From a virus, in IMG/VR virus record IMGVR_UViG_3300020157_000001, positions 1 through 64,000 of that record: DNA of 64,000 nucleotides, one strand, 5' to 3'. A program made the translations under genes and the position numbers. A model generated the notes under the pieces. It did not search any database. It worked only from the letters and a program-made list of their open reading frames with translations, and was not told where the DNA came from. Positions 1-64,000 of the stretch are shown here, in pieces (position 1 is the first letter of the stretch; each line of letters begins with the position of its first letter).

Positions 1-1
1 G

Positions 2-172
2 CTCAAGTCCATGCCGGAGGGCATCACTACCGAGCAGGTAGCTGCTGCTGCTGCTCTAGCTACTGAGGCCACGATGCTTAGCATCGCCGCCGCCGCCGCC
101 GCACCTAGCACGGCAACGGCAACGGATACCGCCGAGGCATTCGCCACGGCATCGGTACTCGCCACGGTCTGA
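2..172 (+). CDS. C-terminal part of an Ala-rich protein of unknown function (5' end outside window)
   Basis: An open frame enters from the left edge and ends at the TGA at 170-172. The visible 56 residues are rich in Ala and Thr, with runs of five Ala (GCT and GCC repeats), ending ASVLATV. The composition suggests a helical or disordered tail. No family is recognised. A 7-bp hairpin (GCCACGG/CCGTGGC) overlaps the stop codon but has no T tract. The next gene begins after a compound hairpin leader. Confidence 0.5.
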   Translation, partial: LKSMPEGITTEQVAAAAALATEATMLSIAAAAAAPSTATATDTAEAFATASVLATV

Positions 173-191
173 CCGTGGCAGGAGTTCGGCC

Positions 192-300
192 GAGCATGTC
201 AATAAAGTAACACTTTATTGACATGCTCAGTAGAGCTACTAGCGGCAACGCTAGTGGCTCTACTGAGCAACAACGCTCTAATATGCCATAAGGAGGCATA
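192..300 (+). promoter_or_regulatory. Compound hairpin leader, copy A
   Basis: Three inverted repeats lie back to back. The first (192-228) has perfect 17-bp arms and a 3-nt AAC loop, with the core dyad AATAAAGTAACACTTTATT at 201-219. The second (226-267) has 19-bp arms with one mismatch and a GCAA loop, and shares the bases CTC with the first. The third (282-300) is TATGCC/GGCATA and holds the Shine-Dalgarno AAGGA in its loop, directly before the GTG start at 301. The same architecture recurs at 674-786 and 1022-1130. Confidence 0.75.
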
Positions 301-645
301 GTGCATATATTCGCTACAACACAGGACGCCGCCATTGATGTCATCGGCATCATTGAGTGCCTCACGCAGGAGGCCATGCGAGCGTGCCAGACCACGTATC
401 GGGGCGAAGTGGCAGACCCCGATCTCGTCAAGGATCTGGCTGAGCGCATGGGGCGCTGGGCATTGATGTTGGCAGAGTACGCCGACGACATGCCGCACAC
501 GGATGAGCAACGTCTCATGCAGCGGCTCAAGCTTGAGCACAACAGAGGTGCTCACGGCTTGGGTTCGGATAGCTACTGGTTTGAGTCCGGTTGCCCTGAG
601 TGCCAGAACGTCAAGCAGTTCGACATTCTCCTCGCTTCGGAGTAG
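301..645 (+). CDS. Small putative zinc-binding protein, family with 1134-1472
   Basis: 114 residues from a GTG start placed immediately after the SD hairpin of leader A. Function unknown. The C-terminal third carries HN-x-G-x-HG, then YW-x-ES, then C-x2-C-QN (GCPECQN), the same pattern as the protein at 1134-1472. This suggests a shared metal-binding module made of two His and two Cys. The N-terminal part is predicted helical. The two paralogues sit behind near-identical leaders, so the leader and the 3' half of the gene seem to have been duplicated together. Confidence 0.7.
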   Translation: MHIFATTQDAAIDVIGIIECLTQEAMRACQTTYRGEVADPDLVKDLAERMGRWALMLAEYADDMPHTDEQRLMQRLKLEHNRGAHGLGSDSYWFESGCPECQNVKQFDILLASE

Positions 646-673
646 TCCAAGCGTGGGCGGAGTTTCCGCCGCT

Positions 674-786
674 GAGCATGTCAATAAAGTATTACTTTAT
701 TGACATGCTCAGTAGAGCCACCAATAAAGTAACACTTTATTGGTGGCTCTACTGAGCATTCCGCTCTAATATGCTTAGGAGGCATA
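674..786 (+). promoter_or_regulatory. Compound hairpin leader, copy B with two dyads
   Basis: The first hairpin (674-710) has perfect 17-bp arms around loop ATT, so its core is AATAAAGTATTACTTTATT. The second (708-756) has perfect 23-bp arms around loop AAC and carries a second core dyad at 723-741. In copies A and C that position holds a GCAA-loop hairpin instead. A third small hairpin, TATGC/GCATA (770-786), presents the SD AGGAG just before the ATG at 791. Confidence 0.75.
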
Positions 787-790
787 CGTC

Positions 791-1003
791 ATGGGTTACC
801 GATCAACATGGCAAGAGGACGAGGCCGCTCGTCTGGCAGAAGCGGCAGACGTAGCCAGAGGCATCTGGCTCAATGGCTTCCCCATCGGGGACTGCCAGAC
901 CACCTCTGGCGAGGTGGAGTACCCCCACGGTCGTGGGGGCAGGGGGTACAGGGTGGTAAACACCACTCACTCCGCCCACGAATGCCGTCGGCAAGGACGG
1001 TAG
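791..1003 (+). CDS. Small hypothetical protein
   Basis: 70 residues with a strong SD (AGGAGG) inside a small hairpin. No family recognised. The C-terminal half is basic and Gly/Arg-rich and ends with H-x3-C-RR. It contains one Cys near position 36 and another near the end, so weak metal binding is possible but not demonstrated. It lies between leaders B and C and is transcribed with the other small plus-strand genes. Confidence 0.6.
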   Translation: MGYRSTWQEDEAARLAEAADVARGIWLNGFPIGDCQTTSGEVEYPHGRGGRGYRVVNTTHSAHECRRQGR

Positions 1004-1021
1004 GCGGAGTTTGCGGTACCT

Positions 1022-1130
1022 GAGCATGTCAATAAAGTAACACTTTATTGACATGCTCAGTAGAGCTACTAGCGGCAACGCTAGTGGCTCTACTGAGCAT
1101 CAACGCTCTAATAATGCCATAAGGAGGCAT
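1022..1130 (+). promoter_or_regulatory. Compound hairpin leader, copy C
   Basis: Nearly identical to copy A, displaced by 830 bases. Dyad hairpin 1022-1058 (core 1031-1049, loop AAC), second hairpin 1056-1097 (loop GCAA, one arm mismatch), and SD hairpin ATGCC/GGCAT at 1114-1130 with AAGGA in the loop. It precedes the ATG at 1134. Confidence 0.75.
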
Positions 1131-1133
1131 ATC

Positions 1134-1472
1134 ATGAACACCACCACCCAATCGCCACGCTGCAACGACACACCGGCGGTCGTGGAGGCCGCTCGTCGAG
1201 CAGTACGAGAGTGCCTCGCCGCCCGTGAACTCCGCAATCACTCCGACCGCCTTGCCCACGCCCACAACGAGGGGCTGCACGGCAACGACCCATCCGGCTA
1301 CTGGTCGGAGTCGGCGGCGGAGTTTGGCTGCTACCTCTGTCAGAATGCCAAGGAGGCCAAGTACATCGCTGACACCGCAGCGTGCAGCGCCAAGTACGCC
1401 GCCACCATCAAGGCCGCACGGCTGGAGTACAACGACGCTCTGCGTGCGCTGGGCTACGAGGCACTCTACTGA
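1134..1472 (+). CDS. Small putative zinc-binding protein, family with 301-645
   Basis: 112 residues. The ATG at 1134 is chosen because it follows the SD hairpin; an upstream extension would run through the leader. The middle holds HN-x-G-x-HG, YW-x-ES and GCYLCQN (C-x2-C), matching the protein at 301-645. It is followed by a helical, Ala/Lys-rich C-terminus absent from that paralogue. Function unknown; a small zinc-binding protein of the host-takeover type is a reasonable guess only. Confidence 0.7.
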   Translation: MNTTTQSPRCNDTPAVVEAARRAVRECLAARELRNHSDRLAHAHNEGLHGNDPSGYWSESAAEFGCYLCQNAKEAKYIADTAACSAKYAATIKAARLEYNDALRALGYEALY

Positions 1473-1490
1473 TGGTGTGAATCCACGCCA

Positions 1491-1593
1491 GCCACCTTGG
1501 AGAAGCTGAGCCATGCCCCTCTGTCCTGTAGACAGGACGGGGGCAAGGTCACGCCCGATAGGTGGCACCCATACCCATACAGATCATATGGGT
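1491..1593 (+). ncRNA. Candidate structured 5' leader RNA
   Basis: The region between genes can fold into nested stems. GCCACCT (1491-1497) pairs with AGGTGGC (1560-1566). Inside, GCCCC (1515-1519) pairs with GGGGC (1540-1544) and encloses GTCCTG/CAGGAC (1523-1538) closed by a TAGA loop. A separate ACCCATA/TATGGGT hairpin follows at 1573-1593, then the dyad hairpin at 1601-1635. It does not match any riboswitch class I recognise. It could be a leader controlling the gene at 1670 or a small RNA. Confidence 0.4.
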
Positions 1594-1600
1594 TGGGGGC

Positions 1601-1635
1601 GACATGCCAATAAAGTAACACTTTATTGGCATGTC
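1601..1635 (+). promoter_or_regulatory. Dyad hairpin (AAGTAACACTT family)
   Basis: Perfect 16-bp arms from GACATGCC outward around loop AAC, with core AATAAAGTAACACTTTATT at 1609-1627. It is followed by a CAACAACA tract and an SD in a small GCC/GGC hairpin (1655-1666) before the ATG at 1670. Confidence 0.7.
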
Positions 1636-1669
1636 GTTCTCAACAACATACAACGCCTGAGGAGGCAAC

Positions 1670-1981
1670 ATGGAATACACAACGCACAAACTGGAGGCGT
1701 GCTCGGATTGCTACTACGCAACCGAGTACGGCACCGATGCCATTGACGACCTCACCCCTGAGCGTAAGGCTCGCATTGATGCGGGATTCGCCAAGTGGAA
1801 TGCCGATAGTGACGAGCCGGTGCTCGTTACTGGCGGAGACGAGCACGGATTCGTGTGGGCATCATGTGAAATCTGCGGAGACTTCGCAGGTATCGAGGCG
1901 TATGAGGTCATCGCAATGTACCCCAATAAAGTAACACTTTATCCAACAACAACAACAATGCCTGAGGAGGCATCACAATGA
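1670..1981 (+). CDS. Small two-CxxC zinc-ribbon-like protein
   Basis: 103 residues. Two C-x2-C pairs (CSDC near residue 11 and CEIC near residue 65) are spaced as in a zinc ribbon. Function unknown. The last codons read through the next dyad, giving NKVTLYPTTTT, and through the SD of the next gene. The stop overlaps the next start as ATGA. Thus the tail of this protein is dictated by a regulatory sequence and may not be functional as protein. Confidence 0.75.
   Translation: MEYTTHKLEACSDCYYATEYGTDAIDDLTPERKARIDAGFAKWNADSDEPVLVTGGDEHGFVWASCEICGDFAGIEAYEVIAMYPNKVTLYPTTTTMPEEASQ
1925..1943 (+). promoter_or_regulatory. Dyad inside gene end, read as NKVTLY
   Basis: AATAAAGTAACACTTTAT, the core dyad with the last outer base changed and no longer arms. 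It lies within the upstream coding frame. An ATCCAACAACAACAACA tract follows, then the SD hairpin ATGCC/GGCAT at 1958-1973. Confidence 0.65.
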
Positions 1982-2589
1982 GAATCAATAGCTATGTCGA
2001 AGCGGTAAGCGCCCTCAAAAAGGGGCGACCGAATCAAGCCAGCCGCAAGGTTGGAAACAACACCTACCTTGAGGAGGACATCATCAGCGAGTGCATCCAT
2101 CTGCGATTGCACCGCACTCGCATCATCACTTGGTGGGCAGACGGCCATATCACCGTGCAAGGTGAGAACTGGCAGACGAACACGACCCGTGACAGGCTCA
2201 ACAGCTTCTTGCCGGTGGGCTTCTACATCAGCACACGGTTGGTGACTACATGGAAGGACAGTCAGTACAACTGGTATTCCAACCCGAGCGTCGGCCGTTA
2301 CGACCGCCGTGAGTGGATTGTCTGCAAGGTGGGCAGCGATGAGTTCGTCAGGCATTACGACCGCATGGACTTGTCCTTGTGGGACGACCTCGTTGCAGAG
2401 CAGCAGGCCACGGACGCAAGGCGGTTGCGTGCCAACGAAGTACAGCGCCCCCTTGTCATTGCTGCACGACGTGCCGCTCGTCAGGGTGAGAAGGCAGAGG
2501 CAGAGTTTGCCGAAGCGGCGCTGGATGCCATGTTCGCTGCCGATGAAGCAGCAGCCGCCGCCCGTCGTAGTGAGTGGGTATCGCAATGA
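1978..2589 (+). CDS. Hypothetical protein with a small phage-type beta domain
   Basis: 203 residues, starting at the ATGA overlap with the previous gene. Residues about 35-75 show the pattern L-x2-T-x-I, W-x2-DG-x-I-x-V, W-x-T-x-TT-x2-RLN. A domain of this look recurs in many phage proteins and is of unknown function. The C-terminal 70 residues are Ala, Arg and Glu rich and predicted to be one long helix. No catalytic motif is visible. It is translationally coupled to the HTH gene that follows (ATGA). Confidence 0.65.
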   Translation: MRINSYVEAVSALKKGRPNQASRKVGNNTYLEEDIISECIHLRLHRTRIITWWADGHITVQGENWQTNTTRDRLNSFLPVGFYISTRLVTTWKDSQYNWYSNPSVGRYDRREWIVCKVGSDEFVRHYDRMDLSLWDDLVAEQQATDARRLRANEVQRPLVIAARRAARQGEKAEAEFAEAALDAMFAADEAAAAARRSEWVSQ

Positions 2590-3011
2590 TACGCACAATC
2601 GACACCGACCTGCTCTGTAGCGTGCCGGATATCGCCGCAGACGCTGGCGTGACCTCTGCGGCCGTGAGCAACTGGCAGAGGCGCTACAGCGACTTCCCCA
2701 CGCCGGTCTACAGCAACGGCGAACGCCTCAAGGTGTGGTATTGGCCTGAGGTGACTGAGTGGTTACTGGCACGCAACGTCGATGAGGGTCGGGCTAGTAG
2801 CATGGCAGACGTTGACACCGACGTGCTGTGCGGGATACTTGACATCGCATCATTGGCAGGCGTAAATGTGAACTGCGTGTCGAACTGGGGTAAGCGTCAT
2901 GCTGACTTTCCTAGAGCGTTGACGTGCAGAGGGCGCATCGGGGGGACGTTGGTCAAGTTGTGGTACTGGTCAGAGGTATCATCGTGGCTCTATCAGAACG
3001 GGAAGATATGA
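2586..3011 (+). CDS. Tandem helix-turn-helix DNA-binding protein
   Basis: 141 residues made of two homologous units of about 65 residues. Each has DIA-x3-G(V)-x3-VSNW, then R-x-DFP, then a WYW-x-EV-x2-WL end (units near residues 14-60 and 84-135). This resembles winged HTH domains of the MerR, AlpA or excisionase type. Two such units in one chain would suit binding to a symmetric or repeated site, and the gene lies among the AAGTAAYACTT dyads. A role in reading those dyads is inference. The start is the ATGA overlap. Confidence 0.7.
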   Translation: MIRTIDTDLLCSVPDIAADAGVTSAAVSNWQRRYSDFPTPVYSNGERLKVWYWPEVTEWLLARNVDEGRASSMADVDTDVLCGILDIASLAGVNVNCVSNWGKRHADFPRALTCRGRIGGTLVKLWYWSEVSSWLYQNGKI

Positions 3012-3118
3012 GAGACCCCGACCTTGACTGGATTGAGTGGGTCGAGTACCGTGACGATCTCGACCCTTACAACGATCAAGTAATACTTTATTCATCAACA
3101 AAGGAGGAAGTGCAATGA
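3008..3118 (+). CDS. 36-residue hypothetical protein
   Basis: Starts at an ATGA overlap with the HTH gene and ends at an ATGA overlap with the next. Acidic (DPDLDW, YRDDLDP). Its last residues, QVILYSSTKEEVQ, are encoded by a dyad plus the next SD. It may be a genuine micro-protein or mainly a coupling device. Confidence 0.5.
   Translation: MRDPDLDWIEWVEYRDDLDPYNDQVILYSSTKEEVQ
3077..3092 (+). promoter_or_regulatory. Dyad inside gene end, read as QVILY
   Basis: CAAGTAATACTTTATT, core AAGTAATACTT, within the 3' end of the 36-residue gene. Followed by a CATCAACAA tract and AAGGAGG before the ATG at 3115. Confidence 0.6.
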
Positions 3119-3375
3119 AGTGGAACCGCTACATCGAACAGTCCGGCTGGCTTCGTCGGCTCACCAACAACGGGGCGTTTGCGTACGACGAGCCAACCGT
3201 AACCATTCCACTATCGTGGTTGGGGCTGGAGGAGCATGAAGGCAATCCCTTCATGGTGAACCCTGCGCTGATCGCTGCGGATTACGTCGCCATGCAGAGT
3301 ATCAAGGAGACAATCGGTTCGGTGCATACCGAACAGCTCCGATGCTCACTAGCAATGAAAAGGGCATCAGAATGA
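3115..3375 (+). CDS. Hypothetical protein, 86 residues
   Basis: A good SD (AAGGAGG) precedes the ATG, which overlaps the upstream stop. No recognised family. Mixed composition with Trp-rich segments and a helical C-terminus. The end overlaps the next start (ATGA). Confidence 0.6.
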   Translation: MKWNRYIEQSGWLRRLTNNGAFAYDEPTVTIPLSWLGLEEHEGNPFMVNPALIAADYVAMQSIKETIGSVHTEQLRCSLAMKRASE

Positions 3376-3668
3376 GTACACCAGCGCCATATAGAAGGTA
3401 TGAGCAGGGGTACTGCTCGTCGTGCGAAGAGTGGCTCCCTCATTGGGATATCACTTACGCAGATTGGACGGAGGACTACCCCCGTGGGACGTACCTCTGC
3501 AAGGAGCACTATGAGGAGCAGTTTCCTCACGAAGTGTGCATCGTGTGCCGTACTAAGCACGATGCCCGTGAGATGACCCCGATGGGGTTCTGGGACGATG
3601 AAGAACTGTTCTTCTGCGCCCCCTGTATCACAACATACCCAACGCCTGACAAGGAGGCATCACAATGA
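3372..3668 (+). CDS. Multi-CxxC zinc-binding protein
   Basis: 98 residues from the ATGA overlap. Shows CSSC (near 15), a C-x3-H pair (near 44), CIVC (near 56) and CAPC (near 82), enough ligands for two zinc sites in a treble-clef or ribbon-like arrangement. Function unknown. The final codons run through a GCC/GGC SD hairpin (3645-3659) serving the next gene. Confidence 0.7.
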   Translation: MSTPAPYRRYEQGYCSSCEEWLPHWDITYADWTEDYPRGTYLCKEHYEEQFPHEVCIVCRTKHDAREMTPMGFWDDEELFFCAPCITTYPTPDKEASQ

Positions 3669-3952
3669 CCAATGAGCAGCAGACCGCACACAATGAGTGT
3701 GACAGCGTATACAAGGTGTGGCGTGAGGCAAGCGATGAGCTGGCGGCCGCACAGTCCAGCTTCATATCAATGCGTAGCCTCATCATCAATCTCAACAGAG
3801 AGGGCGAGTGGGAGATAGCAGACGAACTGCTTGGCGCTTGCCGAATCCTCAAGGAGAAGCGTGATGAACTGCGCTTCTTCCATGACAACGTGGCACAGCC
3901 AGCAATGTCGGCATCGTTGCAGGAGTTTTCGGCGCTGGGCGGCTCACGATGA
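3665..3952 (+). CDS. Helical hypothetical protein, 95 residues
   Basis: Almost wholly predicted alpha-helical with heptad-like Leu/Ile spacing around residues 25-75, so probably a coiled coil. No family recognised. Both junctions are ATGA overlaps. Confidence 0.6.
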   Translation: MTNEQQTAHNECDSVYKVWREASDELAAAQSSFISMRSLIINLNREGEWEIADELLGACRILKEKRDELRFFHDNVAQPAMSASLQEFSALGGSR

Positions 3953-4089
3953 ACCCTCTCGCAACATATACCGTCTGCATGGTGGTGTACGTCATTGTTA
4001 TGGCGGCGCTATGGGCAGAACCCAAGATCAAGAACCAATCAAGTAATACTTTATCCAACAACAACAACAAGGAGCAATACCGTGCGTAA
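3949..4089 (+). CDS. Small single-span membrane protein, 46 residues
   Basis: Begins at an ATGA overlap. Residues about 5-24 form one hydrophobic segment (Tyr, Val, Met, Ala rich), followed by a charged tail. The tail runs through a dyad, read here as SSNTL, and an Asn run from the AAC repeats. A phage inner-membrane micro-protein is plausible; the role is unknown. Confidence 0.5.
   Translation: MNPLATYTVCMVVYVIVMAALWAEPKIKNQSSNTLSNNNNKEQYRA
4039..4054 (+). promoter_or_regulatory. Dyad inside gene end, read as SNTL
   Basis: TCAAGTAATACTTTAT with core AAGTAATACTT, followed by CCAACAACAACAACAAGGAG before the GTG at 4082. Same leader grammar as the other copies but in another reading frame of the upstream gene. 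Confidence 0.6.
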
Positions 4090-4333
4090 TCCATTCAGAA
4101 AGAAGAAGCAGACAGTCGCCCTAGTGTTCCCTAGTCAGCTATGGGTAGCTGAGGACGGCTCATATGGTACGGGAGGCATCATGCTCCTACATGGTCTGAG
4201 CGCTCTCAAAGAGCATGAACAAGATGCTCTGCTGCAACTCATCTCAGAGACACAGGACAACGACCGCTACAACATGACCCAAGCAACTCTTGAGTACTGG
4301 GGCTACGACTACGCAGAGTTGGTGCGGGAATGA
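4082..4333 (+). CDS. Hypothetical protein, 83 residues
   Basis: The GTG start is chosen because it follows AAGGAG by a normal distance and overlaps the end of the previous gene by eight bases. Basic N-terminus (RKKK), then a mixed region. No family recognised. Ends at an ATGA junction. Confidence 0.6.
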   Translation: MRNPFRKKKQTVALVFPSQLWVAEDGSYGTGGIMLLHGLSALKEHEQDALLQLISETQDNDRYNMTQATLEYWGYDYAELVRE

Positions 4334-4464
4334 GCATCCTCATCGGCACAGTACAGAACCTGCTCACAGCAGCACACCAACACGCCGCCCCACTCATCAC
4401 CATCATCGGGGTGTTCTTGGTGTGCAGGGCAATCGCCAAGCAATACGACCGGAGGTCACAATAA
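4330..4464 (+). CDS. Small single-span membrane protein, 44 residues
   Basis: Starts at ATGA and ends at TAATG with the next gene. Residues about 20-36 (PLITIIGVFLVCRAIA) form a hydrophobic span, followed by a positively charged tail (KQYDRR). That pattern is typical of a tail-in-cytoplasm micro-protein. Function unknown. Confidence 0.5.
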   Translation: MSILIGTVQNLLTAAHQHAAPLITIIGVFLVCRAIAKQYDRRSQ

Positions 4465-4688
4465 TGCATATCAAACTCAACGGCGACTGCTACCCCATCT
4501 TCATTGATGAGGAAGCGTGCGATGTTGTAGACCAACTCATCTTCGCAGCAGATGAGGCTGGCTACACGCCCCCAAATGACCAGCCAGTAGGAGAGTGGGC
4601 AGAGGATGCCGCACTCGTAATACTCGCCCGATATACCGCCATACCATCAAGTAATACTTTATTCGACCCAAAAGGAGCAACACAATGA
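4464..4688 (+). CDS. Hypothetical protein, 74 residues
   Basis: Starts at the TAATG junction. Acidic and helical in the middle. The end (SSNTLFDPKGATQ) is encoded by a dyad and the SD of the next gene, which it overlaps by ATGA. No family recognised. Confidence 0.6.
   Translation: MHIKLNGDCYPIFIDEEACDVVDQLIFAADEAGYTPPNDQPVGEWAEDAALVILARYTAIPSSNTLFDPKGATQ
4648..4663 (+). promoter_or_regulatory. Dyad inside gene end, read as SNTLF
   Basis: CAAGTAATACTTTATT, core AAGTAATACTT, followed by CGACCCAAAAGGAGCAAC before the ATG at 4685. Confidence 0.6.
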
Positions 4689-5086
4689 CCATCGACTACG
4701 ACGCAATGGACAGCTACGGCAGAACCCTGCTGCGAGAAGTGGCAAACTCCGCCCGTGACTACGACAAGTGCCAAGCTGAAGCTGCTGAGTTCCAAGCAGA
4801 GCAGGATGCACTCATCATCAAGCGTGACTTGATGGTGCAGAAGCACGCTGCGGCTGACCTGCGGCTGAAGTACGCCTTTGATGCGTACAACCAGCACCTT
4901 TCCGCGATGAAGTACGCCTTTGATGCGTACAACCAGCACCTTTCCGCATGGAAGCAGGCCGACTATCTTGGTCACGACTACACCGACTGCGACCATTGCG
5001 CCAACTGTGGCGCTGAGCAGTACGAGGGCGACGACTACTACGGGGGCTGCGCCACAGGACACAATGCCAAGGAGGCAACACAATGA
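4685..5086 (+). CDS. Coiled-coil protein with an internal duplication and C-terminal Cys motif
   Basis: 133 residues. The first 100 are helical and charged. Residues about 62-89 are two copies of a 14-residue unit (KYAFDAYNQHLSA plus one residue), encoded by a 42-base tandem repeat. The C-terminus has C-x2-C-x2-C (CDHCANC), so a metal site is likely. Function unknown. The final codons overlap an SD hairpin (5065-5077) and the next ATG. Confidence 0.65.
   Translation: MTIDYDAMDSYGRTLLREVANSARDYDKCQAEAAEFQAEQDALIIKRDLMVQKHAAADLRLKYAFDAYNQHLSAMKYAFDAYNQHLSAWKQADYLGHDYTDCDHCANCGAEQYEGDDYYGGCATGHNAKEATQ
4868..4947 (+). repeat. Tandem 42-base direct repeat in coding sequence
   Basis: Two 38-base blocks (4868-4905 and 4910-4947) are identical, separated by four bases, so the frame is kept. 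It looks like a recent in-frame duplication extending a helix by 14 residues. Confidence 0.85.
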
Positions 5087-5475
5087 GTACAACAACCACG
5101 CCAGCTATCTGGAAGCACTACCACAACATCTTCGTCACAGCAATGGAGGGGGGCATCAACTATTGGGCTGGTGTCAACAACTACCATTGGGCTGAGGACG
5201 GGGTCGATGACCTTGAGTGGTTCTCCGCTGAGGTGTTCGATGACCTCGCAGCCGAAATGGCTGACGAGGGCGAGAAGGTCAAGGTCTACACGGTCAACCG
5301 TGCCACCATCACCAAAGGGTGGCGCTTGGCAACCACCACATTCCGTGACACGATCAGTTGGTCGTGCGGCAAGCCCCCTGTCGTCTGGAACGAAGATTAC
5401 GACTGGGACATGGATGCCAGCGATGCCGACTGCATCGTGCAGCTTGGCCTCTTCGGAGATGTGGTGTACGGATGA
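5083..5475 (+). CDS. Hypothetical protein, 130 residues
   Basis: Trp- and Asp-rich acidic protein, coupled on both sides by ATGA overlaps. No motif or family recognised. An acidic, aromatic-rich character of this type is seen in some phage anti-host proteins, but nothing here proves such a role. Confidence 0.6.
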   Translation: MSTTTTPAIWKHYHNIFVTAMEGGINYWAGVNNYHWAEDGVDDLEWFSAEVFDDLAAEMADEGEKVKVYTVNRATITKGWRLATTTFRDTISWSCGKPPVVWNEDYDWDMDASDADCIVQLGLFGDVVYG

Positions 5476-5645
5476 CCCGTGAAGAAACACTCATGGATGC
5501 CTACAAATCCGCCTTCGCCGCCGCCTACACCGCCGCAGTTGATGCCGGTTTGATTGCCCACAACGCCTACGACGCTGCTTACGCCGCCGCCCACGCCGCC
5601 CTCAAAACCGAACTAGACAGAATCAACAAGGAGTACACGAAATGA
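5472..5645 (+). CDS. Ala-rich helical micro-protein, ELDRINKE family
   Basis: 57 residues from an ATGA overlap. Composed almost entirely of Ala, Tyr and Asp in repeats such as AYDAAYAAAHAAL, followed by KTELDRINKE. The same ending occurs in the genes at 14127 and 14344, and the DNA repeat includes the SD for the following gene. Probably an amphipathic helix; function unknown. Confidence 0.6.
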   Translation: MTREETLMDAYKSAFAAAYTAAVDAGLIAHNAYDAAYAAAHAALKTELDRINKEYTK

Positions 5646-5839
5646 CCGATCAAGAGTTTGCAGCCAAGTGCCAAGCCGACTGGAAGCGCATTGAGGTACA
5701 ACTAGCCAATGGCGTGATGCTTGCGACAGATGTCCTCAAGATTCTCCAAGAGAGCTTGGATGAAGTAGACAACGCAGACCCAGCTCTTATTAGAGAGCTA
5801 AACCGCCATTTAGTCACTAAACAAGGAGAGCAAACATGA
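5642..5839 (+). CDS. Hypothetical protein, 65 residues
   Basis: Helical, acidic, with SD AACAAGGAG shared with the repeat at the end of the previous gene. No family recognised. Ends at an ATGA junction. Confidence 0.6.
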   Translation: MTDQEFAAKCQADWKRIEVQLANGVMLATDVLKILQESLDEVDNADPALIRELNRHLVTKQGEQT

Positions 5840-6036
5840 GCTACGTCATCGTAGACGCAATCAAAGGGGAAATCCAGTACTGGTCAAACAGTATTGGGTG
5901 GGTCAGCATCCATGATGCAGACGTATTCTCCGACGAAGAACAACGCACACTGAACCTTCCCTACGAAGGACACTGGCTAAAACTAGTAGGAGAACAGCAA
6001 AGTAATACTTTACTCAACAACAAGGAGAGCAAGTGA
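5836..6036 (+). CDS. Hypothetical protein, 66 residues
   Basis: Starts at ATGA. Beta-rich N-terminus (YVIVDAIKGEIQYW). The last residues (QQSNTLLNNKESK) are encoded by a dyad plus leader. The following gene starts at a GTGA overlap. Confidence 0.6.
   Translation: MSYVIVDAIKGEIQYWSNSIGWVSIHDADVFSDEEQRTLNLPYEGHWLKLVGEQQSNTLLNNKESK
5999..6011 (+). promoter_or_regulatory. Dyad inside gene end, read as SNTLL
   Basis: AAAGTAATACTTT, then ACTCAACAACAAGGAG before the GTG at 6033. Shorter arms than the extended copies. Confidence 0.55.
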
Positions 6037-6380
6037 ACATCAACGACCAACCAATCATCGTGACCAACCTCACAGAAGAGGAGGCCAGCAGCGTATACCA
6101 CTACTTCCACCGCAAGTTCGGGTGGGGAGGCTACCACTTCGACTCAAGCGACATTGCGTCAGCGTGGGAATATCAGCAAGAGGTATACAACAACGGCCTA
6201 GTTGCTGGCGGTGAAGCCCCCATTCGGGACATCACCGAAGAAGACATCGACAACATGCTCATCACTCGCGACTGGGTCAAATACCTGCCCGACGCACTTG
6301 GGTTAGAGGGAGGCCAGTTGGTGCAAGAAATGGTAGAGGGATACATCAACGAGATCACAAAGAAAGAGGCACAGCAATGA
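6033..6380 (+). CDS. Hypothetical protein, 115 residues
   Basis: GTG start in a GTGA overlap with SD AAGGAG. Acidic, with Tyr/Trp-rich N-terminal half and a helical C-terminus. No family recognised. Confidence 0.6.
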   Translation: MNINDQPIIVTNLTEEEASSVYHYFHRKFGWGGYHFDSSDIASAWEYQQEVYNNGLVAGGEAPIRDITEEDIDNMLITRDWVKYLPDALGLEGGQLVQEMVEGYINEITKKEAQQ

Positions 6381-6619
6381 TTCATCACATCGAAGTAGTC
6401 ACGGTGGTACACCACAAGTACATCATGACGGTGGATACCGATCAGCCACTCTGCACCGTGGAGGAGATCATCAGGGGCATCAATCCACGCAATCTTCACC
6501 ACTCATACGAAATCGCCAGAGCCATTGATAATGTCGTCAGCGGTGACGGCGATCAGACGCGTGGCAAAGAATACGAAACCGAAGTCGAAGGCATCTACAT
6601 CCAAGGAGACAAGCAATGA
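6377..6619 (+). CDS. Hypothetical protein, 80 residues
   Basis: Starts at ATGA. His-rich start and several beta-strand-like segments; no motif. Ends at an ATGA overlap. Confidence 0.55.
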   Translation: MIHHIEVVTVVHHKYIMTVDTDQPLCTVEEIIRGINPRNLHHSYEIARAIDNVVSGDGDQTRGKEYETEVEGIYIQGDKQ

Positions 6620-6843
6620 GAGAAGTTAGATCGACAAACAGAAAGGCAATCATGCCCCACCAATTCATGCAACTCATCGACGACTTCATGGACGAGATGC
6701 TTGAGAACTACCCACTCTCAACACTCGGCCAAGACTACGACGGGCAGCTCGTTATCTATACAGGCTTGCTTCTTGACCCAACCGACGCCGACAAGGTCAT
6801 CCCCTTCGATGAAGAGGATGACTTTCCAGAGGGGGAATCATGA
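6616..6843 (+). CDS. Hypothetical acidic protein, 75 residues
   Basis: Starts at ATGA with SD AAGGAGA. The C-terminal 15 residues are strongly acidic (DEEDDFPEGES). No family recognised. Confidence 0.55.
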   Translation: MREVRSTNRKAIMPHQFMQLIDDFMDEMLENYPLSTLGQDYDGQLVIYTGLLLDPTDADKVIPFDEEDDFPEGES

Positions 6844-7262
6844 CCACCACCCGACAAGCAGAGTTCATCTGCTCCCTCGTAGAGGCAAGGTATCGCACCC
6901 TAGGGTGCGATACCTTGGACGAGGCGGTAGCCAAGGTGTTAGCGCAGGCTGACCTCTTGGACACCAAGGCAGCAAGCATCCTCATCGACCGAATCAAGAG
7001 TTTGCCGCCCGACCCCGATAACGATATGCCCGCTAAGGTCGCCGCATCGGTCAAGAACGGTCGTAACAGCCGCAGCCAGCCGTGTGTTGATTGCAACACA
7101 ATCGTAAATGCCGGTGAGGGTTACTACTACCTCAACAATGGCAAATGGGATATCGTGCATAAGATCGACCAGTGTGTCGAAGCGCACCTCGCCCCCTCTC
7201 TTGAGGCTGGCTACGGCAAGGTGTGTGCTGGTAACAACGGTTGGCCGTGGGGCGCAAAGTGA
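6840..7262 (+). CDS. Two-part phage protein: helical domain plus Cys/His zinc-like domain
   Basis: 140 residues. The first half follows the pattern TTTRQAEFI-x2-L ... TLDEA ... ASILIDRIKSL, as in small DUF3072-like domains common in actinophages. The second half has C-x2-C (PCVDC), GEGYYYL, a GKW-x-IVHK segment and a further Cys, consistent with a small zinc domain. Function unknown. A 30-bp perfect palindrome lies within codons 16-26. Ends at a GTGA junction. Confidence 0.6.
   Translation: MTTTRQAEFICSLVEARYRTLGCDTLDEAVAKVLAQADLLDTKAASILIDRIKSLPPDPDNDMPAKVAASVKNGRNSRSQPCVDCNTIVNAGEGYYYLNNGKWDIVHKIDQCVEAHLAPSLEAGYGKVCAGNNGWPWGAK
6887..6916 (+). repeat. Perfect 30-bp palindrome within a gene
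   Basis: AAGGTATCGCACCC is followed at once by its exact reverse complement, centred on CTAG with no spacer. It is encoded within the helical domain of the surrounding gene. Coding sequence rarely carries such a long perfect palindrome by chance. Confidence 0.85.
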
Positions 7263-7582
7263 CCGCATTCTCACCAACGCCAACGTCATTCATTGTCTTA
7301 GGAATAGTTGGATTCATACTATTCATAGGGGTATGGGTATTCGCATTCTCCGTGGCTAAGCACAAAGAGAATCAGATGACACCTGAAGAACTTGATGCTG
7401 CGTCACCATTAGGTATCAAACCCAGTCAAATGGTGGCAGCAGCATTCGTAGTGAGCACGATCTACTCAACTAATCAATGGTCGAAGCAAGACAAGATTCG
7501 CCATGAGAAGATGATTGCACTAAGAGAAGCACAAAGTGAACAGCAACACTCTGACCCGTTCGGGTCTAGCGGCCGCTACTAG
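7259..7582 (+). CDS. Membrane-anchored hypothetical protein, 107 residues
   Basis: GTG start in a GTGA overlap, consistent with neighbours. Residues about 10-34 are a hydrophobic span (SFIVLGIVGFILFIGVWVFA), followed by a cytoplasm-like charged region and a second weaker hydrophobic patch (MVAAAFVVSTIY). No family recognised. Confidence 0.6.
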   Translation: MTAFSPTPTSFIVLGIVGFILFIGVWVFAFSVAKHKENQMTPEELDAASPLGIKPSQMVAAAFVVSTIYSTNQWSKQDKIRHEKMIALREAQSEQQHSDPFGSSGRY

Positions 7583-7583
7583 C

Positions 7584-7602
7584 AATAAAGTAATACTTTA
7601 CT
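7584..7602 (+). promoter_or_regulatory. Dyad ahead of SNF2 helicase gene
   Basis: AATAAAGTAATACTTTACT, one base from the full symmetric form. It lies just after the upstream stop, and ACTCAACAACAAGGAG follows before the GTG at 7622. This copy is intergenic. Confidence 0.65.
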
Positions 7603-7621
7603 CAACAACAAGGAGCATAAC

Positions 7622-9151
7622 GTGTCAGTATTAGATGACCTGTTTGCAGGTCTTACCCCAGCAACCGCTGCTACCACAACGGTTGCCACTCAACTCGCAG
7701 TGCCTAAGTTGGCACTCCCACTCAAAGACTTCCAAGAGGAAGCAGTAGAGCACGCTCTACGAGATACCGCCAACCATGGCTACGCATACCTCGCCCTAGA
7801 CATGGGGCTTGGCAAGACACCATGTGGTCTGGCTATCGCTGCTGCCTCAGTAGCCGCAGGCCAACGACCTGTGCTGGTAGTCGTGCCACCATCGCTTCGC
7901 ATCAACTGGAAGCGTGAGGCTGCTAAGTTCACGCCATGGCTGACAGTCGAAACAATCCAAGGCACTCGCCCCGAAGCTGGAGTTTCCAGCCTGCCCGATG
8001 CCGACGTGCTTATCATCGGCTCATCTTCGCTAATGCCTGCCAAAGCTACCAAGGCTGATATCGCTGCTGGTGTTAGAGCGCCTATCGGCTGGTATGACCT
8101 GATGAAGGGCAACATCAAGGGCTTCATCGTTGACGAGGCTCACTTCTTTAAGAATAAGTCGGGGCGCACTAAAGCCTTGAGGGATATCGCTTCCACGACT
8201 ACTGGTATCCGAGTGCTGATGAGCGGCACCCCCACTCCCAACGGTCGCCATGAGGAGCTTGCCAATCAGATTCATATGCTGGGGCGCAAGGCATGGAATG
8301 ACATTGGTGGCGAGGGCGTGTTCTGGACACGCTATGCGCCCCAACACTCATCTGGCTACGGTCGTACAAGTGACGAGTCTGTTGCTCTGTACGAGGCAAT
8401 GACAGCCTCTTGGTACTTCCGTCGCCTCCGTGGTGATGTCATCGAACTACCCAACAAGGGGCGCTCAATGCTTGCCATTGAGGGTCGTGGTGCGGCTGTC
8501 AGTGCATACAAGCGTGCCGAGAAAGACCTCATCTCATGGCTAAAGTCCGAGGGTAAGGATGCCCGTGGTGCTGCAAGGGCTGAGGCTCTTGTTCGTTTGA
8601 CCACTCTACGTCGCCTAGCTGGTGAGGCTAAGGTGCAGGCTGTAGTAAGCCATGTCAAAGATCTGCTTGACGAGGAATCGGGTGGGGTGTTCGTGGTAGC
8701 CGAACACCGCAATGTGATGGACGGCCTCTTGATGGGGCTGTCATCACACCACCCGACCTCAATCGAAGGTGGCATGAGTGACAAGGAGAAGCAGTGGAAC
8801 ATTGACGAGTTCACATCAGGCCGTAGCCGTGTGCTCGTTGGTCAGATCGTTGCCGCTGGCGTGGGACTCACGCTGCACGGTGATGGTAGGAACCGCCGTG
8901 AGGTTGTTGTCCAACTCCCTTGGACTCCAGCCGCCCTCATGCAAGTAGAAGATCGTCTCCACCGCATTGGCCAGACCAAGGATGTGGAGATCGAAGTGTG
9001 CCTAGCAGCAATCGAAGGCACACTCACCATAGACGAACGTCTGTGGGCAATGCTGGAAGCCAAAGCATTCAGCGCATCGTCCATCACCGATGGTGAGGGA
9101 CAGTTCCTACTAGAAGAAGTACAGGGCGAGTTACTTGACTCGTACCGCTAA
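7622..9151 (+). CDS. SNF2/HepA-type DNA helicase or translocase
   Basis: 509 residues from GTG with SD AAGGAG. Helicase superfamily 2 motifs are in order: Walker A MGLGKT (61-66), VVVPPSL (motif Ia region), DEAH (171-174), SGTP (201-204), and a motif VI region near 440-455 (QVEDRLHRIGQ). The HRIGQ form is typical of SNF2 proteins. It should be an ATP-driven double-strand DNA translocase acting in replication, recombination or transcription remodelling. A second helicase of this type is encoded at 35541-37082. Confidence 0.9.
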   Translation: MSVLDDLFAGLTPATAATTTVATQLAVPKLALPLKDFQEEAVEHALRDTANHGYAYLALDMGLGKTPCGLAIAAASVAAGQRPVLVVVPPSLRINWKREAAKFTPWLTVETIQGTRPEAGVSSLPDADVLIIGSSSLMPAKATKADIAAGVRAPIGWYDLMKGNIKGFIVDEAHFFKNKSGRTKALRDIASTTTGIRVLMSGTPTPNGRHEELANQIHMLGRKAWNDIGGEGVFWTRYAPQHSSGYGRTSDESVALYEAMTASWYFRRLRGDVIELPNKGRSMLAIEGRGAAVSAYKRAEKDLISWLKSEGKDARGAARAEALVRLTTLRRLAGEAKVQAVVSHVKDLLDEESGGVFVVAEHRNVMDGLLMGLSSHHPTSIEGGMSDKEKQWNIDEFTSGRSRVLVGQIVAAGVGLTLHGDGRNRREVVVQLPWTPAALMQVEDRLHRIGQTKDVEIEVCLAAIEGTLTIDERLWAMLEAKAFSASSITDGEGQFLLEEVQGELLDSYR

Positions 9152-9153
9152 CC

Positions 9154-9170
9154 AATAAAGTAATACTTTA
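9154..9170 (+). promoter_or_regulatory. Dyad downstream of the helicase gene
   Basis: AATAAAGTAATACTTTA, then CTCAACAACAACCACAACC and AACAAGGAG before the ATG at 9206. Intergenic. Confidence 0.65.
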
Positions 9171-9205
9171 CTCAACAACAACCACAACCAAACAAGGAGT
9201 TCGCA

Positions 9206-9838
9206 ATGACAAGCTGGTGTATCAATAACTTAGAAGTCATATCCGATGAGGCCACTCGTAAGAGCATCCTCGCAACAGTAACAACTGTGCCGCCAACTGT
9301 TGACGGTATCAACAACGAGGGTCAGGAGGCATACATCTTTCAGAACCTGCTCCCTTGCCCAACTCGCCCAGAAGCTGATGAAATGGACGGATACTATTGG
9401 AGGATTGCCAACTGGGGAACTAAGTGGGCTGACAACAACACAGAGATCACAAGCATGTCAGACGACGACCTTCAGTTCGTCTTCAGCACAGCATGGTCGC
9501 CCCCCTGTGCAGGTATCCAGAACATCTCCAAGAACTACCCAGATGCTCACTTCATCCTGACATGGGAATCCAGCGAGGATTGCTACATGGGCGGTGCTGT
9601 CTACAAGGCTGGCGAGACTCTTCACGAAGTGACCATCGAAGGGGACGATTACCCTCAGTTCGACGGGGACTTCGCCAGTGAAGAAGACGCTGACTCGTAC
9701 CAAAAGTACGCCGACGACATGTGCGATCTTCGTGACCGCATCCAAACCGAACTGTGGGAAGTAACCCAAGACAACGACGAAGGTTGCGGTAAGTGGGGCT
9801 GCAAGGACTGCTACCCCGATGACGAGGTGACACAATGA
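9206..9838 (+). CDS. Api92-like ferredoxin-fold domain protein
   Basis: 210 residues. Begins MTSWCINNLEV, continues with NLLPCP, a W-x-NWGTKW segment and F-x-TAWSPPC...I, then a WESSEDC segment. This matches the layout of Api92-like proteins (DUF1281 family) found in plasmids and phages, whose biochemical role is unknown. The C-terminus adds an acidic tail with a CGKWGCKDC cluster. Coupled by ATGA to the next gene. Confidence 0.65.
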   Translation: MTSWCINNLEVISDEATRKSILATVTTVPPTVDGINNEGQEAYIFQNLLPCPTRPEADEMDGYYWRIANWGTKWADNNTEITSMSDDDLQFVFSTAWSPPCAGIQNISKNYPDAHFILTWESSEDCYMGGAVYKAGETLHEVTIEGDDYPQFDGDFASEEDADSYQKYADDMCDLRDRIQTELWEVTQDNDEGCGKWGCKDCYPDDEVTQ

Positions 9839-10032
9839 CCAACGTCGCTAAGCAATGGATAGTCGTGTTCGGTAGTCCCATCGACGGGCTACGTTTCCAC
9901 GGTCCTTTCGTAGACACAGCATGTGCCTGTGATTACGCAGACAACGTGCGAGATGAACACGGCGAGTTCGGGGAATACTGGATCGCCCCGATAGAAGTCC
10001 TTCCCCATACGGCATGGACGTACACCAGCTAG
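9835..10032 (+). CDS. Hypothetical protein, 65 residues
   Basis: Starts at ATGA. Beta-rich, with two Cys separated by one residue (CAC). No family recognised. It is the last gene before a strong terminator. Confidence 0.6.
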   Translation: MTNVAKQWIVVFGSPIDGLRFHGPFVDTACACDYADNVRDEHGEFGEYWIAPIEVLPHTAWTYTS

Positions 10033-10059
10033 TAACCGTGACATAAGTCACATATATAT

Positions 10060-10095
10060 GAGGGGGTATGGCTTGACTGTCATACCCCCTCTTTG
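10060..10095 (+). terminator. Rho-independent terminator
   Basis: GAGGGGGTATG (10060-10070) pairs perfectly with CATACCCCCTC (10081-10091) around a 10-base loop, then CTTTG. It separates the early small-gene block from the MoxR/VWA pair. Confidence 0.75.
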
Positions 10096-10101
10096 TAATA
10101 C
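10073..10101 (+). promoter_or_regulatory. Candidate sigma-70-type promoter overlapping the terminator
   Basis: TTGACT at 10073-10078 (in the terminator loop), a 17-base spacer, and TAATAC at 10096-10101. The -10 lies in GTAATACTG, a partial copy of the dyad core. It would drive the MoxR gene. Confidence 0.5.
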
Positions 10102-10146
10102 TGACCTCTCAACAAGTTCTCTACAACAACAAACAGGAGCAATACC

Positions 10147-11454
10147 ATGGCTAACGCCTCAGCCCTTCGTAAGGGTATGCAAGTAACAGTAACATCCGGT
10201 GTGTACGGTGGCCGTAAGGCAACCGTCATTGACCCAACCGTCATCCCCGACGGTGACCCAAGCGGCCTCCAGCGCCGCATCCTCATTGAGATCGAAGACA
10301 TCGGTGAGACTCACATCTTGCCCCGTCTCATCGACATCGGTGACTCCGTGGCAACTCGTCGTACCGACAAGGATATGGCTGCTCTTCGTACCGACCAGTA
10401 CGAGGAATTTGCGGGGCGCAGTGCCAACCGTGTCTTCCTTGAGAAAGCAGAAGCTATCACCGACCCAATGGACAATGCGCTGGATGTCTTCCGTCCAAGC
10501 CGTGACGTTCTCAAGCGTTTCGTTAGTCGTACGGTGGCTGGCGGTATGACTGACCTTGAGTACCTGCTCGCCATTCGTGACGACCGTAACAGCGATGGGT
10601 ACAGCCCCAACGTGGCATTCGTTGGTGAGACTCAATCAGGCAAGACCATGCTGGTGCAAGCGCTCGCTGTTCTTGCTGCCGACCGTGACGGTCTTCCCAA
10701 GCCATACCCAGTGTTCACACTCAACGGCTCGTCTGGCATCTCGTCTTACGAGTTGTATGGTCAGACCACTGCTGTAGAAGTCAACGGGGGCGAGACACTC
10801 GTATGGATGGAGGGTCTTGTGCCCATGGCACTCAAGTGCGGTGGCTTCCTCTACCTTGACGAGTTTAACGCTGTGCCACCATCACAGGCTGTCGCTATCC
10901 ACCCCATCACTGACGACCGTCGTGAGTTCACCAACTACCAGCGTGCAGTCCCCGATGGTCACAATGGGTTCCGTCCAGAGATCGTCAAGGCTCATAAGAA
11001 CTTATGGGTTCTTACCACTATCAACCCCGGTTACAAGGGGTTGCAGACGTTCTCTGAGGCATTGACCAACCGTTTCGTGTGGTTGGAGTGGGACTACGAC
11101 GAAGAGGTTGAGAAGATTCTCATCCCATCCGTCACCGTTCGTATGATCGGTGAGGCGTTGCGTACACTGCGTGCTCATCGTTCGATCACCGTGCCAGTCG
11201 GTACGTCTGCCTTGCAGAAGCTCAATAATAGCTGTGCCCGATATGGCGTGGACAACGCTGTGTGGAGCTTCACCGCTATGTTCCCACCGAACGAGCGCCC
11301 CAAGGTGACAGCTACCTTGGAAGCACGTGGCTTCCTTGACCTGCTCAAGCAAGAGTTCCCCGACGAAGATCGCATCTTTAAGGGTGCTGTTCCTACTCCG
11401 GTAGTCGAAGAAGAAGAAGCCAAGTCACAGCTTGACTGGCAACCAGCGTTCTGA
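10147..11454 (+). CDS. MoxR/CobS-type AAA+ ATPase
   Basis: 435 residues, SD CAGGAG. An N-terminal KOW or SH3-like segment (residues 10-30, GMQVTVTSGVYGGRK) precedes a AAA+ module. Walker A is GETQSGKT (160-167), Walker B FLYLDEFN (234-241), sensor TTINP (290-294), and an arginine-finger-like EALTNRF (304-310). MoxR ATPases act as chaperone-like remodelers with a VWA partner, and the next gene encodes exactly such a protein. In cobalamin synthesis the same pair forms CobS/CobT, but no cobalamin genes are present. A phage-specific remodelling role is more likely. Confidence 0.85.
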   Translation: MANASALRKGMQVTVTSGVYGGRKATVIDPTVIPDGDPSGLQRRILIEIEDIGETHILPRLIDIGDSVATRRTDKDMAALRTDQYEEFAGRSANRVFLEKAEAITDPMDNALDVFRPSRDVLKRFVSRTVAGGMTDLEYLLAIRDDRNSDGYSPNVAFVGETQSGKTMLVQALAVLAADRDGLPKPYPVFTLNGSSGISSYELYGQTTAVEVNGGETLVWMEGLVPMALKCGGFLYLDEFNAVPPSQAVAIHPITDDRREFTNYQRAVPDGHNGFRPEIVKAHKNLWVLTTINPGYKGLQTFSEALTNRFVWLEWDYDEEVEKILIPSVTVRMIGEALRTLRAHRSITVPVGTSALQKLNNSCARYGVDNAVWSFTAMFPPNERPKVTATLEARGFLDLLKQEFPDEDRIFKGAVPTPVVEEEEAKSQLDWQPAF

Positions 11455-11462
11455 CCTAGCCA

Positions 11463-11505
11463 ATGAGATGAGTGAGTCAAGTATTACTTGACTCACTCAT
11501 CTCAT
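11463..11505 (+). promoter_or_regulatory. Long dyad hairpin ahead of the VWA gene
   Basis: Perfect 20-bp arms (ATGAGATGAGTGAGTCAAGT) around loop ATT. The core is AAGTATTACTT, the complement of the usual form. A CAACAACAACAACA tract and GAGGAGG follow before the ATG at 11562. The arms differ wholly from those at 192-1635, only the core being kept. Confidence 0.75.
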
Positions 11506-11561
11506 CAATGTTACGTTCTCATCAACAACAACAACAACAACAACAGCAGAGGAGGCCAATC

Positions 11562-13685
11562 ATGGCCAAGCAAGATACCAACAACAACTACAAAGCCAAG
11601 CGGGGCTTAGGAGGCGCAGTCACTCGTCAGCGCCGCCGAGCCGCAGATGGAGTTCGCGCCGACAAGGATGCGTTCTGGGCAAGCAACAGGAATGCTGCCA
11701 TTGACGAGCTAGCTCGCAATCAACGAGAGTTTGAGAACCGTGCCGAGATGCTTCGCAAGCGCTTCATCCGTGGCATCTTTAACTCCACTATCTCCAACTC
11801 AACAGCCGTGACACGTTCACGTGGCTTGACCGCAAGCGTCAGAGCACACGTGACCGAAAACTGGTACGGATTCAGCGCTTACACTGACTTCTCTTCTATC
11901 ACCATCAACTGGCCTGAGAAGATGCTCCCTAAGAGCGACACCGATCACAGCGCAGTGTTGGACTCCATTGCTCAGATTCGTGGAGTGTACTTCCACGAAG
12001 AGGGGCACATTCGCTACACGGTTCCATTCACTCAAGTGTCAAACTCAGTCTATAACTCAGCGCAACCACCCGAGTACAGTGACTATGTGCTAGTCAAGAC
12101 TTGGAACATCTTGGAAGATCAGCGCATGGAGTGTGCAGTAGTTGCAGACGTGCCCCGTATGGCTACCTACTTCACTCCAATGGCTCTCAAGATTCTCCTA
12201 CAGCGTGACACCCCCATTCCAAGCAACGATCTCCGCAGGGCATATATCTTGGTGGCCGGTCGTACCTACCTTGCCGCCAACGTCCGTCAAGAGTGTGCAA
12301 ACGGATTCGACAAGCTGTGCGATGGTTACAACGTACCGAACGGTGCTGCTACTTGGTTTGATATTGTTAGCCGGTATAAGGCAGCAGTAACCAATGCTGA
12401 TCTGTACTCCATCATTGTCGAAGCTCATAAGTTCCTCTGGAGCATCAACGACACGACAGGTGATGGGTACGGCAACGGTGACCACACTAGGCAACGTGAG
12501 AACCCCAACGCAACGCCTGACAAGGGTGCCACCCCCACTGACCCATCGGATGCTCCATCAGATACTACTGATAAGGGTGACGCAGACGATGGTGATGCCG
12601 GTAACGGTGACGCAGACGATGGTGACGCAGACGATGGTGATGCCAAGGGTGACGGTGATGCCAAGGGTGACGGTGATGGTGATGGTGATGCCAGCGACGA
12701 CAATGACTCCAGCCCCTCACCTACCAAGGATACCTACGGTGATGATTCCGGCAAGCCCGTCGAACGTCGTGACGGGGAAGAGCGTGAGGCTCCAACCTCG
12801 TTGCCAGACGGTAGTCAGTCCAACCACGGTGACGGCTCGCATGTCTTCAACAAGGATGCCATTACACAGGCTATCGAAGAAGCTATCGCTGGTGCTGACA
12901 GTGCTGCTCATAATGACACCGAGGTTCTTGACATCTTTGAGAACCTTGGCGAATACGACACGACCTCATCGCTTCCTGAGTACGACGGCTATGTAATAGA
13001 CATGACAGATGCAGAACTGAGCCATGCCAATGACATCACTGTCGGTATCCAGAACGCCCTTGAGACGTACGTGTCAGCGTCGTCACCTCAATGGAGGACT
13101 CACCAAGAGCGGGGGGCTATCCAGCCTCTCCAGTACCGTACCAAGGAGATCGGCTCGCAAGAGTTCCATCGGTACCTTGAGGGTAACGGTAACACTGGTC
13201 TGGACTTGCATGTGTCCATCTTGGCTGATGCGAGTGGCAGCATGGGGTACCACATGACCGAGCTTAGCCAGTTCATGTACGCTGCGAGAAATGCTTGCGA
13301 GTCATTAGGTATCGGTATCACTCAGTCGCTATGGTCATCCGAAGGTCAGAACTACCGCATCTGGAGTTCGGGGCCTAAGCCAGAAGTGTTCCCTGCCATG
13401 GGCGGTACAGAACCCACCATGGCGTTAGATGACCTAGCTACCCACAACCCAGAGGGTGCAAACAATCACCTTGTGTTGGTCTTCACCGATGGTGAATGGT
13501 CATATGAGTTCCCTAGCCTCGCTAGGTGGTCAGCCCCCGGTCGTAGCATCATGTTCATCCGGTACGGTGGTAACTCTGATAAGAGCATGGGCGCTGATAC
13601 TCATATCAGCATCAATAGGGTCAGTGAGCTAGGTGAGCAGTTGACCTACGGCATCAGCGACGTGCTAGCCTCGTCTAGTCACTAA
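11562..13685 (+). CDS. CobT-like VWA domain protein with HExxH motif
   Basis: 707 residues. The ATG is chosen for its SD; an earlier in-frame start would run through the hairpin and a Gln run. Residues 145-149 are HEEGH and 183-188 ILEDQR, the HExxH plus ED-R arrangement of VWA-linked metallopeptidase-like proteins. About 340-386 is an acidic low-complexity linker of Gly-Asp-Ala repeats. The C-terminal VWA domain has the MIDAS motif DASGSM (about 556), GGTEPT and FTDGEW (about 641). It is the expected partner of the MoxR ATPase upstream. Whether the HExxH site is catalytic is not known. Confidence 0.85.
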   Translation: MAKQDTNNNYKAKRGLGGAVTRQRRRAADGVRADKDAFWASNRNAAIDELARNQREFENRAEMLRKRFIRGIFNSTISNSTAVTRSRGLTASVRAHVTENWYGFSAYTDFSSITINWPEKMLPKSDTDHSAVLDSIAQIRGVYFHEEGHIRYTVPFTQVSNSVYNSAQPPEYSDYVLVKTWNILEDQRMECAVVADVPRMATYFTPMALKILLQRDTPIPSNDLRRAYILVAGRTYLAANVRQECANGFDKLCDGYNVPNGAATWFDIVSRYKAAVTNADLYSIIVEAHKFLWSINDTTGDGYGNGDHTRQRENPNATPDKGATPTDPSDAPSDTTDKGDADDGDAGNGDADDGDADDGDAKGDGDAKGDGDGDGDASDDNDSSPSPTKDTYGDDSGKPVERRDGEEREAPTSLPDGSQSNHGDGSHVFNKDAITQAIEEAIAGADSAAHNDTEVLDIFENLGEYDTTSSLPEYDGYVIDMTDAELSHANDITVGIQNALETYVSASSPQWRTHQERGAIQPLQYRTKEIGSQEFHRYLEGNGNTGLDLHVSILADASGSMGYHMTELSQFMYAARNACESLGIGITQSLWSSEGQNYRIWSSGPKPEVFPAMGGTEPTMALDDLATHNPEGANNHLVLVFTDGEWSYEFPSLARWSAPGRSIMFIRYGGNSDKSMGADTHISINRVSELGEQLTYGISDVLASSSH
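12580..12710 (+). repeat. Gly-Asp-Ala coding repeat
   Basis: Degenerate short repeats (GGTGACGCAGACGAT and GGTGATGCCAAGGGT types) encode the acidic linker of the VWA protein. Such repeats change length easily. Confidence 0.7.
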
Positions 13686-13780
13686 ATAGTCTCCCTCTGG
13701 GGCGTGGGAACGGTGGAGTTGTTGCTGCCTAGTACCTGCCTCAGGGGGATGCCCCTCTTATATCTATGAAGGAATATGAA

Positions 13781-13927
13781 ATGATTATCAAATCAAGCAA
13801 ACTACACAAGAAGCACAAGTATGAGTCATGCACTCTCTGCGGACAAGAGTTCACCATTGGCACTTGGACAAAGAGAATCAACAACAGGCATGACGAATGC
13901 CCACCTACACAAGAAGGAGAATCATAA
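13781..13927 (+). CDS. Small zinc-finger-like protein, 48 residues
   Basis: ATG chosen for SD AAGGA seven bases upstream; an in-frame ATG at 13766 is the alternative. Basic N-terminus (KLHKKHK), then C-x2-C (CTLC), and later H-x3-C (HDEC), a classic C2HC zinc-finger spacing. Probably nucleic acid binding. Ends in a TAATG junction. The preceding 95 bases hold only a weak AGGGG/CCCCT hairpin. Confidence 0.6.
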   Translation: MIIKSSKLHKKHKYESCTLCGQEFTIGTWTKRINNRHDECPPTQEGES

Positions 13928-14130
13928 TGAACACATCCGCAACCGACCTCACCAACGCAGCCGACCGCTGCGATGCCGCCGATGAAGCCGTCCGCTCCGC
14001 ACGTTTGGTTCGTGACTCAGCAGAGGACGCATACAAGCTTGCCTGCCGCCTCTACAAAGATGCGCGTGAAGCGGCAAGCGCCGCAAACAAGGCGTACTTC
14101 CACACAGCGAACGGCGTTGTTGGCAAGTGA
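13927..14130 (+). CDS. Ala-rich helical protein, 67 residues
   Basis: Starts at TAATG with SD AAGGAG. Composed of Ala, Asp and Arg repeats (AADRCDAADEAVRSAR), predicted one long helix. Related in composition to the Ala-rich genes at 5472 and 14344. Function unknown. Confidence 0.55.
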   Translation: MNTSATDLTNAADRCDAADEAVRSARLVRDSAEDAYKLACRLYKDAREAASAANKAYFHTANGVVGK

Positions 14131-14357
14131 TAGTCCTCGCCGCCTATCTCTATGGTGCCGACACCCTCGTTGTGCTCCGGCAAGTGTTATTCCTCGCCGC
14201 ATATCTCTGTGGTGCCGCCATCCTCGTTGCGATCCGGCTTGCGCGGTACGTGCTCCAGCTGCGTCGTGAACTCGACACCGCCTACGACGCCGCCGACGCC
14301 GCCCTCAAAACCGAACTAGACAGAATCAACAAGGAGAATCATAATGAACAGAGATGA
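14127..14357 (+). CDS. Membrane protein with duplicated hydrophobic unit, 76 residues
   Basis: GTG start in a GTGA overlap. Two copies of an approximately 19-residue unit (LAAYLYGADTLVVLR and LAAYLCGAAILVAIR) form one or two membrane spans. A charged region and the ALKTELDRINKE ending shared with the gene at 5472 follow. Looks like a fusion of a membrane piece to a duplicated tail. It overlaps the next gene by 14 bases. Confidence 0.5.
   Translation: MIVLAAYLYGADTLVVLRQVLFLAAYLCGAAILVAIRLARYVLQLRRELDTAYDAADAALKTELDRINKENHNEQR
14301..14336 (+). repeat. 36-base direct repeat of 5598-5633
   Basis: Identical over 36 bases to 5598-5633. The last 24 bases recur a third time at 14479-14502. It spans the end of a gene (AL-KTELDRINKE) and the SD AACAAGGAG of the next, so both coding and translational signals are copied. 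Confidence 0.8.
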
Positions 14358-14517
14358 AGCAATCGTCGCCGCCGTAGCCACCTACAACGCCGCCTACGAC
14401 TCCGTTGACTCATTCCTAGATGCCGCCAACAAAGCCGCCAAAGACGCTTATAACAACGCCAGCGATGCCTTCAACGCCGAACTAGACAGAATCAACAAGG
14501 AGTACCCAAGGGCATGA
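14344..14517 (+). CDS. Ala-rich helical micro-protein, ELDRINKE family
   Basis: 57 residues, ATG preceded by AAGGAG. Repeats of AAYD, AANKAA and AYNNA, ending AELDRINKEYPRA. Paralogue of the gene at 5472. Overlaps the next start (ATGA). Confidence 0.55.
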   Translation: MNRDEAIVAAVATYNAAYDSVDSFLDAANKAAKDAYNNASDAFNAELDRINKEYPRA

Positions 14518-14729
14518 AGTTCCAACGCATAGACAACCCGAACAGCTGGAACCGCTTCCGTTACGAGATCGTGGTGGACGGCAGGGTCGTGGGCACCGTC
14601 ACGCAGCTTGACAAGGCCACATGGAACCGCAGCGCAATATGGCAAGCCAAGATCGGTGACCGCATTGGTCAGGGCAGCACCCGCTCACTCGCCGTCGATT
14701 ACGCACAGGGCCGGGGGCGTGATGAGTGA
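14514..14729 (+). CDS. Hypothetical protein, 71 residues
   Basis: Starts at ATGA. Basic, beta-rich (RYEIVVDGRVVGTV), a small fold of the kind seen in many phage early proteins. No family recognised. Confidence 0.55.
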   Translation: MKFQRIDNPNSWNRFRYEIVVDGRVVGTVTQLDKATWNRSAIWQAKIGDRIGQGSTRSLAVDYAQGRGRDE

Positions 14730-14922
14730 AGACTTCGTAGAAGAGCTACGTGACTGGGGTGACATCATCAACGGGTCAAAGGGTTCTGCGGTAGTGGTGT
14801 TCGTGTCGGGAGACTTACTACACGAAGCGGCATCAGAGATCGAACGACTACAGGCAGAGATCAAGGTTCTACACATGGCACTTGACAGTAACCATAACGA
14901 GGAAGTAGGGTACCCAGAATGA
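14722..14922 (+). CDS. Hypothetical protein with C-terminal coiled coil, 66 residues
   Basis: Starts at an ATG overlapping the previous end by eight bases. The second half (HEAASEIERLQAEIKVLHMAL) has heptad spacing. No family recognised. Ends at ATGA. Confidence 0.55.
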   Translation: MSEDFVEELRDWGDIINGSKGSAVVVFVSGDLLHEAASEIERLQAEIKVLHMALDSNHNEEVGYPE

Positions 14923-15152
14923 GCAAACGCATCAAGTTAGAAGTGTGGCAACAACCACTCACGTTTAAGGACCCCAACGTCACTACCCTCACCAAGGCTG
15001 AGCACAAGAAACTCACCAAGAGTCTGGATCACCCCCTCACGTGGAAGAAGCGTGCGGAGAAGGGCACCACCGTTCAGGCCATTAGTAAGTCTGAGACTCT
15101 TGGCTCTGGCATCAACAGTGGCATAGAGGTGTCACAGTATGGAATTGTCTAA
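14919..15152 (+). CDS. Hypothetical basic protein, 77 residues
   Basis: Starts at ATGA. Lys-rich and without a recognised motif. Confidence 0.55.
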   Translation: MSKRIKLEVWQQPLTFKDPNVTTLTKAEHKKLTKSLDHPLTWKKRAEKGTTVQAISKSETLGSGINSGIEVSQYGIV

Positions 15153-15300
15153 GACGGAGAAGGAGTTTGCTAACCTGTGCAAGCAGATTAGCTTGTGGCA
15201 GCACTTAGCAAACTCCTTTGAGGATATGTACAACGAAGCCCAAGCCGACCTACTATCTGCTCTAGGAATCATTAAGGAGATAACTAATGAAACAGAGTGA
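15139..15300 (+). CDS. Helical micro-protein, 53 residues
   Basis: Overlaps the previous gene by 14 bases; no clear SD, so translation is probably coupled. Predicted fully helical, acidic. Overlaps the next start. Moderate support only. Confidence 0.45.
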   Translation: MELSKTEKEFANLCKQISLWQHLANSFEDMYNEAQADLLSALGIIKEITNETE

Positions 15301-15433
15301 CTGGCCGGTATATACCTGTTCGATATGTGGTCAAACCATATCAGCACCCACTAAGTACGCACCTAGTTGCGAACACGTGGGCACAACACATTCCGCACAC
15401 AAGTTGACTGTTATGAGGCAACTAGAGAAGTGA
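15287..15433 (+). CDS. Small zinc-binding protein, 48 residues
   Basis: Good SD AAGGAG. Contains C-x2-C (CSIC) and, 17 residues on, C-x2-H (CEHV region), then HSAH. This fits a single zinc site. Function unknown. Confidence 0.55.
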   Translation: MKQSDWPVYTCSICGQTISAPTKYAPSCEHVGTTHSAHKLTVMRQLEK

Positions 15434-15523
15434 GGTACTTGTACCAATGGCAGGTACGAGTAGAGAATCGAATATCATTGATAGTCCATACATTGGCTAA
15501 ACACACTAGAAGGAGCACAAGTC

Positions 15524-15775
15524 GTGGCAACAAAGAAATATAACCCAGAAGAGCAGAAGTGGCCTAAGAAGAACCCTGCTATCACAGGTAAGCATTGGGA
15601 CGTAGAGGACGTTGGCAAGGTGACCAGTTACGACACGGTACAGCAGCACCGTGACGGTACGTGGGTCGTGGAGTACATGGTCGGCAAGACAATGACCATC
15701 GGCTTCATGCCTCTTGACGAGTTCTTCGACAAGAGCACCCTGTTATCCCCATGGCTAGGCAAGAGAGTTTCGTGA
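15524..15775 (+). CDS. Hypothetical protein, 83 residues
   Basis: GTG start after SD AAGGAG. Lys/Trp-rich N-terminus, then beta strands (GTWVVEYMVGKTMTIGFM). No family recognised. The 90 bases upstream hold no convincing gene. Confidence 0.6.
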   Translation: MATKKYNPEEQKWPKKNPAITGKHWDVEDVGKVTSYDTVQQHRDGTWVVEYMVGKTMTIGFMPLDEFFDKSTLLSPWLGKRVS

Positions 15776-15981
15776 CCTTCGTTGAGGGTGCCAAGGGCTT
15801 GACCTTGGTGGGGGGCAAGACAAGAGCGAAGCGTATCAAAGGCCGTCATACCCCTTGGGGCATATGCTGGGTGATGGAATCGCCCCACTCAGATACCTAT
15901 CCAGCAGGTGACCCCTGCATGAACGACCGTGAAACGCTAGTGGAGATCATCAACTGGCAGAGAGAGGAAGGGTGCTCATAA
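15772..15981 (+). CDS. Hypothetical protein, 69 residues
   Basis: GTG in a GTGA overlap is preferred; an ATG at 15751 in the same frame is the alternative. Gly/Lys-rich start, two Cys in the middle. No family recognised. Ends in TAATG. Confidence 0.5.
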   Translation: MTFVEGAKGLTLVGGKTRAKRIKGRHTPWGICWVMESPHSDTYPAGDPCMNDRETLVEIINWQREEGCS

Positions 15982-16280
15982 TGTGGTATAGTACTGAGGA
16001 CACATATGATACAGGTAACACCGAGGCCCATTATAGCTACGGTGACACCTTCCATAGGTTGCATATTGAGAAGTCCGGTCACGGAAAATGGCTGGTGCTC
16101 ATATGCGTGAAGTCACCACCGCGAGATGAGTTAGGAAACTTCTCTTTCGACTTCTGGCCTGACGACGACGAATGCCGTTACACCATTAAGGCATCCTCAT
16201 ACCTAAAGTCCAAAGCATCGGCACGTGAATATGCCAAAGCTATGGACGTATTCTGTTACACCAATGATGATCCGTCGTAG
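15981..16280 (+). CDS. Hypothetical protein, 99 residues
   Basis: Starts at TAATG after SD AGGAAG. His/Tyr-rich N-terminus and acidic aromatic middle (FDFWPDDDECRY). No family recognised. Confidence 0.55.
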   Translation: MWYSTEDTYDTGNTEAHYSYGDTFHRLHIEKSGHGKWLVLICVKSPPRDELGNFSFDFWPDDDECRYTIKASSYLKSKASAREYAKAMDVFCYTNDDPS

Positions 16281-16357
16281 GAACATACATATGTGTCACT
16301 AACAGTAAAGATACGCACATGCCGTGTGCATATCCTAAACAAAGGAATAACGAATAA

Positions 16358-16765
16358 ATGCTAAAGAAGATTGTAGTTACCGCAGTACTTGCTAGCACGT
16401 TAGGAATGCCGCTGGCATCGCCAGCGCAAGCAGTAAGTTCATTCCCATCTGTTGAGCAGCGTCAGGCGTGGGAAATGCCCACAGTCCGTACCTGCTACAA
16501 CAAAGAGTTAGTCACACTGGCATACTACGCAGGCTGGGAACCTAAGGACATCCCCAAGGTCATGCGTATCATGTACCGAGAGAGCCGCTGTACGGCTACT
16601 GCTCGCAGTCGTACACACGATTCGGGTCTCATGCAGATCAATGACTGTAACTTGAAGTGGCTTCACACTACTTCAGCAGCATTGATGGACCCCTTCACCA
16701 ACCTGTATGCAGCACACCTTGTATACGTTCGTCAAGGGTGGAAGGCTTGGCGAGTTAAAGGATAA
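16358..16765 (+). CDS. Secreted lysozyme-like lytic transglycosylase
   Basis: 135 residues. A clear signal peptide (KK, hydrophobic core, cleavage after AQA at 23-25) precedes a compact lysozyme-fold domain. MYRESRC places the catalytic Glu at about 75 and HDSGLMQIND follows at 87-96, the GLMQI motif of transglycosylases and goose-type lysozymes. It should cleave peptidoglycan glycan strands outside the membrane. It may be the endolysin of an export-dependent lysis system or an entry or spread factor. No cell-wall-binding domain is present. A membrane stalk protein is encoded next. Confidence 0.8.
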   Translation: MLKKIVVTAVLASTLGMPLASPAQAVSSFPSVEQRQAWEMPTVRTCYNKELVTLAYYAGWEPKDIPKVMRIMYRESRCTATARSRTHDSGLMQINDCNLKWLHTTSAALMDPFTNLYAAHLVYVRQGWKAWRVKG

Positions 16766-16809
16766 GGAGTTTGCGGGTCGGGGCATCACGGATGGTGTAT
16801 TATCTGTGA

Positions 16810-16890
16810 ATGTCCCCTCTTCCCCTAATCCTGTACGTAGGTTCAGTCTTACTGTTCCTATACGTATGTAGTAAGATACCTAATGACTAG
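16810..16890 (+). CDS. Possible 26-residue membrane micro-protein
   Basis: ATG to TAG gives MSPLPLILYVGSVLLFLYVC plus a short polar tail: one hydrophobic span. It lies between the transglycosylase and a terminator, where a small holin-like gene could be expected. No good SD is visible, so support is weak. Confidence 0.25.
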   Translation: MSPLPLILYVGSVLLFLYVCSKIPND

Positions 16891-16918
16891 AGGGAGGGGG
16901 GTCTTCCCCTCCCTCTTT
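16890..16918 (+). terminator. Rho-independent terminator
   Basis: GAGGGAGGGG pairs perfectly with CCCCTCCCTC around a 6-base loop, followed by TTTCAT. It ends transcripts of the transglycosylase gene. Confidence 0.75.
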
Positions 16919-16937
16919 CATATCCTAAGGAGCAATA

Positions 16938-17420
16938 ATGATACCTAAGAAGCACAGTCTCATAATCATTGGATCTGTCGGTGTAGCTGTGCTGTGCGTG
17001 GCTCTGTGGGTGTGTTCGGGGTCGCCTAAGACTTCGTGCAGTCCCCCTCCTTCGGTTATCCCTACCACTACAACGTGGAAGGTGCTCCCGACTACCACTA
17101 CGGCAGCTACCACTACCACCACCAGTGTCCCTGAGACGACTACCACAACGATCAAGAAGAAGACCGTCAGTACTCCCGTATCGACTACCACTACAAGCAC
17201 CACAACTACGGTTGTAGTGGATGTCGGTACCCCACCGACCGTTCCAACCACGACAACGACTACGTTGCCTCCTCCAACTACCACCACCCCCGATACAACG
17301 CTTCCTCCTCCCACTACGACGAGCACCACAGTGCCTCGTAAGGATGATGACGACAAAGATGATGGTCATACCAAGTACGGATTCCACCACAAGGTTGTGA
17401 AGCACAAGCGTTTCTCGTAG
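16938..17420 (+). CDS. Membrane-anchored Thr/Pro-rich stalk protein
   Basis: 160 residues, SD AAGGAG. Residues about 8-27 are a membrane anchor or lipoprotein-like signal (LIIIGSVGVAVLCVALWVC). Residues 40-135 are Thr and Pro repeats (TTTT, PPPTTTT, VPTTTTTT), and the end is charged (KDDDDKDD) and His/Lys-rich. Such a stalk would extend from the cell membrane into the wall, or be an O-glycosylated spacer. The nearby glycosyltransferase gene may be relevant, but that is inference. No enzymatic domain. Confidence 0.65.
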   Translation: MIPKKHSLIIIGSVGVAVLCVALWVCSGSPKTSCSPPPSVIPTTTTWKVLPTTTTAATTTTTSVPETTTTTIKKKTVSTPVSTTTTSTTTTVVVDVGTPPTVPTTTTTTLPPPTTTTPDTTLPPPTTTSTTVPRKDDDDKDDGHTKYGFHHKVVKHKRFS

Positions 17421-17447
17421 GCTGTAGTTACAGCCCCCGAATACAGG

Positions 17448-17471
17448 AAGGGGGGCCGCAAGGCCCCCCTT
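17448..17471 (+). terminator. Rho-independent terminator
   Basis: AAGGGGGGCC pairs perfectly with GGCCCCCCTT around a GCAA tetraloop, followed by CTCAT. A smaller hairpin (GGCTGTA/TACAGCC) lies 12 bases upstream. Confidence 0.75.
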
Positions 17472-17494
17472 CTCATATCATATGAAAGATTAGA

Positions 17495-17650
17495 GTGTCG
17501 TTACCGCTGGTTAAGCCGATAGTAGAAGTGCCCCATGGATTGAAGCGCTACCGTCACAGAATGCATAAGTGCAGGTGTGAGGTATGCCGCAAGGAATGGG
17601 CTAACTACATCAAGGGATACCGACTCACCAAGAGGAAGCGTAAGTACTGA
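17495..17650 (+). CDS. Small basic HG...CRCxxCR protein
   Basis: 51 residues from GTG (SD weak). Contains HG-x3-YR-x2-MHKCRCEVCRKEW and a Lys/Arg-rich end. The HG...CRC-x2-CR pattern is common in small actinophage proteins and resembles a zinc-binding nucleic-acid-binding knuckle. It is the last plus-strand gene; convergent minus-strand genes begin six bases later. Confidence 0.55.
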   Translation: MSLPLVKPIVEVPHGLKRYRHRMHKCRCEVCRKEWANYIKGYRLTKRKRKY

Positions 17651-17656
17651 GGAAGT

Positions 17657-18754
17657 TCAGCGAGGCTTCAAGCTCTCAAGATAGCCGATGAGCTTTGCGG
17701 CCCCGACAGCGATATCCCTAGTCTTTACATTCTCCAGCAATGCTTCCTGATTCTCCTTACGGAAGGATGGGTCACGAAGACGGTTGATGTTAGAGATCCA
17801 ATGAGAAGCTTTCTTGGCGAGAAGGAATCCCTGCACCCCTCCCGTACTCCAATCCTTGTAAAGGTCTGAGTATGAGGGCATATGGGCAGCAACAAATGGT
17901 ATTCCAGAGGCTGCGTACTCCAGCCCCTTCAGGTCACTCTTGGCCTCGTTAAAGGGGACATCGTGAAGTGGTACGAGACCAACCTCAAAGTCAAGAATTT
18001 CTGGGTACCTGTCAGAGTTGCGACGAGGGGATAGCCTATGAACAAGAGAGTCAGGTATTCCAAGCTGGGAAGCAAATGAAGGAGCGCCTTCACCATCGCC
18101 AGCGTGGACTATTTTGATATCACCACGCTCAGCCATAGGTCCCAATACCCCTTTGAGGGTCTCAACGTCACCACTACGGTGTTGGGTAGATCCAACCCAA
18201 CCAACCTCTGGGCAGGTCGTGTCGGTGATACTAACCGGATTAAACCTATCAACTTGAACATAGTTAGGTATAACTGTGACTGGAACTATTCCAGACGATG
18301 GGACTCTAGAACCTAGAAACGGTGTGCTTACAGTGATATAAGAGGACTTAACGATACTGTTCTTATAAAACGTCGTGTTCTCAACAGAGTTTACCTTTGG
18401 ATGGGTATTAAGGAATGCCATGTTACGGGTGCTAAGCCCCCAATACCAGTCGTCCACGTCGTTGACAACTATCTGCCCAGCCTTACGCGCTCGGACGTAC
18501 AAGTCACCTAGGGTTCCGTGCATGAGACGTTGAACATACACGATGTCGGGAGCGAGCCTCCTACCCTCAGCAAACTCAACCTCTATGTGCGTACCAGCAT
18601 CTACCATGGTACCGCTTACCGCAAAGTGTCCAGCGGCGCGAATAAAGGGCATGTACTGACCAATACGTACATGGCCACTACCACCCCACTGCTCTAACCA
18701 GTCTCCCGACTTATCAGCGCGTACATGGTCTGCCGCTACTACACCTATAATCAT
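17657..18754 (-). CDS. Glycosyltransferase, GT4-like (GT-B fold)
   Basis: 365 residues. N-terminal half binds the acceptor (GSGHVRIGQYMPFIRAAGH, DIVYVQR). The linker VTVIPNYVQVDRFNP and EVGWVGSTQHR start the donor-binding half, which carries the E-x7-E-like region (GLEYAASGIPFVA). This is the typical retaining GT4 layout. It could glycosylate phage DNA, virion proteins or host surface. The start overlaps the end of the WhiB gene upstream (ATGA). It is the 3'-most gene of the long minus-strand operon. Confidence 0.8.
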   Translation of the reverse strand: MIIGVVAADHVRADKSGDWLEQWGGSGHVRIGQYMPFIRAAGHFAVSGTMVDAGTHIEVEFAEGRRLAPDIVYVQRLMHGTLGDLYVRARKAGQIVVNDVDDWYWGLSTRNMAFLNTHPKVNSVENTTFYKNSIVKSSYITVSTPFLGSRVPSSGIVPVTVIPNYVQVDRFNPVSITDTTCPEVGWVGSTQHRSGDVETLKGVLGPMAERGDIKIVHAGDGEGAPSFASQLGIPDSLVHRLSPRRNSDRYPEILDFEVGLVPLHDVPFNEAKSDLKGLEYAASGIPFVAAHMPSYSDLYKDWSTGGVQGFLLAKKASHWISNINRLRDPSFRKENQEALLENVKTRDIAVGAAKLIGYLESLKPR

Positions 18755-19119
18755 CCTGCAAGCTCCTTACGCATTTCTTTAATCATGGGCTTTCGTTCTT
18801 TCTCATCAAGTCCTCCCCAGATACCGAACTCTTGCTCAGTAACAATGGAGAACTTTTGACATGCATCGACTACGGGGCATTGCCTGCACAGCGCCTTGCA
18901 TTCTTCCTTGGTTGCTGCTGCTCCTGAGAAGAAGTCAAGCTTGGGATGGGTAGCACAGATCCCATGGTCAATGAAATCCCAGTTAGCAATCTCCCAGTTC
19001 TTGAGACGGGGGAGCTGAACTCCAAGTTCTGCTCCGTCAGAAACGGGTACGGATACGAGGGGGCGGGGGGCTACAATCATGCTGGCATCGTACTCCACCA
19101 TGAGTGACATTTCAACCAC
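18751..19119 (-). CDS. WhiB-family iron-sulfur transcription regulator (second)
   Basis: 122 residues. The four cluster-binding Cys are ICATH (about 54) and CRQCPVVDAC (C-x2-C-x5-C), followed by the GIWGG turn (GIWGGLDEKER) and a basic C-terminus, as in Wbl proteins. These bind a 4Fe-4S cluster and act with the host primary sigma factor; some phage copies repress host whiB2. The N-terminal 45 residues are extra. It overlaps the 3' end of the other WhiB gene by eight bases. Confidence 0.9.
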   Translation of the reverse strand: MVEMSLMVEYDASMIVAPRPLVSVPVSDGAELGVQLPRLKNWEIANWDFIDHGICATHPKLDFFSGAAATKEECKALCRQCPVVDACQKFSIVTEQEFGIWGGLDEKERKPMIKEMRKELAG

Positions 19120-19480
19120 TCTTCTTACGAATAGAGATAACTGAGATGCTCACACGTAGAGACTTTATGTCTATTGGTACTGCACTATCGTGGTTAGGGA
19201 TACTGACCGATATCTGCTTAGTTGTGAGAGAACGACGAGGAGAGGTATACGGTATCTTGCGGAATCTCTCCTGCGGGGCGCGCCCACCCCACATACCGTA
19301 TTCCTCTTCCGCACCAAGCAGATCGCATTCCTTACGTATGGAACATTCGGCGCATACCATACGGGCAATATCGTAATACTGGTTGTGAGAGGCACGGGTA
19401 GCAGGCTCATCTCCATACTGCGGAGGGAACCATAGATCCATATGCTTACCTTTGCAAGCTGCCTCGTCAAGCCAAGCCAC
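19112..19480 (-). CDS. WhiB-family iron-sulfur transcription regulator (first)
   Basis: 122 residues. ACKGK near residue 9, then CAECSIRKEC (C-x2-C-x5-C) and GMWGGRAPQERF complete the Wbl core within the first 75 residues. The remaining tail is Ser/Ile-rich and not conserved. The two WhiB copies are divergent in sequence, so they probably have different targets rather than arising from a recent duplication. Confidence 0.9.
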   Translation of the reverse strand: MAWLDEAACKGKHMDLWFPPQYGDEPATRASHNQYYDIARMVCAECSIRKECDLLGAEEEYGMWGGRAPQERFRKIPYTSPRRSLTTKQISVSIPNHDSAVPIDIKSLRVSISVISIRKKSG

Positions 19481-19482
19481 TA

Positions 19483-20100
19483 TTAGATAAGCCCGATTGA
19501 TTCGGCTAGCTCTTCGTGCATCTTGAGGTACTGCACCTTGGCCTTGTGAGGAGACAAACCCTTACCTAAGATGGGGCGTTCTGCCCTCTCCTTGAGATAC
19601 ACGTATACGTCTGCACGCTTGACGTATCCCCAATCCCTCTCAAACCCCTCAAAGTCTGTTTTGCCTACCGGCCCAAGCACTCCAATAGCTGTGAAGAAGG
19701 AGTACTCAAGAGTCTTCTCAAGGTCGTGCATCGACTCTGCTATAAAGTCCCCAGTGTCAACTAGCAGGAGGTGTTTATGGGGAGATGGGATATCCCCGAT
19801 AATGGATTCCATATCATCGTGGTGGAGGCCAAGGAACTGTACCAGTTCGCTGGCCCCCCAACTACGAAGAGTCTTAGCCACCCGAACAGCGTGCTCAGCA
19901 ACTGAGTAGAAGTTCTCAATATGACCATTGAATCGGCATATGTTAGAAAGTGACTGTGCAATGGTTTCGATATTATATGACCACGTTGATGTGTTCAGAA
20001 TATCGAAGTACGTGTTGTCTACGAGACTGATCGCTGTTTTGCTCAATGGTTCTCCTAAACGGAACTCAACCATAAGAGATTCCAGCGTTGGAGCTATCAC
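19483..20100 (-). CDS. HD-domain phosphohydrolase, YfbR-like
   Basis: 205 residues from GTG in a GTGA overlap with the upstream gene; a longer reading to 20136 is possible. Motifs YSVAEHAV (His about 70), LHHDDMES (HD at about 94-95) and GDIPSP follow the HD 5'-deoxynucleotidase family. Phage members hydrolyse dNMPs or modified nucleotides and adjust nucleotide pools. It sits beside a DUF6378 gene, a frequent phage pairing. Confidence 0.8.
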   Translation of the reverse strand: MIAPTLESLMVEFRLGEPLSKTAISLVDNTYFDILNTSTWSYNIETIAQSLSNICRFNGHIENFYSVAEHAVRVAKTLRSWGASELVQFLGLHHDDMESIIGDIPSPHKHLLLVDTGDFIAESMHDLEKTLEYSFFTAIGVLGPVGKTDFEGFERDWGYVKRADVYVYLKERAERPILGKGLSPHKAKVQYLKMHEELAESIGLI

Positions 20101-20486
20101 GAAGGAATGTCGTGGGTATGAGTGATGACATCCCAACCACAGGCTGCGTACCCTGCGAGGTCTGCCCAGTGATCCTTCTTCTCAGGTGACCAGCGGATAC
20201 GGCTGACCTTGACGAGGGCGATCATTACTGCAACATCGTGAGGCTCAAAGAACGTACCCAAGTAAGCGCCCCACAGGTCTGCTGTGCGACGGAAGTCCTC
20301 AATGGGGTCACCATACTGCACGTTACGATCACCGTTGACATACTCATTGGCTGTACGGAGGATATCTTCACGGGGGTTCATCGGCTCGTCTACAGACGAT
20401 TCCAGAACATCTTTAATCAAGTCATCCAAGGCACCGCCAAGGATCTCCTCGGTGGTGAATGTGACAGGGGTAGCTTTACGTGCCAT
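20097..20486 (-). CDS. DUF6378-like phage protein
   Basis: 129 residues. Pattern R-x-VQYGDP-x2-DF-x2-TA-x-LW-x-AYLG ... DVAVMIALVKVSRI ... DHWADLAGYAACG matches a widespread phage family of unknown function. It may be related to nucleotide pyrophosphohydrolases. First gene after a probable promoter. Confidence 0.7.
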   Translation of the reverse strand: MARKATPVTFTTEEILGGALDDLIKDVLESSVDEPMNPREDILRTANEYVNGDRNVQYGDPIEDFRRTADLWGAYLGTFFEPHDVAVMIALVKVSRIRWSPEKKDHWADLAGYAACGWDVITHTHDIPS

Positions 20487-20516
20487 ATGATGCTCCTAGT
20501 TTTCGGCAATAGTGTA

Positions 20517-20546
20517 ATCATATACCGTCAACTAGTGCTCAGTCAA
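20517..20546 (-). promoter_or_regulatory. Candidate minus-strand promoter
   Basis: On the minus strand TTGACT (20546-20541) and TATGAT (20522-20517) are separated by 18 bases. The -35 overlaps the last codons of the upstream gene. It would drive the DUF6378-HD-WhiB-WhiB-glycosyltransferase group. Confidence 0.45.
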
Positions 20547-21984
20547 GAACGTCGGCATCTAATATCGGACGCATAAGAGCGTCCACTTGTTCCTCGGTCA
20601 TAGGGTTTGAAACCATCTTGGATTGCTCTCCAGCCTTAGCCCCGAAGATACGGCTGAGTACCCCTGAGCCGCCCCTTGCTTCCATCTCAAATCGAACCAT
20701 ATCGCGAGTGTCAGCGATATCTTTGGATGCCTGAATAAGACGGAACAATCTGTCCATCTCCGCCGAAAGAGTGGGGTCCATACCTTGACCCTCAAGCTCT
20801 TCTGCGAACCTAGCGAACATGACTCGGCTCGTCTGCATCTCAATAATGGCCCGAACTACAGCGTGAAGTTGGTCCTTGGTACGAAGCTCAATAGGGAGCT
20901 TAAAGGCACATTCTGCATGTGCCATAAACTTAGGGCAACGGGGTGCGAGATAACAGCTATCACAGTTCCTAAGAACCTGCCCTGTAGTGCGTATCAAATT
21001 GACTGGTTCTGGATCAAACCCTTGTGTTTGCTGGTCCGAATCTATATCGGCACCCGTATGAACCATGGTCTCGATACCCATCACGGGTAGCAGTATTTTG
21101 TCACCTTCGTGCCGGGTCTGAGGGGGTACGATAGCAGTATCAGTACCCCCTAAAGCCACCTTATTGCGGGAGTGCGGAATACTCGCGATAGCTGGTATCG
21201 GGGCACTTTCCTCGTCTCCGAACTCATCTTCGTCGGAGTCATCCATGGGGTCATAGGCCGAAGTTTGGGTAGCCCCGAAGTTGTGCATCTCCCATTCCAG
21301 CCACGATCTGACTGACAGTTTTGCCACTTCATTTACGTCATCCTCTAGAACTGCGTCGTAATCAATACCCAATCGAACCATATCGGCTCGGTGCTTCTTA
21401 CGGGATGAATCCTTTTGCTGAGCGGGGTACCGCCGGAGGCCGTGACCATCCCAGACCTGCGTCTCCCCGTATCGGACAACTGATGTCCATGACGATACGA
21501 TAACAGTATCCCATGCAATAGCTTCGATAGTGTCAGCCTTGCTGGTAATGCCGATGAGGGACGCCCCCCACCGATGCTGCAACTGCTTAACCCTTGAGAT
21601 GGTCTTACTGGTAAGGGAATCGTCAGGTATGGCTACTCGTCCATACTTCTCCATAAGGAATGCAAGACGCTCTTGGTCTTGGGGGTCGTTCCACAGCGGG
21701 TAGTACTTATCCCCGAGCCAATCACCGTTGTAGTCTTTACGACCAATGATGATGTCCAGCTCTGATTCGTGGACGCGGATGAACTCGTCATAAGCCGCCA
21801 CATTCTCGTCATTAGGGGAGGTATAAAGGTATATGTCAGCCCCCCCTAACATATCCTTAAGCTTCAATTCCTTGGTCTTAGGTATGTTGAGCTGAGTAAG
21901 GTTTACGGCTATGCGCTTAACCCCGTTACCCACAAGGATGCTGCGATAGCTACCCTTTTCACCCCCGGATAGAACTACCCTCAT
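20539..21984 (-). CDS. Large conserved phage protein with C-terminal Cys cluster, function unknown
   Basis: 481 residues. The N-terminal 230 residues look alpha/beta (VVLSGGEKGSYRSIL, RWGASLIGITSK, DTVIVSSWTSVVRYGET, GHGLRRYPAQQKDS), perhaps a barrel. An acidic linker and Pro-rich region follow. The C-terminal part has NCDSCYLAPRCPKF and a further Cys, then helices (RTKDQLHAVVRAIIEMQTSR). The Cys pattern could bind zinc or iron-sulfur. A link to base-exchange enzymes (TGT/DpdA) or to terminase small subunits crossed my mind, but no motif proves either. Coupled to the upstream gene by ATGA. Confidence 0.6.
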   Translation of the reverse strand: MRVVLSGGEKGSYRSILVGNGVKRIAVNLTQLNIPKTKELKLKDMLGGADIYLYTSPNDENVAAYDEFIRVHESELDIIIGRKDYNGDWLGDKYYPLWNDPQDQERLAFLMEKYGRVAIPDDSLTSKTISRVKQLQHRWGASLIGITSKADTIEAIAWDTVIVSSWTSVVRYGETQVWDGHGLRRYPAQQKDSSRKKHRADMVRLGIDYDAVLEDDVNEVAKLSVRSWLEWEMHNFGATQTSAYDPMDDSDEDEFGDEESAPIPAIASIPHSRNKVALGGTDTAIVPPQTRHEGDKILLPVMGIETMVHTGADIDSDQQTQGFDPEPVNLIRTTGQVLRNCDSCYLAPRCPKFMAHAECAFKLPIELRTKDQLHAVVRAIIEMQTSRVMFARFAEELEGQGMDPTLSAEMDRLFRLIQASKDIADTRDMVRFEMEARGGSGVLSRIFGAKAGEQSKMVSNPMTEEQVDALMRPILDADVLD

Positions 21985-22469
21985 ACGTCATCCTCATTCC
22001 AGTTAGACCAAGACTTCTGCGCTCTGCGAAGGTTCTGCCTATCGGCTTCCTCTACTAGTTCAGCCCAAGGAGTAATAGGCTTCTCGGTTTCCCACTCGGG
22101 GCGAATGGTGTATGGAGCGCCCATAAGAAGGCTAGGGATACCCTTAGAGATGGTTAGAGCAACCGTACGAGGGTCAGTATCTACATACCAGTTAGCGCGT
22201 CCGAAGGTGTTACTGAACAAATGTACCTTTTCAGCCTTGGCTGTAGGGTCTTTAGTCTCAAGAAACTGGTATGTAGAAGCCTTAAACCTCTCCCGTAATA
22301 GCCACGACTCAAAGAAGAAGGGAGGGTACTCTTCGTCGCATACGATAGCCATATTTCCACCCGTAACAGCGTGAAAGGCACGCCACAGGAACTTTCCCTC
22401 TGCATTTGGCTGACGAGACATAACATCTGGGCCGGGGTTAGCTATTACGTCGAAGTTGAATATAATCAT
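21981..22469 (-). CDS. Hypothetical protein, 162 residues, probably alpha/beta
   Basis: Begins IIFNFDVIANPGPDV and has GGNMAIVCDE, ANWYVDTDP and ISKGIPSLLMGAP. This resembles a Rossmann or HAD-like core in which a phage handles a small substrate. No catalytic signature is certain. Overlaps the next gene by ATGA and probably works with it. Confidence 0.55.
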   Translation of the reverse strand: MIIFNFDVIANPGPDVMSRQPNAEGKFLWRAFHAVTGGNMAIVCDEEYPPFFFESWLLRERFKASTYQFLETKDPTAKAEKVHLFSNTFGRANWYVDTDPRTVALTISKGIPSLLMGAPYTIRPEWETEKPITPWAELVEEADRQNLRRAQKSWSNWNEDDV

Positions 22470-22475
22470 ACGGTA

Positions 22476-22931
22476 TTACCCGTACATACCCTTAGCTTGA
22501 CGAGCCTTGAACACGTAGTGATCTGCCGCTGGGCAGTAGTTACAGAGGTACTGGCGATTCTCTTTAGGTACACCAGTCTTGCGTCCGATAGTCTTGGACT
22601 CGTCTAACCAATCAAGGCATCCCGCCTGAGGACGACCATGCTTGTTAAAGCATTTAATAGCTTCTACCTTGAGATCATCACGTGTCTCTCTAATCCAAAC
22701 ACCCTGCTCGGACAGCTTCTTCTGCACTGCTGACTCAACGTCAATAAGGCTAGCGTCCTTATCGTCAATACGATAGACGTTAGATCTATGAGACTCTGGA
22801 CGGGGGTCCGTCGCGATGGCTAAGTGGCGCTCAATGATGTGCTTAAGCTCCATGTCATATTCGGCTTCGCCGTCGTAGTTGCTCATTCTCCAGAGAATGC
22901 CGCAGTCGTTACAGGCCAACATACGTGCCAT
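22476..22931 (-). CDS. Cys/His-rich zinc-type protein
   Basis: 151 residues. N-terminal CNDCG with a later H-x2-ERH, and a C-terminal set C...GC-x-DW...YLCNYCP. These could form two zinc sites flanking a helical middle. Similar proteins are common in actinophages; function unknown. SD TAGGAG. Confidence 0.6.
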   Translation of the reverse strand: MARMLACNDCGILWRMSNYDGEAEYDMELKHIIERHLAIATDPRPESHRSNVYRIDDKDASLIDVESAVQKKLSEQGVWIRETRDDLKVEAIKCFNKHGRPQAGCLDWLDESKTIGRKTGVPKENRQYLCNYCPAADHYVFKARQAKGMYG

Positions 22932-22981
22932 ATCGTTATACTCCTAAATTGCAATGCGGATTGTGTTACAGGTCTTACGTA

Positions 22982-23239
22982 CTAAGCAGTAATCTGATCT
23001 GGACGATCTTCATGCGAGATGTAGTGGTTAACATGAGGAATCTTAGTGATCCGATCCGACACTGCTCGGGCGACAGAATCACTGGCCACTGCATCATAAA
23101 TAGACGCTAGTACTGGCTTGAGGAGGTCGTCGTCTGACGTAACGTCCCCACCACGGTCAGGGGTGAGACGCTTAACTGAGCCGTCAGCAATGCCCATGGA
23201 CAGTTCTTGGTTAGGACTACGAGATGTGTTTACTGCCAT
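22982..23239 (-). CDS. Hypothetical protein, 85 residues
   Basis: Polar N-terminus and a helical middle (LLKPVLASIYDAVASDSVARAVSDRI). No family recognised. SD TAGGAT-like. Confidence 0.5.
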   Translation of the reverse strand: MAVNTSRSPNQELSMGIADGSVKRLTPDRGGDVTSDDDLLKPVLASIYDAVASDSVARAVSDRITKIPHVNHYISHEDRPDQITA

Positions 23240-23270
23240 GGCTAATATCCTATCATACTTGTGTTGCCAA

Positions 23271-24356
23271 TCACTTGGCTCTTGGCTTGGACTTCTTTAC
23301 CGGCTTACCTGCTGGGCCACCTTTGGGGGCACCCTTTACTTCTCGGGTAAGAGGCTTAGTGAGATTCTTCTTACCGCTAGGAGACTTGATATCGTTCTCT
23401 GGAGTCAACTTAGAATCCTTCTTACCGGCATTAGCCCCCATACCACTACGAGGTGCCTCGTATGGAAGTTTACCACCAGTGTTACTATTTGCAAGATTCG
23501 TCTGGGCATCAGTAAGTGGTCGGAGAGCGTGTATAGCAAACCTAGCATCTGCTCTGGCTGTAGCAGTCTGCTGGTCTCGGTTACGCTGGGTGCGCTCCAT
23601 GGGGGTCATACCCTGTGACTGAATGGGGGCCGTTCCCTGCGCCCGTACTGTCCCCGGCCCCTGAGCATATGCGTTAGGAGCGTTTGTAACATCAGTTGAG
23701 CTAGCGTCGATAACTGGACCTGATCCACGTGCAGGACGCTGCTGCTGAGCGGGGGAGGAAGGCTCTCGACTTGACCATTGTGCAGGTCCGGTGTTCTCAT
23801 ACGCTGCCATACGCTTAGCGTCCATACCAGCCTGAGTAGAAGCCCTACGGGGACGGGTAGTAGAGGTGGCATCTATAGAGCCGGGGAACTGCTGACCTAT
23901 TGCTTTCGGCATACCCACTGTGCGAGGGTTCTCGGGGCTTCCAGCGAGTGGTCCAGCACCAAGACCAAGGGGAAGGTCCCCAGTGTTCTCAATAGCTCCT
24001 GAAGGCTGCGGTCCCATACCTATGCCAATGCGTGTAGGACCGGGACCTAGTGCTTTAGGGGGATTGTTCTTGATAAGAGGGGGAGCGACCATGACTGGAC
24101 CTTGGAGACGACCGGGAGGTTCAGGTTTTGCTTTCTTAGCACGACCTAGGAACGCCCCAGCCATATCTCCTGCGATATCAGAAAGCTGCCCCATATCCTG
24201 AAATGGTATACGAGGACCTGTGGCCCCCTTACCGTAGATACTGCGGTACATACCAGAACGAGCAACCGGCACTTCTGGTGCAGCTAGTCGTTTTGGATTT
24301 GATATCTCGCCAATCCATGCTTTAGGAGCTTTTGGAACAGGAACGTAGCTAGCCAT
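23271..24356 (-). CDS. Disordered basic Pro/Gly/Ala-rich protein
   Basis: 361 residues, almost wholly low complexity with many PP, GPG and Lys-rich ends (KPVKKSKPRAK). It has an ordered short N-terminal segment only. Together with the next four genes it forms a set of basic, disordered proteins. Such proteins may be virion-internal or DNA-associated, but that is inference. Confidence 0.6.
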   Translation of the reverse strand: MASYVPVPKAPKAWIGEISNPKRLAAPEVPVARSGMYRSIYGKGATGPRIPFQDMGQLSDIAGDMAGAFLGRAKKAKPEPPGRLQGPVMVAPPLIKNNPPKALGPGPTRIGIGMGPQPSGAIENTGDLPLGLGAGPLAGSPENPRTVGMPKAIGQQFPGSIDATSTTRPRRASTQAGMDAKRMAAYENTGPAQWSSREPSSPAQQQRPARGSGPVIDASSTDVTNAPNAYAQGPGTVRAQGTAPIQSQGMTPMERTQRNRDQQTATARADARFAIHALRPLTDAQTNLANSNTGGKLPYEAPRSGMGANAGKKDSKLTPENDIKSPSGKKNLTKPLTREVKGAPKGGPAGKPVKKSKPRAK

Positions 24357-24357
24357 A

Positions 24358-24735
24358 TCAACCTATCTGCGTCTGTGTTGAGGTATGGGGGGTTCCCGCC
24401 ATACCTTCGGCTATCGGACCACGCTGTACCTGCATACCAGACTGCCACGAACGATACGTGGGGGTATATCGGTCTACGTTTAGAACTGCTCCGATAGTCC
24501 AAGTCTGACGACGACCCTTCCTAGAAGGGAACAATTCTTGGCCTACAATGGCTGCGGGGCGCATCTCCCGCAGCCACTTGGCAGGGACAGTAGCGGTGTT
24601 GAGAGCCTGCGTCACAATCATCTCTGCACGTGACGAGAATGGATTGGGAGCGTTGGTGAACTCAGGAGGGTTAATGGCTTGTGGGGAGTTACGCAGCGTA
24701 TTACGGGGAGATCCCCCCATTGATTCGTTGGCCAT
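24358..24735 (-). CDS. Hypothetical protein, 125 residues
   Basis: Pro/Asn-rich start, a helical middle (AEMIVTQALNTATVPAKWLR) and a polar Thr/Gln end. Stops three bases before the next start in the set. No family recognised. Confidence 0.55.
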   Translation of the reverse strand: MANESMGGSPRNTLRNSPQAINPPEFTNAPNPFSSRAEMIVTQALNTATVPAKWLREMRPAAIVGQELFPSRKGRRQTWTIGAVLNVDRYTPTYRSWQSGMQVQRGPIAEGMAGTPHTSTQTQIG

Positions 24736-24738
24736 TAC

Positions 24739-25170
24739 TCACCTCCAGCTTGGTATCAGCGTACGTAGTCTACTACGCCTCTGCTCATCTATAAGCTCCA
24801 TATGGGGTCTATCAACAACAGTTGGAACGCCTTTCGGCCCAGCTTTACCATCGTTTGTAAGCATCATAGGGGCGATGCCTGAGGGGGCGAACTTCTTACC
24901 CTTAGCTTCGTATTGGAGACCAGTCATTGGGTTGAACTCATCTGGCCAGAAGTAGTCCCCCGGATTGACTCGTTCACCTTTATGCACACCACGGCTATAT
25001 GAGCGGGTATTGGTACGCATACTGCCGAGCTTGTCATCACGACGGTCAGTCATAGTGCCCAAGTAACCGTCAGGGTACTGAGCCTCTGGAGTCACAGCAA
25101 ACTGCTGCATCTTCTGGTCTTTGGCGCTACGGAACGACGGCATGGGACCAAGATCCACCTGCGTGGACAT
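24739..25170 (-). CDS. Hypothetical basic protein; possible rare upstream start
   Basis: 143 residues from the ATG. The frame is open for 19 further codons upstream, to an ATC at 25227 placed six bases after GGAGG. The extra residues (AINQQTFNSWGAYDPQSR) look like normal protein. No SD precedes the ATG. Translation may start at a rare ATC or ATA. No family recognised. Confidence 0.55.
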   Translation of the reverse strand: MSTQVDLGPMPSFRSAKDQKMQQFAVTPEAQYPDGYLGTMTDRRDDKLGSMRTNTRSYSRGVHKGERVNPGDYFWPDEFNPMTGLQYEAKGKKFAPSGIAPMMLTNDGKAGPKGVPTVVDRPHMELIDEQRRSRLRTLIPSWR

Positions 25171-25217
25171 GCGGGATTGAGGGTCGTATGCTCCCCAGCT
25201 ATTGAATGTTTGCTGAT

Positions 25218-25379
25218 TTATGGCGATGGGGGGCCTCCCTGACCTGCGAGGAACGATATGAGAGTGCCTTCACGCCCCCCACCTATTGATGAAACAGGCT
25301 TAGGAGCATTCTTCTTAGCTTTTTCTGCCGCCATACGGTGAGGGGTACGATATGTATCGCCTGTGATTACCAGCGGCAT
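25218..25379 (-). CDS. Small basic protein, 53 residues
   Basis: ATG at 25379 chosen because it lies just after the stop of the gene at 25384. Contains KAKKNAPKP and a Gly-rich end. Its 3' end overlaps the possible ATC start of the next gene. No family recognised. Confidence 0.45.
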   Translation of the reverse strand: MPLVITGDTYRTPHRMAAEKAKKNAPKPVSSIGGGREGTLISFLAGQGGPPSP

Positions 25380-25383
25380 AATG

Positions 25384-25536
25384 TCACCATTGATCCTTTG
25401 GATGAGATGCGTGAAACGGTTCAAAGTTCTCTTTAGTGCAAACCTTCTTGAACCGATCAGGCACAAGGTACTCCCAGTTGTCTTCCTCCTCGATATCAGA
25501 GTTGATATGTCGGTATTCGCCTTGCTTTGAGGTCAT
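25384..25536 (-). CDS. Acidic hypothetical protein, 50 residues
   Basis: ATG six bases after the upstream stop. Sequence includes HINSDIEEEDNWEYLVPDRF and FEPFHASHPKDQW, well-mixed and protein-like. It fills the gap between two longer genes and ends four bases before the next ATG. No family recognised. Confidence 0.5.
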   Translation of the reverse strand: MTSKQGEYRHINSDIEEEDNWEYLVPDRFKKVCTKENFEPFHASHPKDQW

Positions 25537-25542
25537 TTGAGG

Positions 25543-27156
25543 TTATGCCTTCTTACTTCTTTTGCTTGGAGCCTTGGCGGCTGGCTTTCCCCCACGCATT
25601 GCGGCCTGAAGTCGGGCGGCATCTTTGCTTCTCTCAGCCTCAGCGTACGTTGATGCGTCAGTCTTCTTGGCAGCGGGCTTGGCAGTGGATTTAGCAGCGG
25701 ACTTGGCTGGTGCCCGCTTAGATGCCGCCTTGCCACGAATCTTAGGAGCAGTTGAGGCAGGGTCATTCTCATCACCAGAGACGTACGGGATACGCTTGGG
25801 CGGCGCTGAGGTCTTACCCTTAGGGGCTTCATCAGGCTTTCTTGGATCAAGTATTCCTTCCCCCTTCTTAGGACGAGATTCTGGCGCAGTAGATGTTCCC
25901 GGCTTCCGCTGCAACTCAGCGATACGCGCTGCTTCAGCGATACGAGCTGATGCGGTTTCATGGGTAGAAGTTGGATATGCGGACATATCAGGAGCAGAGA
26001 TGGTGCTGCCTAGGTCGTAAGCGGCACCTGCTGGTCGCTTAACCTTGATTGGCTCAGACTTGATAGGGCCAGTAGGTGGCTTTTTGAGGCCGTCCTTGCC
26101 CTTGCGTCCCTTGACCTTGCTCTCGTTCACCTCGCCTTCACGGGTCCGAGTGACTTTATCTTTTAGCTTCGATACGACGGGCTTACGACCACCGGCTGGC
26201 TTCATTACGCTACCCATAGACTTAAGAACAGACTCGTTAACATCAATAAGTTGCGATGCTTGCTCTGGCATTTCAAAGAACTCTCCAACGGAGCCATGTG
26301 GCATGATAGGTCCCCTGCCCGTCATACCAGCCTCATGGAAGTACTTACCAGTACTAATTTGTGATGGACCTTTAACCCTGCTCTCTCTGCGAGTTTCGGG
26401 CCTGCGCTGTTCCAATGCGCGTTGAAAATCAGGAGAGGCGGGCTGACCAACAGAAGTTCGTGGTGCTCCGGGGTCCGTACGACCGCCCTCAGAACCAGTA
26501 CCTTCTTTTCGGTCAGTATACGGATGACGTTGAGCGAAAGGAGGACCGCCCTGCGAGTATCCATTAAACTTTGGTCTGGTGGTATTGTACGCAGCACCGG
26601 CGTTATGATCCCGATCATCTTTTGATGAGGATTTTGTATTGGGCTTGTACCCCCCTTGACCTTCGTACTTCCCTCCGGGTGCGTAATCCCCTGTACGTTC
26701 GATGCGCGCAGCTTCCTTGCGGTGAGTATCGAACGATGAAGTCTTAACCTCAACGCCAGCTTTTGTACGGGTGTTACCTATACGCCCCTGCATTTCATAC
26801 CCACGCGCGAGGGCAACACCAAGTTCCCTCTTGTTGTATGGGTCTACCCGCTGGGGTCCACCTGTCTCACGTGGAATGATATGGCCAACTGGACGAGATG
26901 CACGGTCAGCCTTACCCTGTGCGCGACGAGCTTCATCAGCTTTACGTGCGTTTAGAGCAACTGAGGCATCTGGAACGGTATTCACAGGCATTGGGCCGCG
27001 AGCAGCATTGCCCCGAGCACCAGTAGAGGGTAGACTACGGTGAGTATCCCCTGCTTTTGGATAAAGGGAACCGAGCGAGTTACCCAAGCGATCGTTTACA
27101 CGATCACCAAAGGAACTGCGGGCTGGATGGGAACTGGTGTCTTCACCACGTGCCAT
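25543..27156 (-). CDS. Large disordered basic protein
   Basis: 537 residues, rich in Arg, Lys, Gly, Pro and Ser throughout. Repetitive Lys/Ala tail (KSAAKSTAKPAAKKTDAS, ending SKRSKKA) resembles histone H1-like or Ku-tail DNA-binding segments. A short ordered part near 290-330 (FFEMPEQASQLIDVNESVL). Possibly DNA-compacting or virion-internal. It precedes the other small basic genes and follows the SpoVS gene. Confidence 0.6.
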   Translation of the reverse strand: MARGEDTSSHPARSSFGDRVNDRLGNSLGSLYPKAGDTHRSLPSTGARGNAARGPMPVNTVPDASVALNARKADEARRAQGKADRASRPVGHIIPRETGGPQRVDPYNKRELGVALARGYEMQGRIGNTRTKAGVEVKTSSFDTHRKEAARIERTGDYAPGGKYEGQGGYKPNTKSSSKDDRDHNAGAAYNTTRPKFNGYSQGGPPFAQRHPYTDRKEGTGSEGGRTDPGAPRTSVGQPASPDFQRALEQRRPETRRESRVKGPSQISTGKYFHEAGMTGRGPIMPHGSVGEFFEMPEQASQLIDVNESVLKSMGSVMKPAGGRKPVVSKLKDKVTRTREGEVNESKVKGRKGKDGLKKPPTGPIKSEPIKVKRPAGAAYDLGSTISAPDMSAYPTSTHETASARIAEAARIAELQRKPGTSTAPESRPKKGEGILDPRKPDEAPKGKTSAPPKRIPYVSGDENDPASTAPKIRGKAASKRAPAKSAAKSTAKPAAKKTDASTYAEAERSKDAARLQAAMRGGKPAAKAPSKRSKKA

Positions 27157-27204
27157 TATAAACTCCTAGAAGGTGTTAGATATGAAATAATCATAGCATA
27201 GGTA

Positions 27205-27486
27205 TCAACGGATGACAGGTTTGATGGAGATAGCAGAGATAGTATCCCCAGTCTCCCCTTCTACGTCATCAAACCCTATAACGAATAGGAGATCTATGCC
27301 TCGGGGGGCGACGAAGCCACGTGCAATAGCACATGCTTTAGCTGCTTGGTTGACTGCACTAGCGCCAATGGCACGGAGCTTGGGGGTTTGCCCAGCTACA
27401 ACGGCCCTTGCGAGAATGCTTCCAACACTTTGCGGGTTACTAGATCCGCCAACACGGATCATGTCATCAGACGGTTCGATACTCAT
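27205..27486 (-). CDS. spoVS: SpoVS (stage V sporulation protein S) family protein
   Basis: 93 residues, the full family length. The core NPQSVGSILARAV, AIGASAVNQAAKACAIARGFVAPRGIDL and the C-terminal ISIKP are close to SpoVS, an Alba-like small dimer thought to bind nucleic acid. In firmicutes it affects septation and sporulation. In a phage it could influence host division or nucleoid, or simply bind DNA. SD AAGGAG. Confidence in the family is high, in the role low. Confidence 0.9.
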   Translation of the reverse strand: MSIEPSDDMIRVGGSSNPQSVGSILARAVVAGQTPKLRAIGASAVNQAAKACAIARGFVAPRGIDLLFVIGFDDVEGETGDTISAISIKPVIR

Positions 27487-27527
27487 TGATACTCCTTAGC
27501 AAACGACTTATATCGCTTCTAAGCCTA

Positions 27528-27884
27528 TCAGAGGTATCCTGCGTCTTTTAGGAGATCAGCTAGATCTTCCAATCTAAGTAACGCATACGTATTACCTAGG
27601 GTTTTAGTACCTACGCCGGGGCGCTTGAACACCACTACGGGAAGGGCGTTTCCCCCTACCTTAGTCATAGCAGCCTGCGTAACAGCATCATTTAGCCAGC
27701 CAGATAGGTGGAATGTCTTGTGGTTCTTGCACTGTATAATAGATTGTCTATGGGGTGCTTTGATACCGTTGATATCACCGCTATCCAGCGCACCACTTGT
27801 GGCAGGGCGGTAGGCATTACCGAAGCCCTTTTCCTTGAGGAAGTCAACTACCTGAGTCTCAAAGGTCGTGCCCTTGGCCTTCAT
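27528..27884 (-). CDS. PD-(D/E)XK-type resolvase or nuclease
   Basis: 118 residues; start chosen at the ATG after AGGAAA. Pattern FETQVVDFL-x4-G, YRPATSGALDSGDI, IIQCKNHK and W-x-NDAVTQA follows the Hjc or Vsr-like nuclease fold, with Asp in SGDI and QCK supplying the active site. It could resolve branched DNA or degrade host DNA. It lies upstream of SpoVS and downstream of an SNase gene. Confidence 0.65.
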   Translation of the reverse strand: MKAKGTTFETQVVDFLKEKGFGNAYRPATSGALDSGDINGIKAPHRQSIIQCKNHKTFHLSGWLNDAVTQAAMTKVGGNALPVVVFKRPGVGTKTLGNTYALLRLEDLADLLKDAGYL

Positions 27885-27898
27885 ACGGTTTCCTGAAC

Positions 27899-28279
27899 TC
27901 ACGCAGTAGCCACCATGAAAGGGACTCCATGTCCTGCTGCGATAATGCGCTGAGACAGACTGAGGGATGCGTGATCCTGAGCAGGCCAAATGTTGGCTAG
28001 CCAGCGACCGAACGAGTCTGCCTTGGCTGTCTCAATGTACAGAGGCCAAGGTGAGCCGTCGTCCCACGACCGGATCATAGCGTCGGTGAAGTTCATAGCC
28101 GCCACTCCTGCAACATGAGAGGCGGTGCGATGAACCTCGGGGCAGTTGACCCCCAGCAGACGCATATGGTCGGTACGAGTGGTACCAAACCCTGTGTCTA
28201 CGACAAGCTCAACGGTGTCCCCGTCTACTACTCGTACGAACTTAGCTGGGTAACGATAAAAGAACGGTGCTGTAGCCAT
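27899..28279 (-). CDS. Staphylococcal nuclease-like (SNase) protein
   Basis: 126 residues. VRVVDGDTVELVVDTGF, MRLLGVNCPE and SFGRWLANIW correspond to the DGDT, R-x2-G-x3-PE and GR-x-LA motifs of thermonucleases. No signal peptide, so it probably acts in the cytoplasm on host or phage DNA or RNA. Start abuts the upstream stop. Confidence 0.8.
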   Translation of the reverse strand: MATAPFFYRYPAKFVRVVDGDTVELVVDTGFGTTRTDHMRLLGVNCPEVHRTASHVAGVAAMNFTDAMIRSWDDGSPWPLYIETAKADSFGRWLANIWPAQDHASLSLSQRIIAAGHGVPFMVATA

Positions 28280-28566
28280 TACGGAAGTCTACTATCCAAG
28301 ATATGGCCGATGTATGCGAATCCCTCCATCATGGTAATCAAATCATGGAGTTGCTTGGGGTCAAGATTCTTCCAACTGCCCTTGCTATCTTTGTCAACAG
28401 ATGGCAGCATCTGTGCAAGTTCGTACCGCTCGTCATCATTAAGACCTATATCAGTAGCCATACTAAAGGCTTTGCGTAGCCTGTTCTGGCGCTTCTCTTC
28501 AATGATATTCTCGGAATCCTCTGGGAGGGGGCCTCTTACTATGTTTCTCATACCGGCTTCCAACAT
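28279..28566 (-). CDS. Hypothetical helical protein, 95 residues
   Basis: Charged and helical (NIIEEKRQNRLRKAFSM), with no known motif. It overlaps the nuclease gene upstream by 19 bases and touches the SNase gene downstream, so probably a partner in DNA processing. Confidence 0.55.
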   Translation of the reverse strand: MLEAGMRNIVRGPLPEDSENIIEEKRQNRLRKAFSMATDIGLNDDERYELAQMLPSVDKDSKGSWKNLDPKQLHDLITMMEGFAYIGHILDSRLP

Positions 28567-29435
28567 GAAGTCTTGTAGGGACAGTACTTACAGGTATCGC
28601 ATGTCTTATGCGTGGCCGATGCGGGCCTATCTGGAGTGGTTTTAGTGTGGAGGGCAGAAATTACTTCGACCGCTCCTACAAGTATGCCATTTACTAGGTT
28701 GGGGTCGAACTTGATGGAGAACTCTTTGATGTCCTGCGTTGGCTTCCACTCGTAGATAACAACAGCATCGTGTACGCCAAAGCAGTACATGTAGAGCTGG
28801 ATCTGACGGTTGTGAGAAGCAAGGGGGCGCTTGATGCGCTTCCATAGTTCGTCTAACCCAATCAAACCATCTGAGTAGGGCTTGTACAGGGCGGGGGCAT
28901 CCATACGGATCGTACCTAGTCCTACGCTCTTGATCTCTACGAGGGCTTGCCCTTTGTCGTCTTCGATAAGACCATCCGCATGACCCATAATCATATGCTC
29001 TTCGTTACGGATAGGAATCTCTGCGTATACGAGGTCCATCTCGTAGCATGAAGGGCAGCGATCAGGGGACTTAGCCCACCACTTGTGGGAGCACCGCTTA
29101 CACTTCCAGTCCCCTACGAGCATCCCCGTCTTGTACATCCAGTGCTGCCACTTGGCATGGATGGAATGCCCCTCCTCAAAGATGTTCAGCCGTTGGAAGC
29201 TGAACGAGTCAGGATCACTTACCTCGGTGTCGGTGATCTTGAAGTAAGACTGACGGGGGCACCAGTTCTCCTTAGCCATTTCGGATGGGTGGAGGTGGAC
29301 GGTATCACGCTGGGCATTACGCTCTGCCGAATCATAGAGCAGCACACGTTCGATAACTCCAAGAAGGCGACGCTCTGCCGTAGAAGACAGCATCTCCTTG
29401 TAGGTCTTAAGGTACCAAGGGATTGTGTCGCTCAT
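28548..29435 (-). CDS. Cas4/RecB-like PD-(D/E)XK exonuclease with Fe-S and zinc motifs
   Basis: 295 residues. An early Cys (NWCPRQSYF) and the C-terminal CDTCKYCPYKTSCW give the four Cys of a Cas4 or AddB-type iron-sulfur cluster. HADGLIEDDKG and ALVEIKSVG supply the nuclease Asp and E-x-K. A zinc ribbon (CKRC ... CPSC) is inserted near 110-135, which is unusual. Likely a single-strand exonuclease of phage recombination or replication. Confidence 0.8.
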   Translation of the reverse strand: MSDTIPWYLKTYKEMLSSTAERRLLGVIERVLLYDSAERNAQRDTVHLHPSEMAKENWCPRQSYFKITDTEVSDPDSFSFQRLNIFEEGHSIHAKWQHWMYKTGMLVGDWKCKRCSHKWWAKSPDRCPSCYEMDLVYAEIPIRNEEHMIMGHADGLIEDDKGQALVEIKSVGLGTIRMDAPALYKPYSDGLIGLDELWKRIKRPLASHNRQIQLYMYCFGVHDAVVIYEWKPTQDIKEFSIKFDPNLVNGILVGAVEVISALHTKTTPDRPASATHKTCDTCKYCPYKTSCWKPV

Positions 29436-29752
29436 TCGATGCCAGCTATCTCTAAGAAGTCGTCTTCCAGTAAGACTACATAGTTGTGACCACCCAAGTC
29501 AAACTGGAGAACAGGAATCCTGCTCGACGCGATGGCGTTCTTGGTTAAATCACGCAAGTCAAGGGCTTTAACGCTATATGACTTGGCGTTGATATCCATC
29601 TTGGTCTTGTTCTCAATAAGGAAGCGCTCGGTAGTCACGTCATTCTTACGTTTCCAGCCAGCTCCAGACATGATGTTTCGGGAGCCGTTGTACTTCTCAG
29701 CAGTGCGCTTCTCTTGAGCGTCTGACTTCTTCTGTACGTCAGTCCTGCTCAT
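29432..29752 (-). CDS. Hjc-like Holliday junction resolvase family protein
   Basis: 106 residues, ATG chosen for AGGA upstream and small overlap with the RecA-like gene. MSGAGWKRKNDV, FLIENKTKM and IPVLQFDLGGHNYVVL match the archaeal-type resolvase-like PD-(D/E)XK fold of phages (D in NDV, E-x-K in ENK). Expected to process recombination intermediates made by the RecA-like protein next to it. Confidence 0.65.
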   Translation of the reverse strand: MSRTDVQKKSDAQEKRTAEKYNGSRNIMSGAGWKRKNDVTTERFLIENKTKMDINAKSYSVKALDLRDLTKNAIASSRIPVLQFDLGGHNYVVLLEDDFLEIAGIE

Positions 29753-30845
29753 CTTCGTCCTCATATGCAAGGTCGCTCACGGGGGCGGTCATGGTATCAC
29801 GCTCGGCAACGGCAGCGAAGGCTGACTCCCAGAGGTCACGCTGCAAGTCCAAGTCTTCACGCACGGCAGCAGGGATGATCGTCGTAGCGCAGTCCTTACC
29901 ACGCCACGTGTTCTCCTTAAAGCTGTACGTCGCACCTCGGCGCTCAATGACTCCAAGAGACAGACAGACGTTGACCATATCCTTGATGGTATCGAACTGC
30001 CCCATCTTGAATGCACCGTTCTTGGTATCTGCGAAGTAGAAGTCAACCTGTGCCACCTGCTGTGGACGATAGGTCTTGTTCTTGAAGACTCGGGTCTTGA
30101 TGGTCTGACCCACACGGTCTTCGATGCTGCTACTTTCCTTGATCCACTCGGCATTGGTGACTTCCATGCGAGTGAAGAAGTAATAGTTCTTAGCCTTACC
30201 GCCGGGGGTCGTGCGTGGGTCACCGAACATGACACCGATCTTGTCACGCCACTGGTTGATAGCGATCATCGTACAGCCACGCTCTTCGTCAGTAAGACTA
30301 CGACGCTGTGCCACGGCTGACTTCTTGAAGAATCGACTAAGGATCTGTGCGCCCGTAGCAACCGAAGGTTCGTCCATATCCTTGTTCATCTCGGTGACTG
30401 TCACCATGGCAGGCAGGGAGTCTAGCACGACTAGATCGACGGCACGGTTAGACACGGCCTTGAGCACTAGGTCTAGTGCAGGCTCCATCTCGTTGGTCTC
30501 AATGACCCACATGCGATCAAGGTCTACCCCGAACGATGATGCGTACGACGGGACGTACTCCTCGGCAGCTACCCATAAGGCAATGAAGTTGGGGTCTAGT
30601 GCTTGGTTGGCAGCGATGGTCTTGTAGCAGAGGGCGGTCTTACCGCTGCTCTCTAGTCCAACGATCTCATTCCATTGGTTCTTAGCCCAGCCCCCACCAA
30701 GGGCAAGGTCATAAGCAAGGATGCCTGTGGTGAGATGAGGCACTTCTTGCCTAGCCTCTGATCCTAAGATCAGGATGGGGGCCTTCATCTTCTTGTTGAT
30801 ATCGGATGCTAGCTCTTGTAACGTCCTGAAACGGTCGTCAGCCAT
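29739..30845 (-). CDS. RecA/UvsX-type recombinase
   Basis: 368 residues from the ATG after GTGGAG; an in-frame ATG at 30914 in a TAATG junction would add 23 residues. Walker A GLESSGKT (63-70), AAEE, LVVLDSLPA (Walker B), and MIAINQWRDKIG (L2/QxR-like region) are those of RecA-fold strand-exchange proteins. It should coat ssDNA and drive homologous pairing, with the ssDNA-binding protein and polymerase encoded upstream. Confidence 0.85.
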   Translation of the reverse strand: MADDRFRTLQELASDINKKMKAPILILGSEARQEVPHLTTGILAYDLALGGGWAKNQWNEIVGLESSGKTALCYKTIAANQALDPNFIALWVAAEEYVPSYASSFGVDLDRMWVIETNEMEPALDLVLKAVSNRAVDLVVLDSLPAMVTVTEMNKDMDEPSVATGAQILSRFFKKSAVAQRRSLTDEERGCTMIAINQWRDKIGVMFGDPRTTPGGKAKNYYFFTRMEVTNAEWIKESSSIEDRVGQTIKTRVFKNKTYRPQQVAQVDFYFADTKNGAFKMGQFDTIKDMVNVCLSLGVIERRGATYSFKENTWRGKDCATTIIPAAVREDLDLQRDLWESAFAAVAERDTMTAPVSDLAYEDEDEQD

Positions 30846-30913
30846 AGTATTGTTCTCCACTTTATAGTTGTCTTGTGTAATGTCTTGTCTTTTAATGTTC
30901 TTACTACTAACCA

Positions 30914-31312
30914 TTACACCCAGCTAGATTGATCCCCCTGAGTAATTCCATTGGCTTTCCAGCCACACTCAAAGCATCGGGCAGAGGTGCGTGCCGGTGT
31001 TCCCGAATTGAGGTTATGAATGGCTCCGGTGTTGCTCATACCGAACACGTTTCCAGAGCCACAATTAGGACAGGAGTTATGTCCTTCGGAACGCATAGCT
31101 TGCCCACCCTTAACGCCCCAAGTGTTAAGGGCATCAATGAAGGTCTTGGGGATAGTTGGATCGTCTTGAGGAATGGGAACGGGTGACTGCTGCTGATATG
31201 GGGGTTGTTGAGGGGGAGGAGCATAAGGTTGCTGATATGGAAGTTGGTATGGCTGCTGCTGGGGTTGGGGGGTTCCACCCAACTTGCGGCTCCACCAATC
31301 AGAATTGCTCAT
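30914..31312 (-). CDS. Gln/Pro-rich protein with zinc ribbon
   Basis: 132 residues. A disordered Gln/Pro/Tyr segment (residues 15-55) precedes a C-terminal zinc ribbon: CPNC and CFEC. The ribbon could contact DNA or RNA polymerase; the linker suggests a tether. The ATG at 31312 is preferred. Coupled to the RecA-like gene. Confidence 0.6.
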   Translation of the reverse strand: MSNSDWWSRKLGGTPQPQQQPYQLPYQQPYAPPPQQPPYQQQSPVPIPQDDPTIPKTFIDALNTWGVKGGQAMRSEGHNSCPNCGSGNVFGMSNTGAIHNLNSGTPARTSARCFECGWKANGITQGDQSSWV

Positions 31313-31775
31313 AGTCGTCATCCTCATCATCTTCGTAGTCTGGGTCGAAATCCATATAGCCTATATCTTCTTTGTAACTATATTCTAAGGAATCAATTGG
31401 AACTGCTGTCTCAGTATCAGCATCGTATTCTGCTAACACGATGGTAGGAGAGTACGCCAACATGATGAGACCTTCCTCCTGTAGGCGCATAAGTGTAGCA
31501 GCCATAAGGGATACGAAAGCACTATAGGTTGATGACATATGGTCGAGATCCCAATCGGGTTGGCACACAAGATGCGTCATCCAACTAGCAGACTCCTTGG
31601 TGATATCAAGGACTCCTGAGGCGTTGAGTGCCGCCCACCTCCGTAGTACTGCCATGCGCTCAAGGAATACACCTTGGTCATCTGGGGTGCCATACCCGAT
31701 CTTCGCCGCCAACTCCTGTCCGTCGGTAACTGACATGTTGAGTATGAAGTTACGATGGTCAAGCATTTTACCCAT
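31299..31775 (-). CDS. Hypothetical protein with acidic tail, 158 residues
   Basis: Helical body (ERMAVLRRWAALNASGVLDI, FVSLMAATLMRLQEEG) and a strongly acidic end (DPDYEDDEDDDYEQF). Lies directly after the polymerase gene, so possibly an accessory replication protein. No family recognised. Confidence 0.55.
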   Translation of the reverse strand: MGKMLDHRNFILNMSVTDGQELAAKIGYGTPDDQGVFLERMAVLRRWAALNASGVLDITKESASWMTHLVCQPDWDLDHMSSTYSAFVSLMAATLMRLQEEGLIMLAYSPTIVLAEYDADTETAVPIDSLEYSYKEDIGYMDFDPDYEDDEDDDYEQF

Positions 31776-31781
31776 ATGGAA

Positions 31782-33905
31782 CTACCCCTTAGCGTCGTAC
31801 CAAGACCCAGCATACCCTGCCGAAACTTTGATAGGTATACCCCTAATGATACTCCCATCTCCCATAGCATGTATGATCTTGGGTTCCCATTCTCCTAGTT
31901 CTTCGGTAGGAACTGAGAGAACCAACTCGTCATGTACCTGAATGAGAAGCTTTACATTCGTGTTACGGATGAGCTTGTCCACGTTAACGATTGCCTGCTT
32001 GCACATCTCGGCAGCGGTGCCTTGGACAATAGCGTTCACGGCTTGGCGCTCGGCTGTCATGCGGAGAATACGTATCTTCTCATCGTTTCCAATGAGGTTT
32101 AGGTCAGGAAGTCTACGACGACGACCCCCCATAGTCTCAACATATCCAAGACGACGACCACGAACTACCACTTGTAGTTTCCAGTCTGTCATACCTTGAT
32201 ACGCCCTGTTATATTCCTTAATGACATCCTTAGCCCTGTCAAGGGTGATGACTCCGTTGGTGCTTTCCACCAAGCGCTTAGCTCCTCCACCGAATCCCAT
32301 GAGGAAGTTGGGGGTCTTGCCGTACACCTGACGCTCTTCGGAGGTGACATCATCTACGTGCTTGCCAAGGATAAGGGAAGCTGTGCCAGAGTGAACGTCG
32401 ATACCGCTCAAGAAGATCTTGGTGAGGTTCTTGTCCCCTGAGAACATAGCGAGGATGCGTAGCTCCACCTGATCGTAGTCAGCATCGAACAGCGAGTTGC
32501 CCGGTTCTGCTGTGAACAAGGAGCGTACCTTACCATCACGGGGGATGTTCTGTAGGTTGGGGCCGCTGCTGCTGAGACGGCCTGTAGCCGTGCGGTGCAA
32601 GTGGAACTGCGGGTGCAGTCTGCCTGAGTGGAGCATAGGGAGAAGACCTTCAACATATGTTGACTTCATCTTCGTGAGTTCCTGCCAGCCAAGGAGGTGG
32701 TCAACTACCTCATGCTTACCACGGAAGGACTCTAGTACGTCAGAGTCTACCGATGGGAGGGGGGCAGACTTAGCTCCTCCAGAGGTGAACTTCGTAGCCT
32801 TGAGGCCAAGTCCTCCCTCTTTCTTACCGGAGAATAGAAGCTGTCGCTTGTGCATGTTGGAGTCAGGGTTGAACCCCAGAGGAACGTGAGGGGACATCAG
32901 CAGGAGGAGGTTGTTCATCTCCAGAGTGAGAGACTTACCAAGCTTAGCCATTTCCCGCTTGTTCACCATCACACCAGCCTGCTCCATACGGGCAATAGGT
33001 CCGGTAACGGATATGTCCCCATACATGGCCTTAGTGAGGGAGGGGTGCTTTGTGATCTTACGGACGAGCTGCGAGTAGAGCATCCATGTCCACCGTGCGT
33101 CAAGATGCACGTAGTAACAAGCCTTGCTGAACGATATGTTCTCCATATCAGCACCCAGCTTGCCGTCACGATAGTACGGCGACCATTGCTCAAACTGGTT
33201 GCCGATCACCTTCTCCAGCGAGTAGCTCATCAGGTTCTCGCTGGTGATATGCATAAGGATCATGGTGTCGATGAGGCTGCCCTCAGGCATCCCACCGATG
33301 CTCTTAGCAATCGACCTAGCGTCGAACTTGATATTGTGCCCGACCTTAGGTATAGACGGGTCTAAGAACAGGGGGGCTAATGCACCCCATACTTCTGAGG
33401 GAGAGAGTTGCGTTGGGGGAGGGAGGAAGGTTCCCGGTACGAAGTACTTAGCCTTGGCTCCTGACTCCTTACCCGATGCAAGGACGGCGCGCATACCTAG
33501 AGGGGGCACAGTAGTACCATCGCCCCGCTCAGGAGGAGTAAGCATCTCACCGTGGGGATGAGTCATAGGGATAGCCCACGACTGCCCACGCACAGAGATA
33601 CCAATCCAAGTGACCTCGTTACGCAGAGGGTCTAGCGCCAGACTCTTCGTCCATGCCGCTTCCACTACCTGCTTGCTGCGAGCTATAACTGAGAGGTTGG
33701 TTGCCTTTAGCTCAGCCTGCTTGACGAGCCATTCCCGCTCAACCTCTTGGATGACTTCGGGATGGTTGTAGATGTTGCCGCGTGTCTCTACGTCAAAACA
33801 GAAGATACCTTCCGTAGTGATAGCGTCTACAACCTCTTGTAATGCTTCGGAGGTCGATACGTAGGGGGGCGTTGCCCCCCTACGTACCTCAGTTGGGTTG
33901 ACCAT
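31782..33905 (-). CDS. polA: DNA polymerase I family (family A) with 3'-5' exonuclease
   Basis: 707 residues. Exonuclease motifs: FCFDVETRG (D38/E40), GHNIKFDAR (191-195) and Y-x3-D (YVHLD). Polymerase motifs: A DADYDQVELRILA, B RQVYGKTPNFLMGFG, C QVHDELVLS. No 5'-3' exonuclease domain. In motif B Phe occupies the ribose-selectivity site of Pol I, and FG replaces the usual YG. It is the replicative polymerase of the phage. The ATG at 33905 is chosen; a longer frame overlaps the SSB gene. Confidence 0.95.
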   Translation of the reverse strand: MVNPTEVRRGATPPYVSTSEALQEVVDAITTEGIFCFDVETRGNIYNHPEVIQEVEREWLVKQAELKATNLSVIARSKQVVEAAWTKSLALDPLRNEVTWIGISVRGQSWAIPMTHPHGEMLTPPERGDGTTVPPLGMRAVLASGKESGAKAKYFVPGTFLPPPTQLSPSEVWGALAPLFLDPSIPKVGHNIKFDARSIAKSIGGMPEGSLIDTMILMHITSENLMSYSLEKVIGNQFEQWSPYYRDGKLGADMENISFSKACYYVHLDARWTWMLYSQLVRKITKHPSLTKAMYGDISVTGPIARMEQAGVMVNKREMAKLGKSLTLEMNNLLLLMSPHVPLGFNPDSNMHKRQLLFSGKKEGGLGLKATKFTSGGAKSAPLPSVDSDVLESFRGKHEVVDHLLGWQELTKMKSTYVEGLLPMLHSGRLHPQFHLHRTATGRLSSSGPNLQNIPRDGKVRSLFTAEPGNSLFDADYDQVELRILAMFSGDKNLTKIFLSGIDVHSGTASLILGKHVDDVTSEERQVYGKTPNFLMGFGGGAKRLVESTNGVITLDRAKDVIKEYNRAYQGMTDWKLQVVVRGRRLGYVETMGGRRRRLPDLNLIGNDEKIRILRMTAERQAVNAIVQGTAAEMCKQAIVNVDKLIRNTNVKLLIQVHDELVLSVPTEELGEWEPKIIHAMGDGSIIRGIPIKVSAGYAGSWYDAKG

Positions 33906-33912
33906 CTTGTGG

Positions 33913-34617
33913 TCAGTCCGCTCCAATATCCTCTGCGGCAATAGCCTGCAAAGTCTTACGTGGAGTGATCTGAATGATGGAGTTGCTGTACACAGTCTTG
34001 CTCAACTCGCTGAGTTGTGTAGCTGTGAGTGGGGCGTAGTCAGGCCAGTCTTCCTCAACGTCACGCTCCTTGACCAACTGAATGGCTGTGGCAGCGGAAC
34101 CCTTTTTACCAGTCAAGGTGCAAGCCCAATAGTTCTTGCTCAGAGGACCTTGGGTTGGATTGTTGTGGAAGTTCTTCAACTGATCCAGCACTCGGGGGCC
34201 AACGTCGAAGCTACGACGGACAGCACCGCCGCCCTTCTCCATGAGGAGGACGTTGAATGAGAAGCGTGCGCTTGGGCGGTCGCCAGCATCGCACAGAGGG
34301 CAACCGCTAGGGTCAACCGATGCGAGGCACGTGAACGACTTCTGTCCCGAACGCTCAATCCAGTGCTGGTGGTAGCTGGCGTATGGATCATCCTCATCGA
34401 ACTTGATAAGGACAGGGACGGATGAGAGCTTCAAACGCTGGGCGAATGGGCTGTCAGCCGCAATGACTGAATCGGCTGCTCCCCAGCCACGCTTGATAAC
34501 CCGATTCGCTGTAGCAGCGACCTCAGGGCTAACTTGCTCACGCTCTGGAGCGGAGGGAGGAGTGTCGATCTCCTCGGTGGATACTGCACTATCGTCGGTG
34601 TCGTCGTAACGGCCCAT
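33913..34617 (-). CDS. Putative single-stranded DNA-binding protein
   Basis: 234 residues. Acidic N-terminus, then a core with SFTCLASVDPSGCPLCDAGD, a Cys/His set recalling the zinc site of T4 gp32-like proteins, followed by beta-rich segments (RSFDVGPRVLDQL, NYWACTLTGKKGS). Its place directly upstream of the polymerase and RecA-like genes supports a ssDNA-binding role. Not proven by motif alone. Confidence 0.6.
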   Translation of the reverse strand: MGRYDDTDDSAVSTEEIDTPPSAPEREQVSPEVAATANRVIKRGWGAADSVIAADSPFAQRLKLSSVPVLIKFDEDDPYASYHQHWIERSGQKSFTCLASVDPSGCPLCDAGDRPSARFSFNVLLMEKGGGAVRRSFDVGPRVLDQLKNFHNNPTQGPLSKNYWACTLTGKKGSAATAIQLVKERDVEEDWPDYAPLTATQLSELSKTVYSNSIIQITPRKTLQAIAAEDIGAD

Positions 34618-34641
34618 GGTCTTCTCGTTTCTTGGAGTGTC

Positions 34642-35091
34642 TTAGGTAGTTGGGTATTGCTTGAGGTGCTGAATGAAACCAGTCCAGTCAGCGGTATTCG
34701 GTACGTCCAGTCGGAACTGATCGAACGCTTCGATCAAGTATACCACTTGATCTTGGGTGTACAATCGTCGCCCTTTGACTGGCTTACCTCCTAGGGTAGC
34801 ACCTTCGGGGGGGCGTGTCCTAATCTTAGGACGAGGCAACCACCCTTTGAGTTCCCATGATCGGATGGTCACAGGCTTTCTACCAAGGACTTTAGATACC
34901 GCCCCGATGGTGTAGCACTGTTGGGCTACTCCACCAACAGAGTACAGCTTAGAGGGAAGTTCGTTGAGAAACACAACCTTATCGTTCTTCGGAGGAAGTT
35001 CCCCACCCTTACGATTACGTGGGGTAGTACCACCGGGATAGTCTTTCGTATCCGTATCAGGGTTGTTGAACATGTCTAGTGGATCTCGCAC
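34642..35091 (-). CDS. MerR-type helix-turn-helix protein
   Basis: About 149 residues from GTG at 35091; a longer GTG start at 35139 with GAGAAGG upstream is possible. Residues about 60-120 are YTIGAVSKVLGRKPVTIRSWE, then GWLP and RRLYTQDQVVYL, the winged HTH of the MerR family. No effector domain, so a simple DNA-binding protein inside the replication block. It could regulate the operon or mark an origin. Confidence 0.7.
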   Translation of the reverse strand: MRDPLDMFNNPDTDTKDYPGGTTPRNRKGGELPPKNDKVVFLNELPSKLYSVGGVAQQCYTIGAVSKVLGRKPVTIRSWELKGWLPRPKIRTRPPEGATLGGKPVKGRRLYTQDQVVYLIEAFDQFRLDVPNTADWTGFIQHLKQYPTT

Positions 35092-35093
35092 GG

Positions 35094-35501
35094 TCAGTAC
35101 TCGTACTTCTTCTGAGGTGTGGGGGCGGCGAACGCCCACGTTACCTTCTCGGTATTGAATGAGCGCACGACGCTCTCTACCTCTGGGTGGAGGAATGCGT
35201 AGGCTGCAATCTTGTCAGGGTCAACGAACACCTGAGTTACCGTCGTGGTAACGTCATCAGTGATACCCATTTCCTTGGCCCATGCCTCTGCTGCATCGGC
35301 GTTCCAGAACTTGGATACACGACGCTCACGCTTGAGCAGGTATTCGCCCCCGGCCAGCCAGTAATGCCCTGACGAGTCCTGCTCTCCTGCTTTTTCCACT
35401 TGTGCCATGAGCATGTTCTTGAGTTCATCTTTACGCTCCGTGGCTGCTTTAACGTGTGCGGTCTGCTTCAGGTACTCTTCTGCGAGTCGGTCGATGTTCA
35501 T
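35094..35501 (-). CDS. Hypothetical protein with N-terminal coiled coil
   Basis: 135 residues; ATG chosen after GGGAG. Helical N-terminus (EYLKQTAHVKAATERKDELK), then a beta region (HYWLAGGEYLLKRERRV). Reminiscent of small phage proteins next to recombination nucleases, but no family is certain. Confidence 0.55.
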   Translation of the reverse strand: MNIDRLAEEYLKQTAHVKAATERKDELKNMLMAQVEKAGEQDSSGHYWLAGGEYLLKRERRVSKFWNADAAEAWAKEMGITDDVTTTVTQVFVDPDKIAAYAFLHPEVESVVRSFNTEKVTWAFAAPTPQKKYEY

Positions 35502-35540
35502 GGACGAGACCATACTCCCGCTATCGAAGAAAGTCAATCA

Positions 35541-37082
35541 CTAAACAGTAGATTCTTTTAAGAATGTTGTGAGGGTGCCTACGTCGATGCTCATAGCACC
35601 TTGCTCGTCTTGGTGCTTACCGTCCACGAAGGCTTCGTTGACCTGCCGCTTGTGCATGAGCATCTCGTACTGGCGCTCTTCGATGCTGCCCTGCATGACA
35701 AAGCTGACAATGTTAACGTGCGGAAAGGTAGATGATAGCCGTATGATACGCGCCTCTCGCTGTTCTAACTTACCGCTTGACCACGGGAGGTCGTAGCTGA
35801 TAAGGAAGTTAGCCATAGGGAGGTCAACGCCATACCCTCCAGCGTCAGACGATAGGAAGAGACGACACTTGGGGTCGGTAGCGAACTTCTGCTTTGCCTG
35901 ATCTCTAGCCTCTGCTGGCATACCTCCCATGAATAGGACGCTGCCAGTCATGTGGGAGGTGGCCTCTTGGATGAGGCGTAGGTTCTTCTTGAAGAAGGAG
36001 AAGAGGACTACCTTGTTCTTGGGGTCTTCCGACAGTACCTCTTCGATGAATTCTACGACTGCCTCTAGCTTGGGAGACTTAGCCACCCCACTCATCCAGC
36101 CCTCATCCACGATGTCAGATGCGTAAGCGCTGCCCATCGTCGTGGCAGGGTTCTTGTAGTCCGTGGCTGACCCTGTGACTAGAGCGGGGTTGTCGCAGAG
36201 CATACGCAAGACAGTTAGGCGAGCCATGATCTGACCCTGCGCTTCGTTGTCATCCCCACCGTTGTAGTGGGCAAACAGGCTAAATCCCCCACCGGCCTTA
36301 CGCATCACTGCTGAAAGCTGCGCTAGTAGGTCATTTGATATACGTCGATATGCCTCGGCACCCTTGCTGTCAAACGAAACTGGTACAACTGTGTGAATGA
36401 TTTTGGGGAGCTGATCCGCAATGTCTTCTCTTGTCTTACGCACCATACAGTCTTTCATAGCGGTATACATAACGGGTAAGTTGACGTACTTTAGCGCCTT
36501 GCCCCAGTGATCTCTACGAATAAACGTGCTATCAAATAGCTGGAAAGACCCTAATACATCCTTGTCTACGAACTCCATGATGGAGAACAGTTCTTCGGGG
36601 CGGTTCTCAATGGGCTGTCCCGTCAGGGCGTAGCGGTAGTGAATCGTCTTCCCAATCTTCTTGAGCAGCTTGGAGCGCTTGCTCGTACGGTTCTTAATCA
36701 TGGTGGCTTCGTCAATAATCATCGCCCCGAAGGTACCCATGAACTTCTGATCGTTGACGAGAGTCTCTGGGTTGACGATGACATAGCGAGAGCCGATGCT
36801 CATACGCCATGCCTTCTCACGCTGTGCTGGGCTACCGTCGATGACCGTTGCCTTAGCGTCTGTGAACTTAGCGATCTCTCGTAGCCACTGGAACTTGAGG
36901 CTAGCGGGGACGACAACTAGGCAGCGGTCTACCTCGCCTTGATCGTGCAGTTCCTCTAACGCAGAAAGGGTGATGACAGTTTTGCCACCACCCATCACTA
37001 CGCCAAGGAGCATCTGACCTCTATCTACCATGCGATCTTTAGCGTCCTGCTGGTATGGCCAGAGGGTTCCGTTAAAGGTCAT
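35541..37082 (-). CDS. SNF2-type helicase (second)
   Basis: 513 residues. WPYQQDAKDRM, a modified Walker A (GVVMGGGKT, 27-35), VVVPASLKFQW, DEAT (124-127) in place of DEAH, TGQPIENR, and C-terminal VLFSFFKK, SSDAGGYGVDL and LEQREARIIRL. All SF2/SNF2 motifs are present. Only distantly related to the helicase at 7622. Located between MerR-type and primase genes, so probably part of replication or recombination. Confidence 0.85.
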   Translation of the reverse strand: MTFNGTLWPYQQDAKDRMVDRGQMLLGVVMGGGKTVITLSALEELHDQGEVDRCLVVVPASLKFQWLREIAKFTDAKATVIDGSPAQREKAWRMSIGSRYVIVNPETLVNDQKFMGTFGAMIIDEATMIKNRTSKRSKLLKKIGKTIHYRYALTGQPIENRPEELFSIMEFVDKDVLGSFQLFDSTFIRRDHWGKALKYVNLPVMYTAMKDCMVRKTREDIADQLPKIIHTVVPVSFDSKGAEAYRRISNDLLAQLSAVMRKAGGGFSLFAHYNGGDDNEAQGQIMARLTVLRMLCDNPALVTGSATDYKNPATTMGSAYASDIVDEGWMSGVAKSPKLEAVVEFIEEVLSEDPKNKVVLFSFFKKNLRLIQEATSHMTGSVLFMGGMPAEARDQAKQKFATDPKCRLFLSSDAGGYGVDLPMANFLISYDLPWSSGKLEQREARIIRLSSTFPHVNIVSFVMQGSIEERQYEMLMHKRQVNEAFVDGKHQDEQGAMSIDVGTLTTFLKESTV

Positions 37083-38014
37083 GGGCAGAGCTTCGTGGTT
37101 TTGAACCCTGTGATCTGGGCATCCTGCATATCGCCAACATCCTTATCGGTAGAACCCTTGTAATCCCAGTACGACACACCCTTGCGAAAGGGTAGGCGCA
37201 GCTTAGCGAGACGACGGGTCTCCATAAGGCCAGCCTTATCTACGTATGGATTATCAAGTGCCATGATAAGTCTATCAAACCTTGACAACAGCAATGTAAT
37301 TTGATCTGATGACACATTGGCTCCAAAAGATGCAACAGGGGAGATATCGGTAGTATCCATAAGCCCTGCAAACCTTACGACATCTAAGGGGGACTCCATG
37401 AGCAGGGCGGTATGGCCTGTTGCTTGGGCGATACCGAACAATGTGCGACCCTTGTGTACACCTGTGGGCACGTTGACGAACCTGCCTACCCGCTTGCCTT
37501 GCCACCCCATAAGCTCACCGAGGGGGGACACGATAGGAATGATCGTCATGTTCTCTTCGGTGCCGCTCTTGTCAATGGCTACCCCGCCCCACCGGACACC
37601 AAACTTGCGTACGGTATCTCCGTCGAGTTGACGTAGGTCAATGATCGACTGAGGGAGGGGGGAGAACTGGGCGTACTTGATCCAGTCAACAGCTACTGCT
37701 GGTTCCTCCCACTCGTCAGAACGGGTAAGCCTGTCAATACCATTGCGTATGAGCAAGGTATTGATAGCCATGATGCTGTCAGGGTTACCAGTGATCTGGC
37801 TGACGAGGACGGGGAGGTTGCCTCGCGCCCCACAGGTGAAGCAATGCCACAGACCTGAGTCGGTGTTCATGTACCAAGAGTAGCGAGACGACTCTCGCCC
37901 CTTGGTCAGATGGTGGACGGGGCAGCGACCATTGATCTCGTCCCCTGACACACGCTTTACGTCCACACCTAGATCCATGATGATGGTGGCTAGGTCTTGT
38001 GCCCGTTCAGTCAT
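37079..38014 (-). CDS. dnaG: DnaG-type primase
   Basis: 311 residues, about half the bacterial length. CHC2 zinc finger CPVHH ... CFTC (C31, H34, C58, C61). TOPRIM Glu in LLMESPLDVV and acidic pair in MALDNPYVDKAG, where the usual D-x-D is stretched. No helicase-binding domain. Makes RNA primers for the polymerase. Overlaps the helicase gene upstream and the SNF2 gene downstream (ATGA). Confidence 0.85.
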   Translation of the reverse strand: MTERAQDLATIIMDLGVDVKRVSGDEINGRCPVHHLTKGRESSRYSWYMNTDSGLWHCFTCGARGNLPVLVSQITGNPDSIMAINTLLIRNGIDRLTRSDEWEEPAVAVDWIKYAQFSPLPQSIIDLRQLDGDTVRKFGVRWGGVAIDKSGTEENMTIIPIVSPLGELMGWQGKRVGRFVNVPTGVHKGRTLFGIAQATGHTALLMESPLDVVRFAGLMDTTDISPVASFGANVSSDQITLLLSRFDRLIMALDNPYVDKAGLMETRRLAKLRLPFRKGVSYWDYKGSTDKDVGDMQDAQITGFKTTKLCP

Positions 38015-39263
38015 ACGTCTCGTCCATGCCCTCTACGTCGTCCTCATGCACCTCAGAGAACTCCATAGTCTGCCAGTCCCATTTGATATGCACTTCTCCA
38101 CGGGGGGCAGTACGGGCTTCGACAACACGGATGATGGACTGGTTGTCGATGTCAGGGTTGCGCTCCACACCAAGTACCAAGTCTGCGTCCTGACCCATAG
38201 CGGATGAGTAGCCAATGGCATCGGCGGTAATCGCACGCGTACGCTTGTTGTTCAATTTCCAACCAAGAGCCTGCGTGGTACCAATGATAGGGATATCAAA
38301 CCTCTGGCATAGACGCTTCATCCCTCGGGATACATTAGTGAGCGCTTGCGGGCTACCCTTTGGCTCACCGTTCTGATCGTCCATCAGATACATACCGTCA
38401 ACCACCACCATGTCAGGCTTCATCTCCTGAATCTTTCCGGCAATAGCATCGACGGTGGTGAGGCTGGACGAGTCTTCGGAGAACATGAACGGATGCATGT
38501 TCTTACGAGCGACCATCATGTCGTGGATACGAGTCATCTCTGCGTTGCTCATATCGCCACTAAGGATTCTGTCGTAGGGGACTTGAGCGTTGAGAGCGTC
38601 CAGACGAGAGGCTTGCTCCTCGCTACTCATCTCAAACGAAATGAGTAGAGGCTTCTTGCCGTGACGGTGACATGCCTCTGCCATGATGAGAACGATCAAG
38701 CTCTTACCACGTTTCTGCTCTCCTGCTACCACGATGAACTGCTGGGGGCGCAGACCCTGAGTGATACGGTCTAGACCGTCGAACCCTGTAGGGATGCCTC
38801 GCAGCGTGTTCGGGTTAGCGCGCATGAACTCGTAGCGTGCAAAGCGATCTTCCCACGTAGAGATTACGTCGATGTCCCGTAGGCGGCTGGCCTCAACGGA
38901 TGCCTTCTGCAATCCTTTGGAGAGGATAGACATAGCGCCGTCAACGTCATCAGCCTCAAGGCTGTTCATGGCGTTAGCTGTAGCCTCAAGAACTTCCCGC
39001 TGCTTGTACGCAGTAAGGATCTCCTCAAAGAGTCCGCTGAATGTTTCGTCGGATGAGTCAAGAACCTCTACGTCACCGAACTGAGAATTGAATGCACGCA
39101 CAGACGGCACCGCTGCGTGCTTGCTGTTGTAGTCAAGTATCCATAGGTACTTCGGCTCCCAGATAGGAGAGAAGTGGAACGGCTTGATGCCAGCCTTTAC
39201 CGACTCAGTGAGCGACTGTAGCTCAATGATCTTGGAGATAGCTAGGTGCTCATGTGAGGCCAT
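38007..39263 (-). CDS. dnaB: DnaB-like replicative helicase
   Basis: 418 residues from the TAATG junction. RecA-fold motor: Walker A GEQKRGKS (181-188), KPLLISFEMS (H1a), MVVVDGMYLM (Walker B), GTTQALGW and a C-terminal Arg region. The N-terminal 130 residues are helical. It unwinds DNA ahead of the polymerase and is loaded by the DnaC-like protein encoded upstream. Confidence 0.9.
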   Translation of the reverse strand: MASHEHLAISKIIELQSLTESVKAGIKPFHFSPIWEPKYLWILDYNSKHAAVPSVRAFNSQFGDVEVLDSSDETFSGLFEEILTAYKQREVLEATANAMNSLEADDVDGAMSILSKGLQKASVEASRLRDIDVISTWEDRFARYEFMRANPNTLRGIPTGFDGLDRITQGLRPQQFIVVAGEQKRGKSLIVLIMAEACHRHGKKPLLISFEMSSEEQASRLDALNAQVPYDRILSGDMSNAEMTRIHDMMVARKNMHPFMFSEDSSSLTTVDAIAGKIQEMKPDMVVVDGMYLMDDQNGEPKGSPQALTNVSRGMKRLCQRFDIPIIGTTQALGWKLNNKRTRAITADAIGYSSAMGQDADLVLGVERNPDIDNQSIIRVVEARTAPRGEVHIKWDWQTMEFSEVHEDDVEGMDETYD

Positions 39264-39718
39264 TAGACCCCCCAAGTTGAGCCGGGGGACATGACTGTAC
39301 AGCGGGGGCCGAAGTAGGCAGCGTCGCTCTCAAACGGGGTGTACAGCGTATGCACATCCCTGTTGTACCTAAAGTCGTCCATGAGTCCCTCTGGGTCTTC
39401 GTATGAGTACACGGTTACGGATATTCCCTTACGTGCCAGCCAGTGCTCAATAGGCTCAATGTAGTCGGAGTCGTAGTACGTGTACACATCGACGTTTATC
39501 TTGAGTTGATTGACCATGTGACTCAACGACTTGATCGGCATCTCAGCGGTCTTCCATGACCGTACCACATCGTCTATCGTTATCCCCTGTTGGGGTACTG
39601 GCTTCTGCCAGAACTTCCTCTTCGCAGCGGGGGCATCCTCTTTAGGTATGAGGATCAGACCCTCAAACATGACAGCCACAGAGCTGGTCAGAAACGATCC
39701 AATGTCATTACCTTCCAC
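39263..39718 (-). CDS. Hypothetical protein in replication block, alpha/beta
   Basis: 151 residues. INVDVYTYYDSDYIEPIEHWL, ISVTVYSYEDPEGLMDDF and NRDVHTLYTPFESDAAYFG suggest an alpha/beta fold of the HAD or PIN kind, but catalytic residues are not clear. It sits between loader and helicase genes. Confidence 0.55.
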   Translation of the reverse strand: MEGNDIGSFLTSSVAVMFEGLILIPKEDAPAAKRKFWQKPVPQQGITIDDVVRSWKTAEMPIKSLSHMVNQLKINVDVYTYYDSDYIEPIEHWLARKGISVTVYSYEDPEGLMDDFRYNRDVHTLYTPFESDAAYFGPRCTVMSPGSTWGV

Positions 39719-40319
39719 GGAGAGTCACCATATCCATATCCTTAGTAGGACCTTCCATCCTACTGGTATAGATATGGCGTATGTCTGCCGCTGAGTGCTC
39801 AGAGGTAATAATCGTCGTAAGCATGTGAGCGTGACGGTGACGGATCAAGCTGCCGATCTCATGCTTGGCAAAGTCGGTGAGGCGCTCCTGCCCTAGACCG
39901 TCGATGACGAGGATGTCCCATGTTCCCTTGATGTACTTCAAGAGGTGCTGAGATGAGTACATCTCGGGCAGACCCTCGCTGGAGTCAAAGGAATCTTTCA
40001 CCATGGCAACGTAGTCATCGGTGTCGATGAACCGCCCACTCACCTTGTGGTTCTCCATAAGGGCGGTGAGCACGTTGACTGCCTGAAAGGTCTTGCCAGT
40101 CAATGCGTAGCCCTGAATGAGCAGGCTCTTGCCGGGGGTGTACGAGGCTACCCACTTGTCAACGGCAGCGATGGATGGGTCTTTCCACGTAGGACTGACC
40201 GCACGTGTAGCAATGGCATGGCGAGCGGGAACCTTGGCGTGATAGACACGCTCTTCTAGTGAGCGGTTACGCCACCAGTTACCGCTCTTCCACTCTCTTG
40301 GTGTCTCAAATGATGTCAC
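39708..40319 (-). CDS. DnaC/IstB-like helicase loader ATPase
   Basis: 203 residues. Walker A GYALTGKT (70-77), Walker B DILVIDGLGQE, and IITSEHS (sensor 1). Single AAA+ domain with a short N-terminus. The family loads DnaB-type helicases on DNA, which agrees with the nearby helicase gene. Confidence 0.8.
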   Translation of the reverse strand: MTSFETPREWKSGNWWRNRSLEERVYHAKVPARHAIATRAVSPTWKDPSIAAVDKWVASYTPGKSLLIQGYALTGKTFQAVNVLTALMENHKVSGRFIDTDDYVAMVKDSFDSSEGLPEMYSSQHLLKYIKGTWDILVIDGLGQERLTDFAKHEIGSLIRHRHAHMLTTIITSEHSAADIRHIYTSRMEGPTKDMDMVTLRGR

Positions 40320-40831
40320 AGGTACTCCACGATGATCTCAAACTTAGCCGTGGGTCCGTCCCGTTCACTGACGATACACCTATGGCGTATCTCTTCATCG
40401 TGTTCGGATGACCAAGGCGGCTGGTCGCTGGGGGGAAGACTATCACTCCGCACGTAGTCATTGGCAATGAATGCCAAGATACGTGGTCGGTACTCAATGG
40501 GGATTGGGTTAGCTGCGAGAAGTTTGTCTTGCACTTCCTTTTTGAGGAAGGTAAGGACGGGGCGCGCAACAGTACCCGCAGTGGTTTCGTAGAAGCTATC
40601 AATAGCCTGTTTGATATGCTCCTCTGATATGCCCCGTTTAATCAGTCGGGACATACCGATGAACAAGATCGTCCTGTCATCTTCGGAGAAGACTTGGTGC
40701 ATCTTGGTCTTGGGGTGGGAGGTGAAGTACTCTCTGAGTACCGCTGCCCTACCTCCAATGGGTTTACTCTTCTTTGCTTTTGGTGCTACAGAAGGGGGGC
40801 TGACATCTTCTGATCCTGCTCCATAGATCAT
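40316..40831 (-). CDS. Putative replication accessory protein
   Basis: 171 residues. Basic N-terminus (PKAKKSKPIGGRAAVLREYF), helical middle (MSRLIKRGISEEHIKQAIDSFY), and a C-terminal region with a C-terminal beta end. Its place just upstream of the loader suggests an initiator or DnaD-like partner; no motif confirms. Its 5' leader is the structured element at 40851-40950. Confidence 0.5.
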   Translation of the reverse strand: MIYGAGSEDVSPPSVAPKAKKSKPIGGRAAVLREYFTSHPKTKMHQVFSEDDRTILFIGMSRLIKRGISEEHIKQAIDSFYETTAGTVARPVLTFLKKEVQDKLLAANPIPIEYRPRILAFIANDYVRSDSLPPSDQPPWSSEHDEEIRHRCIVSERDGPTAKFEIIVEYL

Positions 40832-40850
40832 ATGTGCCTTCCATGAGAAA

Positions 40851-40950
40851 TTGAGGGGCGGGGGGAAAGGAGGGGAATCCTACTCAGTCACGTGCCGATG
40901 CTGGTACGGATACCCTCTTCACCCTTGCGGAAGAAGCCCCCGCCCCTCAA
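40851..40950 (-). ncRNA. Candidate structured leader between replication genes
   Basis: TTGAGGGGCGGGGG (40851-40864) and its exact reverse complement (40937-40950) form a 14-bp stem closing a 72-base loop. In the transcript the loop can form smaller hairpins (CTTC/GAAG, GGTA/TACC). It begins four bases after the upstream stop and ends just before the SD of the next gene. It may be a leader switch or an attenuating terminator; there is no clear T run. Confidence 0.45.
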
Positions 40951-40953
40951 GAC

Positions 40954-41976
40954 TTATCCGAGGATGATACCCTTTACTGACCGAGACACAACATCCTCAA
41001 GCGCTTTTAGTGCGAGTGAACGGTGACGGCCTGCGGGAACATTGGAAATGATGTGCTCACCCAACTGGAAGGCGGCGCTGGTGAGGTCGTTGATTGTCTC
41101 TGTCTCTCTACGGCTTGGCTCGCGAGCGTGATCGAAGAGGCTGGCACGAAGTTCCTCATAGCCAACGACTACTGGAGTAGTGGGAGCTGGCAAGGTCAGG
41201 TCGCTATCACCAAGGGTGACGGGCATGGGCTTACCAATGTGCTGTGAGGGAAGAGGACCTGCCGTAGGCTTGTTCGCTGGATAAGGCTTAGCTGCCTTGG
41301 GAGTAACGTGTACGGGGAGATCTTCCTTTGGGGGAAGAGCCTGCGCTGGCAAGGTAGTACCAAGGATGACCTTGATGTAGTTGGCCTTGCCTGACACCCC
41401 ATCGGGGAGGTTGCCCGTCTCCATAGCGAGTCGCTTGAGCGATGCGACTGGCATGATGTTCAGTTCGTCCTCTGTGAACGCAACGGGGGCATCATCGGTC
41501 GGGTCATCTTCTACGTACGATGTCGCAGCAGGTGTGACCTCTTCCTTTTCGGGAACAAGGGACAGAGAGATGGGGGCGAGTCCGTTGGACAACTCCAGTA
41601 CAAGGGCGCTCTCTGGCACTGTGTCGAACACGAAGTTGACAAGCTCTTCTGCCTCGTTGTCATCCCAGAGGATGAGCACCTTACCCTTGTTCGCCATAGC
41701 GCCAAGGATCTGCTTCTCCACACCGTTCACCTCAAGGGTGCTGCCGGATTCTGCGGATGTGAATGCCTTGGGGGGCTTGTTGTCAGGGTTGTGGTACATG
41801 AGGAACTGCACGTCGTTGTCAAGAATGTAGTCGTAGGCAGCAGCCAGACCATCGGTTGGCTTGCCGTACCACGGTAGTGCAACTACATCGTCCTCTTCAA
41901 GAAGATCACGGAGACCTTCTTGGATTACTGTCTTGGGGGCATTACCTGTCCCCAGCAAAGCGTGGATACGTGACAT
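40954..41976 (-). CDS. Large hypothetical protein heading the replication operon
   Basis: 340 residues. Ordered N-terminal part about 1-130 (VLILWDDNEAEELVNFVF, ESALVLELSNGL), then an acidic and Pro-rich linker with a possible SAP-like or helical segment (NIMPVASLKRLAMETGNLP), and a C-terminal helical part (DLTSAAFQLGEHIISNV). No family recognised. First gene after a probable promoter at about 42037. Confidence 0.6.
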   Translation of the reverse strand: MSRIHALLGTGNAPKTVIQEGLRDLLEEDDVVALPWYGKPTDGLAAAYDYILDNDVQFLMYHNPDNKPPKAFTSAESGSTLEVNGVEKQILGAMANKGKVLILWDDNEAEELVNFVFDTVPESALVLELSNGLAPISLSLVPEKEEVTPAATSYVEDDPTDDAPVAFTEDELNIMPVASLKRLAMETGNLPDGVSGKANYIKVILGTTLPAQALPPKEDLPVHVTPKAAKPYPANKPTAGPLPSQHIGKPMPVTLGDSDLTLPAPTTPVVVGYEELRASLFDHAREPSRRETETINDLTSAAFQLGEHIISNVPAGRHRSLALKALEDVVSRSVKGIILG

Positions 41977-42008
41977 CGGGTCTCCCTGTCGTAGGTCTAA
42001 GGGTCGTC

Positions 42009-42037
42009 ACTGTACACCCCCACCAACGTCAATGCAA
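42009..42037 (-). promoter_or_regulatory. Candidate promoter of the replication operon
   Basis: On the minus strand TTGCAT (42037-42032), a 17-base spacer, TACAGT (42014-42009). It precedes the gene at 41976. The -35 overlaps a dyad of the AAGTNNNACTT type. Confidence 0.4.
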
Positions 42038-42047
42038 GTAAGACTTG
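42035..42047. promoter_or_regulatory. Dyad overlapping the replication promoter
   Basis: CAAGTAAGACTTG: arms CAAGT/ACTTG around AAG. It differs from the left-arm core AAGTAAYACTT at one central base and shares its arms with the copy at 11463-11505. It overlaps the -35 hexamer, as an operator would. Confidence 0.5.
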
Positions 42048-42048
42048 G

Positions 42049-42064
42049 TGTGACCCTTGTCACA
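42049..42064 (-). terminator. Weak hairpin at the end of the tail gene block
   Basis: TGTGAC/GTCACA with a four-base loop, overlapping the stop codon of the last tail gene. No T tract, so termination is uncertain. Confidence 0.3.
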
Positions 42065-42635
42065 TACCTCGAACAGCGTTGTACGCAACGATTGAGTATT
42101 TAGCTTCCTCGGTGATCGGAAGGGTCGAAGTAAACAAAGTCTGCATTGCACCAACTGTCTTCTGATAGTCCTCGGAATAGATTGATACCGAGTTGTTAGC
42201 AGAGCTTACCCATCGGTAGTCACTGACCGCTGAGAGTATGCCGCCTATGGGCGTTGACCCGTCAAAGTACGTGCCAAGGAAGTTCACCTCTGCAAGGAGG
42301 TTTGCCGCTGTAAACGACCCTACCGACAGGTCAACCATGAACTCAACGAGGCAGTTGGTGTAGGTGGATGCGTTGGTAAAGGCAGTTACTGGGATCTCTA
42401 CTACAGATACACCATTGATGATCTTGGAGCCGCTGCTCATCCCGACGATGCGGTTGGCTGAGTCGATGAGCCGCCCCCACTTAATCGCTGTGGTAGTACC
42501 TACGGAGAAGTAAGCACGGTCACCAAGTAACACGGGGATCACACTGTAGGCGGGGGAGAGGCTACCTATAGTAATGACCGCCCCCGTAGAGGGAGTAGTA
42601 GCAGTCCAAGTCTGACCAGAGAGAGTAACAGTCAT
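42060..42635 (-). CDS. Small tail or fibre-associated protein
   Basis: 191 residues, beta-rich and Ser/Thr-rich (GAVITIGSLSPAYSVIPVLLG, AYFSVGTTTAIKWG). Directly downstream of the giant LamG protein and at the end of the tail operon, the place of fibre or fibre-assembly proteins. No family recognised. Confidence 0.55.
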   Translation of the reverse strand: MTVTLSGQTWTATTPSTGAVITIGSLSPAYSVIPVLLGDRAYFSVGTTTAIKWGRLIDSANRIVGMSSGSKIINGVSVVEIPVTAFTNASTYTNCLVEFMVDLSVGSFTAANLLAEVNFLGTYFDGSTPIGGILSAVSDYRWVSSANNSVSIYSEDYQKTVGAMQTLFTSTLPITEEAKYSIVAYNAVRGM

Positions 42636-42636
42636 A

Positions 42637-45600
42637 CTAAACCGTCCCGTAGTAGGTGTTGATTGCTGCAATTTCAGTAGCGGTGAGCGCCCGTCGGAAT
42701 ATGGCTACAGCGAGAAGCTCCATCTGTGCGTATTGTGCCCCCCCAATGTCTTGACGACCTATGGTCATTGGTCCAGAGTTAGCAAGAGTTCCTACGGTGA
42801 AGTCTGTAACGGGTGTTCCCGCTACACCGTTTGTGTACAGAGTAACTTGGTCTGTCGCGGTATCCCGAACGCCAATCACGGTATTTACGGTCCCCGTTGT
42901 CGCAGTCGTATTTCCAGCAGCGATAGTTCCACCTGCGTCTCCAGTGATGGCCATGAATTGGGTGGAGCTTGGATTACCGTTGGTCAGATACCACCCTGAG
43001 GAGACACCGACGTTTGACCACTTCATTGCTATACGGGTGTCGGCGGGCGTGGTGCCCCATTGGCGTACAACTCCCACCACTGTGAATGAGTCTGTGGCAG
43101 AGAAATCAAGTAAGTCGTTGTCTGGCACTTCCATATAGCTGGAAGATCCAAAAAGCCATGTTGGGCGGGTGACAGCTACTGCCTTCTTACCTGCTGCTGT
43201 GCTACGGTTGATTGCCATTTCTTGACTTGATCTGGCGGGGTCGATCCATAGCACAGCAGTGGAGAGAAGCGCTACTGACTCTGCTGTCTCTTCTCCTTGG
43301 TAGTGCGTATTGATGAGAGCAACTTCAGTTGCAGTGAGAGCACGACGGAATACTGCTGCACCGTACATTTCAAACTCACCAAAGTAGACGGGGGTTCCAC
43401 CTCCGTAATCAGAGCCAATGAGGAATGGAGCGGCGTTCGCTACACCCAATGTAGTTATGTCCGTAACACTAGCTCCAGCACTAGCACCAGAGTATGTGAC
43501 TAGTGAGTCTGTTGAAGCGTTACGTACCCCAGAGAATACAGTTAGCGCACCAGCAGCAGGAACAGGTGAAAGTGACTCCGAGGTTTGACCTGTGGTACCA
43601 GCGTCTATTCTTAGACTTGTACCAAAGCTTGATTTTTGCAGAAAGCTAATAGTAGGAGAGGAGGGTGTTCCCGCTGATCCTTTAGAGAAGATACGCACAT
43701 CGTTTGAGGGAGACCCCCACTGTCGGAGAGCAGCAACCATTGTGAATGAATCAGTAAGAGCAAAGTCAAGCAGGTCGTTGTCTGCTATAGACATGTAGTC
43801 GTTACCACCGAATAGGAAGGTGGGGCGCACAACCGTCGCCCCCTTGTGTCCAGTGGTAGAACGAACCACAAGCGCCTTCTGTTGTGACGAAGCTGCATCA
43901 ATCCAGAACTTAGCTGTATTGAGGATGGTTACAGCAGCGCTATCGAAGGCAGTGGTGTAATGGTTAGTGATCGTTGTGATCTGTGCTGCGCTTAGTGCGG
44001 ACTTGAACACTGCTACAGCAATCAACTCAAAGTCTGTGTTAGTTCCGAAGAATGTTCCTAGTTGGCTACCTATACGAAGGGGGGACGTATTGGTCAGAGT
44101 TGATGTAGTGGTATCTGACACAGTAGTGCTAGCTGTGCCGTTGTTGTAGGTACGAAGCAACAAGTTGGCCCGATCACGAACACCTGCCATTACGTTGATT
44201 GTTCCCGCTGTTGGGGCGACAGCGGAAGCTACGTTGGGTGAGGCGGCAGTGTCACTAACAAGGAACTTAGTGGAGGTTGTGGTACCACTGTTATACAGGA
44301 GCCAACCGGGTGTGTTAATTAAAGAGGTATACGCACCCTTGGTAACGAGTTGACCGTTAGTTTGAATAGTGTTCCATTGTCGGGTAACCGCTATTACCGT
44401 GAACGAGTCTCCTACTGCAAAGTTAATGTCAGCATGATCGGGGGCTTCCATGAAGTCGTCCCCACCAAAAAGCCAGACCGGGGCTTCAACAAGAACACCC
44501 CTACGACCACTTGTTCCTCTTGAGGCTGTCCACACTCGTCCATTGGACGTTCCACCAGTTTGCCCCATGTCATTAGCTGACCAGTTAAGAACTGGGTTAG
44601 CGGTCATATCTAATCCTGACCAAATCTTTGCCGCATAGTACTTGCCAGCAGTGAACGCTGCGCCTGCGTTATCTCCACCTACGTTGACGGGGACGGCACT
44701 AGCACGGATGTTTGTCACACCGGAAGTGGTCACAGTTTCGTAGTTAGTCCAGTTAACCCCATCGGAAGATCGGTAGAAACGACAGGTAAAACCACCCGCA
44801 CCGTTGTCAACGTCTAGAGATGCTCCAACCCACATCTTCTTGCCAGCAGGTATGCCATGAGGAACGATTCCATAAGCTGCACCGCTAGTACCTGCTGCTG
44901 TATTCCATACAAACGCTAAGGTTCCGCCTAACGTAGCGCTGCTATGAGCATTCAGTTGGTAGTTGTTAAATGATGAATCTACACCGCTAGCACGCTTTCC
45001 AAGAAGCCCTCTTTCAGAAGTAATATCATCAAGCTGAACCTGAACAGCTACCGCAATATCACCTGTAATACATACATCAGTAGTTGAGGGGGTTGACATG
45101 TAGTTTGCACCGCTGGTGAGACCGGGCTGATACCAATACTTATCCCCGTAGAAAGGCAGGTGCAGGGGGTCAGAAGTATCAGAAGCAGTAGCGTACTTAC
45201 CGGCTTTAGCATTGAGAGCAGATCCTGTAGCACCAAGGTTCTTAATCAACTGGGAAGATGACCCCGCAACAGGGATCGAAGTCTGCGTGCCAGAAGTGAT
45301 TTGCTTAGTGAAATCAATATCTACAATCGCCTGTCCAGCAATACCATTTCGTACTATAGCCCGATAATGCTTTCCTGTCATTGAGCCGTACCATGTACCC
45401 GATGTGTTCTGTGTAGTTGCACCAAACCCCATTGGATATCCGGTGTTAGCACGGGTGTTAACTATGCGTGTGTCTGTGTTAGCACCGATAGTTGTCCACG
45501 TAGTCGGTTCTGCTACTTGATCGGGGGCGTAGTAGAAGGTGGTAACGCCAGCACTAGCGGAGCGTGTGACCTTCAGCCAAAGTGTTGTACCGTTAGCAGG

Positions 45601-48600
45601 ACGAGAAGCTGCTGCCCAAGTAACGGTTGGGTAAACGGCGGGGGCCGACCCCAATCCCAAAACAATGGTGGTAGAGGTAATGTAGAACCAGTAGTCGTTG
45701 CCAAACCCTTTAGCTACCATAGCAGGAGAAGTACCTATGGTGTCGTACCAGTCGTCCATTGCAACACGGCACACGATTTCTACATCACGGTTACGCTCTA
45801 TACGAGCAAAGTTTGTATCAGCCTGAGTTAGGCTAACGGTTGCAGCTAGAGAAGATCGTTCTGTAAACGATTGAGTGAACTGTGTTTGTTGGGTGAAGTC
45901 GGCATCTATAGCAGCGGCTACTGATGCTCCTCCGATACCATTTCGTACCTTAACATTATAGATTCGCCCACTGAAGTTTCCTAACCCACCATCACGGCTT
46001 CCAAACTGAACTTGTTGAGCGCCTGCTGTTTCTGGGGCAGTAGCGATTGTCCCCGTGCTGGAAGCTGTCCATGTAGTAGGTTCGTATGCTTGATCGGCTG
46101 CGTAGTAAAAGGACACGGAACCACCTGTTGAGGCACGGGTCACCTTGTACCAGCGAGTTGTCCCCACAACGAAGATGCCAGTGGTACTAACGGCGTTAAC
46201 AGCCCAGTTGTTAGCGGAAGTTGAGTAGTGGGCAAGAACAATCTTGCTTGGGTCCGTCCCGTCCATGAGGACTCTCCAAGCAGTGTCTCTGACAACTAGT
46301 GCAGCGTTTGCGTTAACACTAGCGGGAGTGCATCGGAACACTATTTCGTAGTCACCGGGAAGGTCATAGGCGGTGTTAGTGGGGACAGCAACCCTGTAGC
46401 CGCTTGCTTGTGTACCGTGCAAAGACAAGAAGGTTGTTCCACTAGTAATCTTTGATGCGTTGCTAGTGCTAGCAACGGTAACTAGCGCGTTGTTAGCTGA
46501 CCCTTCATTAAAGGTGGTTGCAAGTGCTACCTGCTTTGAGAAGTCAGCATCAAATACTGTTGCGCCAGAAGTGGTGTTACGGACAATGACACGGTAGATC
46601 TTTCCAGAAAAGGGGCGAGATAGTCCTGTCATATTACCGATACGCAAATCCATAGTATTATCTGCGATGGTAGTAACCGTGGTGTTTCCTGTGCCAATAG
46701 CTGTCCAAGATGTAGGTTCTATTGGCGAGTCCGCTGCCCAGAAAAAGGCATAAGCTCCGGTTCCCGTAGTCCAAGTTACTCTACCCCAAATGGGTTGACC
46801 TGCTGAAGCGTTGTGGGGGCTAGAGGAAACACCTTGGTTTGTGGTTCCATTACTTATTTGAAAGTTAAAAACTCCACCACTGCTATATACCTCATACCCA
46901 CCACCGCTGGGAACACCTGCTCCATTAAGCTTAGAGACAATACGACCTCCAACAGCGGAGGTGTAACTATCAGCAGCAATCCTGAAGACTATCTCTACGC
47001 TGCTGCTTGGCATATCCAGTATGGTGCCGTTATCGGGGGTAGTTGCGTAGTTGCCGTCTATACCAGCCAACGATAGGAAGGTTGAACCGTCAACTATTTG
47101 CGCCCCACCTGCTGCTGTAGCTAAAGCTTTGCAGCGTGATTGGTCGGGGATAACTGTGGCACCGATTTCTGCCGAACTGAAGTCGAGATCAAGGACGGGG
47201 TTAGTCGATGGAGAGGATGGCCTAATAATGGTTCGGTACAACCTGACGTTGCCACCACTACCGGATACAGCTCCAATTGTAAGTGAGCTGGTGTTTGCAC
47301 CCAACGCCCCAGAAGTGACACCCCCCGTACCATTAGTTGCTGTACCCCATGAGGTTGGCTCAGTAGCTTGATCTGGTTGCTGATAAAAAGTAACCGCACC
47401 AGTAGAAGTGAATCGAACGACCTTTAGCCAGAAGGGGGTGCCTAGGGGGTAAGAGAAGCCAGAAGCTATCGCGTACTGGGGAGTACCGGGAGTGGCGGAA
47501 AGCTCTGTGCCGAGGGAGATTCCTCCGGTACCTAGTAACGATAGGAAGAATCCACCTGACGCTCCTAATCCCAATCCCTTTGTGATAAGAAGGTTGTCGT
47601 TAGTAAGGGCGGTATTGGCGAGCTTGTCAACTTGAAGCCTCATTACTATTTCAATAGTAGAAAGGTTGAACTGGTTGAGCACGGCATCGTTAGGTATTTC
47701 TACTCGCGCCCCACCTCCTGTACACGCCAAGAAGTTAGTACCGTTAGAGCCAAGTAATTCCATTGCTCCGTTGTCTGGTATAACAGCATAGTTGTCAGCG
47801 CTCTGACCTGACGCGCCAACCACGCTACTGGTGGAGTAAAAGTAGTTCTCACCTGTGTGGGTAAGGAGGAGGGGGTCGTTAGTGTCAGGAGTACTTGAGC
47901 TACCAACCTTTGCAACAAGGGCGCGCCCCCCAGTACCAAGGTTACTAAGGTATTGAGGAGTATAAGTAGACAAGGCTGTCCCCGTGAAAGGTACTGATAC
48001 TTGATTACCTGAGGTAAGACCTGTAGTGAAGTCAACGTCTACAACTGTGGGGCCACCACTTCCATTGCGAATAATGGTTCGGTAAATCTTCCCAGCAAGT
48101 GGAAGCGTTGATCCCGATTCTACGGTTCCTATTTCCAGAGGAGAGGTAGTCTGGAATACACTCAAAGATGCGGAACTTGTAGCAGTAAGAGTAGTGGTAT
48201 AACTTGATGGTTCAGCCTGCCCTGTATCTACTGAGTAGCCAACAACCAATGTCCTTGTTGAAGGGGTGTACCTAGCCCGAATCCAATAAGAACTTCCATC
48301 GACTAGGGCGGGGGAGGGGACACCAGTAGTCTCCGAAAAAAAGGTGGATACTCCATCGGTAGAAACAAAGAACTGGAAGTTACCCGTTGCAGTCACTCTG
48401 AGGTGCCATGAATACTGGGTTGCCCTCCACTTACCAACTAGTATCTGACCTCCGGTAGGAGTCCAGTCGTCAAGGGATACACGCATTACAATTTCAATGA
48501 CACCAGTCAAAGCCAACGACGGGTTATCGGGAATGGAAACATAGTTGCTTGCAACTCCCGGAAGGTACAGGTGGTTAGTACCTGTGTGCGGAAGGAGGAG

Positions 48601-49749
48601 GGGGTCGTTACCATCTACTCCAGTACCAGAACCGTAACGAGCGTTAAGAACAGACCCACCAGTACCTTGGTTGAGTGCAGCCTGCTCAGCGTTGACTGCT
48701 CTACCAGCATCAATGAAGAACTCAGCCCCCCGTAGAAGGTTAAGAGCAGTACCAGCAGTACTCTCACCGGGGTATGCCTCACGCCATACTGGGTTGACTG
48801 ATGCATTGGTAAGACCAGTCTTGGGGGTCGTGATGTAGTTAGCACGCTGACTCTGAATTGTGTACTGATGGTTTGTGTCGTTGTAGATTACGTTGCTTCC
48901 GGTGATACCGCCTATCATCTGCTTAACAGCAGCGGGGGTTCCCTTGCTACGCTTGTACACACCGATGTTGTCAACGATGCCACGGAGACGCTGCTCACCA
49001 AGTTGTGACCCTTGGAGAGCGACGTTCATCAGGGATGCCAATGCATCCAAGGTCTCACCGTTAGCTACAAGTGGGTCACTTGAAATCATTACGTAATCTA
49101 TGAGAGTACGTAGGTAATCCATATCATACCCAATGATGCTGAGGTACTTGAAGAGGGGGCCGACCTTATCCCCATGCGTCGTACCAATGTTCGATGAGTA
49201 GTTGGTAGTACCCTGCCGTATGTCTGCTGTGCGGGCGTATTCGGGAAGCTGATTCCACAAGGTAAGAGCTGACCCGTAATCTACTGGGACTAGGACTTCC
49301 AACTCAGCTACTTTGACAAAGTAGTTATCACCAGCGGTAGAGGTGTAGTTAATGAACAGTCCGTAGTATGCCCAAGACCCACTAGCCAAACTATCGTGCG
49401 TGAAATCGCTGATACCGTTAGTAGTGCTAACGATTCGCTGACCGGACGATACAGTCTGAGGAACACCCGCTGGGGAATACACGACTGCAAGAGATGTCGG
49501 CCCAACCGCAGAAGAGGCAGTTACTAGCGGTACTGACCAGTCAAGAAGAACAGACTGGTAAGTAATGGTCGTAGCGCTAAAGGTGCTCAGACCTGTGGCG
49601 GCGGCAGGAAGCTGAAGGCCGTCAGCACGGAGGGCACTGTCGTAGTCAGTACGAGCAGGGAATGCTCCACCTGTTACTTCTGGGTAACGGAGGAAACCAC
49701 CTGACCCGCTAGAGGGCAGTTGGCGTAGAACAAAAGATACTCTTGCCAT
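42637..49749 (-). CDS. Giant gpI-type baseplate protein fused to an array of LamG-like domains
   Basis: 2370 residues. After a beta-rich start, residues about 165-315 have LWNQLPEYAR, GPLFKYLSIIGYDMDYLRTLIDYV, LDALASLMN and YKRSKGTPAAVKQMIGGITG, the P2 gpI (tail protein I) pattern. The rest is about nine repeats of 180-240 residues with the LamG/concanavalin A signature. Each has xYxxIPDN or EVPDN, EIVxRV or SFTVV, an AxDQxxEPTxW loop, G(K/R)IYRxxxRN and DxDF. The last three repeats are of a second type (WLFG...YMEVPDNDLLDF). It should attach the fibre to the baseplate and bind sugars on the host. Such a direct fusion is unusual. Confidence 0.85.
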   Translation of the reverse strand: MARVSFVLRQLPSSGSGGFLRYPEVTGGAFPARTDYDSALRADGLQLPAAATGLSTFSATTITYQSVLLDWSVPLVTASSAVGPTSLAVVYSPAGVPQTVSSGQRIVSTTNGISDFTHDSLASGSWAYYGLFINYTSTAGDNYFVKVAELEVLVPVDYGSALTLWNQLPEYARTADIRQGTTNYSSNIGTTHGDKVGPLFKYLSIIGYDMDYLRTLIDYVMISSDPLVANGETLDALASLMNVALQGSQLGEQRLRGIVDNIGVYKRSKGTPAAVKQMIGGITGSNVIYNDTNHQYTIQSQRANYITTPKTGLTNASVNPVWREAYPGESTAGTALNLLRGAEFFIDAGRAVNAEQAALNQGTGGSVLNARYGSGTGVDGNDPLLLPHTGTNHLYLPGVASNYVSIPDNPSLALTGVIEIVMRVSLDDWTPTGGQILVGKWRATQYSWHLRVTATGNFQFFVSTDGVSTFFSETTGVPSPALVDGSSYWIRARYTPSTRTLVVGYSVDTGQAEPSSYTTTLTATSSASLSVFQTTSPLEIGTVESGSTLPLAGKIYRTIIRNGSGGPTVVDVDFTTGLTSGNQVSVPFTGTALSTYTPQYLSNLGTGGRALVAKVGSSSTPDTNDPLLLTHTGENYFYSTSSVVGASGQSADNYAVIPDNGAMELLGSNGTNFLACTGGGARVEIPNDAVLNQFNLSTIEIVMRLQVDKLANTALTNDNLLITKGLGLGASGGFFLSLLGTGGISLGTELSATPGTPQYAIASGFSYPLGTPFWLKVVRFTSTGAVTFYQQPDQATEPTSWGTATNGTGGVTSGALGANTSSLTIGAVSGSGGNVRLYRTIIRPSSPSTNPVLDLDFSSAEIGATVIPDQSRCKALATAAGGAQIVDGSTFLSLAGIDGNYATTPDNGTILDMPSSSVEIVFRIAADSYTSAVGGRIVSKLNGAGVPSGGGYEVYSSGGVFNFQISNGTTNQGVSSSPHNASAGQPIWGRVTWTTGTGAYAFFWAADSPIEPTSWTAIGTGNTTVTTIADNTMDLRIGNMTGLSRPFSGKIYRVIVRNTTSGATVFDADFSKQVALATTFNEGSANNALVTVASTSNASKITSGTTFLSLHGTQASGYRVAVPTNTAYDLPGDYEIVFRCTPASVNANAALVVRDTAWRVLMDGTDPSKIVLAHYSTSANNWAVNAVSTTGIFVVGTTRWYKVTRASTGGSVSFYYAADQAYEPTTWTASSTGTIATAPETAGAQQVQFGSRDGGLGNFSGRIYNVKVRNGIGGASVAAAIDADFTQQTQFTQSFTERSSLAATVSLTQADTNFARIERNRDVEIVCRVAMDDWYDTIGTSPAMVAKGFGNDYWFYITSTTIVLGLGSAPAVYPTVTWAAASRPANGTTLWLKVTRSASAGVTTFYYAPDQVAEPTTWTTIGANTDTRIVNTRANTGYPMGFGATTQNTSGTWYGSMTGKHYRAIVRNGIAGQAIVDIDFTKQITSGTQTSIPVAGSSSQLIKNLGATGSALNAKAGKYATASDTSDPLHLPFYGDKYWYQPGLTSGANYMSTPSTTDVCITGDIAVAVQVQLDDITSERGLLGKRASGVDSSFNNYQLNAHSSATLGGTLAFVWNTAAGTSGAAYGIVPHGIPAGKKMWVGASLDVDNGAGGFTCRFYRSSDGVNWTNYETVTTSGVTNIRASAVPVNVGGDNAGAAFTAGKYYAAKIWSGLDMTANPVLNWSANDMGQTGGTSNGRVWTASRGTSGRRGVLVEAPVWLFGGDDFMEAPDHADINFAVGDSFTVIAVTRQWNTIQTNGQLVTKGAYTSLINTPGWLLYNSGTTTSTKFLVSDTAASPNVASAVAPTAGTINVMAGVRDRANLLLRTYNNGTASTTVSDTTTSTLTNTSPLRIGSQLGTFFGTNTDFELIAVAVFKSALSAAQITTITNHYTTAFDSAAVTILNTAKFWIDAASSQQKALVVRSTTGHKGATVVRPTFLFGGNDYMSIADNDLLDFALTDSFTMVAALRQWGSPSNDVRIFSKGSAGTPSSPTISFLQKSSFGTSLRIDAGTTGQTSESLSPVPAAGALTVFSGVRNASTDSLVTYSGASAGASVTDITTLGVANAAPFLIGSDYGGGTPVYFGEFEMYGAAVFRRALTATEVALINTHYQGEETAESVALLSTAVLWIDPARSSQEMAINRSTAAGKKAVAVTRPTWLFGSSSYMEVPDNDLLDFSATDSFTVVGVVRQWGTTPADTRIAMKWSNVGVSSGWYLTNGNPSSTQFMAITGDAGGTIAAGNTTATTGTVNTVIGVRDTATDQVTLYTNGVAGTPVTDFTVGTLANSGPMTIGRQDIGGAQYAQMELLAVAIFRRALTATEIAAINTYYGTV

Positions 49750-49752
49750 GGG

Positions 49753-51210
49753 TTAAACAGTTCCTCCAGATGTGGAGAACGTATAGCTACCCTTTTTAGG
49801 TAGCTTTAGAACGTCTATCAATATGTAGCTTTGAACTGCTGTACCGGGGTTTGCGTCAAACTTGGTAATGATCGCATAGTCCACACCAGTAACATTGTTT
49901 ATTATTCGGTACACCTGACCGAGGTGAATACGCTGACCAAAGAATACGTTGTCAAACGAGAACAATTCGTCTAGGGCGGTAGACACGGCAGTCTGGACAT
50001 CGGCCCGAACAAACCTGTCCTGAACGACCAAGGTGATACCAAGGTCGATGTATGTCCAAGCAACAGCGGAAGCACTGAGCACACTCACGCCAAGAAGGGC
50101 GAGTGGTTGGAGAGTGTTGATAACTGCCAAGGAAGTTGCTGTAGAAACAGTTTCCGCTGACGCTGTAGTGGTGAGATAGTCTGACCTGTAGATCTGAGGA
50201 TAGATGGTAACGGAAGAGTTAGAGCTTGCCCCACCCTGCACGAATGAGAGCGACGCTTTAGCTACGCCCGGTACTTGCGATGCAAGAGCGATGAAGTCAG
50301 CGCGGGTTACAGCCCTGTTGTTGGTACCAGATATGGCTGGGATAGACCGCTTCATTGATGTGATTGATTCGTTGTCTGTGCCTCCTGTAAAGGAAGTACT
50401 AGACGTAATGGAGATACCAGTGGGGGTAGTCCCCGAGAACGCAGTGATGCAGTTAGCAGGGATGTTACCATCTGCGCCTGATGACTCTGTGTAAGTAGCT
50501 TTGATCTTGGCTCCGGTAGGGGGGACGAAACCGTTTAGGTAAGTTCCAAAAATAACCTGAGTAGAACCGTCAGCAGCAGAGTAAATAGCGAATACCCGGT
50601 CTCCGGTGGGGGCATCAATGATCCGAGTAACACGTCGGTACTGGGTAGCAGTCAGTCCGTCCTCCAGTACATACACATAGATCGAATACGGATCAACATT
50701 GGTCGTGGTCAGGGAGTATCGCTGCCCAACGGTGCCGTCAGAACTTGAGGCAAGAACCTCTTCTACGTGGCGGGTACCCTCAGATACTGTTACCGCTGCG
50801 TTGTTTCCTGCGTTGATAGTTACGTTGCTAGTGGTGTAACACTGGTAACTCTTGCTGTTGTACTGAGCAATAAGGGGTGTGTACTGCGGCACTGAAATAG
50901 ACGCTGCGGTTGAGTTCGTCAGGGTCAAGGTAGATACTGCACTGCTGCGCCCCCGAGGGGTGTAGTCCATAAGGTTAGCTATAGCAAGAAGACTTTCTCG
51001 CTGTGTAGCTGTGGTTATGGAAGTCTCCCCTGCTGCCCGATCAATGTAGTAGTGCATGATATCAGCAGCGTGCGCCCACAGGTCAACAAGCAACATACCG
51101 AAGTCAGAAGGATCTCGCTCTGTCCATTCAGGCATAACTTCTGTAGCGCGAGCCAACATATCCGCACGGATAGTATCGAAATCTCTTGAAGTGTAGTTAA
51201 ATGCTGCCAT
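49753..51210 (-). CDS. Baseplate wedge protein, gpJ family
   Basis: 485 residues. FNYTSRDFDTIRADML start, ERDPSDFGMLLVDLWAHAADIMHYYIDRAAGE, ESLLAIANLMDYTPRGRS, a beta middle, and VTRADFIALASQVPGVAKA in the C-terminal half are those of baseplate J-like proteins. Forms the wedge ring around the hub. It ends three bases before the gpI-type gene, as expected. Confidence 0.9.
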   Translation of the reverse strand: MAAFNYTSRDFDTIRADMLARATEVMPEWTERDPSDFGMLLVDLWAHAADIMHYYIDRAAGETSITTATQRESLLAIANLMDYTPRGRSSAVSTLTLTNSTAASISVPQYTPLIAQYNSKSYQCYTTSNVTINAGNNAAVTVSEGTRHVEEVLASSSDGTVGQRYSLTTTNVDPYSIYVYVLEDGLTATQYRRVTRIIDAPTGDRVFAIYSAADGSTQVIFGTYLNGFVPPTGAKIKATYTESSGADGNIPANCITAFSGTTPTGISITSSTSFTGGTDNESITSMKRSIPAISGTNNRAVTRADFIALASQVPGVAKASLSFVQGGASSNSSVTIYPQIYRSDYLTTTASAETVSTATSLAVINTLQPLALLGVSVLSASAVAWTYIDLGITLVVQDRFVRADVQTAVSTALDELFSFDNVFFGQRIHLGQVYRIINNVTGVDYAIITKFDANPGTAVQSYILIDVLKLPKKGSYTFSTSGGTV

Positions 51211-51212
51211 AA

Positions 51213-51602
51213 CTAGAAACCAGTCTCTTCTGATAGGTCGCCGGGGAGAGCGACGCGGAAGGTTGTCTGGCGGGCAGGTGCCAAAGGAAACTTGTAGTAC
51301 ACAGTTATGTCCGCTTCTGAATCGTTTACTCCAACAACTTTTACATCCATAAAGATAATACCACTTATTCTGTCTGACAGTTCCGTCATTGCTTCCATAC
51401 GGAAGTCTGCTGATATCAAATCGTCAATGGGGCCAAACAGAAGCTGGTTAATCCCCGCCCCATATGAGGGTATGCCAATACGCTCATACCTATCAGTGGT
51501 AAGTACGTTGAGCATCTTTTGTTCAGCCTGAGTTACAAGGTCTGTTGTCTGTCCAATGTGCCCACCTGTAACTGAGAAGGGGGTCAATATTGTTGTTGGC
51601 AT
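51213..51602 (-). CDS. Baseplate wedge protein, gp25/gpW family
   Basis: 129 residues. QAEQKMLNVLTTDRYERIGIPSYGAGINQLLFGPIDD and a later ITVYYKFPL segment match the gp25-like lysozyme-fold family, which joins the sheath to the baseplate. Next to gpJ as in P2 and T4-type systems. Confidence 0.85.
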   Translation of the reverse strand: MPTTILTPFSVTGGHIGQTTDLVTQAEQKMLNVLTTDRYERIGIPSYGAGINQLLFGPIDDLISADFRMEAMTELSDRISGIIFMDVKVVGVNDSEADITVYYKFPLAPARQTTFRVALPGDLSEETGF

Positions 51603-51615
51603 TAGTTAGATCCTG

Positions 51616-51756
51616 TCAGGGGGCTTTGAGGGATGCGTTCTCTTCTTCAAGTTCTTCTATACGAAGAATAAGTAGAGCACGCTCTATGATGTGGGGCGCA
51701 TCGCGCTGGATGATCGCTAACACTTTGTTTCCGTCGATCTCTTTATTGTCTGACAT
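51616..51756 (-). CDS. Coiled-coil micro-protein, 46 residues
   Basis: ATG chosen after AAAGG. The C-terminal half (ERALLILRIEELEEENASLKA) is a leucine-zipper-like helix. Perhaps a small baseplate or chaperone component. Function unknown. Confidence 0.5.
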   Translation of the reverse strand: MSDNKEIDGNKVLAIIQRDAPHIIERALLILRIEELEEENASLKAP

Positions 51757-51831
51757 TTTATGTACCTTTCTGGGTTGAGTGAATACTACACGCCCGCTAC
51801 TGGATGCCAGCAACAGTAAGGCGACTCTTTC

Positions 51832-53781
51832 TTATGGGATTTGGGTCTCAAGGTATTCTATTCTGGTCAATGCACCTTGCAGAGCACCGACTACATCTGC
51901 GATCGTTGCAAATAAGTTCCACATGACTGGTACTGCATCGTTTAGATCAGGTTGGTTATCCATTAGCTCAATAGACAAAGTCCGATACTCGTCTTCTGGG
52001 TCAACCCACCCCCAAGAAGCTAGGTAGTGATCAACTAGAGCGACCTCTTCTGCGACGAAACCTCTCTGAAGATGCAGCGAGGTGTACTCGTTATCGTCAG
52101 ATAAAACGCCCCTCTTGAAATAGAACTCAACTGGACGTAGACCCATTATCCGAGCAGTTGAATCTGAGTTCGGGATGCTTTGAATACGCTCTTTCAACAC
52201 CTGCCGAGATGCGACTGTAGTCATAACTCCGAAGCCGTCTGGAGTGCAAACATTTCCTCCGTTAGCTACGGCCATGTTGATGGCTACAGCTCCACTTGTT
52301 CCGTTAATGGCTAGACGCTGCGCTCCGTTCGCATTCATGGAGACTCCTCCGGCTGTTATCGTGAACCCTCCGGAGCTAACGGTCAAACCGCCTGCAACGG
52401 TCACTACGGTATTACTTACCTGAACTTGATGACTGGCATCGTTAGCCGGTCCTCTTATGTATGTACCTCCTGAACCAGAACTAATAAAAGTATCCGATGT
52501 AGTCATTAGCATACCGTAACCATTACCGCCCGTCATTCCTGTAACGGTTATAGCGGAATGAGCTGTCGATAGGGTTCCACCGGGACTCCACACGGTACCT
52601 AGTTGCATTTGGGGGCTTCCACGCCCACCAATCAAGGCGTTACCAGTGCTGGTGCTTATTTCACCATTGGTAACCGTGAACGCTCCAGCGTTTACTGTTA
52701 ACCCAGAGGAGTTTACCGTAGTACGGGCGGTTGTCAGTGTTCCATCCCTTACCTGAACGGAGGTCGCCCCAATTAAGATCAGGGGGGAACCGGAGTCAGC
52801 AACTAAACGAACATCCGAACCGACAACCCCCTGCAAATACCCAGTTCTTACAGCTGCACCTGTATCCCACATACTTAGGTAAGGGTTATTGCCAGACATG
52901 CGTACCGCTTCACCTGTAGCTGCGAACGTAGACATTGCAGAAGCTATAAACGATGTCGTCGTAAGAGCGCCAGTAGGTGCAAGGGAAGCAATACTAGTAG
53001 CATTAGAGAACCATTTGAAAGATGCTCCTGTGGGGGCTGACGACCATAAAGTGCCACTGTTTATACCTATGGCGTAATCAGCATTAGAAGCGTCTAATGA
53101 TGGGTAAAGAACTGCCTTAGTTCCTACTGACCTAGTGGTAGTAGCGGGGGCACCAAGACCAGCGTTGTTCCACTCCAACCAGTTAGATGTAACGCCCCCT
53201 AAGGCTAACTTGACTCCAGCAGCATTGTTTAGAGTAGCGGAAGCAAAGGTAGGAGCAGACGTAGTGTTAATGCTTTGCGGGGTTGATAGAGTAACGGAGT
53301 TAGCAGCGTGGGTAACTACTACTTGATCGGTTGTTCCTGCAACTGTCTTGTACTCGGGGGCCGTGGCAGCAGCATTCATGCCGACTACCTGATTGGCTGT
53401 TCCCTTTGCTAAACGAGTGAACGCAGATGCCCCCGTGGTTGCAGCATAGATAGTGTCTCCTGCAACATATGCTGAGGCACCAGTGCCCCCCTTAGAGGTG
53501 ACAAGGGTAGTAGACAGAGTATCAGCGATTCCATTTCGCTGTTCCGATACAAAGAACACTCGGTCAGACACTCGGTTAGATGCTACAAAAACTGTGGAAC
53601 CTACGGCAGGCACGTTGTAGAGACCAGCGACCATGGACAGTCCGATGTTGGATACATAGGTAAGAACCCCCGCTCCAGTTAGTTCAGGTATCTCAACTTG
53701 GCATATGCCGGTAGAGGCATTAGTTACTCGTACTACGGCTCTGTGCGCTACATACCCTACGGAATGGTTAGACGTAAACAT
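51832..53781 (-). CDS. Spike-like OB-fold protein with C-terminal S74 chaperone domain
   Basis: 649 residues. N-terminus (VAHRAVVRVTNASTGICQVEIPELTG, GLYNVPAVGSTVFVAS) resembles the OB-fold of gpV/gp5-type spikes. A long Ala/Thr/Ser-rich beta repeat follows. The C-terminus has LKERIQSIPNSDS, LRPVEFYFK and RGFVAEEVALV, the intramolecular S74 chaperone that cleaves itself from trimeric fibres. Overlaps the gpD-like gene by 14 bases. This combination is unusual for the spike position. Confidence 0.75.
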   Translation of the reverse strand: MFTSNHSVGYVAHRAVVRVTNASTGICQVEIPELTGAGVLTYVSNIGLSMVAGLYNVPAVGSTVFVASNRVSDRVFFVSEQRNGIADTLSTTLVTSKGGTGASAYVAGDTIYAATTGASAFTRLAKGTANQVVGMNAAATAPEYKTVAGTTDQVVVTHAANSVTLSTPQSINTTSAPTFASATLNNAAGVKLALGGVTSNWLEWNNAGLGAPATTTRSVGTKAVLYPSLDASNADYAIGINSGTLWSSAPTGASFKWFSNATSIASLAPTGALTTTSFIASAMSTFAATGEAVRMSGNNPYLSMWDTGAAVRTGYLQGVVGSDVRLVADSGSPLILIGATSVQVRDGTLTTARTTVNSSGLTVNAGAFTVTNGEISTSTGNALIGGRGSPQMQLGTVWSPGGTLSTAHSAITVTGMTGGNGYGMLMTTSDTFISSGSGGTYIRGPANDASHQVQVSNTVVTVAGGLTVSSGGFTITAGGVSMNANGAQRLAINGTSGAVAINMAVANGGNVCTPDGFGVMTTVASRQVLKERIQSIPNSDSTARIMGLRPVEFYFKRGVLSDDNEYTSLHLQRGFVAEEVALVDHYLASWGWVDPEDEYRTLSIELMDNQPDLNDAVPVMWNLFATIADVVGALQGALTRIEYLETQIP

Positions 53782-54913
53782 TTACTGTCCTATATGAGCT
53801 AGTCCATTGGTCATTGACATAGGTTGGCTTGGGGGGCAGTGAGTACGCTTGAGTACCTTTATCCCACAATACATCTACTTTGTTCTTGCGAAGGTCTAAG
53901 GTTGTAACAAACATTCCTGTCCTAAGGAAATGTCGAACACCTTCTACATACCATAGTCCATCAAATAGCCCGTCATACCTATCCAAGTTAACTATCCCAC
54001 CGGGAAGTGCCCCAAGTAATCCAATTACAACTGCTGTTGCGGTGTAGTCGTAGTCTTCTCGTTGGGTGGATTTGAGGAGTCGAACAGCTTGGTCGTATGT
54101 GTTAACAGCCGTATTAAGAGAAGTAGTTATCTCCCCAGCAACATCTAGCTTCTCAACATCGCTGGTAGAAACATCAAAGATTACGCCTAAGTCGGTATGC
54201 ACAGTGGTGCTGGCATCTAGGTACGTGCCGTCTATTGTCATTCTAGAAAACTTTCCATCAAAGGAAGTGATCTGTCCGGGGGAAGGCTTAGACCCCGTAC
54301 GAGTAATGGTGGAGATCTTATGCACGGAAGTGCTTCTTCCAAAGGCTTTGTGGGGGTCAAAGATATGCATATGGGTACCGTGTACGGTTACGCAATACCC
54401 CATGATGTCACAGTACCTAACCAAGAACTGCCAATCGGATTCGTTGGATTGAGTAAGGTTTTCAAATACCAGATCGTCTTTTGGTACGTCAAGAGACAGT
54501 CCGTATGTACTACAGAACTCTCTGGCTACGTACTCCAATGTGTTATTGGCCCACACTCGGCTAATCATTCCCCTCATTTTGTAGGAGGTTCCGAAGCAGA
54601 CAAACACTACCTCTTGAAGGAGGCTTCGGTTAACCGTTCCGTCAGCGGTAACAGACAACGGTTTAACGAATTCTATAGTTCCATAGAACTCTGATACATA
54701 TGAGGGGCCGCTATCCATACGGACAAACACAGGCTTACCTATGTACTCAGTAACGAATCGTGCAGGAACTCCAGCCATAGTTACCTCGCACATATCGTGT
54801 GAGTCAGACTTAAGGTCAATAGTTACAGCAACAACTGAGTTGTAATCGACAGGTACATCACCAATGGTAATGGTAAGAGTTGGAGATATGCCTGTGGCGC
54901 TCTGACGGATCAT
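53768..54913 (-). CDS. gpD/gp27-like baseplate hub protein
   Basis: 381 residues. AREFCSTYGLSLDV, ESDWQFLVRYCDIMGYCVTVHG and late control D-like beta segments are typical of gpD/VgrG N-terminal domains. It should form the trimeric hub between tube and spike. ATGA overlap with the LysM gene upstream. Confidence 0.8.
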   Translation of the reverse strand: MIRQSATGISPTLTITIGDVPVDYNSVVAVTIDLKSDSHDMCEVTMAGVPARFVTEYIGKPVFVRMDSGPSYVSEFYGTIEFVKPLSVTADGTVNRSLLQEVVFVCFGTSYKMRGMISRVWANNTLEYVAREFCSTYGLSLDVPKDDLVFENLTQSNESDWQFLVRYCDIMGYCVTVHGTHMHIFDPHKAFGRSTSVHKISTITRTGSKPSPGQITSFDGKFSRMTIDGTYLDASTTVHTDLGVIFDVSTSDVEKLDVAGEITTSLNTAVNTYDQAVRLLKSTQREDYDYTATAVVIGLLGALPGGIVNLDRYDGLFDGLWYVEGVRHFLRTGMFVTTLDLRKNKVDVLWDKGTQAYSLPPKPTYVNDQWTSSYRTVNVYV

Positions 54914-55155
54914 CTAGGAATCCGTAGATAATCCCCAACGACAAGATCTTCGGGGAACTTAACCTGAGGATTGATATCAGCAATCTCCCACCAACGGCGA
55001 TCATTGCCCAGAAGACGAGCAGCGACATTGCTAATAGTATCTCCCTGAGCAATTAGGTGTAGGGAGTACTGAACACCGTCAGTATTGACTTTGACAGAAG
55101 CTGTCTGTCCAGAAGCGTCTAGTGCGTAACGAGAGGTGGTGTCAAGTGCAACCAT
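54910..55155 (-). CDS. LysM-domain tail protein (gpX/gp53-like)
   Basis: 81 residues; start chosen after the upstream stop. IAQGDTISNVAARLLGNDRRWWEIADINP ... GDYLRIPR is a LysM repeat, as in gpX of P2 and Afp7-associated proteins, which bridge hub and tube rather than binding wall. The ATGA overlap with the hub gene supports this. Confidence 0.8.
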   Translation of the reverse strand: MVALDTTSRYALDASGQTASVKVNTDGVQYSLHLIAQGDTISNVAARLLGNDRRWWEIADINPQVKFPEDLVVGDYLRIPR

Positions 55156-55156
55156 A

Positions 55157-56968
55157 TCAGCGACCCGGCCTTGAGATAGATGGTTTTGGATTAACCGTAG
55201 TGGTGGTAGCACCAACAGTAGAGGAGGTACCGGGAACTAGAGACCCTGCTCTACTTTGCGAGGGCTTCACTACGGGAGGAGTGACAAATACTGTGGAGGG
55301 GGACACAGAAGGATTTGATTGGGGACCGTTAGCTGGGGGTAAGGTAGATCCCGGCATGATTCCACCATCCCAGTTAATAACTACATCATTCCAAATAGTT
55401 GCGGAGTCGTTGTTCTCTGCGGGGTTGGACACTGATTTGTAGGACTTTCCATGTCCAGTAACTGAGTCTGCCCCGATAGTAACAGTAACCGACACGTTGA
55501 AAACCATCATCCATACAGAGTTACCTCCAAACCAGTCACTTGTATCCACTAGGGTTCCCTCGGGAGGGGTTGATTTGGAAGTAACAACTTTTCCAACTGT
55601 ACTTTTATTTAAGTAGTTTGTCCTGTAGTTGGTGTCAGAACCCCAGTTAGTGTTAGCAATCTTCTCTATTCCGTATAGATGTGACCAGTCTGGAATGTCA
55701 GATTGAACTGAGGAGGACAACTTGTGTAGTTTGGAGTCAAGAGTCCCGTCGTCAACAAAATCAGTTGTCTTAAGAAGTGGACCATACACATCCACACTTG
55801 CATCTACGTGGATAGTTGCGTCTTGGTCGGATGTTGAATCTAGTTTATTCTTTATCTTGTCAGTTGTAGACCACGCGCACACAGCCTGAAGCCAATCAGA
55901 TCCATACTTTTGGCTACCCATGCTTTTAACATTAGCTACTCTAAGGGTGGTATCAGGACCGTTCCAATTATCTTTATAAAGGAGAGCTACCTTTACGGAA
56001 GGGAACGATTGAATGAGTGAGTTTGCATGTGCTATCTGAGCAGCGGTTGCTGCGGATTGCGTAGCTACCCACGTGTCATGCTGAGACTTCAGAGACTCAG
56101 TGGTGAACGTAGACTTCTTAGCGTATCCGACGTACGTTGCAACCATCTGTAATGTGCATCGTGCTCGCATAGGAACCATTGTCGAAGTAAACTTCTGATA
56201 CTCAATATCCACGTTGCTAACAAAACCCTCAACGATAAAGAGTGAGGAGAACACAACACGAACAGGAAGAGGCTGCAAGAACGCCGAGTTACCGAAGTTA
56301 ACAGCTCCAATGATATTAGGAACATTGGTTTTAGCTTTTTCGTACTTCGCGGCATCGGCTGATGAACCTTGAGCTTCCTGCTCAGCCACGATCTGCCGCA
56401 TAGCTACCTTCTGTGCGTAGTCAACGCTTTGGGGGGTGAGTCCAACTCCGATGACAGCGTTAAGAGCAGCGATGTCCCTGAGTACACCAACTTGGTTAGG
56501 GTTCAAATCCAAGAGCATGTTGTTAGCCATATCTGGATTCACCCCTGACAAGTTACTTGACTCATTCAGTTCCATGGATCTATCGAAGTCAATGGAAAAC
56601 TGAAAGTTGGTATTGGCTGCAACTGGGACTGAGAACTGACCTATGTCCTGCTGCATCATGTTCAAAAGGTCTTGTGCCATAGCTACGGAAGTGGCTAAGC
56701 GTTCTGGATTAAACTGAAAGGCGCACTTGCGTATCTGTAAGGATACGCCTTCCATATCTGTCATAAGAGATCTGATATACCCACGTTGAATCTTTGTGGT
56801 GTATACGTTTCCAGAACTAGATTGATTGCGTATGGTATTGCCGGGGAACTTAAAGGGTGGATTGTCTGCGGAGCCGGTAGCCCAGTGACCATTAGGTCCT
56901 GCGGATAGTTGTTCTTCTCCAGCCTTACCAGCACCGAAGAACTGATCGTTGTTAAATCCTGTGCTCAT
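55157..56968 (-). CDS. Contractile-tail hub/tube initiator protein (CIS tube-like)
   Basis: 603 residues. CAFQFNPERLATS, FSIDFDRSMEL, PVRVVFSSLFIVEGFVSNVDIEYQKF and MVPMRARCTLQMVATYV follow the Afp7-type CIS tube family: FNP, FDR, a beta turn, and PxRA. A long C-terminal extension ends Pro/Ser/Thr-rich. It sits between tape measure and LysM genes, where this protein is expected. Confidence 0.7.
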   Translation of the reverse strand: MSTGFNNDQFFGAGKAGEEQLSAGPNGHWATGSADNPPFKFPGNTIRNQSSSGNVYTTKIQRGYIRSLMTDMEGVSLQIRKCAFQFNPERLATSVAMAQDLLNMMQQDIGQFSVPVAANTNFQFSIDFDRSMELNESSNLSGVNPDMANNMLLDLNPNQVGVLRDIAALNAVIGVGLTPQSVDYAQKVAMRQIVAEQEAQGSSADAAKYEKAKTNVPNIIGAVNFGNSAFLQPLPVRVVFSSLFIVEGFVSNVDIEYQKFTSTMVPMRARCTLQMVATYVGYAKKSTFTTESLKSQHDTWVATQSAATAAQIAHANSLIQSFPSVKVALLYKDNWNGPDTTLRVANVKSMGSQKYGSDWLQAVCAWSTTDKIKNKLDSTSDQDATIHVDASVDVYGPLLKTTDFVDDGTLDSKLHKLSSSVQSDIPDWSHLYGIEKIANTNWGSDTNYRTNYLNKSTVGKVVTSKSTPPEGTLVDTSDWFGGNSVWMMVFNVSVTVTIGADSVTGHGKSYKSVSNPAENNDSATIWNDVVINWDGGIMPGSTLPPANGPQSNPSVSPSTVFVTPPVVKPSQSRAGSLVPGTSSTVGATTTTVNPKPSISRPGR

Positions 56969-59900
56969 CGCGTCCTCAATAATTCAGTGTCTAGTTCTGA
57001 CTTGATCGCGTCTCGAACCTGATTGGCTATCTTTCTGATATCAACATCTGCTGGTACCCCTTGAAACGTGAAGTTCATAGGCATCGTTATAGACGGGGAT
57101 GAGTTGATATGCACGGTGCTGTTACCGCTAGTCGGTGGAGCCATATTCCCAGAAGACCTAGGCATGGGGTCACCGGATACTGAGACCCTGCTAGATGAAA
57201 CTGGCGTGCCACCAACTGGTAGGTTTTGGATAGGCATAGGGTCACCGCTATTAAACCCTGCCTGCTTAACTCCATCTATTGCAAGGGGCATCTGCTTCTG
57301 AATGGCGGGGGAATCTATACCGTTCTCTGGCTTGTAACCTAGCCAGTCGTAAAGAGCTTTATCACCCTTAGCAGATCCACCCCTCTTTGAATACGCCGCA
57401 AAGGCTGCTTTAGCAGCAATGTTAGGATCAAGGAGTTGAGATCCTGTGTACCCTAGTTTGGTCATTAGGGGGCCGAGTGCTTCTGGGCGCATGTTGATCT
57501 GCCAGAGACCATAGGATTGATCCTTGGTCGTGTTATTCATGTTCATGCTGCTTGGGTGACCACTGGATTCACGAAGAGCTACAGCGACCATTGTTGTTAG
57601 ATCTTTGCCACGGAACCCAGCGTTGAAAGCTACTTGAGCGATCTGTGCTGGTGTCATAGTTCCATCTTTGGGAATGGAAAGACTAGCTCCCGTAGGTGCG
57701 GGGGAAGCTCCCGACGACGTACCGGCTAATGTATTCTGACCTTGGCTATTCCCTCCTGACCCCATAGCTTCCCCTAGGGAAAGTCGTGGTCGTACTCTTC
57801 CACGATCTAGGGTAAGTCCAAGGTTACCTCTGCCCGTACTCAGCGGATTAGGTGATGAGGTAGTTCCAGCTACGTTTGCACCATCAGTGATGCTTATTGC
57901 TGGGGGAGATCCTGCGGTGGCCTCTTTGGGAAGGGGGGAATCGGTAGAGCCGTCTGCGTACTTACCCTTTGCAACGCCCTTCTCATACTCTCCTCTACCT
58001 GCTGGAAACTCTGAAGGTTGAGTATGCCAAGGCTCTGAGTTCTCATTAGCAAACGTCTTCAGACCAAAGCGAGCAGCATTGGATTGCCACCAGTTGAGGT
58101 CTCCCTTAAGGTCAGCGGCAAGACCGATCTCATGCATGGACTGGCCGGGAGGGGCGGCATCCGCACCCTTAACTTTTATCCAGTTAGACCCTTGCCACTC
58201 AACTGTGTCTTTCGTCTTCGTAGCAGTCTTGCGATACCTGTCCAAGAAGGTACGCTCTTGAGTAGCTGAGCTTCTCCAACCTTCACCTATACCGAGGGCT
58301 GGATGTTCACGGAATGCTTTAAGAAGACGTTCCTTCAGAATCGGCTTGAGCTGAGCAAACGTGGACCAAGACTTTAGTTGAGTAAGGGTCTTTGTCTCGT
58401 TCTTCCAACCAACTGGGATGGAAATGTTATCGTCGTTAGCTGCTGAGGCAGAATTGGCCGGAGGGGTGGGGGTGGGCTGAGCGGACGGAGTAGCGGCAGG
58501 TGCTGGAGAGGCTGACGGTACTGGAGATACGGAGCCGGGGTTGGCGGTAGAAGAAGACCCAGCAGTGGCTGTAGACACATCGGCTGGGTTAGCGGGGGCA
58601 CCGTCGCCACCTGTTGCTACCGACGAAACTCCACTGACTACTCCTCCTGCAAGAGCAAGTGGGATACCAATTTCTGGGGCGATAAAGCTCATGGCGGCAC
58701 CGGCAGTACCCATAGCATTGCCAACGAACTTGCCAATTCCTCCTAGTGCTTGCTGGAAACCACGGGTATTAGCGCGAGCACCTATAAGGCCACTCAGTTT
58801 GTCTTCAACCTTACCCAAAGCTTTAATCAGAGACTGGTTTGACTTCTCAAGCTTGGAGTAATTATCAGCTTGCCTGCGATACATGTTCTCTTCGCGCTGA
58901 CCCTGTACACGCTTGGTCTCTTCAGACTGGTTAGCGAAGTTATCCTCAACGCCCATGCGCTTGCGGTCAGCCTTCTTGCTAGGGTCGTAGTCCCCCTTGC
59001 CACCCTTCTTCTTAAACTGGATGTTCTCTTGGGCGTACTGAAGCATCAAGTCTTGAGCTTGAGCGTCAAGTCCTAGGTTGGAGAGGTTTGCTCGTACAGC
59101 GGAACCTTGCTGGAAGGCTCCTTTAAGAGTCTTCTCATTACCAAGACCGGACATCTTTCCAATCTTCTGGAAAGACTGGAACATGTCTGCTGCCCCGCCA
59201 CCCATCTTATTGAAGTTAGTACCTCCAGTAAGGGCGAACATTCGGTTAGCAACTTGAGGACCCATCAATGAGTTCTGCATACCAACGAGGTCTTGCGTTG
59301 ATACGGAGTATCCAGTCGCAGCACGCATCGCCTCATATCCAGCAGCTTGTTTACCTGCGTCGATACCATATCGAACTTGATTAGAGAGAAGGGCGTTGAG
59401 TCCACCATCTCCAAGCTTGTAGTTGGTGAGAGGTTTACGAAGGTTGTTAGCAACCTGATTCTGGGACATGCCCGTCATCTGTTGCTGCACCATGCTTAGA
59501 CGATCAGCGGGGAGGGCGTACGCCATGTTCTCGTCAATGCGACGGTCTGCTAGTTGAACACCTTTACTCGCAATTGATGTTGCTGCGGCAAAGGCCCCCG
59601 CAACAATAGATCCTTTAGACGTTCCAGAGGACTCAGCGATAGCGCCGCCAATGCCCTTAATCTTGGACATGAACCCACCGGCTTCGGGGGGACCGGAGGT
59701 GGAAGGAACGGAACTACCGGGGGCACCGATAGTAGTGGACTTAAGCTTACCTACGGTTTTAGGACCACCGCTTGGTGTACTGGTGGACACTGCTCCCGCT
59801 ACAGAGGTACCAGCTTTAGTAGCGTCAGAGATTAAACCTTGAAACTCTGCTCTGGCCTTCTTAATGGCTTGAGTGAGGCTATTAAAGGCTGTGGTGATTG

Positions 59901-59994
59901 ACCTGACAGAAGACGTGTCAGCGGTAACACCTGTTTTAGACGAAGCTATAGAGCGGGTGTGTTCACCGCCAATACCTGCCTCTGAATCTGCCAT
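56965..59994 (-). CDS. Tape measure protein with M15 peptidase and lytic transglycosylase domains
   Basis: 1009 residues. Helical scaffold to about 410, a hydrophobic Gly/Ala segment about 425-460, a Pro/Ala linker. Residues about 530-670 form an M15 (VanY-like) peptidase: GQSMHEIGLAADL and SEPWHTQ supply H, D and H. Residues about 775-890 form a transglycosylase (VALRESSGH, SYGLWQINM; catalytic Glu about 808). It sets tail length and opens the host wall during entry, cutting both peptide and glycan bonds. Confidence 0.85.
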   Translation of the reverse strand: MADSEAGIGGEHTRSIASSKTGVTADTSSVRSITTAFNSLTQAIKKARAEFQGLISDATKAGTSVAGAVSTSTPSGGPKTVGKLKSTTIGAPGSSVPSTSGPPEAGGFMSKIKGIGGAIAESSGTSKGSIVAGAFAAATSIASKGVQLADRRIDENMAYALPADRLSMVQQQMTGMSQNQVANNLRKPLTNYKLGDGGLNALLSNQVRYGIDAGKQAAGYEAMRAATGYSVSTQDLVGMQNSLMGPQVANRMFALTGGTNFNKMGGGAADMFQSFQKIGKMSGLGNEKTLKGAFQQGSAVRANLSNLGLDAQAQDLMLQYAQENIQFKKKGGKGDYDPSKKADRKRMGVEDNFANQSEETKRVQGQREENMYRRQADNYSKLEKSNQSLIKALGKVEDKLSGLIGARANTRGFQQALGGIGKFVGNAMGTAGAAMSFIAPEIGIPLALAGGVVSGVSSVATGGDGAPANPADVSTATAGSSSTANPGSVSPVPSASPAPAATPSAQPTPTPPANSASAANDDNISIPVGWKNETKTLTQLKSWSTFAQLKPILKERLLKAFREHPALGIGEGWRSSATQERTFLDRYRKTATKTKDTVEWQGSNWIKVKGADAAPPGQSMHEIGLAADLKGDLNWWQSNAARFGLKTFANENSEPWHTQPSEFPAGRGEYEKGVAKGKYADGSTDSPLPKEATAGSPPAISITDGANVAGTTSSPNPLSTGRGNLGLTLDRGRVRPRLSLGEAMGSGGNSQGQNTLAGTSSGASPAPTGASLSIPKDGTMTPAQIAQVAFNAGFRGKDLTTMVAVALRESSGHPSSMNMNNTTKDQSYGLWQINMRPEALGPLMTKLGYTGSQLLDPNIAAKAAFAAYSKRGGSAKGDKALYDWLGYKPENGIDSPAIQKQMPLAIDGVKQAGFNSGDPMPIQNLPVGGTPVSSSRVSVSGDPMPRSSGNMAPPTSGNSTVHINSSPSITMPMNFTFQGVPADVDIRKIANQVRDAIKSELDTELLRTR

Positions 59995-60006
59995 TGCCGC
60001 CTCCGT

Positions 60007-60177
60007 CTACTTACTACGCCAGACCGCCATTCGGAACCAGTAATCCCGAGCACGAACTGACATGTTCTTTATTGATTCTAGATTAAACCCTTTGTAGACA
60101 GAGGCTATGGCTTCGTATTCCCAATAAAGTTCTCCGATATTAACCGAGTAGAAGTGAGACCCAGTTGAGCGCAACTG
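60007..60177 (-). CDS. Frame-shifted extension of the tail assembly chaperone
   Basis: An open frame of 56 codons overlaps the end of the chaperone gene by 38 bases in the +1 (or -2) frame, with no ATG or SD. It ends NMSVRARDYWFRMAVWRSK, typical of a chaperone GT tail. Its place between tube and tape measure is that of gene T. Reached probably by a programmed shift. A TTG near 60174 is a less likely separate start. Confidence 0.6.
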   Translation of the reverse strand, partial: QLRSTGSHFYSVNIGELYWEYEAIASVYKGFNLESIKNMSVRARDYWFRMAVWRSK

Positions 60178-60931
60178 TCATATCAACTTCACAATGGGCA
60201 CAATGGGTATTCACCGCCCCCAACTTTGGTCCTAGCTCGATACTAAGAAGTCGGTCAACAATCTTATGGCGGTCACCTAAGTTTATCTTACGCGCCCACT
60301 CCAAACGGTTAGAAGGCTCATCCTCAGCAGAGAATACTGCACACCGAGAGAGGATAAGGGTGTTGGCTTCTGCATCGTTCTTACACTTTGATGCAGCAGT
60401 TGTGTCTGCTCCTGTGGGAATGTTGAAGAGGTAGGTGCGATTACGGCCCTTGATCTCTATTGGGGAATCAACTTTGAAGTCAGGCTTCTTGTAGATGAAG
60501 TCCTTATCAAGTTCAATATCAATATCGTTCTTCTCTCCGCAAGAGTTGCAAGCAGCTTGCACGGTGCGGATCAACCCATAGGTAGCACGGATAACAGCAA
60601 GATACAGAATGTCCCGATCCCCATTGATAAGGGTATCAAGAACACTAGGACTGGTGATAGGGGTATCACCTATGCTGATAACTGTTCTGCCAAGGAGGGC
60701 AGTTAGGTATTCACCAAAACTTACTCCATCCTTGGCAGCTAGAACAGCTAATGCCTCTTCGTCGGTACCATCCATCTCACGAACTTGTGCCTTAGTGTCA
60801 AACTGATTGGTATCAGCGTTCCACAACCCACGTATAAGTTCTGTTTCAGTTGATAGTGCTGGCTGCATATAGGGGGCTTTTTCTTCCGCTATAGCATCGT
60901 TGATTGAATCTACCCCTGCGGTAGCGCTCAT
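60140..60931 (-). CDS. Tail assembly chaperone (gpG-like, with two CxxC pairs)
   Basis: 263 residues. Helical, with CNSCGEKND (about 140) and HCAHCEVDM near the end, so probably a zinc-bound fold like T4 gp26-type proteins. Location between tail tube and tape measure is that of the chaperone G. The last codons overlap an open frame in +1, see the next feature. Confidence 0.65.
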   Translation of the reverse strand: MSATAGVDSINDAIAEEKAPYMQPALSTETELIRGLWNADTNQFDTKAQVREMDGTDEEALAVLAAKDGVSFGEYLTALLGRTVISIGDTPITSPSVLDTLINGDRDILYLAVIRATYGLIRTVQAACNSCGEKNDIDIELDKDFIYKKPDFKVDSPIEIKGRNRTYLFNIPTGADTTAASKCKNDAEANTLILSRCAVFSAEDEPSNRLEWARKINLGDRHKIVDRLLSIELGPKLGAVNTHCAHCEVDMTVALNWVSLLLG

Positions 60932-60973
60932 GGTGTTCTCCTAGTGTAAGACGTATGTATAACTAACTCAGAA

Positions 60974-61588
60974 TTAGAGTCCGGTGAGTGGTGCTTCTCC
61001 GTTAGCGTCCGAAGCAAACGACACAGCGAAACCTTCATGGTTGATAACCATCTGCTGAATCATAATGCTGCTTTCGCCAGCCGACAAGTCGGTGAGCGAG
61101 TACGAAGCTGGCCAACAGTTGTACAGCTTGAAAGCAAGCTTACGCCTGCCGGGGCTGGCGTTGTTGTTAACAGCTTCACCGGGGGTGGTGTAACTGCCGC
61201 TTGATACGGGATGATCATATACTGATACGAGGATATCGGCGCGGTAGTCATTGTCGTTGGACGATGAGCCGCCACCAACACCACCCTGAGTCCAGTTATG
61301 CATGAAGGTTTGCCACTTGTACAGGCTTGCTTCGTGGGCAAAAAGGCCCTTGCTAAAGGTGACTGGGGCGTAATCAGACTGCCCGATCATCTTATGAGGG
61401 TGGGTATTCATGCCACCCTCACGGTACTGGATGAGTTCGTTGCTGACCGAAAGACCGGAGACAACCGCGAAGCCAAGTGTACCTATCTGCTGATCACCGA
61501 CTTGGTTCTTCAGGGCTGCTCCCTGAGGAAGAATCTGCACTCGGAACTTAAAGTTGCGAATTGGATCTGTTTTATTTGGACGTGCCAT
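60974..61588 (-). CDS. Tail tube protein, T4 gp19-like
   Basis: 204 residues. DPIRNFKFRVQILPQGA, GTLGFAVVSGLSVSNELIQYREGG and VTFSKGLFAHEASLYKW are those of the contractile-tail tube family. It forms the inner tube. Directly after the sheath gene. Confidence 0.9.
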   Translation of the reverse strand: MARPNKTDPIRNFKFRVQILPQGAALKNQVGDQQIGTLGFAVVSGLSVSNELIQYREGGMNTHPHKMIGQSDYAPVTFSKGLFAHEASLYKWQTFMHNWTQGGVGGGSSSNDNDYRADILVSVYDHPVSSGSYTTPGEAVNNNASPGRRKLAFKLYNCWPASYSLTDLSAGESSIMIQQMVINHEGFAVSFASDANGEAPLTGL

Positions 61589-61606
61589 TGCTAACTCCTA
61601 GGGTAC

Positions 61607-63175
61607 TTAGACGTTGATCTCTGCTGCATTGCTGCCACCAGTCCACTGGCTGAGGTTAATCACAATGAACTCTGCGGGATAGACAAGTGCTACGCCGACA
61701 GATACGTTGACTATGCCTTGGTCAATCGAAGTGGCGTTGTTGTTAGTCGAATCGCAGACAACAAAGAATGCGTCAGTTGACTTCGCGCCCTTGAGTCCAC
61801 CTGCACGCCAGAAGTTGAGCAAGAAGTTACTAATACCATTGTTAACTTCGATCCACAAGTTGGCATCATTAGGCTCAAACACCGAAGGCTGAACAATTTC
61901 CTTAATGGATTTACGGATGTAGTTAAGCGACCGGCGAACAGGGATGAACTTATCGGGGTTAACTTTCTCAAGGGTACGGGTACCGTTGATAAATACACCT
62001 GCGCCCGGTACCGCTTTAAATGTGTTGCAAGGAGGGGTGAGGTCATACAGCTCACCAACTTGAGCGTCGGAAAGTTTAATAGTCAAACCAAGAGCACCAA
62101 CAATGGTGGAATCATAACCAGCAGGAGCCTTTGCAACCGACCGAGCAAGTTCGGTGCGAACGTACACACCTGCAACCGCGCCTCCGGGGAAGGTAGTACG
62201 CAATGCACCGGGGCCAGTCTTCAGTGGGTCAACCATCTCAAGCATAGGAGTGTATTGAGCGACGAAGTTTCCTCCCGTGACGCCACTGGCACCTGTAGCG
62301 GTGGTTTTCAAACTACTGTAGCTAGCGTCAGTACCGTTAGGGTCTGCGATAACAAAGCTATCACCTCGGGAGGCTGCCTTAGTAGCAAGGTACTGCACAA
62401 CTGTTGTACCCTTGCCCACTGCATTAAGCAGCAAGTTACCGGGAATGCTGTCAATAAGATCAATACCGCTAGCTCCGTTGTAGGCTGTGTCGCCTACAGA
62501 TCCTCCGCTTGCTCCACCAGAAAGACTGGCTGAGGCGGATGTAAACGTACCAAGTGTTGAGGCGGCAGCAACCGAGCTAGATGTGATTGTAGAAATACTT
62601 GACGCAGTAATAAACTTACTGTATCGGTTTAGCATCTCTGGGAAGAATCGGTTTGCATTTTCATCCATAGAAAGCTCTTTCCAGCTTTCTACCTCTACGT
62701 TATTTAGAGCAACAGACAAGTTAAAGGTTGGCTTTGCTACTGACGAACTTGTCACAAGGCCAGTCGAGGTAGTTAGCTTTAGGCTGTTACCCCATGTACC
62801 GGGACTGTTAGCCGAGAATGTAGCTAGGGATACAGATCCACCTACGCTACTTCCAGTGTAAACCGTAATAGAGGAAGCTCCAGTAGAGGGGCTGGTAGAA
62901 GCAGAAGTGGCAGAGCTATTATAAATACGGATAATGTAAGCCGAGCGACCACCATTAGCGAAGTAGTGGTACACGCTGTAGCACATGTCGTAAGCGTTGT
63001 CAAGATCCCCAAACAGAGTCTTGTAGGACTGCCAATCAGTAATAAGCGTTGGACCTTGGGGGCCGCGGGGCGACTCACCAAGGAACACAGCAGCGGTAGG
63101 ACCACTAGGTGCCTGAATCAGTGATGCGAGCTGCGATTCCGCGATGTAAACGCCGGGAACATTATAGGTTGCCAT
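61607..63175 (-). CDS. Contractile tail sheath protein
   Basis: 522 residues. VPGVYIAESQLASLIQAPSGPTAAVFLGESPRGP, LITDWQSYKTLFGDLDNAYDMCYSVYHYFANGG and IRKSIKEIVQPSVFEPNDANLWIEVNNGI... with the C-terminal half are those of the tail sheath family. Ser/Gly-rich insertions between 95 and 250 are likely surface domains. Defines the phage as a contractile-tail type. Confidence 0.95.
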   Translation of the reverse strand: MATYNVPGVYIAESQLASLIQAPSGPTAAVFLGESPRGPQGPTLITDWQSYKTLFGDLDNAYDMCYSVYHYFANGGRSAYIIRIYNSSATSASTSPSTGASSITVYTGSSVGGSVSLATFSANSPGTWGNSLKLTTSTGLVTSSSVAKPTFNLSVALNNVEVESWKELSMDENANRFFPEMLNRYSKFITASSISTITSSSVAAASTLGTFTSASASLSGGASGGSVGDTAYNGASGIDLIDSIPGNLLLNAVGKGTTVVQYLATKAASRGDSFVIADPNGTDASYSSLKTTATGASGVTGGNFVAQYTPMLEMVDPLKTGPGALRTTFPGGAVAGVYVRTELARSVAKAPAGYDSTIVGALGLTIKLSDAQVGELYDLTPPCNTFKAVPGAGVFINGTRTLEKVNPDKFIPVRRSLNYIRKSIKEIVQPSVFEPNDANLWIEVNNGISNFLLNFWRAGGLKGAKSTDAFFVVCDSTNNNATSIDQGIVNVSVGVALVYPAEFIVINLSQWTGGSNAAEINV

Positions 63176-63948
63176 TAGAAAGCCTCCGTGAGGTCGTAGT
63201 TGTTATTAGCGGTAGGGGGCGAATGGTTTTCCACGTTCAACGTCGGCTTGAAGGCCCATACACTATTTGTAAGAGAAAGATCAGATGCGGGTATCTCTGC
63301 GTTCATCCGAAGGGTAAATACCTTTCGGAATATACGTTTTGTGTACGCCGCCTCTACGTCAAGAAGATTAGATGAAGACCAGTTTAGTAGATCTAATCGT
63401 CTAATTGTGCCATCTTCGGGTATATCAATAAATCCCCTTCTAAAAGGAGTTATACGACGAAGCATGGTGTTTGTTATCTGCCTATCGTGATCTTGTGATC
63501 TTGCATAGGAAGTAACCTGATACATCAGATCCACAGGTACGAATGAGTCAGTAGACATAAATGACCCAGCGGGAGTCAGTGCGTCCAATTGGTCATGGGT
63601 ATACGTGGACGGATAATATGCTAAGTCATCTCGGTACCAAGCAGCTTGGGCAGCGGTCATGCGAGATGTATCCGACACATTGTAATACGTAGTCTCTGAT
63701 TGCTGACGATCAGTAGCATGGTTTATATTGAGAAGATCTATAGTTAAAAATGGATATGACTTTTCGGTGACATCATGAGGATATCGAAAGAATACATCGC
63801 ATATCCGTTGACTCTTGCGATCATCTGTAACGGGGATATTCGCTATACGACGCTTGATAGCAGCGTCTTCTGCTCGTATGAAGTTGGTGGTAACAGGGGC
63901 AATACTTGCCCGAGTATTCCTCCACGTACGATAGACCAGAAGTGTCAT
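63175..63948 (-). CDS. Tail completion or neck protein candidate
   Basis: 257 residues, no known motif. Positioned directly before the sheath gene in transcription order, where the tail terminator or neck protein lies in contractile-tail phages. Tyr/Arg-rich, beta-type. Ends in an ATG-overlap with the sheath. Confidence 0.5.
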   Translation of the reverse strand: MTLLVYRTWRNTRASIAPVTTNFIRAEDAAIKRRIANIPVTDDRKSQRICDVFFRYPHDVTEKSYPFLTIDLLNINHATDRQQSETTYYNVSDTSRMTAAQAAWYRDDLAYYPSTYTHDQLDALTPAGSFMSTDSFVPVDLMYQVTSYARSQDHDRQITNTMLRRITPFRRGFIDIPEDGTIRRLDLLNWSSSNLLDVEAAYTKRIFRKVFTLRMNAEIPASDLSLTNSVWAFKPTLNVENHSPPTANNNYDLTEAF

Positions 63949-64000
63949 TAAGGAGTCAACTCCGTACCAATAAGAGAACCGCTGCCGTCAGCAGCCCATG
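63948..64000 (-). CDS. C-terminal end of an upstream protein (partial)
   Basis: The frame ...WAADGSGSLIGTELTP ends at a TAA that overlaps the next ATG as TAATG, as many junctions here do. Too short to identify; presumably a head-tail or capsid gene. Confidence 0.45.
   Translation of the reverse strand, partial: WAADGSGSLIGTELTP

Follow-up and report, generated by a model that had tools for sequence, protein, structure and literature searches.

Palindromic predicted operators reiterated before the early genes of an actinophage-like myophage, and a concerted change of their centre in cousin genomes

The stretch of DNA analysed here (the window) belongs to an IMG/VR record of 91,205 bases, of which it covers the first 64 kb, and is a contig of an uncultivated actinophage-like myophage. 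Its genes include those for a contractile tail sheath, a DNA polymerase of family A, an endolysin and a portal protein with 55% identity to the portal of Streptomyces myophages such as LuckySocke. Neither a tyrosine integrase nor a serine recombinase was found by searches whose controls were positive. Genes between 0 and 17 kb lie on the + strand and the remainder mostly on the - strand. Every sequence analysed, in the window and in the cousin records alike, is a metagenomic contig.

Close to the left end, three leaders (copies A, B and C) precede genes a, b and c. As the original prediction had it, the three share the same order of elements, namely two long inverted repeats (P1 and P2) followed by an inverted repeat around the Shine-Dalgarno sequence (SD hairpin); the coordinates are slightly corrected to 192-300, 672-785 and 1020-1130. 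The features are as follows.

192-228, no strand: copy A P1, palindromic predicted operator with 17-bp perfect arms and core AATAAAGTAACACTTTATT
224-269, + strand: copy A P2, RNA-type hairpin with a GCAA cap and 21-nt arms including one T.G, 5 nt in common with P1
282-300, + strand: copy A SD hairpin, TATGCC-ATAAGGA-GGCATA
301-645, + strand: gene a, 114 aa, GTG start, paralogue of gene c
672-712, no strand: copy B P1, palindromic predicted operator with 19-20-bp arms and one central base
705-759, no strand: copy B P2, 26-bp perfect arms, basal stem like that of A and C, tip formed by a second predicted operator core
771-785, + strand: copy B SD hairpin, ATGC-TTAGGAG-GCAT
791-1003, + strand: gene b, 70 aa
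1020-1060, no strand: copy C P1, palindromic predicted operator with 19-bp arms
1053-1100, + strand: copy C P2, GCAA-capped hairpin with 22-nt arms including one T.G
1114-1130, + strand: copy C SD hairpin, ATGCC-ATAAGGA-GGCAT
1134-1472, + strand: gene c, 112 aa, paralogue of gene a

With its GCAA tetraloop and G.U pair, P2 of copies A and C resembles an RNA hairpin. In copy B a P1-type core stands in place of the GCAA-capped tip and the basal stem is intact. The second core described earlier within this hairpin is therefore present, but the perfect arms measure 26 bp and not the 23 bp first given. Copy B would be a variant in which an operator core has replaced the tip of P2. Leaders A and C are 99% identical across 92 nt, and the products of genes a and c are diverged paralogues (33% identity across 84 aa, E=4e-8), which bears out the earlier suggestion of a duplicated regulatory module. 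Judging from these sequences, a gene-plus-leader module was probably duplicated to give A and C, and the leader has probably since been homogenised or held by selection. The SD hairpin extends beyond the three copies: GCC lies 10 nt or less before GGAGGC in 7 of 11 start-linked cases, compared with one of seven elsewhere in the early region, and the pattern recurs in three cousin genomes described below (G019-G021). SD sites at 0-5.1 kb of the window and in cousin contigs L188-L190 take the form GCC-N-AGGAGGC, in which a short inverted repeat brackets the Shine-Dalgarno sequence; this form was not seen in cousins G003 and G018.

The feature is not limited to positions 192-1130. The P1 core CAATMAAGTAAYACTTTAYT occurs in 13 copies, all within the first 11.5 kb (0.2-11.5 kb of the 91-kb record). 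Besides P1 of copies A, B and C, ten more sites reach position 11,505: three long palindromes (B2 in copy B, D and E) and seven core-only sites (F to L). The first bases of the core 11-mers are 205, 687, 727, 1035, 1613, 1929, 3078, 4041, 4649, 6000, 7588, 9158 and 11479. A pattern scan allowing up to 3 mismatches returned 13 core matches, of which 12 fall in the early region; the number expected by dinucleotide shuffling is 0.13. When the complete 91-kb record was scanned with a weight matrix, no sites beyond the 13 appeared, and 20 shuffles of the window had 0-1 chance matches each. The sites beyond the three leaders, and two further SD hairpins, are listed here.

1600-1636, no strand: site D, long palindrome with 17-bp arms; its outer arm differs from that of A by a compensatory change of T-A to C-G
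1654-1667, + strand: SD hairpin of the gene behind site D, inverted repeat around the SD
1924-1946, + strand: site F, core-only, within the 3' end of the upstream gene
1959-1973, + strand: SD hairpin of the gene behind site F, inverted repeat around the SD
3073-3095, + strand: site G, core-only, followed by a CAACAA leader and SD
4036-4058, + strand: site H, core-only, followed by a CAACAACAACAA leader and SD
4644-4666, + strand: site I, core-only
5995-6017, + strand: site J, core-only
7583-7605, + strand: site K, core-only, upstream of an SNF2-type helicase gene (7622)
9153-9175, + strand: site L, core-only, upstream of the gene at 9206
11463-11505, no strand: site E, long palindrome with 20-bp arms of unrelated sequence, upstream of the gene at 11562

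An SD and start codon follow every core site, frequently after a CA-rich stretch. The six long palindromes (A, B1, B2, C, D and E) have arms of 17-26 bp, whereas contiguous arms at the core-only sites span just 4-7 bp. Since seven sites keep the core without a long stem, the shared element is a sequence and not a stem. All seven core-only sites of the window have one orientation relative to the gene, a uniformity that would not be needed if the operator were symmetric and that counts against an operator reading. Several of them fall inside the 3' end of the upstream gene, where they are read in two different frames, and selection must therefore act on the nucleotides. Neither a DNA-level search of the first 8 kb of the window against phages nor an Rfam search gave a match. 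Scans of IMG/VR with the exact or the degenerate core returned none, or two chance matches in AT-rich contigs, and 18 single matches of the degenerate core in unrelated GTDB genomes were judged to be chance and rejected.

Relatives show a comparable arrangement built on another sequence. The closest records by portal protein include G002 (95%), whose contig lacks the early region, and G003 (72%). G003 carries nine copies of a palindrome, TGTCCCGT-W-ACGGGACA, that is unrelated to the window core; the copies lie mostly before early genes and have complementary extensions and a CA-rich leader, as in the window. An early protein of G003 used as query led to contigs L187-L191, located in records G018-G022. 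The pattern TGTCCC-N5-GGGACA is present in nine copies in G003, eight in G018, 12 each in G019, G020 and G021 and two in the fragment G022. It is confined to the early region in whole-record scans of the cousins, where a reversed control pattern had zero copies. An SNF2-type helicase gene is preceded by a site both in the window (K) and in G003 (1332), and the two site sequences are unrelated. Because the operators are alike in architecture and not in sequence, carrying conclusions from the cousins to the window is an analogy. A dyad-symmetric sequence is in each case reiterated at gene starts, 13 times in the window genome and 8-12 times per cousin. No such reiterated palindromes before genes were found in the SNF2-helicase relatives (L007-L027), in LuckySocke or in most portal relatives.

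The comparison of G020 with G021 reveals a concerted switch of the operator centre. Of the 21 kb of early region compared in these genomes, most is 91.7-97.5% identical, and some stretches at the left end are 75-77% identical. All 12 centres of G020 are of the ACCGT/ACCAT type (ACSGT) and all 12 of G021 are of the GACTC/GACAC type (GASTC/GTGTC), with zero overlap. Across seven orthologous sites of this pair the centre differs at 4.57 of 5 bases and the half-sites at 0, and the flanks differ at 0.158 per nt. For G020 and G019, which have the same centre, the values are 0.20 of 5 bases per centre and 0.102 per flank nt. At the orthologous sites L189:11849 and L190:11849, all 58 flanking bases agree and the centres differ at four of five positions. 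A change at every site requires a factor acting in trans, which points to co-evolution of the operators with a viral protein that recognises them.

Outside the centre, the arms follow a different rule. We computed covariation on 47 distinct cousin sites, with shuffled and slid controls. The arms pair in 74% of cells compared with 64% after shuffling, and cells changed on both sides number 119 against 68. The covariation score is 0.278 against 0.137 for shuffled sites (0 of 500) and at most 0.141 for the slid control. The centre pair 17-21 is A-T in 26 sites, G-C in 21 and unpaired in none. Orthologous sites provide individual examples of compensatory change: ATAGTGG/CCACTAT versus ACAGTGG/CCACTGT, GATGGGG/CCCCATC versus GACGGAG/CTCCGTT, and GGGGAG/CTCCCC versus GGTGAG/CTCACC. 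As related sequences exceed shuffles more easily, the slid control and these examples carry more weight than the shuffles. Arm pairing in relatives, on which the original prediction had staked its stems, is thus maintained by compensatory change, and the outer arms seem to be under a pairing constraint of their own, separate from the core.

We consider it likely, from the sequence patterns described, that P1 and the second core of copy B are operators of a dimeric, sequence-specific, phage-encoded DNA-binding regulator of about a dozen early genes. One regulator would bind all the sites, its dimer contacting the core at a site that overlaps or adjoins the transcription start. At most sites the operator centre lies about 27-70 nt upstream of the start codon. 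The regulator would most likely act as a repressor, shutting off early transcription. The core-only sites J and K lie just 28-29 nt from the start codon and leave too little room for a classical upstream activator, which favours repression over activation. In the RNA, the long arms and P2 may also act as an insulating or stabilising hairpin, and the SD hairpin may tune translation. It is conceivable, though we hold it with some doubt, that these apparently lytic myophages carry a bifunctional palindrome, in which a switchable protein operator core is combined with arms that are separately selected as a transcript-insulating or transcript-stabilising hairpin. A specificity switch could be selected if the regulator of one phage shuts off the early genes of a co-infecting relative. 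If the bifunctional reading is true, operator-regulator pairs leave close relatives mutually blind.

The best anatomical match among known systems is the SAS/ESAS system of cluster K phages. In those phages about 10-20 copies are found per genome, close before start codons of the non-structural half; a short repeat surrounds the SD, and a subset has a longer inverted repeat upstream of it (PMC3203893; PMC11373665). The consensus of the ESAS inverted repeat differs by subcluster, and it is thought to be a protein-binding site (PMC3203893; PMC11373665). Pope et al. noted that departures from the ESAS consensus do not support RNA pairing and suggested subcluster-specific DNA-binding proteins (PMC3203893). 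Copy number, placement and the combination of an SD repeat with an upstream inverted repeat are alike. The sequence is different, however: the 13-bp SAS (GGGATAGGAGCCC) sits directly upstream of start codons, and a scan of the window for it gave no match at fewer than 3 mismatches and six at 3 mismatches, where 16.5 were expected. ESAS consists of imperfect 17-bp repeats with a spacer of several nt and contains SigA-like -35 and -10 hexamers 17-18 bp apart, whereas the palindromes described here are perfect, have a centre of 1-3 nt and hold no conserved hexamers. Arm changes are compensated here, in contrast to the ESAS departures, and the difference in specificity is seen between near-identical genomes. 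Cluster K phages are temperate siphophages; those described here are myophages without an integrase.

A close variant of the operator reading takes the palindrome as part of a promoter, so that the sites would be host SigA promoters of the ESAS type with an overlapping regulator site. We regard this as possible but rather unlikely. The placement before SD hairpins is the same, and at about four sites per genome in G019-G021 GATAGTGA lies at +23 to +28 from the centre, where it could be a -10 element. Yet an overall enrichment of -10-like sequences is absent, the window, G003 and G018 lack any GATAGTGA-like element, and no conserved -35/-10 was found around the sites of the window and the cousins. 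A host sigma-70 promoter at the core itself was rejected, since the sites share no consistent -10/-35. The 8-mer GATAGTGA was also noted as such in leaders of L188, L189 and L190, for example at about 1294-1301 of L189.

It appears improbable that the sites serve between early genes as terminators, or as hairpins processed by RNase III, and that their shared sequence is a side effect of copying one hairpin around. Several long palindromes of G003 do lie about 10-27 nt past the upstream stop codon, another GC-rich inverted repeat closely precedes each of its two core-only sites, and the arms hold a few G.T pairs. However, no U-tract follows the sites, the core-only sites are unable to form such stems, and terminators would not be expected to change their centre in concert at every site.

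Equally in need of weighing is a switch at the level of the leader RNA, in which P1 and P2 would be alternative hairpins that expose or hide the SD hairpin. The leaders fold very stably in prediction (z-scores of -9.8 to -14.4), P2 has its GCAA tetraloop and a T.G (G.U) within the stem, and the arms covary. The competition between P1 and P2 that had been proposed from their shared bases is nevertheless not borne out: the overlap is 5-8 nt only and the minimum-energy structures (-70, -84 and -67 kcal/mol) hold both hairpins, so strong competition is not expected. Moreover, seven core sites lack the long stems, the invariant part in the cousins is a sequence (TGTCCC/GGGACA in 47 of 47 distinct sites) and the operator centre changes in concert throughout the cousin genomes. 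Coexisting hairpins, sites without long stems and the change of centre at all sites fit a DNA site read by a trans-acting protein and not a cis-acting RNA switch, which we hold to be very improbable.

The N4 virion RNA polymerase uses promoters located ahead of early genes, in which a short stem carries a 3-nt loop. The corresponding reading, a stem extruded from supercoiled DNA with a transcription start about 11 nt downstream, is the least probable of all: a stem of 4-7 bp closed by an AAY loop can be drawn at the cores, short CA-rich leaders follow and host-type -10/-35 elements were not found, but no single-subunit or virion RNA polymerase was seen among the large proteins of the 91-kb record, which may be incomplete, none is annotated in the related complete phage LuckySocke, a Pfam RNA_pol search of the record was negative with a silent control, and the core-only stems of sites G-I contain mismatches.

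To return to the predicted operators and their regulator, G019, G020 and G021 each carry a gene of about 253 aa between two operators near the left end; in G020 it occupies L208:956-1714 and is flanked by operators at 905 and 1734 of L208. A second 253-aa allele is encoded at L209:595-1353. The 253-aa protein is a candidate for the regulator. Its identity is 97% between G019 and G020, which have the same centre, and 61% between G020 and G021, which have different centres. The divergence alone does not single it out, since the tail and baseplate genes of G020 and G021 have diverged as well. An 81-aa central segment is predicted with confidence to form four helices (pLDDT 93), and the candidate recognition helix is GKSTYARYAKAG in G020 and GKSTFSRYAKVG in G021. 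Searches of Pfam and PHROG with the candidate gave zero matches and fold searches nothing significant; the best resemblance to a DNA-binding protein was StbA of R388 (TM 0.52-0.57, E 7.9), with other non-significant resemblances to POU, BldD and phage HTH proteins. The window, G003 and G018 yielded no homologue. The window's counterpart of the gene would be truncated at the left end of the contig; only the last 56 codons before leader A are present there, and they have no recognisable match. As to co-evolution of site and protein, the concerted switch of centre is seen and the linked protein allele is seen in three genomes only. Alternatively, the regulator could be among the small divergent genes with which the cousins begin on the left.

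Two other proteins were set aside as regulators. One is a fast-evolving protein of 245-537 aa adjoining a SpoVS-like gene, discarded for its low complexity; the other is a triple-HTH protein (L190:11347-11835) that is 99% identical between genomes with different operators. The low-complexity protein evolves very fast (window 25543-27156, L197:2687-3478 and L202:2947-3684, with GRPKK-type repeats in G019 and G020) and keeps a constant position, flanked by two well conserved genes of which one is probably the SpoVS-like gene. The window also encodes, at 2574-3011, a 145-aa protein with two tandem HTH-like repeats that adjoins the leader cluster and is another possible regulator.

In their logic of operator-repressor divergence, the sites resemble the stoperators of cluster A phages, in which many short operators per genome diverge together with the repressor to give new immune specificities (PMC6550527, PMC9283540). 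Stoperators are asymmetric 13-bp sites to which a monomer binds and which are scattered across the genome (PMC6550527, PMC9283540), whereas those described here have dyad symmetry and occur only at the starts of early genes, and the integrase searches were negative. How the specificity of a phage regulator changes when about a dozen sites must each change is a long-standing puzzle. With two candidate regulator alleles and two operator types, G020 and G021 make this problem directly testable. The findings also suggest that operators reiterated at gene starts extend beyond temperate mycobacteriophages.

Some further features of the record were noted. The - strand genes at 17-42 kb and contigs L005/L006 encode small proteins that include two WhiB-family proteins, a MerR-type HTH protein, a ferritin-like protein and a match to the Acb2/Tad1 hairpin domain, the last with a possible role in anti-defence. 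At 15454-15928 of L005 (record 79454-79928) AACGCCAGCGTT occurs six times at spacings of 66, 132 or 144 bases; the repeats lie in a region of the left-transcribed strand and likely belong to a repetitive protein. At 10060-10091 of the window a GC-rich hairpin, GAGGGGGTATG...CATACCCCCTC followed by TTTG, is the top terminator-like site of the early region. It precedes an AAA ATPase gene (10147) that has no operator in the window and has one in G003.
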